Source: Candidatus Nanoarchaeia archaeon
GTDB taxonomy: Archaea; Nanobdellota; Nanobdellia; JAQUSD01
NCBI GenBank assembly: GCA_028715295.1
Contig: JAQUSD010000006.1
Span: 1-33,010, forward strand
Reading direction: 5' to 3'
Length of the DNA: 33,010 nt
The position numbers were made by a program, and so were the translations under genes. The stretch's first letter is position 1. Every line of letters starts with the position of its first letter. This document shows, one piece after another, positions 1-33,010 of this stretch. The notes under the pieces were generated by a model that did not search any database, was not told the origin of the DNA, and saw only the letters and a program-made list of their open reading frames with translations.

Positions 1-154
1 ACCCTATTTTTTTAGCATCAAGCATGCTGTATTTTCTTACAGTTTTTTTTATTCGTTTAAGAGTGAGGTGTTTAAAACATCTTGAGCAGAACCATATCTG
101 GGTGTAGGGTATTAAAATTTCCGCTTCTCTTGTGCATGTTAAACACTGTTTCAT
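1..154 (-). CDS. N-terminal fragment of a TtuA/NcsA (CTU1-like) tRNA 2-thiolation protein, truncated by the window edge
   Basis: Reverse-strand translation MKQCLTCTREAEILIPYTQIWFCSRCFKHLTLKRIKKTVRKYSMLDAKKIG; CxxC...CxxCF zinc finger followed by the KxxKTVRKYxML pattern typical of this family's N-terminus. Below the ORF-track length cutoff. Confidence 0.7.
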   Translation of the reverse strand, partial: MKQCLTCTREAEILIPYTQIWFCSRCFKHLTLKRIKKTVRKYSMLDAKKIG

Positions 155-189
155 AAATCTTTATAAGAACTCAGTGCAATAAATCTCTT

Positions 190-1212
190 ATGGCTAGCCC
201 ACTTGATGCAATTGGAAGTATGGATGTATCAAACGCAATTGGACTTCCAAGTATTGATTTTAACGCTATTATGGATTCTGTATTTCCAGGACTTTCCGAG
301 TTTTTGAGAATACTTTTTGTTGTCATATTCATGTTTTTCTGCATTTATTTAGGAAGCAGGGTTATGAAAGGTTATAAGGGACATCTTAATATTATCTTAA
401 GGATTCTTGGTATTGTTGGTTTTGGAGTTTTATGCATTGCATTGGGCGTTTCACTTGGGTATGGAATTGCAGAAATGGTTGGACTTGATTTAACCAATCC
501 TTTTGTTGCATCCATATTTGAATATCTTGGTGCCGGTGTAGTATGCGCGGTTTTTTTCATAGTACTACGCATAATGTTTGAGGGCCCGAAATACCTTTCA
601 GCAAAAGACTTGGGACAGATTCAAATAGCAATCAATGAACTTAAGGACGAATTGTATGAAATCAAGTCAGCTCTTAGAAAGCAAGGCATAAAGTTCAAGG
701 AAAAACTTGAAAAAGAAAAAAGAAAAAACTTCAAAGAAGAACTCGTGTGTTTTTTTTCAGGATTTATTTCTTTCAGAAAGATTTTTGGTTTGGTTTTAAT
801 CGTTCTTTTTGTAGTTGTGCTTGTAACAGCCCCACCAGCAAATCTTGTAAATCAGAGGCTTGCAGAAATATTTTCTTTTACAGGAATTGGACAGAGCTCT
901 CCTCCACTTAATGTTACAGAGGGAACCTGCCTTAGTCCTGAACAAATCACCTATCTTTTTAATAGAGGAACCGTGCCTGAATCTGTTCCAAACGCATTGG
1001 AATTTCTTGTATCAACATACCCTCTCACACATGAATATGAAATTGCAGAAGATATATACATGACATCCACATTAGGAAGGTTTACCTCTGGAAAAGACTT
1101 ATACTATCTTGTTTATGCTGACTGTGGGTTAAGAACAGACTGCACATCGTATAACTGCGTCTTTTTAGGAGAAGATACGCTCTGTGGATGCTATGAACTT
1201 CCACCTGAGTAA
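190..1212 (+). CDS. Multi-pass membrane protein with Cys-containing C-terminal extracytoplasmic domain, unknown function
   Basis: Several hydrophobic segments, a charged coiled region (KEKLEKEKRKNFKEE), then a soluble C-terminus with several cysteines. Confidence 0.75.
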   Translation: MASPLDAIGSMDVSNAIGLPSIDFNAIMDSVFPGLSEFLRILFVVIFMFFCIYLGSRVMKGYKGHLNIILRILGIVGFGVLCIALGVSLGYGIAEMVGLDLTNPFVASIFEYLGAGVVCAVFFIVLRIMFEGPKYLSAKDLGQIQIAINELKDELYEIKSALRKQGIKFKEKLEKEKRKNFKEELVCFFSGFISFRKIFGLVLIVLFVVVLVTAPPANLVNQRLAEIFSFTGIGQSSPPLNVTEGTCLSPEQITYLFNRGTVPESVPNALEFLVSTYPLTHEYEIAEDIYMTSTLGRFTSGKDLYYLVYADCGLRTDCTSYNCVFLGEDTLCGCYELPPE

Positions 1213-1245
1213 TCTTTTTATGTTAAGGGGGTTTGTATTAATATT

Positions 1246-2322
1246 ATGAATGTTGATGAGCGTTTTAATCTTGTAAAAAGTGTTGGCGAGGAGATAATTA
1301 CAGAATCAGAGCTTAAAGAGCTTATTTCAAAAAACAAGAAATTCACTGCATATGACGGTTTTGAACCGAGCGGTGTTCTTCATATTGCGCAGGGTTTGAT
1401 GAGGGCAATCAATGTTAATAAATTCACAAAAGCAGGTGCAAAATTCAAGCTTCTTGTTGCAGACTGGCATGCAGCAGCAAACAACAAGTATAACGGCGAT
1501 CTTGATGTTATTAAAAAAGTTGGAGATTATTTTGTTGAGGTTTGGAAAGCTTCAGGCATGGATTTGGACAATGTTGAGTTTGTTTATGTTTCTGATTTGG
1601 TTAAAAATCCTGAATACTGGAAACTTGTTTTGAAGATAAGTATGAATTCAACACTGAACAGGATGATAAGATGCTGTCAGATTATGGGCAGGTGCGAGTC
1701 TGAGGCATTAAAAGCATCTCAGATTCTTTATCCATGCATGCAGTGTGCTGATATCTTCCATCTCGGAGTTGATGTCTGCCAGTTAGGCATGGATCAAAGA
1801 AAAGTTAATGTTCTTGCAAGAGAACTTGCAGAGAGTCTTGGATATAAAAAGCCTGTTGCTGTTCATACACACATGCTTGCAGGACTTGGAAAACCTCCTG
1901 GTGAAGAGCTTAAGGGTGTTGAAAGAGCAATTGCTATGAAAATGAGCAAATCAAAACCTGAAACAGCAATATTTATGCTTGATTCTGAAAAAGAAGTTAA
2001 TGAAAAAATATCAAAAGCCTATTGCCCTGAAAAAGAAATTAAGGAAAACCCAGTTATAGAATACTGCAAGTATATTATCTTTGAAAAATATCCTGAATTA
2101 AAAATAGAACGTCCTCAGAAGTTTGGAGGAGATGTTGTTTTTAGTTCCTATGAAGAGCTTGCAAAGGAGTATTCTAAAGGAAAAATACATCCTCTTGATT
2201 TGAAAAAGTCAGTATCATTTTATATAAATGAGATGATGAGTCCTGTAAGAAAGCATTTTGAAAAAAATAAAAAAGCAAAGGAACTTTATGAATTTGTTCA
2301 GAGTCAGAAAATAACACGATGA
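1246..2322 (+). CDS. tyrS: Tyrosyl-tRNA synthetase, archaeal/eukaryotic type
   Basis: Class I signatures: YDGFEPSGVLHIAQG, KMSKSKPETAIFM, and YPCMQCADIFHLGVDVCQLGMDQRKVN. Confidence 0.95.
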   Translation: MNVDERFNLVKSVGEEIITESELKELISKNKKFTAYDGFEPSGVLHIAQGLMRAINVNKFTKAGAKFKLLVADWHAAANNKYNGDLDVIKKVGDYFVEVWKASGMDLDNVEFVYVSDLVKNPEYWKLVLKISMNSTLNRMIRCCQIMGRCESEALKASQILYPCMQCADIFHLGVDVCQLGMDQRKVNVLARELAESLGYKKPVAVHTHMLAGLGKPPGEELKGVERAIAMKMSKSKPETAIFMLDSEKEVNEKISKAYCPEKEIKENPVIEYCKYIIFEKYPELKIERPQKFGGDVVFSSYEELAKEYSKGKIHPLDLKKSVSFYINEMMSPVRKHFEKNKKAKELYEFVQSQKITR

Positions 2323-3335
2323 AAGACATAATTGAAATAGATGGTTCTAAGTATGAAGGCGGAGGGCAGGTTTTAAGAACAGCCATTGCTATGTCAATTG
2401 CCACCCAGAAACCATTTTATATTAAAAACATAAGAGCAAAAAGAAAAAAACCAGGATTAATGCCACAGCACAGAAAATCAGTGCTTTCAGCAGCCAAGCT
2501 CTGCGGAGCAAGCTACAGAAGGGCTGACTTAGGTTCAAAAAGACTTTTCTTTTATCCAAGCGATAAGTTCAGGAACAAGCTTGAAATTGAGATAGGAACA
2601 GCGGGCTCAGCAACACTTCTTCTTCAGTCTTTACTTCTTCCTGCTTTTTTTGCACCCAAGACAGTTGAAATAGATGTGGTTGGAGGCACTGATGTGGGGT
2701 GGAGCATACCTTACGATTTTCTTGAAAAAGTGATAATTCCTAAAATAAAACTTTTCAATCTTGATATTGCTATTTCAATGATAAAGAGAGGGTATTACCC
2801 AAAAGGAAAAGGACAGATTAATGTGATAACTGAGCCTCTTGATGATACAACACCTATTGAACTTGTGAATCCTGGAAAACTGAAAAGTATTGAGGGCGTA
2901 TCACATGCAGATTCAAAGCTCCAGTCAAAAAAAGTTGCTGAAGAACAGGCAAAAACAGCAGAAAAAATATTGAAAGCAGAATTAAAATGTCCTGTTAATA
3001 TAAAAACCAGATATTACACAACCCCATCAATAGCATCCGGCATAACGCTCTGGGCAAATATGGAAAAAACAACGATTGGCGCAGACTGTCTTGCTGATCT
3101 GGGAAAAGAGCCTAAAAGGACAGGGGAAAAAGCAGCAAGAGATTTGATAAATGAGATTAATTCAGGGGCTCCAGTTGATAAATATACTGCAGACAATTTG
3201 ATCCCCTTCATTGCTTTGTTCGGAGGGAGAATTAAAGTTTCAAAAATAACTGAACACACAATGACTAATATGTGGGTTTGCGAGCATTTTACAGATGTTA
3301 AATTTAAGGTTGAAGGCAACATAATCTCTGTTTGA
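2319..3335 (+). CDS. rtcA: RNA 3'-terminal phosphate cyclase
   Basis: Starts IIEIDGSKYEGGGQVLRTAIAMS; RAKRKKPGLMPQH; GSATLLLQSLLLPAFF; C-terminal EHTMTNMWVCEHF. ATGA overlap with tyrS stop. Confidence 0.93.
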   Translation: MKDIIEIDGSKYEGGGQVLRTAIAMSIATQKPFYIKNIRAKRKKPGLMPQHRKSVLSAAKLCGASYRRADLGSKRLFFYPSDKFRNKLEIEIGTAGSATLLLQSLLLPAFFAPKTVEIDVVGGTDVGWSIPYDFLEKVIIPKIKLFNLDIAISMIKRGYYPKGKGQINVITEPLDDTTPIELVNPGKLKSIEGVSHADSKLQSKKVAEEQAKTAEKILKAELKCPVNIKTRYYTTPSIASGITLWANMEKTTIGADCLADLGKEPKRTGEKAARDLINEINSGAPVDKYTADNLIPFIALFGGRIKVSKITEHTMTNMWVCEHFTDVKFKVEGNIISV

Positions 3336-3356
3336 CAAAGTTTTAAATTGTAATCT

Positions 3357-4445
3357 ATGTTTACATTTGCTATGAAAAAGGATAAATTTGAGGAATTCAA
3401 AAAATTTATTGAAAAACTTGAAGGAAAGATTTTTCTTATTTATCACTTTGATGTTGACGGCTTCTGCTCAGCAGTTCTTTTTCAACATGCTCTCAGAGAA
3501 AAATGTAAGTTTGTGTTTGTTCCAAGCCCGCCAGCACTTCCATCTTTTGCTAGCGAACTAAGAAAAGACATTGAACTTGAAAATCCAGAAGCAATTGTTT
3601 TTGTTGACTTGCAGGTTGACCCAAAATCAGACTCATACAGCGGGATAAAACTTAAAACCTTGGTTATGGACCATCATAAACCCCCAAAAGATTTTGACTC
3701 AAAAAACTTTCTTCATATAAACACGCATTTTTTCTCAAAAAAATATTATCCTGCAAGCAAGCTGGTTTATGATTATTTTACAAAAGCAGGATATGATTTG
3801 TCAAAATATAAATGGGTTTCCGGAGTTGGTGTTATTGCTGACAAAGGGGGAGAGGAATGGAAAGATTTTCTTGATAAAATATACGCTGAAAAACCTGAAC
3901 TTAAAACAGGGGACATTTACGGATTTGACTGCCCTTTAGGGGATATAGGCAAGAGGCTAAGCTCAGCAATACTTTACTATGGAAGAACGAGAGCTAATTC
4001 AGTAATGGACATTATGCTTGATGCTGAAAATCCTGAAGAGCTTCTTAATTCAAAAGATTTAGATGAACTTAATGAAAAAATGCAGGCAAAAATAAGACAA
4101 TCAATAGAAAGCTTTGAAGACGACAGCGAATCACATGGAATACTGAGTTTTTGTGAAGTAAAGAACAAAAGACTGAAATCAATAACAGCAACAATATTAT
4201 CCATGAAAGAGCCGAACAGGATTTTTATCCTTTACTCTTCAAGTGGGGGTTATGTTTTCTTTTCAATGAGGCATTCTTCAGGAAGAATAGATTTAAGTGA
4301 TATGCTTAAAAAAATCCTGAAAAAAATACCTGGTTCAAGAGGCGGAGGACATCCTGGAGCAACAGGCGGAATTTTCAAAAAGAAGCATTTTGAAAAGTTT
4401 AAAAATGAGTTAATCTCTTATGTTAATAAGTATGAAGGTGAATAA
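3357..4445 (+). CDS. DHH/DHHA1-family phosphoesterase (RecJ/NrnA-like)
   Basis: IYHFDVDGFCSAV, VFVDLQVD, VMDHHKPP and C-terminal GSRGGGHPGATGG. Confidence 0.88.
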   Translation: MFTFAMKKDKFEEFKKFIEKLEGKIFLIYHFDVDGFCSAVLFQHALREKCKFVFVPSPPALPSFASELRKDIELENPEAIVFVDLQVDPKSDSYSGIKLKTLVMDHHKPPKDFDSKNFLHINTHFFSKKYYPASKLVYDYFTKAGYDLSKYKWVSGVGVIADKGGEEWKDFLDKIYAEKPELKTGDIYGFDCPLGDIGKRLSSAILYYGRTRANSVMDIMLDAENPEELLNSKDLDELNEKMQAKIRQSIESFEDDSESHGILSFCEVKNKRLKSITATILSMKEPNRIFILYSSSGGYVFFSMRHSSGRIDLSDMLKKILKKIPGSRGGGHPGATGGIFKKKHFEKFKNELISYVNKYEGE

Positions 4446-4688
4446 ATGGAATACGACTTTGAAACCAATAAGGTAATTAAAAAAATAAAGGACTCAAAAG
4501 CAAAAAAAGTACTTCTTCAGTTTCCTGAAGGACTTAAAATTAATGCTGTGAAAATAGCTGGAGAAATTGAAAAAGCAACAGGGGCAGTGATAATGATATG
4601 GGCAGGAAGCTGTTTTGGAGCATGTGATATACCTGCTGTGAAGTGTGATTTAATGGTTCAGTACGGACATTCAAAGTTTGTGAAATAA
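4446..4688 (+). pseudogene. Truncated Dph2-like diphthamide synthase (N-terminal domain only, 80 aa)
   Basis: KKVLLQFPEGLKINAVKIAGEIEKATG...WAGSCFGACDIPAVKCDLMVQYGHSKF matches the Dph2 N-terminal [4Fe-4S] Cys region, then stops; the following DNA is the 3' end of the convergent ade. Confidence 0.7.
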
Positions 4689-6290
4689 TTCAGTAAACTT
4701 GAAGTTCTTTGAATCAAACAAGCCTCTGTCGCTTATTTTAAGATTTGGTATTACAAGGAGACAGAGGAAGCTGAGCTGCATAAAAGGACGGCTTAACGTA
4801 CAACCTGATTTTTTAACCAGGAAATTTATCTGTTTTATTTTTTTGCTTAATGTTTTTATGTCCGAATTAGTCATAAGTCCGGCAATTTCAAGAGGAACAG
4901 AAAAAACTTTTTTTCCTTTTGCAAAAGCAAGTCCTCCATTTTTCATAACTTTTTTAACAGCCTTTATGATGTCACAAGCATTATTGCCAACAGCAACAAT
5001 GTTGTGGCTGTCATGGCTTATGCTTGATGCAACAGCACCGTTAACATAGAAATTTTTAACAAGTGCAAGAGAAGGCTTTGATTTTTTATACCTGTTGACT
5101 ACTGCAATAAAACATATTTTGTTTTTTCTGTCAGCAATAACCTCATTGTTTTTAACGCGAACTTCCCCAAAAGATTCCTTTGTTATTATCTGGTTTGGTA
5201 TAACTTCAATAAGCCTGACTTTCGCTTTTTCTCCATAGCTTTTTATTATAAAATCCTTTCTGCTTAAGTTATTGGTTTTTATACAGAGCGGAAATTTTTC
5301 TTTTTTTGTTTTAATGAGACATCTTCCCTGTTCAGCTGATTTTTTTCCATTTATATAAACTTCAATAACTTTGAAATCCTTTAAATTGTTGACAACAACA
5401 AAATCAGCCCTTTTACCGGTTTGTATTATCCCTGTGTCAATTCCATAGTGTTTTGCAGGATTTATTGTACAGCATTTAACTGCTTTTAGAGGACTTAAAC
5501 CTAATTTTACAGCCTCTCTTAAATGAGAATCCATGTGTCCTTTTATTAAATCCTCTGCACTTCTGTCATCACTTACAAAAAAACAATCATCAGAATACTT
5601 ATCAGCCAGTTTTATGAGTTCAGGCATGTTTTTTTCAGAAGAACCGTTCCTTATCATAAGCTTCACGCCAGTTTTTATTTTTTCCAAACCTTCTTTGTAT
5701 GAAACTGATTCATGTTCTGTTGTTATGCCTGCTGAAACATATTTTTTTAGGTTATTTCCTGAAACCATGGGTGCGTGTCCGTCTATTTTCTTTTTGTATT
5801 TCTTTGCTGATTTTATTTTATCCATAATCCCCTTTTCCCTGTTTATCACAGCAGGATAATTCATGACTTCTCCAAGAGCAATTATTTTTTTCTTTTTCAT
5901 TAAGTTTTCAATTTTTTTAGAATCAATCATGCTTCCTGATGTTTCAAAAGAAGTTGCAGGAACACAGCTAGGGGCAGTGTAATAAATTTTAATCCCCGTG
6001 GGGGTGTTTTTTATCATATATTCAATTCCCTTAATGCCTGACACATTTGCAATTTCATGAGGGTCTGATACTGTTGCAACAGTTCCATGAGGGAGAACTG
6101 CTTTTGAAAACCCCGCAGGCGTTAGCATAGTGCTTTCTATGTGTATGTGGCTGTCAATTAAACCAGGAAGAATCCAGTTTCTGTATTTTTTATCACTCCT
6201 TTTTATTGATGTTATATTTTTAGAATATGTTATCTCTGCAGGGTAGATTTCATTTTTCAGAACATCAACAAGATTTCCGCATATTTTCAC
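4671..6290 (-). CDS. ade: Adenine deaminase
   Basis: LPGLIDSHIHIESTMLTP metal-binding amidohydrolase motif; SHDSHNIVAVGNNACDI; C-terminus PFMQLSFLCLLVIPNLKISDRGLFD. Confidence 0.93.
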   Translation of the reverse strand: MKICGNLVDVLKNEIYPAEITYSKNITSIKRSDKKYRNWILPGLIDSHIHIESTMLTPAGFSKAVLPHGTVATVSDPHEIANVSGIKGIEYMIKNTPTGIKIYYTAPSCVPATSFETSGSMIDSKKIENLMKKKKIIALGEVMNYPAVINREKGIMDKIKSAKKYKKKIDGHAPMVSGNNLKKYVSAGITTEHESVSYKEGLEKIKTGVKLMIRNGSSEKNMPELIKLADKYSDDCFFVSDDRSAEDLIKGHMDSHLREAVKLGLSPLKAVKCCTINPAKHYGIDTGIIQTGKRADFVVVNNLKDFKVIEVYINGKKSAEQGRCLIKTKKEKFPLCIKTNNLSRKDFIIKSYGEKAKVRLIEVIPNQIITKESFGEVRVKNNEVIADRKNKICFIAVVNRYKKSKPSLALVKNFYVNGAVASSISHDSHNIVAVGNNACDIIKAVKKVMKNGGLAFAKGKKVFSVPLEIAGLMTNSDIKTLSKKIKQINFLVKKSGCTLSRPFMQLSFLCLLVIPNLKISDRGLFDSKNFKFTELFHKL

Positions 6291-6366
6291 ATAAATTATT
6301 ACACCTAGAACTTATAAAAAACTTGACAAAGATAGATTTATAAGTTTTAATTTGATTTTTTAAATT

Positions 6367-6738
6367 ATGAATTCTGAAAAACTTGCTGAGAAACTTTTAA
6401 TGGGAAAGTTAGGAAGTAAAGTCAGAAAACCTGTTTTAAATGTTATAACTGAACCAGTGACGCTTGATGATATCATGGATAGATTAGGTGTATCTGAGGA
6501 AAAAATAAGAAATTCTCAATTTACTGAAAACTGGACAGATTATAGTTTTGAACTTTTAAGACGTAATTTACGCAGTTTCCTCATGATTATGGCTTCTGAT
6601 GGGGCAATTGGGTGGGATGTTGTAGGTATTAAGAGTCCAAGTTATAATACTAAAGATAAATATGGAAGAATTACTGGAACTGGAAATTACACCACTTATA
6701 ATATTTTACCCGATACAAAATATTTTCCTAAAAAATAA
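6367..6738 (+). CDS. Hypothetical protein
   Basis: Intact 123-aa ORF with upstream TATA-like AGATTTATAAG. Confidence 0.6.
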   Translation: MNSEKLAEKLLMGKLGSKVRKPVLNVITEPVTLDDIMDRLGVSEEKIRNSQFTENWTDYSFELLRRNLRSFLMIMASDGAIGWDVVGIKSPSYNTKDKYGRITGTGNYTTYNILPDTKYFPKK

Positions 6739-6774
6739 TATTTATATTCTTTTACTTGTTAATGATTAAATGTT

Positions 6775-9051
6775 ATGCTTAAAAGGTTTTTACCCACCTT
6801 TTTTATAACACTTCTTGCTGTTTCTGCTGTTTGTGCAGGGGAGGACTGTATTGAACAAATAACTGATTCTTGTGAAGGTTACGACTCATGCTACTGCGAA
6901 ATTATTTCAGAATCCCAAATGTGTGAAAGAACTGTCTGTGATGTTTATGAAACTTATTCATGCGGATGCGAGTATTACACATATCAGTGCAACCCCCATA
7001 ATCCAAGACAGGAGATTATTGGATACGCTGGGGTTGGATGTGAAAAACAAAGATGTACTGAGTGGGCTGTTAGAAAGGAAACAGTATGCGATAATCCTTA
7101 TTACAGCGGTTGTGTTGTCTGGACATATAATGATTGTGTGAAATACGAAACCTATTACGGAACTTGTCAGGGAGCACCTATTTATGCTGTTGTTTATGAT
7201 TATGATACTTGTTCAGGTTTTAGAAACTGTGCTTTATGTTCAACAGGAAACTGCATAGAAGCACACGCTGAGGTTTATGAATGTTCAGAAGCTGTTCAGC
7301 AGTGCAAAGCAACATTATGCACTAACCATCCAGAGCCAAGAATTGCAGATGTGAAATATGAAAACAGCAAGCTTGAATTTGATGTTTATAACATACTCCA
7401 CGGAAATACCGCTTATTTCAGAATATCAATTAATGGAGACGAAATTAACTTAAAAACAGACTACGAACCTTATCATGTTTCTTATATAATTGAGAACTAC
7501 AATGTTGTTCCTGTTTATATTTATGACAAAATAGATTTGGACGAATATTATGATGAAATTGTTGTTGGCGAAAGCGGAGAAGTTCATGGAGAATTTGTCT
7601 ATTATCCGTTTATACCAAGGGATGTTCCTCCTTCTCAAATTCCAATACCGCAACGCTACAGCGATTTTATCGGTTTTGGTTTAATTGGAGTCGGGGCAGT
7701 AGCAGGGACCTACTATTTAGTCAATCAGAGAAAAAAGAAAGAAAGCCTGATTAATGATATTATCCAGGGGTTATCAGGAACTCCAAATGGCTCATCAATT
7801 TCTGAAAATATTTCAAACTTTAAAATAGCATTCGGGCTTGGTAGCATCACATCCAGAGCCATTGACTTTGGGGATGGAATACTTGACGGGATTGAACATA
7901 TACTCAATCTTATATTTGGTTTTGGGGAACTTATCAAACAGAATCTTGAAGGTGCTAGGGACAGGTTCCTCCGCTCTTTTATTTCTGGCTTAGCTGCAAT
8001 CCCTGTTATTGGCGCCTTTACTGGATTTGACACACTCCAAGCAATACTAAAAAATATACCTGAGGAATTTGGAACTATTTTTTTAAAAAAGATAATGTAT
8101 CTTGACTTGTGGTTTGATGAAGCAGAAGTTTTTTTCAAGAAAATAATAAAACATGGATATGATGTTGCACAAAAAATATCAGAGATACTTGGACATTCTG
8201 TCAAGCTTTCAAAAATCAGAAACTTCATGGATTCTATTGGAGAAAAGAACTTTTTTAAGATGCTTAAGGAGTTTGATGCAGGAGACATGAAAAAAGTTGT
8301 TGAAATGGATGTCGCATTTGATTTAAGCAAAGGCAATATGGATAATAACATACAATTTTTCACAGGAATGAAAAATAAGTTTAATGAAATTTTTGAAGTT
8401 TTTCACGGGAATCTTGGAAATATAAAAAAGATAGAATTTGATAATCTTGAAAAGGGGATCCTTGGAAATTATAATTTTGACAATAAAATACTTAAAATTG
8501 ACATAAACAAGATTGGAAGTTTTGAAGAGTTTTATGAACTTGTAACACACGAGATTATACATTCTGCTAAGGTTTCAGGAAATGTCAAGATTGGAGATAT
8601 GATTATAAAGTCAGTGGATGATTATGAAGCAATATTTAAGAATTATCTCGGACACCTTGAAGGGCATTATAAATCAGGAGATTTCAATTCCCTTTACAAT
8701 CAGTTCATGGACACAGCAGTCAATAAATTAGCCATGACTAAAAAAGGAGTTGATATTGATGTATGGTATAAAGGCTGGATGAGGAATTATGAAGGTGAGA
8801 TTATGGATTTAAGTAAAACTGTTGATGATACCTTATTTTTTAAAAAATATGTTAAGGACATTATCTCGGACAAAAAAGAATTACTCCCTAAATTAATGGA
8901 AATGCGTATTGTATTCGAAAATCATGGAAACGCAAAATTTGTTGATACAATAAATAAAATTATTGATAATCTCGGAGAACTTTCATCAGAAGCAAATATA
9001 ATAAAAGAGGCATATGAAAGTATTTATAACTCTGTTAGGTGGGTTGATTAA
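6775..9051 (+). CDS. Secreted/membrane-anchored Cys-rich protein with C-terminal zincin-like (HEIIH) domain; candidate toxin or surface metalloprotease
   Basis: N-terminal signal peptide (LKRFLPTFFITLLAVSAVCAG), about 22 Cys in the first ~190 residues, TM segment FIGFGLIGVGAVAGTYYLV, long intracellular or exported tail, and FYELVTHEIIHSAK at nt 8548-8562. Confidence 0.75.
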   Translation: MLKRFLPTFFITLLAVSAVCAGEDCIEQITDSCEGYDSCYCEIISESQMCERTVCDVYETYSCGCEYYTYQCNPHNPRQEIIGYAGVGCEKQRCTEWAVRKETVCDNPYYSGCVVWTYNDCVKYETYYGTCQGAPIYAVVYDYDTCSGFRNCALCSTGNCIEAHAEVYECSEAVQQCKATLCTNHPEPRIADVKYENSKLEFDVYNILHGNTAYFRISINGDEINLKTDYEPYHVSYIIENYNVVPVYIYDKIDLDEYYDEIVVGESGEVHGEFVYYPFIPRDVPPSQIPIPQRYSDFIGFGLIGVGAVAGTYYLVNQRKKKESLINDIIQGLSGTPNGSSISENISNFKIAFGLGSITSRAIDFGDGILDGIEHILNLIFGFGELIKQNLEGARDRFLRSFISGLAAIPVIGAFTGFDTLQAILKNIPEEFGTIFLKKIMYLDLWFDEAEVFFKKIIKHGYDVAQKISEILGHSVKLSKIRNFMDSIGEKNFFKMLKEFDAGDMKKVVEMDVAFDLSKGNMDNNIQFFTGMKNKFNEIFEVFHGNLGNIKKIEFDNLEKGILGNYNFDNKILKIDINKIGSFEEFYELVTHEIIHSAKVSGNVKIGDMIIKSVDDYEAIFKNYLGHLEGHYKSGDFNSLYNQFMDTAVNKLAMTKKGVDIDVWYKGWMRNYEGEIMDLSKTVDDTLFFKKYVKDIISDKKELLPKLMEMRIVFENHGNAKFVDTINKIIDNLGELSSEANIIKEAYESIYNSVRWVD

Positions 9052-9076
9052 AAATGGCTATTATGGTAAAATGTCC
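9001..9076 (+). repeat. Direct repeat copy A (76 bp): 3' end of the HEIIH gene plus start of zinc-ribbon gene 1
   Basis: Identical by eye to 9477-9552: ataaaagaggcatatgaaagtatttataactctgttaggtgggttgattaaaaatggctattatggtaaaatgtcc. Confidence 0.95.
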
Positions 9077-9470
9077 GCGTTGTAATGAAGAATTTGACTT
9101 AATGTCCGTTAAGGAAAGGTATTGTGTAGAATGCAAAAAATGTAATAAAACAGAATGCCAGAATCATCCATTTTCAGTAGATAGCTATGAGTTCTACGAT
9201 AAAGACAGAATAACACATACAGAGTTTTATGATAAGGACAACCGTCTTAAAGATAAAGATGAGGTTCTTGATGCAATAAGAGCAACTTACGGGTATATTG
9301 ATAAAAAAAGCAAATTAGCATTTATAGATTACAAAGGAGCCGCTTTTGTAAAGTGCAAAGAGTGTGACGAAAAAATATATGAACAAGTTTCAGTACACAA
9401 ATGTCCTAACTGTAACGAAGAAATTAGGCACACCTTACCTATATCGTTCCATGTATACACAAGAAAATAA
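9054..9470 (+). CDS. Zinc-ribbon protein, tandem paralog 1
   Basis: MVKCPRCNEEF...YCVECKKCNKTEC...CKECDEKIYE...CPNCNEEI; multiple CxxC pairs. Confidence 0.85.
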   Translation: MAIMVKCPRCNEEFDLMSVKERYCVECKKCNKTECQNHPFSVDSYEFYDKDRITHTEFYDKDNRLKDKDEVLDAIRATYGYIDKKSKLAFIDYKGAAFVKCKECDEKIYEQVSVHKCPNCNEEIRHTLPISFHVYTRK

Positions 9471-9473
9471 TAT

Positions 9474-9527
9474 ATGATAAAAGAGGCATATGAAAGTATT
9501 TATAACTCTGTTAGGTGGGTTGATTAA
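9474..9527 (+). other. Orphan C-terminal tail of the HEIIH protein (MIKEAYESIYNSVRWVD*)
   Basis: Encodes IKEAYESIYNSVRWVD*, identical to the last residues of the 6775-9051 product; in-frame stop just upstream at 9468-9470. Confidence 0.85.
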
Positions 9528-9552
9528 AAATGGCTATTATGGTAAAATGTCC
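9477..9552 (+). repeat. Direct repeat copy B (76 bp)
   Basis: Exact match to 9001-9076, offset 476 bp. Confidence 0.95.
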
Positions 9553-9964
9553 TCATTGTAAAAAAGAATACGATGAATTAAAAATTAAAAACATTAAGTA
9601 TTGTGTAGAATGCAAAAAATGTAATAAAACAGAATGCCAGAATCATCCATTTTTAGTAAAAAGTTACGAATTCTACGATAAAGACAGGATAAAACATACT
9701 GAGTTTTATGATAAGGACAACCGTCTTAAAGATAAAGATGAGGTTCTTGATGCAATAAGAGCAACTTACGGGTATATTGATAAAAAAAGCAAATTAGCAT
9801 TTATAGATTACAAAGGAGCTGCTTTTGTAAAGTGCAAAGGATGTGATGAAAAATTATACGAGCAAAAGTTGGTGTATAAATGCCCTCACTGCGATTCAAA
9901 AATAAGCAGAACAACATACATATTTTTTTCATTACCAGAAAAGAGGACAACAACATGGAGATAA
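9530..9964 (+). CDS. Zinc-ribbon protein, tandem paralog 2
   Basis: Near-identical core to paralog 1 (exact 119-bp block 9222-9340 = 9701-9819), with diverged N- and C-terminal parts. Confidence 0.85.
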   Translation: MAIMVKCPHCKKEYDELKIKNIKYCVECKKCNKTECQNHPFLVKSYEFYDKDRIKHTEFYDKDNRLKDKDEVLDAIRATYGYIDKKSKLAFIDYKGAAFVKCKGCDEKLYEQKLVYKCPHCDSKISRTTYIFFSLPEKRTTTWR

Positions 9965-10032
9965 TATATGATAAAAGAAGCATCGAAAATATTTATGAGG
10001 AACTATATAATTTGATTGAATGGGTGAAATAA
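9955..10032 (+). other. Second, diverged orphan tail remnant (MEIIYDKRSIENIYEELYNLIEWVK*)
   Basis: Ends YEELYNLIEWVK*, resembling YESIYNSVRWVD*; DNA ataatatatgataaaagaagcat is shared with the 9477 copy apart from one mismatch. Confidence 0.65.
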
Positions 10033-10311
10033 ATGGAAAAATGTGAATATTGCAAAAAAGAATATGACATTTTCAAGATTAAAAACATTAAGTATTGTGT
10101 AGAATGCAAAAAATGTAATAAAACAGAATGCATACCAAATTCAAGGGTTGTAAGAGATTTTTCCCAGAAAGATGATAAAGGGGCTTTTGTTAAATGTAAA
10201 GATTGTAACGAAAAGATTTACGAAGAAACCATGATACACACATGCCCACACTGCAAAAAAGAAATAAAAAATGTATTTCCAATATCATTTAGGCCTTTAA
10301 TAAGAAAATAA
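10033..10311 (+). CDS. Zinc-ribbon protein, tandem paralog 3 (internally deleted)
   Basis: CEYCKKEYD..KIKNIKYCVECKKCNKTEC..KGAFVKCKDCNEKIYE..CPHCKKEI; lacks about 45 aa of the core of paralogs 1 and 2. Confidence 0.83.
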   Translation: MEKCEYCKKEYDIFKIKNIKYCVECKKCNKTECIPNSRVVRDFSQKDDKGAFVKCKDCNEKIYEETMIHTCPHCKKEIKNVFPISFRPLIRK

Positions 10312-10384
10312 TAGATTTATTGAGATTTATAAAAATGAATCTTTTAGAAAATATTTAAAACGTTAATTGTCAGCAATTAATTTA

Positions 10385-10870
10385 ATGAAAAAAAGTGATA
10401 AAGATATTTTGGCTGTATGTATAATGATAGGCATAGTTTTGCCTTTATTTGATTTAATTGATTATTCTATACGCGCTTTTGGCTTAGATGATTTACTGAA
10501 CGCAGAAACCGTTTATGGAATTAACCAAATTTTATTAGAAGGTGTTATGGAAGAATCTATACCGAGGAAAGCACCCATATCCTTCTTTATTAATTCTGTT
10601 ATTTGTGTATTTGTAGCGATAAAAATATACAAAAAAAGTAAAATAGTGTATAAATTAACAAAGTTTGTATCCGGTTTATATATTTTTGGAGCTGCTTTAA
10701 GTTTATTTATATCTTTATTTACGCCCTTATTTTATGTAAGCATTTATAATTTTTTTCAAGTAGTGTTCATTTTAGGCATTAGCATTGCTATTTTTGTATT
10801 ATTGAATAGAAATAAAAATGAGTTTTTAACAAGTAAAAAATTAATAGAAAAATCAATAAATAAAAGCTGA
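10385..10870 (+). CDS. Small multi-pass membrane protein, unknown
   Basis: Four hydrophobic segments; the track start at 10367 is TTG, while ATG at 10385 (MKKSDKDILAV) is more likely. Confidence 0.65.
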   Translation: MKKSDKDILAVCIMIGIVLPLFDLIDYSIRAFGLDDLLNAETVYGINQILLEGVMEESIPRKAPISFFINSVICVFVAIKIYKKSKIVYKLTKFVSGLYIFGAALSLFISLFTPLFYVSIYNFFQVVFILGISIAIFVLLNRNKNEFLTSKKLIEKSINKS

Positions 10871-10928
10871 ATTATTGGAATTGGACTTCTGAAAATCTTT
10901 AAAAACAACAACAAACTATAATTAACCA

Positions 10929-11471
10929 ATGGCTAAGAAGAAACAAAAAAAGAAATCACGCTTTATCATAAGAATAAGAAAAACAGAAATTGATGTTGTC
11001 AAGCTTATTTTAGCAGTTGTTCTTCCTTTAACAGCAGGTTTTATTGGTTCATATTTCACATATCCTGAAATAATATCGTGGTATAACAACCTAAACAAAA
11101 CACCATTAACACCCCCAAACTCAATATTCGGACCAGTATGGACAACACTGTACATCTTAATGGGTGTAGCTTTTTATCTAATCTGGAAAAAAGGAATAAA
11201 AGACAAAATAGCAAAACAGGCAGTTATACTTTTTGTAATACAGTTGGGGTTAAACTCATTGTGGTCAATACTATTCTTTGGGCTTCATAAAATGTTTTTA
11301 GCATTTGTTGAGATTCTTCTTTTATGGGGTGTTATTCTTGCAACAATGCTAAGATTCAGGATGATAGACAAAAGAGCCTTTTATCTCATGATTCCTTATT
11401 TAGCATGGGTTACTTTTGCAGCAGGACTTAATTTAGCAACGTGGATGGCTAATCCCGTGTTCTTATACTAA
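10929..11471 (+). CDS. TspO/MBR family protein with Lys/Arg-rich N-terminal extension
   Basis: WYNNLNKTPLTPPNSIFGPVWTTLYILMGVAFYLIW, LNSLWSILFFGLHK, PYLAWVTFAAGLNLATWMAN. Confidence 0.93.
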   Translation: MAKKKQKKKSRFIIRIRKTEIDVVKLILAVVLPLTAGFIGSYFTYPEIISWYNNLNKTPLTPPNSIFGPVWTTLYILMGVAFYLIWKKGIKDKIAKQAVILFVIQLGLNSLWSILFFGLHKMFLAFVEILLLWGVILATMLRFRMIDKRAFYLMIPYLAWVTFAAGLNLATWMANPVFLY

Positions 11472-11486
11472 AAAATAAAAGGATGT

Positions 11487-11816
11487 TCAGAGAACAATAT
11501 TTTCTATACATTCCTGAACATATCCTTCTATTTTATTTCTGCCGATTTCAGAAAAAGGAACTTTTTGTATCTCCTTAAGAAGATACGTATACATGCTTCT
11601 TTCCACAGCTGGATGAAGTCTGTTTCCGTAAGCTTCCATTATGAATGGGAGCCTATTGTAAAACTCATCTTCATATTTTGAAGAACGTCCGTTATTAACT
11701 TCCTTGTATTCTTTAAAAAGTTTAAAAAATTCGCCTATACTTGAAAGGTTTGGATCTCTCTCAGGAGGCATTTCAAAAAAACAGCTCTCGATCTTATTTT
11801 CAATATCACACATCAT
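11487..11816 (-). CDS. Hypothetical protein
   Basis: 109-aa ORF, divergent from the ASCH gene, with a repeat-rich upstream region. Confidence 0.6.
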   Translation of the reverse strand: MMCDIENKIESCFFEMPPERDPNLSSIGEFFKLFKEYKEVNNGRSSKYEDEFYNRLPFIMEAYGNRLHPAVERSMYTYLLKEIQKVPFSEIGRNKIEGYVQECIENIVL

Positions 11817-11825
11817 AAACCACCT

Positions 11826-11889
11826 TTGTAATATAAGGTAATATACTATATTACAAGGTAATACTATTTAAAGATAACTAAGGTAATAC
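11826..11889. promoter_or_regulatory. Candidate operator: inverted repeat TTGTAATATA-N11-TATATTACAA plus three AAGGTAATA direct repeats
   Basis: IR arms 11826-11835 and 11847-11856; AAGGTAATA at 11835, 11855 and 11880. Confidence 0.6.
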
Positions 11890-11941
11890 TTTTTCTATAC
11901 AATCAGCAATGCTTAATACCCTAAACTCCTATAACTAATCT

Positions 11942-12316
11942 ATGGTAAAAGTACTCTCCCTGAAGCAGCCATGGGCACATCTATTGGCTACGGGCAAAAA
12001 GACAATAGAATTAAGAACATGGCATACAAAATACAGGGGGGAATTCTATATCCATGCATCAAAGAATATAAATCTTGAAGAATGCAGGAAATTAAACCTT
12101 AATCCCAAGGAATTAATAACTGGTGCAATTATAGGCAAATGTACAATTACAGGCATAAGGAAATACAATACAGAAAAAGAAATGAAGCATGATTACAATA
12201 AACACCTTGCATCTTCATACAAAATACCATGTTATGGTTTTATAATAGAAAATGCAGAAACAATAACACCAATAAAAGCAAAGGGAAAATTAAATTTCTT
12301 TGAATATAATCTTTAA
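11942..12316 (+). CDS. ASCH-domain protein
   Basis: VLSLKQPWAHLLATGKKTIELRTWHTKYRGEFYIHASK is typical of the ASCH fold. Confidence 0.88.
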   Translation: MVKVLSLKQPWAHLLATGKKTIELRTWHTKYRGEFYIHASKNINLEECRKLNLNPKELITGAIIGKCTITGIRKYNTEKEMKHDYNKHLASSYKIPCYGFIIENAETITPIKAKGKLNFFEYNL

Positions 12317-12356
12317 GGGCACCCACAAAAGACTAAAAGATAATAAGTGTAGTCAC

Positions 12357-12542
12357 CTATTTCTTGTTATACAAATAAAGAGCAATGACAGTAATAACTG
12401 TTCCTGCTATTAATAAAGTAATATGCGTGCTCCATTCTTTTAAAACCGGAATCATGTCCATAAGACTCCATAAACTTCTGAAAATAAGCACGGATGCAAA
12501 TACAAGAACAATTTCTGTTATTATCAGGTTATTAAGTTTCAT
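12357..12542 (-). CDS. Small membrane protein
   Basis: 61 aa with two hydrophobic helices. Confidence 0.5.
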   Translation of the reverse strand: MKLNNLIITEIVLVFASVLIFRSLWSLMDMIPVLKEWSTHITLLIAGTVITVIALYLYNKK

Positions 12543-12579
12543 ATATTATGCTTGTTTGTTTTCACTTATATATTTTGAC

Positions 12580-13131
12580 TTATACAATCTTACCAATAGA
12601 AAGTATTGCAAACACCCCCATAGTATGAAGTATATAAGCAATAACACCGAATTTCTTTGCTGATAAATGCTTGATAGAAGCAAGCATAGCAACGCCTATT
12701 TCAGTAGGAAGCGGAGAAGCAATAATAAATCCAGCAAATACAACCTTAAGGTATTTCCTGAATTTACCAAACAGTTTTTTCTCTTCCTTTGCAAGTACCC
12801 TCATCACTTTTGTTCTTGAAAGTCTTCTTAACTCATCAGCAAAAGTTTTTCTTATAAAGAAAAATATGACAAAATCACCAGTCAAAGCACCAAGTCCACC
12901 AACCAAACCCGCAATTAAAAGGTTCTGGCCCTTTGAAATTGAAAGAAGTATTGCAGTTGCAGGTGCTGCTGTAAAACCATAAGCATAAAATATCCCAGCA
13001 ATAAATGTGCCAAAATATCCAAGAAAAGACATAATATCATGAACTGGAGCAAAATCCCTTTCAGCAAATATAAGATAAGCAAGTATAAATGTAAATATCA
13101 GAAGGATAAGTCTAGGATATTTAATCTTCAT
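12580..13131 (-). CDS. Membrane protein resembling the VTT/SNARE-associated (DedA-like) or small-exporter family
   Basis: Multiple TM helices with G/A-rich re-entrant-like segments; family assignment tentative. Confidence 0.6.
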   Translation of the reverse strand: MKIKYPRLILLIFTFILAYLIFAERDFAPVHDIMSFLGYFGTFIAGIFYAYGFTAAPATAILLSISKGQNLLIAGLVGGLGALTGDFVIFFFIRKTFADELRRLSRTKVMRVLAKEEKKLFGKFRKYLKVVFAGFIIASPLPTEIGVAMLASIKHLSAKKFGVIAYILHTMGVFAILSIGKIV

Positions 13132-13162
13132 AGAACTTAGTTGTCTTTAATGTATATAAACT

Positions 13163-13579
13163 TTAATCCTTCCACTTATCATCATAAGTACTATAATCAA
13201 CAGTAAGTTCTTCTCCTTTCTTAATTTCTCTTAGGGTTATAAAATCCCCTGATTCAATTCTCCTGAGATTTGGATTTTTAGAGTGGTTTACAAAGAAAGA
13301 TATGTCCACCCCATTTAATCCTGCATCAGAAATCCATACTCCCTCTGGTTCAATAACATAAAAATCATCAATAAGCTTCTTAATATCATCATCCAAATCC
13401 ATAATATCTTCTTCCTTGATTCTAATCCATTTAGATTTCTTTACCAATGGAAATGGGTCAATACCCGCAGGTATGTTTTTTATTGCAAAAACGCCAACAC
13501 CTGAAATCTTAGAAGGTTTTAATTGACAATATGTCTGTTTAAGGTTTTCAATTATTTTTCTCTTTAAATCAAATATCAT
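13163..13579 (-). CDS. SET-domain protein (putative lysine methyltransferase)
   Basis: SKISGVGVFAIKNIPAG, FVNHSKNPNLRRI, FITLREIKKGEELTVDYSTYDD. The start at 13579 overlaps the upstream stop as ATGA; the track start is 13603. Confidence 0.88.
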   Translation of the reverse strand: MIFDLKRKIIENLKQTYCQLKPSKISGVGVFAIKNIPAGIDPFPLVKKSKWIRIKEEDIMDLDDDIKKLIDDFYVIEPEGVWISDAGLNGVDISFFVNHSKNPNLRRIESGDFITLREIKKGEELTVDYSTYDDKWKD

Positions 13580-15084
13580 ACTGCCTCGCTTAAATAACCC
13601 CATGTCTGGAGTTTGTCGGAGTCATTGAACCATTTTAAACCAATATCATTTCTGTAATACATGTTCTGGAGCATTATATTTTTAAGCCTCATATAGGTTT
13701 GTTTCCTTGCATTTTCAACAGTGCTTCCTGAACCGGTTATTACAATAACATATCCAGAATCACCGGCAATACTCCAAATTCCGTTTACAAGTTTTACATC
13801 CCCAAGCCGCACCCCATCATAAGTAGGCTTTCTGAAAAGTATTGATAAGTCTTTGTAAACATACATTTCTTTTTTATCATCATAAGGGAATGGAGGTACA
13901 GCAACAACAACGCCTATTTGAAATCCATTTTTGGTTTTTATGTCAAATTTTTCTTTATTTGCAAGTTTGTAAAGCATATCCCCCACACTCATATTAATCC
14001 CCTCCATCTGTATGCTGATTGTGGGATAACCGAATCGTGAAGTGAATTCAAGAGGATAAATGCCCTTGGAATTTACAATACAGTTTATGTCAATATAACC
14101 AACATATCCCGATTTTGCAAGTTCATCCTTCATTTTTTGCAAAGTATACTTGAAAAGTATGTTTGGCTTTGACCAGAACATGAGGGTTCCCATCTCCCCA
14201 GTATAAGGCCCGATGTCACCTGGAAATAATTTTTTATGTTCAAAATTTATATTGATTGGATAAATAAAATCCTCGCCATTAAAAAATGCACCAACAGCAA
14301 TTTCTACACCAAGCGCCCTTTTCTGGAGCTGAAAAGCTTTTATTTTTTTAGCCCATGTTTTTTTGTTTTGTTCGAGTATCTGGACCAAATCTTTTCCATC
14401 ATCTTCTTCACCAAGGAATAATATGCCTTTCATGTCAGATGAAATAGTACCTGACGGCTTGAATACATATTTTGAAGGATTATTTTTAATAAATTCAATT
14501 GCAGAATCAAAATTAGCAAAGTCCCAGTGTGGGAGGATGGTCATGCCTACTCTTTTCATTTCATCCTGTCCAAATTCCCTGTTATCTTCAAGCCGGTCAG
14601 TATAAATACTGCCTCCAACCACCAGCTTCCCCTGCGCCCTTAATTCCTCTGCTTTTTTTCCGAAACCAACATCATCAAAAACAATAACATCCGCCCATCC
14701 GATATGCTCCTCCCAGTTTTCAACTTTATCCAAAAAACCTTCATATACATCTATGTCACTTTTAGATTCTATAAATATCTTAACTTCATGCCCTTCTTTT
14801 TTCAATTGCCATGCAACGTCTCCACTTAAGCTTTCATTTGAGATAAAAATAAACTTTTTAGGTTCTGATGTTGTTTTTCCGTTTTTATGTCCGTTTCTTT
14901 TTATTTCAATAGTGTTATTTTTTATCTCGAGATGTGTCTGTTCAGGGGGCTGTTCAATAACAGCATTCTTTGTTTCTGTATTTTCCTTTTCAATTGCATT
15001 ATTTTCCATTTTAAGCACACAAAATTTTTTAACTTTAAATAAATGTAGTAATATAATTTTAAATCTTTTGCATAATTTTTTCAA
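13576..15084 (-). CDS. PurD-like ATP-grasp protein (divergent phosphoribosylamine-glycine ligase family)
   Basis: FEHKKLFPGDIGPYTGEMGTL, PLEFTSRFGYPTISIQ, SGYVIVITGSGSTVENARKQTYMRLKNI..YYRNDIG align with PurD motifs; N-terminal extension and altered nucleotide-binding loop. Confidence 0.8.
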   Translation of the reverse strand: MKKLCKRFKIILLHLFKVKKFCVLKMENNAIEKENTETKNAVIEQPPEQTHLEIKNNTIEIKRNGHKNGKTTSEPKKFIFISNESLSGDVAWQLKKEGHEVKIFIESKSDIDVYEGFLDKVENWEEHIGWADVIVFDDVGFGKKAEELRAQGKLVVGGSIYTDRLEDNREFGQDEMKRVGMTILPHWDFANFDSAIEFIKNNPSKYVFKPSGTISSDMKGILFLGEEDDGKDLVQILEQNKKTWAKKIKAFQLQKRALGVEIAVGAFFNGEDFIYPININFEHKKLFPGDIGPYTGEMGTLMFWSKPNILFKYTLQKMKDELAKSGYVGYIDINCIVNSKGIYPLEFTSRFGYPTISIQMEGINMSVGDMLYKLANKEKFDIKTKNGFQIGVVVAVPPFPYDDKKEMYVYKDLSILFRKPTYDGVRLGDVKLVNGIWSIAGDSGYVIVITGSGSTVENARKQTYMRLKNIMLQNMYYRNDIGLKWFNDSDKLQTWGYLSEAV

Positions 15085-15276
15085 AATAAATAGAGATTCT
15101 TATTAGTTCTGTTATAGTTGATTATAAATTAGCTTAAGAGTATAAAATAATGGGCGTTCAAAAATTCTTATTTTATAATAAATGCAAAAAAGTAATGAAA
15201 TTGACAAATACTTTATATCAGTGAAGTTTAAGGAATACAAACCAGCTTCATAGTATTTATAAACCTAAGTTGTTTC

Positions 15277-15304
15277 GTTTAAACTAAAATGGAATTGTTT
15301 AAAC
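15277..15304. promoter_or_regulatory. Paired GTTTAAAC palindromes, 20 bp apart, flanking the start codon of the wHTH-MNT gene
   Basis: GTTTAAAC at 15277-15284 and 15297-15304; TATA-like TATTTATAAA at 15254-15263. Confidence 0.6.
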
Positions 15305-15834
15305 ATAAGTTTACAAGGTTGCAGTCTGAAATATTCAGTCTGCTCTGTATGAAAGCGGGAAGCGAGTTAAACAAGAGTGAAATAGCAAGTATACTAAAAG
15401 TATCACCTACTGCAGTGGCAAAAGCGCTTTCCCTGCTTGAAAAAGATGAACTTGTCACCATAAGAAAGGAAAAAAACATCAAGTTAAGCAGGGTAAGCCT
15501 TAACAGAGATAATAAAAAAGCAATAGAACTGAAACGCGCTGAAAACCTGAAAAACATTTACTCTTCTGGATTAACGGATTATTTGGAAAAGGAACTTGCA
15601 GGAGGCACAGCAATCCTGTTCGGAAGCTATTCAAGAGGGGAAGACACAGATAAATCAGATATTGATATTGCTGTTGTCGGAAGAAAGGATAAGATGCTTA
15701 AGCTTGAGGGATATGAGAATAAGTTAAGCAGAAAAATAAATATAAATTTTTACAGCTCATGGAAAGATATCCACAAATATCTGAAAAATAATATATTAAA
15801 CGGCATATTGATTCAGGGAGGTGTTGAATTATGA
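15289..15834 (+). CDS. wHTH + MNT-type minimal nucleotidyltransferase
   Basis: N-terminal winged helix (NKSEIASILKVSPTAVAKALSLLEKDELV) and GGTAILFGSYSRGEDTDKSDIDIAVVG nucleotidyltransferase motif. Confidence 0.88.
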   Translation: MELFKHKFTRLQSEIFSLLCMKAGSELNKSEIASILKVSPTAVAKALSLLEKDELVTIRKEKNIKLSRVSLNRDNKKAIELKRAENLKNIYSSGLTDYLEKELAGGTAILFGSYSRGEDTDKSDIDIAVVGRKDKMLKLEGYENKLSRKININFYSSWKDIHKYLKNNILNGILIQGGVEL

Positions 15835-16277
15835 AACCACTAAAGGAATTTAAAGAATATCTGGAAAACGGAACAGCAAAAAGAATAAGTCCAAACAACG
15901 AACGCGCAAAAAGCTTAATCAGCGAATCGGAAAGAAAAATACATTCATTAAAAGAAAGAATAGAAAAAATAGGGGTAAAAGACACGAACGCAAATGATTA
16001 TGTTGAATACTGTTATGATATCATAATGCTGTTAATAAGAGCAAAAATGTACAAAGAAGGTGTTACAACTGCCGGACAGGGAAGCCATGAAGCAGAAGTT
16101 GCATATCTTGGGATGCTGGGATTTGATGAAAAAGAAACAAGATTTATGAATGAACTTAGATATTATAGAAATGGAATACTTTACTATGGGACTATTCTTG
16201 ATGCTGAATACGCCTTTAAGGTAATAGAGTTCATAAAAAAGATTCGTGTAAAATTAAAAAAGGTGTTAGCTAAATGA
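15831..16277 (+). CDS. HEPN-domain-like protein, partner of MNT
   Basis: All-alpha protein with LRYYRNGILYYG near the C-terminus and position immediately after MNT with ATGA overlap. Confidence 0.7.
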   Translation: MKPLKEFKEYLENGTAKRISPNNERAKSLISESERKIHSLKERIEKIGVKDTNANDYVEYCYDIIMLLIRAKMYKEGVTTAGQGSHEAEVAYLGMLGFDEKETRFMNELRYYRNGILYYGTILDAEYAFKVIEFIKKIRVKLKKVLAK

Positions 16278-17746
16278 CTAAATTAACTTTTTACGGTGGA
16301 GTTGACACAATAGGCGGGAATAAAATCCTTCTTGAAGATAAAGGAACTAAAATTTTTCTTGACTTTGGCATGAACTTCAAGGAACAGATGAATTATTTCA
16401 CCGAATTTATGCCTATGAGAAAGTGTGCATGCATATCTGATTTAATAGAACTCGGACTTCTCCCGGATATCAAAGGAATATACAGGCAGGACTACTGCAA
16501 ACATATGAATCTTGATTATAAAACACAAAATTCAATTGATGGATTATTAGTAAGCCATGCACATATTGACCACATTGGTTATATTCATTTCTTAAGAAAA
16601 GACATTCCTGTTTATGTAAGTCCTGAAAGCAAAGCAGTTATGGACTTATTTGAGAATACAGCACCAAGCGGTAGCTACCACGAGTATTCTGAAATGAAGC
16701 CCGGATTTAAACTAATAAAAAAAGTAAAAGGAGATGGATACAAAAGAGCAGATTCAAGAGACGGAACAGAATCAAGGGATATTAATGTTTTCTCTTATGA
16801 AAATCCGTTTAAAATTGGAAGCTTAACAATTACACCTTACAGAGTTGACCATTCCCTTCCCGGAGCAACAGGATATATTATTGAAACAAGCAGTGGAAAT
16901 CTTGTTTATACAGGAGATTTAAGATTTCACGGAAGGCACAGGTTCTGGAGTGATAATTTTGTTCATCATGCTTCAAAATCAGAGCCTGTTGCTGTGATTA
17001 CAGAAGGAACAAGAATTTCAAACACTGAAAAAAGAAGCGAATCATACGTTCAGAATGAAAGTTCAAAACTACTTAATGAAAAAAAAGGAATCGCAATAGC
17101 AAATTTTCCTATAAGGGATACTGACAGACTTCTTACTTTTTACAACACATCTGTTGACAATAACAGAATCCTTGTTATTGAAGCAAGACAAGCCATGCTT
17201 CTTGACCTGCTTGATTCAGTAGGCGTTGATGAACTTCCAAAATCAAATGACAAAAACATCAGGATTTTTATGCCTAAAAAATCCTGGGGCATAATTGGGA
17301 GATGTGAATTTCCAAAAGAAATCATAGCCCAGGACTACACCCAATCTACTGAAAAAGAGTATCTTGAAAGAAAAAACATAATAACAGCAGAAGAGATAAG
17401 ACAAAACCAGGAAAAATATCTTATGTTCATGAATTACTTCCAGCTTAACAACTTAATAGATATTAAGCCAAAAAAAGAAAGCATCCACATAAGAAGCATA
17501 TGTGAACCATTCAGCGATGAAATGGAACTTGATGAAAAAAGAGTGAGAAACTGGCTTGATAGATACGGACTTTCCCCTGCACACCAGATACATTCCTCAG
17601 GACATGCATCAGGAGATGATATAACTTCAATGATTAAGGAAATGAATCCAAAGATTCTTTACCCAATACACACTGAGAAACCAGAGGTTTTTGATTTTTT
17701 TAAGAAAAGAACAAAAGTAAAATACGGAACAGAATATCAGTTTTAA
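16274..17746 (+). CDS. RNase J-like metallo-beta-lactamase-fold ribonuclease/hydrolase
   Basis: VSHAHIDHIGYIHFL, VDHSLPGATGYII, YTGDLRFHG, SSGHASGDDITSMIKEMNPKILYPIHTEKPE. Confidence 0.88.
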   Translation: MTKLTFYGGVDTIGGNKILLEDKGTKIFLDFGMNFKEQMNYFTEFMPMRKCACISDLIELGLLPDIKGIYRQDYCKHMNLDYKTQNSIDGLLVSHAHIDHIGYIHFLRKDIPVYVSPESKAVMDLFENTAPSGSYHEYSEMKPGFKLIKKVKGDGYKRADSRDGTESRDINVFSYENPFKIGSLTITPYRVDHSLPGATGYIIETSSGNLVYTGDLRFHGRHRFWSDNFVHHASKSEPVAVITEGTRISNTEKRSESYVQNESSKLLNEKKGIAIANFPIRDTDRLLTFYNTSVDNNRILVIEARQAMLLDLLDSVGVDELPKSNDKNIRIFMPKKSWGIIGRCEFPKEIIAQDYTQSTEKEYLERKNIITAEEIRQNQEKYLMFMNYFQLNNLIDIKPKKESIHIRSICEPFSDEMELDEKRVRNWLDRYGLSPAHQIHSSGHASGDDITSMIKEMNPKILYPIHTEKPEVFDFFKKRTKVKYGTEYQF

Positions 17747-17791
17747 TCACCCTCAATTAATTATATAAATTTAGAATCATTAATCCTATGC

Positions 17792-17983
17792 ATGGCCAAA
17801 TCTGAAAACAGGCAAAAACAGAATGAAAACCCCGGGGGGTTGTTTATACCTGCAGGAGTTCTTCTTGGGCTTGGTTTTGGTTTTCTTTTTAACAACATTG
17901 CTGCAGGATTATTTATAGGGCTTGGCTCAGGATTTGTGGGGTTTGCAGTTTCTGAATTTGCTATGAAGAAAAAAAAGAAGTAA
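17792..17983 (+). CDS. Small Gly-rich membrane protein
   Basis: GVLLGLGFGFLFNNIAAGLFIGLGSGFVGFA helices; TATA box upstream (TTATATAAATTTAG). Confidence 0.6.
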   Translation: MAKSENRQKQNENPGGLFIPAGVLLGLGFGFLFNNIAAGLFIGLGSGFVGFAVSEFAMKKKKK

Positions 17984-17988
17984 TGGAT

Positions 17989-18342
17989 TTAATCCAATAT
18001 ATAACATGAAACTCTTTTTGATGAATAATCAAATGATTCAGTATTAAACTTAAAACTTATTGTTGTTTTTTCACCAGAATCCAAACTGATTATTTTTGAA
18101 TAAAACTGGTTGTTTAACTCATTGTCAAAAACAACAGCTTTTACTTCAAATGCATCCCTGTAATTTCCGGTATTTTCAACTGTGCAGAACACATAACCCC
18201 CGGGTTTTCCTGAAGCATAAACCTCGACAGAAGATTCTATTTTAAGCAAAGCCATGCCTGAGATGGTTGATGAACCCATTGCAAAAAGAAAACCAAACAT
18301 CATGGTAACCCCCAATGCTAAAAGAAAAGTCTCAGTTTTCAT
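17989..18342 (-). CDS. Secreted/anchored small protein with Ig-like beta domain
   Basis: N-terminal hydrophobic signal followed by a beta-rich region (VFCTVENTGNYRDAFEVKAVV). Confidence 0.55.
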   Translation of the reverse strand: MKTETFLLALGVTMMFGFLFAMGSSTISGMALLKIESSVEVYASGKPGGYVFCTVENTGNYRDAFEVKAVVFDNELNNQFYSKIISLDSGEKTTISFKFNTESFDYSSKRVSCYILD

Positions 18343-18378
18343 GAATTTAAAAAGAAATCACACTGTTTTAAAGATTTC

Positions 18379-19191
18379 TCAGTCTAATAGCCGTATGTTA
18401 ATAATATAATTGTCAAATTCAATGGAGTAAGTTTTTTCCGCATCTTCATATTTAAATACAACACCAAATTTTTTAATTCCAGTTCCATTTTCAACAAAAA
18501 CAGCCATGTCCGAAATTTTATCAATTAAAAATCCATTATCTATAAGCTCATTTTCAGAAAAAGCATTTTTAATGATGCTAATATACCTTAATTTTAGTTC
18601 CAAGTTTTTTATGTTGTTTTCATTCGCTTTTGAAGGATTAAGCTTATGTGCTTTTTTGAAATCACCCAGTGCTTTATTATATTTCCTCATTGCTAAATTA
18701 ACAAGCCCTCGCGCGGTGTATGGCTCGTGCATTTTAGGATTGTTTTTAATTGCGTTGCTTAGATAGAATTCAGACTCACCAAACTCACCAAGATTGAAAA
18801 GTATTTTACCAATGTTATAATTAGCAGCAAACCTCATTGAAAATATTCTATTATCCTGAACCACGACCTGTTCATGGCAAGAAAAAACCTTACTATAACA
18901 GTCAAGAGCATCATCAAGCTTATTGCAGTTCATCTTCGCAAGTCCTAAATTAAACCAGAATTCAGCCTGTTTAGGCTCTTTTTCAACTGCTTTTTCAAAT
19001 TCTGAAACAGCACCCTCAAAATCATTTAAAATATCCATTTTTATTATGCCCTTGTTGTTGTGTGCTATTGGATTTTCAGGGGAAAATTCAAGCAGCTCAT
19101 CCAGTTCTTTTAGAGCACCTTCAACATCACCCATTTTTGATTTTAATGAACTTCTCTCAAGATAAAAATTGATTTTGTCCACATTACTCAT
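18379..19191 (-). CDS. TPR-repeat protein
   Basis: Repeated TPR motifs: ALKELDELLEFSPENPIAHNNKGI, AVSEFEKAVEKEPKQAEFWFNLGLA, ALGDFKKAHKLNPSKA. Confidence 0.85.
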   Translation of the reverse strand: MSNVDKINFYLERSSLKSKMGDVEGALKELDELLEFSPENPIAHNNKGIIKMDILNDFEGAVSEFEKAVEKEPKQAEFWFNLGLAKMNCNKLDDALDCYSKVFSCHEQVVVQDNRIFSMRFAANYNIGKILFNLGEFGESEFYLSNAIKNNPKMHEPYTARGLVNLAMRKYNKALGDFKKAHKLNPSKANENNIKNLELKLRYISIIKNAFSENELIDNGFLIDKISDMAVFVENGTGIKKFGVVFKYEDAEKTYSIEFDNYIINIRLLD

Positions 19192-19243
19192 GTTTAATGC
19201 GTTTTTCTAAGGATTTATAAATCTTTTTCATAAATTTATATTC

Positions 19244-19678
19244 ATGGAAACTGGAAAGTTTACAATTCAAAGAGGGGAAGATGTCATATCCGGCTACGAC
19301 TCACCTTCTGTTTTTGAAGCAAGATGTGGGGGAGATTCGTGCACTTATCAGAGGAGGTTAGCTATTGACAGGAGTTTTTTATTCAGGGATTTTTATGAAG
19401 TTGTGAATTATTGTCTTCAGGATAATGAAATCTCAGACGTTCTTTTTGATGAACTGAACAACAATACACATGTTTTTGAAAAAACAAAAATGAGCATGCT
19501 CTGCTTCAGTCCGGAAAATGAGAAAGAAGGGCTTCTTTATTTAATGCTTCATGAAACTTCTCCATCAATGAATTCAATCATAGTCTCAAAGATAAATTTT
19601 AGTCAAGCATTTGGAGATATTGCTGTTGGTGAAGTTGATTATCTTATTGATAAATTCGCAGAATTTTTAGCAGTTTAA
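19244..19678 (+). CDS. Hypothetical protein
   Basis: Intact 144-aa ORF with upstream TATA-like element. Confidence 0.6.
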   Translation: METGKFTIQRGEDVISGYDSPSVFEARCGGDSCTYQRRLAIDRSFLFRDFYEVVNYCLQDNEISDVLFDELNNNTHVFEKTKMSMLCFSPENEKEGLLYLMLHETSPSMNSIIVSKINFSQAFGDIAVGEVDYLIDKFAEFLAV

Positions 19679-19715
19679 CAAATTTTATATAGGTGCAAAA
19701 ATAAATATAGAATTA

Positions 19716-21173
19716 ATGAGAAAAATCCTGCCCTTTTTTATATTAACTTCAGCAATTTTAGTTGCAGGATGCACATCGGAAAATATAAACTCAGTAATAA
19801 AAGCACTTCCTCAGGTTAAGGATTTTTTAAGTCAATATTCTGATGCTGATTTTTCAGTTGTTTACTGGAACGCTGAATATACACAAAACCACCTTTCAGA
19901 GATACTTGAATTATGTGGCAAGACAATTGATGTCAAAGATTACTACTATGCAGTTATTTCAGGAGAAAACACAAGCATGAAATTATGGGTTGACAAGGAT
20001 ACATATGATATAGCCTGTCTTATAAAGGAAACTTCAAAAGAAAATAATACGCTTTTGGAATGCATTGAATACTGCGAATCACAGCCCCATGTTCAGTGTG
20101 TTGGAAGTTGGAACATATCCGGAGCTTATCCTGACTGCATATGTGAGTATATCTGCGACACTGAAGAGCCTGAACCAGTTACAGATATTCCTATAATTGA
20201 AACCCCTGTGGGAAATACTACTTCTGCTCAAAATGAAGTTGAGTTTGAAGAATGGACAGACGGCTCAGTTTCATTAATGGTTCCTAAGGGATGGAGTACA
20301 ACAGCATACGGAGAATGTGCAACAAAATCTTTTGTGGTTTTTAATCCAAATAATACAATAAACCAAGTGTTCTATTTCTCAGAAGCAGGCCCAGTTTATA
20401 CAAGTCAGGAGCAGAAAGACTTTGACGAATACTATATGTCAATAGGCGGTTATCCTCTGTTTTACATTGATTCTCCTGTTGTTGTCCCTTTCACATCTGA
20501 AAATTTTCTCAATCATTTTAAAGAACTTGCAGAGGCTTATGTAATGAGCACGATAGCTCCGGGTGCACCAAAGATGGAGAACTTTGAAATAATCTCCTCT
20601 GAGAACAGTCCGTCAAAGATATTGAGCAATGCAGATGAAGCTAAAATTATAAGAGCTATATTTGAACAAGATGGAATTTATGGAGAAGGCTTGTTTTATA
20701 TTGAGATTTACAACTTTGAATATCCTAATCTTGGCTATGCTATGACTTTTATCGGTGTGACATATGAATTAGGCGGATTAAGAACGCACGAACCTATGTT
20801 AATGCAGGTTATATACAATTACACTATTAAAGACACATATGTTTCATCATGCCTTCATCAGCAGGCTCAGGCATTGTCCGGAGCGTTGAAAGCAGGACAG
20901 ACATTAAGTGAATCTTCTGATATTATCATGGATGCCTGGAACAGCAGAAATAGAGTTGATGATATCCTCTCTGAAAAGCGTTCAGATGCAGTTCTGGGTT
21001 ATGGCAGAGTGTACAACCCTGATACTGGGGAAGTTTACCAAGTTTCAACAGGATTCTATGACAATTATGACTTAAACAGAGAGTATTATAATCTCAATAA
21101 TCTGCAAGTTCTACCTGATAATGACTGGGATTTATGGACAACACCAACAATAAGCAGCGACGAAATCCATTAG
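19716..21173 (+). CDS. Lipoprotein, unknown function
   Basis: Signal peptide with lipobox AILVAGC; paired-Cys region (CIEYCESQPHVQCVGSW..CICEYIC). Confidence 0.75.
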   Translation: MRKILPFFILTSAILVAGCTSENINSVIKALPQVKDFLSQYSDADFSVVYWNAEYTQNHLSEILELCGKTIDVKDYYYAVISGENTSMKLWVDKDTYDIACLIKETSKENNTLLECIEYCESQPHVQCVGSWNISGAYPDCICEYICDTEEPEPVTDIPIIETPVGNTTSAQNEVEFEEWTDGSVSLMVPKGWSTTAYGECATKSFVVFNPNNTINQVFYFSEAGPVYTSQEQKDFDEYYMSIGGYPLFYIDSPVVVPFTSENFLNHFKELAEAYVMSTIAPGAPKMENFEIISSENSPSKILSNADEAKIIRAIFEQDGIYGEGLFYIEIYNFEYPNLGYAMTFIGVTYELGGLRTHEPMLMQVIYNYTIKDTYVSSCLHQQAQALSGALKAGQTLSESSDIIMDAWNSRNRVDDILSEKRSDAVLGYGRVYNPDTGEVYQVSTGFYDNYDLNREYYNLNNLQVLPDNDWDLWTTPTISSDEIH

Positions 21174-21211
21174 AAACTTATTAAAGCAGAGAAAATTTCT
21201 TTAATAGCATA

Positions 21212-22087
21212 ATGAAAGATGTTGTCTCAATAGGCACTGTTAATACAGACATATATGTTAATTCTGTATTTGAAAAAGAAACAGAAGAAAAAGAAGTGCC
21301 AATGCTTGTAACGGGTGGGGGTTCAGCAGCTAATTTCGCAGTCGGATGTGCACGTCTTGGGCTTAAGGCAGGTTTTCATGGAGTTATAGGAAAAGATGTT
21401 TTTGGAAATTTTCTTAAGGAGGATTTAGAAAAGGAAGGTGTTGATTCAAAAGGTTTAATGTTTTCAGAACAACCTTCAGGGAAGGTTGTTATTATAACTG
21501 AGAAAAGAAACAAGAATATGTTTGCTTTCAGAGGCGCAAATTTGGATTTAAAAAAATCAAATTTAAAGTCATCTTATGTGGGTGGTTTCAAGCACATACA
21601 TCTTGCAACAGTAAGTCTTGACATAGCAGAATATGTTGTTAAAAAATTTCATAAAACACATACAATCTCTGTTGATCCAGGAAGCACCTTATCTAGTTAT
21701 AAACTGGATAAACTAATTCCTGTTTTAAAATACACCGACGTTTTCTTTCCCAATAAGGAGCAGATACATAAAATAACAAATACAAATTATCAGAACGGTG
21801 CAAAGAAAATTAATGGAGTAGGTACAAAGATTGTTGCAGTTAAGCTTGGAAAAGAAGGCGCTTATTTAAGAACGGGCATGGAGGAGTTTCATACACCTAT
21901 TCATGATATCCCTGTTGTTGATACAACAGGTGCAGGAGACTCTTTTGCATCAGGTTTTATCTACTCTTATTTAAAAGAAAAGAATCTTGAAGATTGTATG
22001 AAAACAGGTATTAAAACATCAGCATACTGTGTTGCTGGATTAGGTGCAAGACATCTTCCAAGATTAAGTGATTTAAAAAAGATGTAA
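21212..22087 (+). CDS. PfkB-family (ribokinase-like) carbohydrate kinase
   Basis: GGGSAANFAVGCARLG, FPNKEQ, VVDTTGAGDSFASGFIY. Confidence 0.92.
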   Translation: MKDVVSIGTVNTDIYVNSVFEKETEEKEVPMLVTGGGSAANFAVGCARLGLKAGFHGVIGKDVFGNFLKEDLEKEGVDSKGLMFSEQPSGKVVIITEKRNKNMFAFRGANLDLKKSNLKSSYVGGFKHIHLATVSLDIAEYVVKKFHKTHTISVDPGSTLSSYKLDKLIPVLKYTDVFFPNKEQIHKITNTNYQNGAKKINGVGTKIVAVKLGKEGAYLRTGMEEFHTPIHDIPVVDTTGAGDSFASGFIYSYLKEKNLEDCMKTGIKTSAYCVAGLGARHLPRLSDLKKM

Positions 22088-22158
22088 ATAATAAGGTTTA
22101 TTTTCAAATCAACTAAATATTTAAATAAATTTAACTCCAATTAATTTGGGAGAAAAAA

Positions 22159-22830
22159 ATGAATGAAAAAAAGCGGGAATATCTGAAAGAGAACTACCAT
22201 AATGCTTTTGTCAATGCTTTTTATTGTTTAAGCAGTAATTTTGAAAAGGGTATTGATGCTAAAAAAAGCCTTCTTTATTTCATTGACTATATTGAAACTC
22301 TGGAAGATTTTTTTAAAGAAACACGCAATGTCAGTGAAGTTTCAGATGTTTTAGAATCTTTGAAAAAATTAAACAAAGAGGGATATTCAAAAGAAGAATA
22401 TTCTAAATTTGAGGATTTCCTGGGGAAGTTCAGAGGAACAGAACCTATTGAGGAACTTCTTGGTCCAGACCCAAAAATACCTTTGTATGCGGACAAGGAA
22501 CAAATAATGCTTGTTGAAGAAGTTGGTAAAAATTTCCACAGAGTTTTCAATCGGACTTTGATTATTCTAGATGATTATAAAAAAGGAAAAGAAAGAACAA
22601 TAGAAGATGAAAAACGATTGGAACATGTTATTAGTTTCTATATAGAATTAAGAAAAACCGCTGTATGGGATGAACACTTGTTTAGAGGTTCTGAGATAAA
22701 TGAACTTCTTGAAATTCTCAGTCATGTTAAAAATAACAAATATAATGAAGAAATTTTTGAAAGAAGCTGTAAGCTTATGAAAAGTTTGAGTGATTATGTT
22801 GATTACAATCTAAGACGTTATTTCGGTTAG
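22159..22830 (+). CDS. Hypothetical alpha-helical protein
   Basis: Intact 223-aa ORF with good codon structure. Confidence 0.6.
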   Translation: MNEKKREYLKENYHNAFVNAFYCLSSNFEKGIDAKKSLLYFIDYIETLEDFFKETRNVSEVSDVLESLKKLNKEGYSKEEYSKFEDFLGKFRGTEPIEELLGPDPKIPLYADKEQIMLVEEVGKNFHRVFNRTLIILDDYKKGKERTIEDEKRLEHVISFYIELRKTAVWDEHLFRGSEINELLEILSHVKNNKYNEEIFERSCKLMKSLSDYVDYNLRRYFG

Positions 22831-22868
22831 CAATAATTTTATAATGTAATAATTCAGTATTTATTGAT

Positions 22869-23165
22869 ATGGAAGAAGTCACAATACCCGTGATTGGTGG
22901 TTATCTTGTTTACTTTATATTTGGGTTTCTTGTTCTTGCAATTGTAGGTAAATTCAAAAGCATAAAAGAAAAATCAGGACTTAAGGAAAAAATTATTGCA
23001 GTTTTTGATGTTGTTGGTTGTGCTGTTCTTGTATTATTTTTGATACAATATTATAATTACTATGAGTTCGGGGTTGCAAATGATGCTCTCCTTTTTATAG
23101 CAGTCATTGCTTTTTTAGTTCCAAATCTTGAATCACTCATCCGTTTTAAAGGTTTTAAAAGATAA
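22869..23165 (+). CDS. Small membrane protein
   Basis: Three hydrophobic segments, 98 aa. Confidence 0.6.
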   Translation: MEEVTIPVIGGYLVYFIFGFLVLAIVGKFKSIKEKSGLKEKIIAVFDVVGCAVLVLFLIQYYNYYEFGVANDALLFIAVIAFLVPNLESLIRFKGFKR

Positions 23166-23178
23166 GGATGTTTTTATG

Positions 23179-23227
23179 TTGGTGTCAAACACCAAAATAT
23201 TTATAAGTGTTGGTATGATAACCAACA
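23179..23227. promoter_or_regulatory. Promoter with two operator palindromes flanking a TATA box
   Basis: TTGGTGT-CAA-ACACCAA (23179-23195), AATATTTATAAG (23196-23207), TGTTGGT-ATGATA-ACCAACA (23208-23227), ATG at 23232. Confidence 0.8.
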
Positions 23228-23231
23228 TACT

Positions 23232-23558
23232 ATGGATAAGATGTTTGAAAGGATGAGGAAACTTTTAGATGAAGAGACTATGTTTCTTGACCCTTTTCAG
23301 GACAACTTTTTTGAAGTATTCACCCAGAAAAGGATGGAGCTTTTAAGAGAAATAAGAACGCACCACCCTTCTTCAATAAGGGAGCTTGCAAAATTTGTTG
23401 ACAGAGACATTAAAAATGTGTTCACTGATTTGCAGATGCTTAACAGCTGCAAGATGATTGAATTTGTCAATGAAGGAAGGAGCAAAAAGCCTGTGCTTAA
23501 AACACAGACTGTTGTTTTTACATTCAAGAGAATACAACAAGGTGATAACAATGAGTAA
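23232..23558 (+). CDS. wHTH transcriptional regulator
   Basis: [47 protein letters not shown] winged-helix pattern. Confidence 0.85.
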
Positions 23559-25860
23559 TAAGAAAACTCCATTTGTACTTAAACTACAGGTTGCTGAAGC
23601 AGTTCAGGACGATGTAGGAAACGGTGTTGTCAGACTGGACGGCGACACTATGAAAAAACTAGGTGTTTCTCCTGGCAGTGTTCTTGCAATAAAAGGAGAA
23701 AAAGAAACTGTTGCAATAGTTGCAAGAGGATATCCTGCAGATATTGGATTAAATCTCATCAGAATGGATGGGGATTTAAGAAGAAATGCAAAAACAAGCA
23801 TAGGCGAAGTAGTTGAAGTATACATACCTGAATACCAGATGGCTAAAAAAATTACAATCGCACCTGTTCCTCATGAAGGATATCAGGTTAAGATAATGGG
23901 AAGCACAGATTCTTTTAAAGCAAGTCTTTTAGGCAGAGCTGTGCTTAAAGGAGACATTATAAGTCTTGGAGGCACAAGAAGCAGAAAGAGAACATTCACA
24001 GGCTCACCTTTTGAAGATGATATATTCAGCATGATAAGTGAAAGCTTTATGAAAGACATGTTCGCTCCAATGGGGGCATCAAGAATTAAATGGATGATTA
24101 CTTCCACCAATCCCTCCGGCCCTGTTTTAATTACAAATGATACGGAGGTTATTGTTTCAACAGAAGCTGTTGAAATAAATGAAAGAAAAGTTCCTGCAGT
24201 TACTTATGAAGATGTTGGCGGACTTGACATAGCAATTGAGAAATTAAGGGAAATGGTTGAACTTCCGCTCAAGCATCCTGAACTTTTTGAAAGACTTGGA
24301 GTTGAACCCCCAAAAGGAGTTCTTCTTTATGGGCCTCCAGGATGCGGAAAAACCATGCTTGCAAAAGCAGTTGCTAATGAATCAGAAGCTTTTTTCATTT
24401 CAGTAGGCGGACCAGAAATAATGTCAAAGTGGTATGGTGAAAGCGAGAAAAAAATAAGAGAAATATTTGCAAAAGCAGAAAAAAATGCACCAGCAATAAT
24501 TTTCATTGATGAAATAGATGCAATTGCACCAAAAAGAGAAGATGTTCAGGGAGAAGTTGAAAGAAGGGTTGTTGCACAGATACTCAGCTTGATGGACGGA
24601 CTTTCATCAAGAGGAAATGTTATTGTTATTGGAGCAACAAACCGCCATAATGCGCTTGACCCTGCATTGAGGCGTCCCGGAAGATTTGACAGAGAGGTTG
24701 AGATTGGTGTCCCTGACAGAAAAGGAAGAAAAGAAATTCTGGCAATCCACACAAGACATATGCCTATTGAAGAAGATGTAAATCTTGATAAGATTTCAGA
24801 AACAACATACGGTTATGTGGGTGCGGACTTGTCGTCTCTTGTAAAAGAAGCAGCAATGTTTGCTCTTAAAAGATTTCAGAAAGAAATCAATATGACAGAT
24901 GACCAGAAAATTACAAATGAACAGCTCCAGAAAATTAAAGTTACAAAAGAAGATTTTGAACAGGCTTTCAAATTAGTGCGTCCAAGTGTTATGAGGGAAA
25001 TATTCCTTGAAGTTCCGAAAGTGCATTGGGAAGATATCGGTGGACTTAAAGATACAAAAGAAAAATTGATTGAAAGCGTTGAGTGGCCTCTTAAAAGTCC
25101 TGATTCGTTCCGCAGACTTGGGATAGAACCTGCAAAAGGAATTCTACTTTATGGGCCTCCTGGATGCGGAAAAACCATGCTCGCAAAAGCAATAGCTACA
25201 GAAAGTAAAGCAAATTTCATTTCAATAAAAGCATCAGAAATCATGTCAAAGTGGGTTGGAGAAAGCGAGAAAGCAATAAGGGAAATTTTCAGAAAAGCAA
25301 GACAGGCATCTCCTTCAATAATCTTCTTTGATGAGATAGATGCTATTGCCCCAAAAAGAGGGAGAAACTATGGAAGCGATGTCACTGAAAAAGTTGTAAA
25401 CCAGATACTCACTGAGATGGACGGGCTTGAAGCTCTTGGAGATGTTGTTGTTATTGGAGCAACAAACCGTCCGGACATAGTTGATTCAGCTCTTCTTCGT
25501 CCAGGAAGGCTTGACAGAATGATACTTGTTGAACCTCCTGAAGAAGAATCAAGAATCAAAATATTTGAAGTGCACACAAAAGGCATGCCTCTTGAAAAAG
25601 ATGTGAATCTGAAAAAGCTTGCTGAAAAAACAGCGGGATACAGCGGGGCAGATATAAAGTCCGTGTGCAGGGAAGCTGCTCTTTTTGCACTTAGGGAGAA
25701 ACAGGATGCTAAAATAGTTTCAATGAAGAACTTTACAAAAGCTCTTGAAAAGATAAAACCAAGTCTTGACAAGGATGAAATAGAAACATATAAGAAAATG
25801 GAAGAGGATATGAATAAGAGAGGGCAGATAGAAAAAGAAAAACTCTCTTATATGAACTAA
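23551..25860 (+). CDS. cdc48: Cdc48/VAT-like AAA+ ATPase with two AAA domains
   Basis: N-domain plus two copies of [16 protein letters not shown](I/F)[10 protein letters not shown] and GATNR. Start ATG at 23551 ([17 protein letters not shown]) is preferred over the track start. Confidence 0.95.
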
Positions 25861-25861
25861 A

Positions 25862-26290
25862 ATGAAAAAACTTAACTTAAAAAAAATTGACAGAAAAAAA
25901 GCTATCTATCTGGCTTTGGCAGGCGTGGTTTTTGTTTTGTTTATCTACATACTGAATCCTTCGCTTACTGGCTTAAGCGTAGCGCACAGTGATTTTATAA
26001 AAGTAGAAAATTCTGTTTCATGTGCGGGAAGCAGAATAAAACTTCAGTATGTCTATTTGGACAATTGTTATCCTTGCAAAGAACAAAAGCCAATAATTGA
26101 AGCAATAGCAGAAAAGTATAGAGATGCTGTTGTTGTTGAATATATTGATTACAACAATGCTGTTTCAAGACCTTTAGTCAATAAATATGCAGTTAGTGCA
26201 ACCCCAACAATGGTTTTTAACTGCCAGTATAAAGTTGTAGGTTACCGCAGTATGGGCCAGCTTGAAGAAATGATAGCATCACTGCGTTAA
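25862..26290 (+). CDS. Membrane-anchored thioredoxin-fold protein
   Basis: N-terminal TM, LDNCYPCKEQKPIIEAIAEKY CxxC and cis-Pro-like SATPTMVFN. Confidence 0.8.
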   Translation: MKKLNLKKIDRKKAIYLALAGVVFVLFIYILNPSLTGLSVAHSDFIKVENSVSCAGSRIKLQYVYLDNCYPCKEQKPIIEAIAEKYRDAVVVEYIDYNNAVSRPLVNKYAVSATPTMVFNCQYKVVGYRSMGQLEEMIASLR

Positions 26291-27024
26291 TGCTTAAGGC
26301 GGGTGGAAAATTGGAACATGATGAATTTATTGGAATGATACTCTCAGGAGACGCTGTTACTTGGGAGAGAATGATTTATGAAATTATAGAACAGGAAAAA
26401 ATGAATCCCTGGGATATTGATGTTTCTAAATTGTCGCTTGAGTTTTCTGGAAAAATAAAAGAACTTCAAAAGCTTGATTTCAGGCTTTCTGGAAAAGTAA
26501 TTCTTGCAGCAGCGCTTCTTCTTAAAATGAAATCTGATAAAGTCGAGCTTGACGAAATTTTAGGCAGGAAAAAGAGGGAGGTTTCTGAAAAGCAGGATGA
26601 AGTTTTTGAGTTTGATTTTAACCAGTTCACTCTTGAGCCAAATGTTCCATTCCCGAGAGACAGAAGAGTAACTCTCCCTGAACTTATGGACGCTCTTAAA
26701 AAAGCAATAGAGGTAAATACAAGAAGGGAAATAAGACACCCAATTATAACTGGAAAAGAAGAGCTTGAAGTAAAAAAATCAAAATATAATATTAAAGACA
26801 AAATGATAGAAGTTTTTAACAGAATAAAAGATTTTTTTAAGAAGTTCAAAAGAAATGAACTTCTTTTTGAGGAGATTCTTCCGAGCAAAAAAAGAGAGGA
26901 TGTTGTCTGGACTTTTATGCCTTTGATGTTTCTTGCAAATAACGGAAAAGTTAATCTTAAGCAGGAAGAGCTTTTCGGTCCTTTATATGTGGAGGTAAAT
27001 GAAGAAGATGAAAGACATGATTGA
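26290..27024 (+). CDS. scpA: Segregation and condensation protein A
   Basis: AVTWERMIYEIIEQEKMNPWDIDVSKLSLEF..LDFRLSGKVILAAALLLKMKSDKV. Confidence 0.9.
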   Translation: MLKAGGKLEHDEFIGMILSGDAVTWERMIYEIIEQEKMNPWDIDVSKLSLEFSGKIKELQKLDFRLSGKVILAAALLLKMKSDKVELDEILGRKKREVSEKQDEVFEFDFNQFTLEPNVPFPRDRRVTLPELMDALKKAIEVNTRREIRHPIITGKEELEVKKSKYNIKDKMIEVFNRIKDFFKKFKRNELLFEEILPSKKREDVVWTFMPLMFLANNGKVNLKQEELFGPLYVEVNEEDERHD

Positions 27025-27574
27025 AGCTCTGCTTTTTGCAAAAACAAGAGGCATGACAGCTGAAGAAATAAGAAAAATACTGAAGAAAAAAAAAGAAGCT
27101 GTTGAAAACAACTTAAAGGATTTAAAAGGTGAATATGAAAGAAGAAACAGCGGGATTATTATTGTAAGTGAGGGTGAAAAATGGAGAATGAGAATCAGAA
27201 ATGATTTAGTAGATTATGCTGTTGATTTGGTACCTATGGAGATGAAAAAATCAGTTCTTGAAACACTTTCAGTAATTGCATGGAGGGGCCCAATTAAGCA
27301 GTCAACAGTAATTAAAATAAGGGGCAACAAGGCTTATGAACACATAAAAATGCTTCTTGAAGAGGGTTTTGTTGAGCAGGAGCCCTTTGGGAAAACATAC
27401 AAACTTAAAGTTACTCCTGTTTTTGAAGATTATTTCAGCAAGAAGAAAAAGGAGATAAAAAAAGACCTGAAAGAAACAGCTGAAAATGCAGAAACAGAAT
27501 CTGAAAAGGAGAAGAAAGCCCATCCTGTTGAAAAACAAGAGGCAGAAAAAAGCATTTATGAGACAAATTCCTGA
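26999..27574 (+). CDS. scpB: Segregation and condensation protein B
   Basis: MIEALLFAKTRGMTAEEI..LETLSVIAWRGPIKQSTVIKIRGNKAYEHIKMLLEEGFVEQEPFGKTYKLKVTPVFEDYF; overlaps scpA. Confidence 0.9.
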   Translation: MKKMKDMIEALLFAKTRGMTAEEIRKILKKKKEAVENNLKDLKGEYERRNSGIIIVSEGEKWRMRIRNDLVDYAVDLVPMEMKKSVLETLSVIAWRGPIKQSTVIKIRGNKAYEHIKMLLEEGFVEQEPFGKTYKLKVTPVFEDYFSKKKKEIKKDLKETAENAETESEKEKKAHPVEKQEAEKSIYETNS

Positions 27575-27715
27575 CGCATGAAAAGTTATAATGCTCTTTT
27601 TATCACTTTTACAGCATTAAACTTTATTTTATCCTTATCTTTTAATATATCCTAATCAGATGAAAAGCTTTTTATTTATTGACGTGTGAGTATTAAATTA
27701 GTAGGTGGTTAAAAC

Positions 27716-27994
27716 ATGTTACAAATTATGAATGTTTCATCAACATATGGTATGCCTGTTTTTACAGATGATGGAAAACGTTTTGGAATGATAGAAGAAG
27801 CAATCCTTGAAGACAACAAGGTTTTCGGCTGGAGAGTAGTTTCTTCTAAAAACAGCGTGCTTGCACGTTCCCTTGGAGGAGCAAAAGGAGTTATAGTGCC
27901 ACACCAGCTTATTAAGGCTGTTGGAGACATTATAATTATGTCCAAAGCTGCAATCCCATCAATGGATACTGGCGAAGAAGAGATTACGGAATAA
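27716..27994 (+). CDS. PRC-barrel domain protein
   Basis: GMPVFTDDGKRFGMIEEAILEDNKVFGWRVV..GVIVPHQLIKAVGDIIIM. Confidence 0.8.
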   Translation: MLQIMNVSSTYGMPVFTDDGKRFGMIEEAILEDNKVFGWRVVSSKNSVLARSLGGAKGVIVPHQLIKAVGDIIIMSKAAIPSMDTGEEEITE

Positions 27995-28034
27995 AAGATT
28001 ATTTTTATAAACAACAAATTCTTTTTTTATTCTG

Positions 28035-28661
28035 ATGAAGCCTACTCATACAAAAGTTGAAAATGCTCTTGAAGTAGTTGAAACAGTAGATGATTTCAAT
28101 TCTTCTCTTCATGAATTCGCTAAATTAGTTTCTGAACTTTATGTTCTTAGAAAAAAGAATAAAAAAATAAGGAGAGATCTGAAGCAGCTTTTCTCAAAAA
28201 TAGATTCTGCAATGGCTTCTGTTCTTTTACACCTGCCTGGTGGGGAAGGGGATGTAAGAGGGCGTCCTAAGAAAATACCTCCTAAAATAAAGAAACTACA
28301 GCAGAAAGTAAAGATGCTTGAAGAAACTGCTGTCAAAATGGAGAAGAAAGAAGAAAAACCTAATGTTCATAAACCAAAACCCGTTGTTAAATCAAAAGAA
28401 AAGTCAAAAAAAGAAAAACTTCCAAAACTTGAAATTATACCTGCTGATGAAAAAAAAGAAGCAAAACAGGAGATAAAGCCTCAGGCGAAAAAAGAGGAAA
28501 CACCAAAAGAAAAACCTAAGGAAGAGAAGAAAGAAAATGGTACACTGGAAGTTCCTGATATTGAAAGGGAAGATGAACCTATGACAAAGGAAGCAATGGA
28601 ATACATAAACCGGATTAAAAAATTAAGAAGTGAGTTTGAGAAAATAAAGGAAGAAATCTAA
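28035..28661 (+). CDS. Hypothetical protein with K/E/P-rich low-complexity linker
   Basis: 208-aa ORF; helical N-terminus then charged repeats. Confidence 0.65.
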   Translation: MKPTHTKVENALEVVETVDDFNSSLHEFAKLVSELYVLRKKNKKIRRDLKQLFSKIDSAMASVLLHLPGGEGDVRGRPKKIPPKIKKLQQKVKMLEETAVKMEKKEEKPNVHKPKPVVKSKEKSKKEKLPKLEIIPADEKKEAKQEIKPQAKKEETPKEKPKEEKKENGTLEVPDIEREDEPMTKEAMEYINRIKKLRSEFEKIKEEI

Positions 28662-28714
28662 AAAGAAATGTTTTTAAATTAGTTTTTGTGATTTAGTTCT
28701 ATTGACTGCTTTAT

Positions 28715-28843
28715 GCAGGGGTGGCGGAGCGGTCAAACGCGCTGGACTCAAGAGAGCGTCTTGAGTGCTGAGGATGAATAATCCGATGAACTGAGAAATC
28801 CAGTGGCTTAGTGCCTACGAGGGTTCGAATCCCTTCCCCTGCA
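28715..28843 (+). tRNA. tRNA-Leu(CAA) with intron at 28753-28797 (45 nt, position 37/38)
   Basis: Acceptor GCAGGGG/CCCCTGC, T-arm GAGGGTTCGAATCCCTT, long variable arm, anticodon stem CTGGA/TCCAG with loop CTCAAGA once the intron is removed. BHB: central helix CTCA:TGAG with 3-nt bulges AGA and AAA. No encoded CCA. Confidence 0.9.
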
Positions 28844-28845
28844 TT

Positions 28846-30765
28846 TTATTTAACAGGAATATCTATTTCAGTGCTTCCAGATACTCCTTCGCCAGAACTT
28901 TCTGGTGTTCTTTCTCCTTCAATAAAAATAGGATAATCTTCCTGCGGAAGTTCAAGTTCATTTATTATCTCCCATGTGTTTTCGTCAAGAGCTGTTATTT
29001 TTTCAGAAGCTATTAGATACATTACATCTCCGATATATACTGCTCTTCTCATGCCGTAATCTGAAGGAACTGATGCAACAAGACTTATTTCTTCATTATA
29101 GGAAAATACATATCCTCCTTTTCCGCCTGGAAGGAAGAAAACTTCCTTTTCCCTGTCAATTAAAAATGCGCGATGGTTATAAAGTGCTTCGCTCCAGTAT
29201 TCTTCAAGAGAGTACTTTGATGTCTCAATTGGATTTGAAGCGTCTGAAACATCAAACATTGAAATCTTCATATATAACTCTTCTTTACCTACCCCAAGTA
29301 TTGTGTCTTCATCAATTGGATGGAGATAAGAAGAATAACCCGGTATTTTTAATTCTCCTGATACTGACGGACTTAGCGGATTTGACAAGTCAAGCACATA
29401 AAAAGGGTCTGTCTGCCTGAATGTCACAAGATAGCCTTTGTCTTCAATGAACCTTGCTGAGTAAATTCTTTCTGTAATTCCTAAATCAAGTATGCTACTG
29501 GCAATTTGAAGATTTGAATCGAGAATATAAATATCATTTGCAGTGCTGGAGGTTCCAACTGTTACTGCTGTTCTAAGATAATTGTTATATTCATCTAAAG
29601 AGAACTGGTTGAGCAAGTAACCTGGTATTTCAGCAACCGCATCAACTTCAAGATTTCCGTTTTCATGAGAAACTTTGATTATCCCTGTCTTTGTTAATTC
29701 CCTTTTAGTTTCGTCGTTATATTTTTCAAGCCTGTCGAACATTTCTGTCTGTAGTTCAAGACTCTGTTCTTGAGTTAATGTTGCAATGTAACTGTACATT
29801 GCCAGTTCAATTTCGTATTTCTTTGAATATTCGCTTATGTCATAATTATTTATTGTGTTTATCCTTGAAATCACGCTCTGCGGGAACAAATCATTAATCT
29901 GTGTTAAGTAAAATCCCATCTGCATGTCATTGTAAATCGAATATGTCACATAAATATTTTCTTCAGACATGTAAATTGCCTGCCCGTATTTTCCAACAAA
30001 TGAAACACTTTCTTTAATTTCTCCAGTTTCAGCATTTATTGCTGTTATGTGGTATGTTGAATCAGCCTCAATCGGAACAATGGGGTAGTATATGTCAACA
30101 CACCTTACAGTGACACCCCCCATGATTCCTATCGGACAGGGCTTGTTTGAATTTATATAAGTCATTGTTATAACGTAAATGTACTCCCCATATAGTCTTG
30201 CATCAACATAATATGAATTTTCAAATTCATGACTCCAGACTAATTCAGAATTTGATTTGTCATAACTTTCTATTCTGCTATAATCAATTATCATAATGCT
30301 GTTTTCATTCTGCAGAAGATTTCCATAGCCGGTTATGCTGTCTGAAATAGCCATGTTTTCTGCAGGAACAGCACTTATTACTTTAGTGCTTGGATAATTT
30401 GAAAAATAAATGTTTATCCCGTCTGTTTTTACAACATCAGGTTCATCAATTCCTGAAACCTGGACATTTGTTTCTGAATACCTACTATCACTACTCTCTG
30501 AATCGGCAGATTGTGATTCTTTAGCAGTGTCTACTGAAGGAGACATAGCGCCTCCTGTTTCAGCAAGACTTCTCATCGCATTGATTGAATACATTGAATA
30601 GCTTCTTCCTGCTGATTCACTTAAATAACTTATAAAATCCTCTTCAGATGAGAACTGTCCTATTTTATCAAATATATTCTGTGTTGCTGTCGGTGCTGGC
30701 AGAGCAATGACTATAAGTATTAAAAAAACGAGCAGAACAGCAGGGATTATGATGGATTTATCCAT
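28846..30765 (-). CDS. Secreted/membrane-anchored beta-propeller domain protein
   Basis: N-terminal TM/signal, SETNVQVSGIDEPDVVKTDGINIYFS hallmark, SARFIEDKGYLVTFRQTDPFYVLDLSNP. Confidence 0.9.
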   Translation of the reverse strand: MDKSIIIPAVLLVFLILIVIALPAPTATQNIFDKIGQFSSEEDFISYLSESAGRSYSMYSINAMRSLAETGGAMSPSVDTAKESQSADSESSDSRYSETNVQVSGIDEPDVVKTDGINIYFSNYPSTKVISAVPAENMAISDSITGYGNLLQNENSIMIIDYSRIESYDKSNSELVWSHEFENSYYVDARLYGEYIYVITMTYINSNKPCPIGIMGGVTVRCVDIYYPIVPIEADSTYHITAINAETGEIKESVSFVGKYGQAIYMSEENIYVTYSIYNDMQMGFYLTQINDLFPQSVISRINTINNYDISEYSKKYEIELAMYSYIATLTQEQSLELQTEMFDRLEKYNDETKRELTKTGIIKVSHENGNLEVDAVAEIPGYLLNQFSLDEYNNYLRTAVTVGTSSTANDIYILDSNLQIASSILDLGITERIYSARFIEDKGYLVTFRQTDPFYVLDLSNPLSPSVSGELKIPGYSSYLHPIDEDTILGVGKEELYMKISMFDVSDASNPIETSKYSLEEYWSEALYNHRAFLIDREKEVFFLPGGKGGYVFSYNEEISLVASVPSDYGMRRAVYIGDVMYLIASEKITALDENTWEIINELELPQEDYPIFIEGERTPESSGEGVSGSTEIDIPVK

Positions 30766-30814
30766 ACATTATTCTAAAATTTTTTAGTATAAAAACCCTT
30801 TTACATATCGTTTT

Positions 30815-31675
30815 TTATTTAAAATAATTCATGGTTTTATTTTTAAGTTCTTCAGCCATTTTAGCATCCTTGTTTATTATAACTTTAATCTCTGTTATTT
30901 TTCCGAAAATTTCCTCAAAAGTTTTGTCAATCTGTACATCCTCAATTTTCTGAGCATTTGAGTATGTCTCATTTATTTTTTTGTGGATTTCCTCAGGCAC
31001 ATATATCTGCACTATATAATCACCAAAAACCATAAGTTCATTTGTTTCTGCAACATTGACTCCTGTTTTTACATTACATCCTATTTTGTTATAAAAACCA
31101 GAACACCATTTGTCAATGGCAGTACTCCCTGAACAAAGAACATATATCTCATTTTCCATCTCTCTTAATTTTTTAACCCAATTGTATTCTGCTCTGAGAT
31201 AAAAAACAGGACGCCATTCATTTTTGTGGTGGCTTACAACAATTTCTTTTTTTCCAGAACTCAATATATAATGCTTCTGCATATAATATAGGTATTTTTC
31301 AACATCAAAGTAATTCTCAAAAGTGAGTACTGTTAAATCACCGTTTGATTTTGCGTCTTTTATGCCGTCAATTAGATTGAGCCTGTTTTTGGTGTAGTAG
31401 TTTGATTCAACCATTTCAGTGTATCTGTGAACTTCTTTAATCCATTTCAGGTTTAATTCATAAAGCGCCCCCTTTTTTGAAATTACCTCCTGACAAAAAA
31501 GTTCTTTTATTGTTTTGTATGTTGCCTGATATGTAATGTCATACCCATATTTTGATTTTATTCTGTTATGTATCTGCTTTGGGTTAAGGGGCCATTCATG
31601 GCTGAGTATAGAAATAATGTAATCTTTTGCATTTGATTTCTCACCTATTTGCGGAATTGTTATACTTACAGCCAT
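30815..31675 (-). CDS. Putative wHTH regulator with C-terminal sensor-like domain
   Basis: ILSHEWPLNPKQIHNRIKSKYGYDITYQATYKTIKELFCQEVISKKGALYEL winged helix. Confidence 0.7.
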   Translation of the reverse strand: MAVSITIPQIGEKSNAKDYIISILSHEWPLNPKQIHNRIKSKYGYDITYQATYKTIKELFCQEVISKKGALYELNLKWIKEVHRYTEMVESNYYTKNRLNLIDGIKDAKSNGDLTVLTFENYFDVEKYLYYMQKHYILSSGKKEIVVSHHKNEWRPVFYLRAEYNWVKKLREMENEIYVLCSGSTAIDKWCSGFYNKIGCNVKTGVNVAETNELMVFGDYIVQIYVPEEIHKKINETYSNAQKIEDVQIDKTFEEIFGKITEIKVIINKDAKMAEELKNKTMNYFK

Positions 31676-31766
31676 ATCTTCAATTAATTGGTTTACCTAA
31701 ATAAACCTTTTTGTTTAATTATTGATAAACTTACTATTTATAATAAAAAGCAGTGTTCTTTCATTT

Positions 31767-32117
31767 ATGGTTGTAACAAGTTCAAATATGCAGGTAATGG
31801 ATGTTGAAATAAAAGGATTTTCTAAGATTTATACACTCTCTCCAGACAGGATTTCAAGAATAAAAAGCTCATATACAAAAAACAATAATGTTATTGAACT
31901 TTCAATTAATTCATCAACAGAACTAAGAAATTTAACTTCAACAGAGATGGTTAAGGAGTTTATGGCAATGTATGAAGACAACATGGATGAAATTCAGGCG
32001 TCCAGTTCAATTATAATAAAATGCGGAGGAAATCCGTTCAACCCCAACATTGCTGAGTTTGTATCCATAATAAGAAAGATTTTCTATGGTTTAAAGCACG
32101 TCGAGTTTATTATGTAA
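31767..32117 (+). CDS. Hypothetical protein
   Basis: ORF 31722-32117; ATG at 31767 (MVVTSSNMQVMDVEIKG) is the likely start. Confidence 0.55.
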   Translation: MVVTSSNMQVMDVEIKGFSKIYTLSPDRISRIKSSYTKNNNVIELSINSSTELRNLTSTEMVKEFMAMYEDNMDEIQASSSIIIKCGGNPFNPNIAEFVSIIRKIFYGLKHVEFIM

Positions 32118-32150
32118 AACTATATATTATGTAATTTCATTTTAATTGAT

Positions 32151-32954
32151 ATGCCCCCAAGATTTTTTTTCAACATAGTAAGTGAACGTTCAATTAAAAA
32201 AGATTTTGTGGTTATAGGCCTAGTTTTTCTTGCACTTATCGCAGTTCTTTTTTTTGGAGGAACTGTTGTTTCTTTTATTAAAGGAGCACCACTTTCAGAA
32301 GCGGTAAGTGACGTTACAAAGAGAATACTTCTTAACCAGAATATTGATGTTACCACATCAAGCGTGTTTGAGGGTTTTGCTTACCTTGCAATTGTCTTTG
32401 TTTCTGTCGGCATTATGTATTATCTTGCGTCTACATTTTTCATGGCCATCACAAAGATTAAATTCAGAAGCATAGTACATTACACCAGAATGAAAACTTT
32501 AAAGAATCATGTCATTGTTTGCGGACTTGGAAGAGTTGGCAGGAATGCCATAGAATCCCTTAAGTTGATGCATGTAAAATGTATTGGGATTGATTACAAT
32601 GACAGAGTTTTAAAAAATCTTGAAGATTTGAAGTTTCTTGTAATGGATGGGGATTCACTTGATGAAAGAATTCTTATAAAAGCAGGCGTCTTAAAAGCAA
32701 AATCACTTATTGCTTCACTTGGTGAAGACCAGGATAATATTTTTCTTGTTATGGCCGCAAAACATCTCAATCCTAAAATAAGGGTTGTTGCAAGATGCAA
32801 TGACAAAAGGATTGCACAAAAAATGCTTTTTGCAGGCGCTGATGAAGTCATACTTCCTGAAGTTGTTGGAGGGCAGGAGCTTGCAAAGCACTCATTAATA
32901 GTGGACAAAGTTAATGAAGAATCAAAGCAGGAAAAACCAAAAACAAAGAAATAA
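32151..32954 (+). CDS. TrkA-N (RCK/KTN) domain protein with two N-terminal TM helices
   Basis: HVIVCGLGRVGRNAIESL Rossmann motif; GIDYNDRV; VMDGDSLDERILIKAGVLKAKSLIASLGEDQDNI. Confidence 0.88.
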   Translation: MPPRFFFNIVSERSIKKDFVVIGLVFLALIAVLFFGGTVVSFIKGAPLSEAVSDVTKRILLNQNIDVTTSSVFEGFAYLAIVFVSVGIMYYLASTFFMAITKIKFRSIVHYTRMKTLKNHVIVCGLGRVGRNAIESLKLMHVKCIGIDYNDRVLKNLEDLKFLVMDGDSLDERILIKAGVLKAKSLIASLGEDQDNIFLVMAAKHLNPKIRVVARCNDKRIAQKMLFAGADEVILPEVVGGQELAKHSLIVDKVNEESKQEKPKTKK

Positions 32955-32984
32955 TTATAAACAAATAATGTGTATGGTGCAATA

Positions 32985-33010
32985 ATGAATAACCGGTTTT
33001 CATACGATTT
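32985..33010 (+). CDS. Start of a CDS truncated by the window end
   Basis: ATG at 32985 (MNNRFSYD...), open to the end. Confidence 0.3.

What the first reader, a model, noticed from the sequence alone, without database searches (positions are those of the whole stretch)
6775..10311. Candidate archaeal polymorphic toxin/immunity-like array: HEIIH effector followed by tandem zinc-ribbon genes
Seen directly: a 758-aa protein with a signal peptide, Cys-rich ectodomain, TM segment and C-terminal HEIIH motif, followed at once by three tandem paralogous small zinc-ribbon genes. Each extra paralog is preceded by a short piece of the effector's C-terminus. Established: polymorphic toxin loci (CDI, Rhs, LXG and similar) place a variable toxic C-terminus before immunity genes and carry downstream orphan tip-immunity modules. 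Inference: the zinc-ribbon proteins are cognate immunity or regulatory partners and the HEIIH domain is the effector. Zinc ribbons would be unusual immunity proteins.
Basis: partly seen in the sequence, partly recalled or inferred. Interest (0 to 1): 0.8.

Follow-up and report, generated by a model that had tools for sequence, protein, structure and literature searches.

The report
Archaeal toxin with zinc-ribbon immunity genes
A tiny uncultured archaeon carries a cell-surface protein ending in a predicted protein-cutting enzyme, followed by three duplicated zinc-ribbon genes that probably protect the cell from it; relatives swap both the toxic end and the protective gene, which is how known microbial toxin-and-immunity weapons behave.

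Summary
A 758-aa protein (6775-9051: signal peptide, 23 Cys, membrane segment, C-terminal HEIIH) is followed after 2 nt by three tandem paralogous zinc-ribbon genes. It is rare in the class. 'Ca. Tiddalikarchaeum' (G040, a different order) has the same C-terminal domain (23-27% identity, E 2e-19 to 6e-24) and, 1 nt downstream, two zinc-ribbon paralogs homologous to those in the window. A model built on three sequences is zincin-like; its best solved matches are archaeal minigluzincins. Tracing the G040 protein through its own order gave the decisive evidence. Four genomes carry the same ectodomain/stalk family. Two G032 paralogs keep near-constant N-termini but have unrelated C-termini, and every intact member there has a different small gene directly downstream. 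That is the polymorphic-toxin pattern; in G040 and G010 it lies next to a type IV pilus locus. I therefore favour a toxin/immunity system with a metallopeptidase effector and zinc-ribbon immunity proteins. The short 'effector pieces' before the extra zinc-ribbon genes are carried-along tandem-duplication ends that include a putative ribosome-binding site; they are not orphan toxin modules. Not shown: toxicity, neutralisation, delivery, and homology of the window's own ectodomain to the family (inconclusive).

The parts
6775..9051 (+). Effector gene, 758 aa: signal peptide, Cys-rich ectodomain, membrane segment, hydrophobic pre-toxin-like region, C-terminal zincin domain
   Evidence: homolog in G040
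6775..6840 (+). Signal peptide (about aa 1-22)
   Evidence: hydropathy; cleavage site inferred by eye
6841..7644 (+). Cys-rich ectodomain (about aa 23-290; 22 of the protein's 23 Cys, aa 25-182)
   Evidence: homology to the G032/G048/G040 ectodomains inconclusive
7666..7722 (+). Membrane segment FIGFGLIGVGAVAGTYYLV (aa 298-316), followed by RKKK
7879..8022 (+). Hydrophobic stretches aa 369-416 (..SGLAAIPVIGAFT), resembling the Gly-rich hydrophobic segment before the G040 and G010 C-terminal domains
   Evidence: pre-toxin role is inference
8290..9048 (+). C-terminal zincin-like domain (aa 506-758), conserved in G040 and, more weakly, G010
   Evidence: model pLDDT 63.6, pTM 0.63, top Foldseek hits are zincins
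8548..8562 (+). HEIIH zinc-binding motif (aa 592-596); HExxH invariant in the three relatives
9054..9470 (+). Zinc-ribbon paralog 1 (138 aa), 2 nt after the effector stop; candidate immunity protein
9474..9527 (+). 17-codon mini-ORF: duplicated effector tail carrying AGGTGG upstream of ZR2
9530..9964 (+). Zinc-ribbon paralog 2 (144 aa), 78% identical to ZR1
9955..10032 (+). 25-codon mini-ORF: diverged effector tail carrying GGGTGA upstream of ZR3; its TAA abuts the ZR3 ATG
10033..10311 (+). Zinc-ribbon paralog 3 (92 aa), lacks the 46-aa middle insert, as do the G040 zinc ribbons

Best explanation
This is a polymorphic-toxin-type effector/immunity locus of an uncultivated Nanoarchaeia (DPANN) archaeon. 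The 758-aa protein is exported by its signal peptide and anchored in the membrane, with the Cys-rich ectodomain outside. On contact with another cell its C-terminal HExxH metallopeptidase domain is delivered into that cell and cuts an essential protein. The zinc-ribbon proteins, encoded directly downstream, bind the domain in the cytoplasm of the producer and kin and keep it inactive. Duplication of the zinc-ribbon gene gave extra immunity variants. Shown: anatomy, tandem duplication, conserved pairing of domain and zinc ribbons, zincin-like model, and swapped C-termini and partners in the homologous family. Inferred: toxicity, zinc ribbon as inhibitor, contact-dependent delivery (possibly pilus-linked in relatives), and target.
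For: Anatomy and duplications. The C-terminal domain recurs in G040, a different order, at 27% identity, E 2e-19, immediately followed by two zinc-ribbon paralogs homologous to ZR3 at 33% identity, E 5e-7. The zinc-ribbon family is found with strong scores only in those two of 378 class genomes; the two weaker hits opened were not adjacent to any such effector and looked like ribosomal-type zinc ribbons. G040 and G010 share the stalk/membrane region (E 2e-18), but the G010 C-terminal domain is diverged and its downstream overlapping partner is not a zinc ribbon. A stalk profile finds three more copies in G032 and one in G048. G032 C46 and C2 are up to 90% identical in 50-residue windows of the N-terminal part and fall to about 12-20% over the last 150 residues. 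Their partner genes are unrelated to each other and to the zinc ribbons. Partner genes lie within -10 to +10 nt of the effector stop in all intact loci. Zincin: A8 model and Foldseek hits to jannalysin, selecase, abylysin, SprT and IrrE; weak DUF6782 metallopeptidase and SprT-like hits for the G010 domain.
Against: Toxicity and inhibition are untested. The window's own ectodomain cannot be shown to be homologous to the family (57 of 1000 Cys-fixed shuffles score as well; only one of five pairwise tests beats all shuffles). No second copy with a swapped C-terminus was found in the window's own genome. Predicted single-pass topology would place the enzyme in the producer's cytoplasm. Foldseek E-values are above 0.001 and TM-scores are modest.
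Confidence: 0.7

Rival explanations
1. Membrane-anchored receptor protease and its substrates. The ectodomain senses a signal, the cytoplasmic zincin cleaves zinc-ribbon regulators, and gene expression changes, as in ImmA/ImmR or IrrE/DdrO pairs.
For: Signal peptide, one clear membrane segment and RKKK after it put the enzyme inside the cell. Zinc ribbons are often nucleic-acid binding (general knowledge). IrrE-like zincins are among the Foldseek matches.
Against: Homologous proteins keep the N-terminus but exchange the C-terminal domain for ones without HExxH and the partner for unrelated families, unexpected for a fixed sensor pathway. Presence is sporadic.
Confidence: 0.15
2. Surface protease whose zinc-ribbon neighbours are unrelated housekeeping genes; the adjacency is accidental.
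For: Small gene-dense genome; zinc ribbons are common.
Against: The same domain-zinc ribbon order, 1-2 nt apart, recurs in another order at 27% identity, and the zinc-ribbon family is otherwise not found.
Confidence: 0.07
3. Host-directed symbiosis effector: the same architecture used by the DPANN symbiont against its archaeal host, with zinc ribbons protecting the producer, rather than for competition between kin or rivals. This overlaps with the best explanation and differs in the target.
For: 'Ca. Tiddalikarchaeum' is inferred to depend on a host and has type IV pili (PMC8561730). In G040 and G010 the effector genes sit beside the type IV pilus operon.
Against: The window copy is not near recognisable pilus genes. 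Partner and tip variation is more typical of inter-strain competition.
Confidence: 0.25

Closest known systems
Polymorphic toxin systems with metallopeptidase tips (Tox-MPTase1-5, HopH1-like, PVC-metallopeptidase; Zhang et al. 2012, PMC3482391)
   Same: Exported multidomain protein, C-terminal HExxH zincin toxin candidate, small gene directly downstream, conserved stalk with exchanged tip and exchanged partner in relatives
   Different: No RHS, filamentous haemagglutinin, LXG/WXG or PVC parts found. The Tox-MPTase rows in that paper's table name no immunity family, whereas here a conserved zinc-ribbon partner exists. Archaeal, with Cys-rich ectodomain and membrane anchor
Archaeal polymorphic toxins (Makarova et al. 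2019, mBio e00715-19; paper not held, known here only through PMC8416519 and my own memory)
   Same: Archaeal, variable C-terminus, dedicated downstream partner; none experimentally characterised as of 2021 (PMC8416519)
   Different: DNases and RNases are reported as the commonest archaeal tips (PMC8416519); this tip is a predicted zincin. Whether Tiddalikarchaeales loci were already listed there could not be checked
VARTIG modules of Thermococcales (PMC8416519)
   Same: Surface protein with Ig domains (Ig-like segments are also suspected in the G040 and G048 relatives), hypervariable C-terminus, variable downstream genes
   Different: No toxin domain was recognised in VARTIG; a search of that paper found no mention of zinc or metalloprotease
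Minigluzincins (jannalysin/selecase, abylysin) and SprT-like peptidases
   Same: Predicted strand-strand-strand, HExxH helix, hairpin, helix order; best solved matches by Foldseek
   Different: Much longer helical C-terminal half; third metal ligand not identified (D616 and D646 are the invariant Asp candidates, E702 and E709 the invariant Glu candidates); no sequence match in the PDB

Membership tests
Polymorphic toxin systems | Exported or surface N-terminal part | tested here: met
   Signal peptide, Cys-rich ectodomain, membrane segment; same plan in G040, G048, G032 C47
Polymorphic toxin systems | Constant N-terminus with exchanged C-terminus among homologs (tested in the homologous family) | tested here: met
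   Met for the homologous family in Tiddalikarchaeales
Polymorphic toxin systems | The window protein's own N-terminus belongs to that constant N-terminal family | tested here: inconclusive
   Profile and pairwise scores not clearly above Cys-fixed shuffles; the proven link is the C-terminal domain and zinc ribbons shared with G040
Polymorphic toxin systems | Partner gene immediately downstream, matched to the tip type | tested here: met
   Zinc ribbons follow the shared zincin tip in both window and G040; unrelated partner families follow the other tips
Polymorphic toxin systems | C-terminal toxin domain | tested here: inconclusive
   Zincin predicted; activity and toxicity unknown
Polymorphic toxin systems | Downstream orphan tip-immunity modules (common, not universal) | tested here: not met
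   Only 17-25 codons of effector tail precede ZR2 and ZR3, without the catalytic motif
Polymorphic toxin systems | Partner protein neutralises the toxin | not testable with these tools
   Needs expression or binding assay
CDI, Rhs, LXG subtypes | FHA/two-partner, RHS repeat or LXG domain | tested here: not met
   No such Pfam match in window effector or relatives
Zincin / minigluzincin peptidases | HExxH on a helix after a beta sheet | tested here: met
   HExxH invariant in three relatives; predicted strands 47-51, 60-62, 67-71 then helix 78-96 bearing it; Foldseek zincin hits, none below E 0.001. Predicted, moderate confidence
Zincin / minigluzincin peptidases | Third zinc ligand | tested here: inconclusive
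   Invariant D616, D646, E702, E709, but the alignment is uncertain after the HExxH region and the geometry is not resolvable in the model
Zinc-ribbon proteins | Paired CxxC zinc knuckles | tested here: met
   KCxxC and CPxC knuckles conserved in all but one position across the five paralogs; many sub-threshold zinc-ribbon Pfam hits

The most novel reading that the evidence does not exclude
A previously undescribed, pilus-linked polymorphic toxin system of episymbiotic Nanoarchaeia, with Cys-rich membrane-anchored stalks, exchangeable zincin and other tips, and zinc-ribbon proteins as a new class of metallopeptidase immunity protein that may act by masking the active site or competing for its metal.
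Probability: 0.35. Interest if true: 0.8.

Novelty: new variant of a known kind. Interest (0 to 1): 0.62.

Why it matters
Archaeal polymorphic toxins are predicted but had not been experimentally characterised as of 2021 (PMC8416519). DPANN archaea are thought to live in contact with hosts, and the molecules they use are mostly unknown. A toxin family with exchangeable tips and dedicated partners, next to a pilus operon in some members, gives concrete genes to test. Zinc ribbons as inhibitors of a metallopeptidase would be a new immunity mechanism.

Tried and rejected
Orphan tip-immunity reading of the tail fragments: rejected, they are tandem-duplication ends. In ZR1/ZR2 the tail codons carry AGGTGG and in ZR3 GGGTGA close to the start; this is a plausible reason they were kept, but only 11 of 34 window genes have such a motif (background 16%), so it is a suggestion. 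Viral or plasmid origin: no relatives found (the effector domain in IMG/VR, phages and plasmids; the zinc ribbons in IMG/VR). Anti-phage defence: no PADLOC match of note. Full-length homology of the window and G040 N-termini: not provable. The G085 match is a small HExxH protein weakly like DUF6782, outside the family. The first fold with two sequences was too poor and its Foldseek hits meaningless. My reading of the G032 tips as CdiA-CT-like and EndoU-like nucleases came from motif recall and found no Pfam, NCBIfam, PDB or plasmid support, so it is not claimed. Makarova 2019 was not held.
Full report
WHAT IS THERE. The described features are real. One search gives the 758-aa ORF 6775-9051 and three zinc-ribbon ORFs 9054-9470, 9530-9964 and 10033-10311, all on the + strand. 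The effector has a signal-peptide-like start, 23 cysteines between residues 20 and 182, a membrane segment at residues 298-316 followed by RKKK, and further hydrophobic stretches at 369-416. The HEIIH motif is residues 592-596. The zinc-ribbon genes arose by tandem duplication: 300 nt at 90% and 98 nt at 95% identity are shared by copies 1 and 2, and a 99-nt block by all three. ZR1 and ZR2 differ mainly in their two cysteine-rich ends (29 replacement against 12 silent codon differences there, 3 against 6 in the middle). ZR3 lacks a 46-aa middle insert.

THE EFFECTOR PIECES. The duplicated unit begins inside the last codons of the effector (about 8996), so each extra zinc-ribbon gene carries an effector tail: a 17-codon mini-ORF before ZR2 and a diverged 25-codon mini-ORF before ZR3. 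These contain AGGTGG or GGGTGA shortly before the zinc-ribbon start. I read them as carried-along translation signals of a tandem duplication. They are not displaced toxin tips.

RELATIVES OF THE WHOLE PAIR. Among 141 related genomes only G040 matched the effector, over residues 454-746 (27%, E 2e-19). The G040 1048-aa protein also has a signal peptide and a Cys-rich ectodomain. One nucleotide after its stop come two tandem 94-aa zinc-ribbon paralogs, homologous to those in the window. A zinc-ribbon profile run over 378 class genomes gave strong matches only in these two genomes; the two outliers I opened had no such effector beside them and looked like ribosomal-type zinc ribbons. The paralogs within each genome resemble each other most, so duplication probably happened separately in the two lineages. 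No relatives of the domain were found in viral, phage or plasmid collections.

THE POLYMORPHIC TEST. In G040 the effector lies in a co-directional run of genes with a type IV pilus ATPase, two T2SSF-family membrane proteins and pilin-like proteins. I followed that locus in the other members of its order. G010 has at the same pilus locus a homolog (truncated by the contig end) that shares the stalk/membrane region (23%, E 2e-18) but has a diverged HEYAH domain and a different, non-zinc-ribbon partner whose start overlaps its stop. G032 has no effector between the corresponding pilins. A profile from these three proteins then found three effector copies in G032 and one in G048. Two G032 copies have nearly constant ectodomain, stalk and membrane region and then unrelated C-termini: identity falls from up to 90% per 50 residues to about 12-20% over the last 150. 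A third is cut by a contig end just after the membrane segment and is 87% identical to the first over 229 residues. G048 has an extended repeat region in its ectodomain and a different HELKH tip. Downstream partners are, respectively, a 205-aa protein, three tandem paralogous small proteins, and a 142-aa protein; none is related to the zinc ribbons or to another locus's partner. All effector genes with an intact 3' end have their partner within about 10 nt of the stop. Constant stalk, exchanged tip, exchanged adjacent partner and duplicated partners together are the hallmark of polymorphic toxins (features as in Zhang et al. 2012, PMC3482391).

IS THE TIP A ZINCIN. No family library recognises the window domain. 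With three sequences the model improved from pLDDT 49 to 64, pTM 0.63. Its order is helix, three strands, helix with HExxH, short hairpin, helices. Best solved matches are the archaeal minigluzincins jannalysin/selecase and abylysin, then a SprT-family DNA-protein crosslink protease; viral matches include IrrE-like, M48 and SprT-like peptidases, several at probability 0.9 or more. E-values are weak, so this is good but not final support. Independently, the G010 tip weakly matches DUF6782 (putative metallopeptidase) and SprT-like models.

MECHANISM. Best reading: an exported, membrane-anchored, contact-type effector whose metallopeptidase tip enters a target cell, with zinc-ribbon proteins as cytoplasmic immunity. 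Shown: anatomy, pairing, family-level exchange, zincin-like model. Inferred: delivery, toxicity, target, inhibition. The single clear membrane segment would leave the tip in the producer's cytoplasm, which fits a need for cytoplasmic immunity but leaves delivery unexplained; the hydrophobic stretches at 369-416 could be a translocation segment. The main rival is a receptor-protease with zinc-ribbon substrates; exchange of tips and partners in the family argues against it.

LIMITS. The window's ectodomain could not be proven homologous to the family: the profile score was reached by 57 of 1000 shuffles that kept cysteines in place, and only one of five pairwise comparisons beat all 2000 shuffles. 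The link from the window to the family therefore runs through the tip and zinc ribbons shared with G040. Nucleases are the commonest archaeal polymorphic tips according to PMC8416519; the survey paper itself (Makarova 2019) was not available, so prior listing of the Tiddalikarchaeales loci cannot be excluded.

Noticed in passing
L050 (G032:C46), L051 (G032:C2), L052 (G032:C47): Three paralogous Cys-rich surface proteins with near-constant N-termini and, where intact, unrelated C-termini, on short contigs (C47 and C46 overlap), flanking coiled-coil genes; an apparent polymorphic toxin array broken by assembly.
   Followed up: yes
L051:533-1528 (-): Three tandem small paralogous proteins with a hydrophobic N-terminus (158, 73, 100 aa) follow one G032 effector, a further case of duplicated partner genes in this family.
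   Followed up: partly
L008:1258-7054 and L039:2032-6535, L052:1-3125: Large coiled-coil-like proteins accompany the effectors in G040, G010 and G032 (in G040 and G010 near type IV pilus genes, with a small protein ending in a membrane helix); weakly similar to each other; role unknown.
   Followed up: partly
window 6718-6746 and 10328-10356: AT-rich imperfect inverted repeat (29 nt, 79%) flanks the effector plus zinc-ribbon cassette; may be chance in such AT-rich DNA.
   Followed up: no
window 15289-16277: Winged-helix plus nucleotidyltransferase gene followed directly by a 148-aa gene, possibly related to the MNT/HEPN genes reported as conserved in DPANN (PMC6393860).
   Followed up: no
window 10929-11471: TspO/MBR family membrane protein just downstream of the locus.
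   Followed up: no
window 6367-6738: 123-aa gene upstream of the effector with weak helix-turn-helix similarity; could be a regulator.
   Followed up: no
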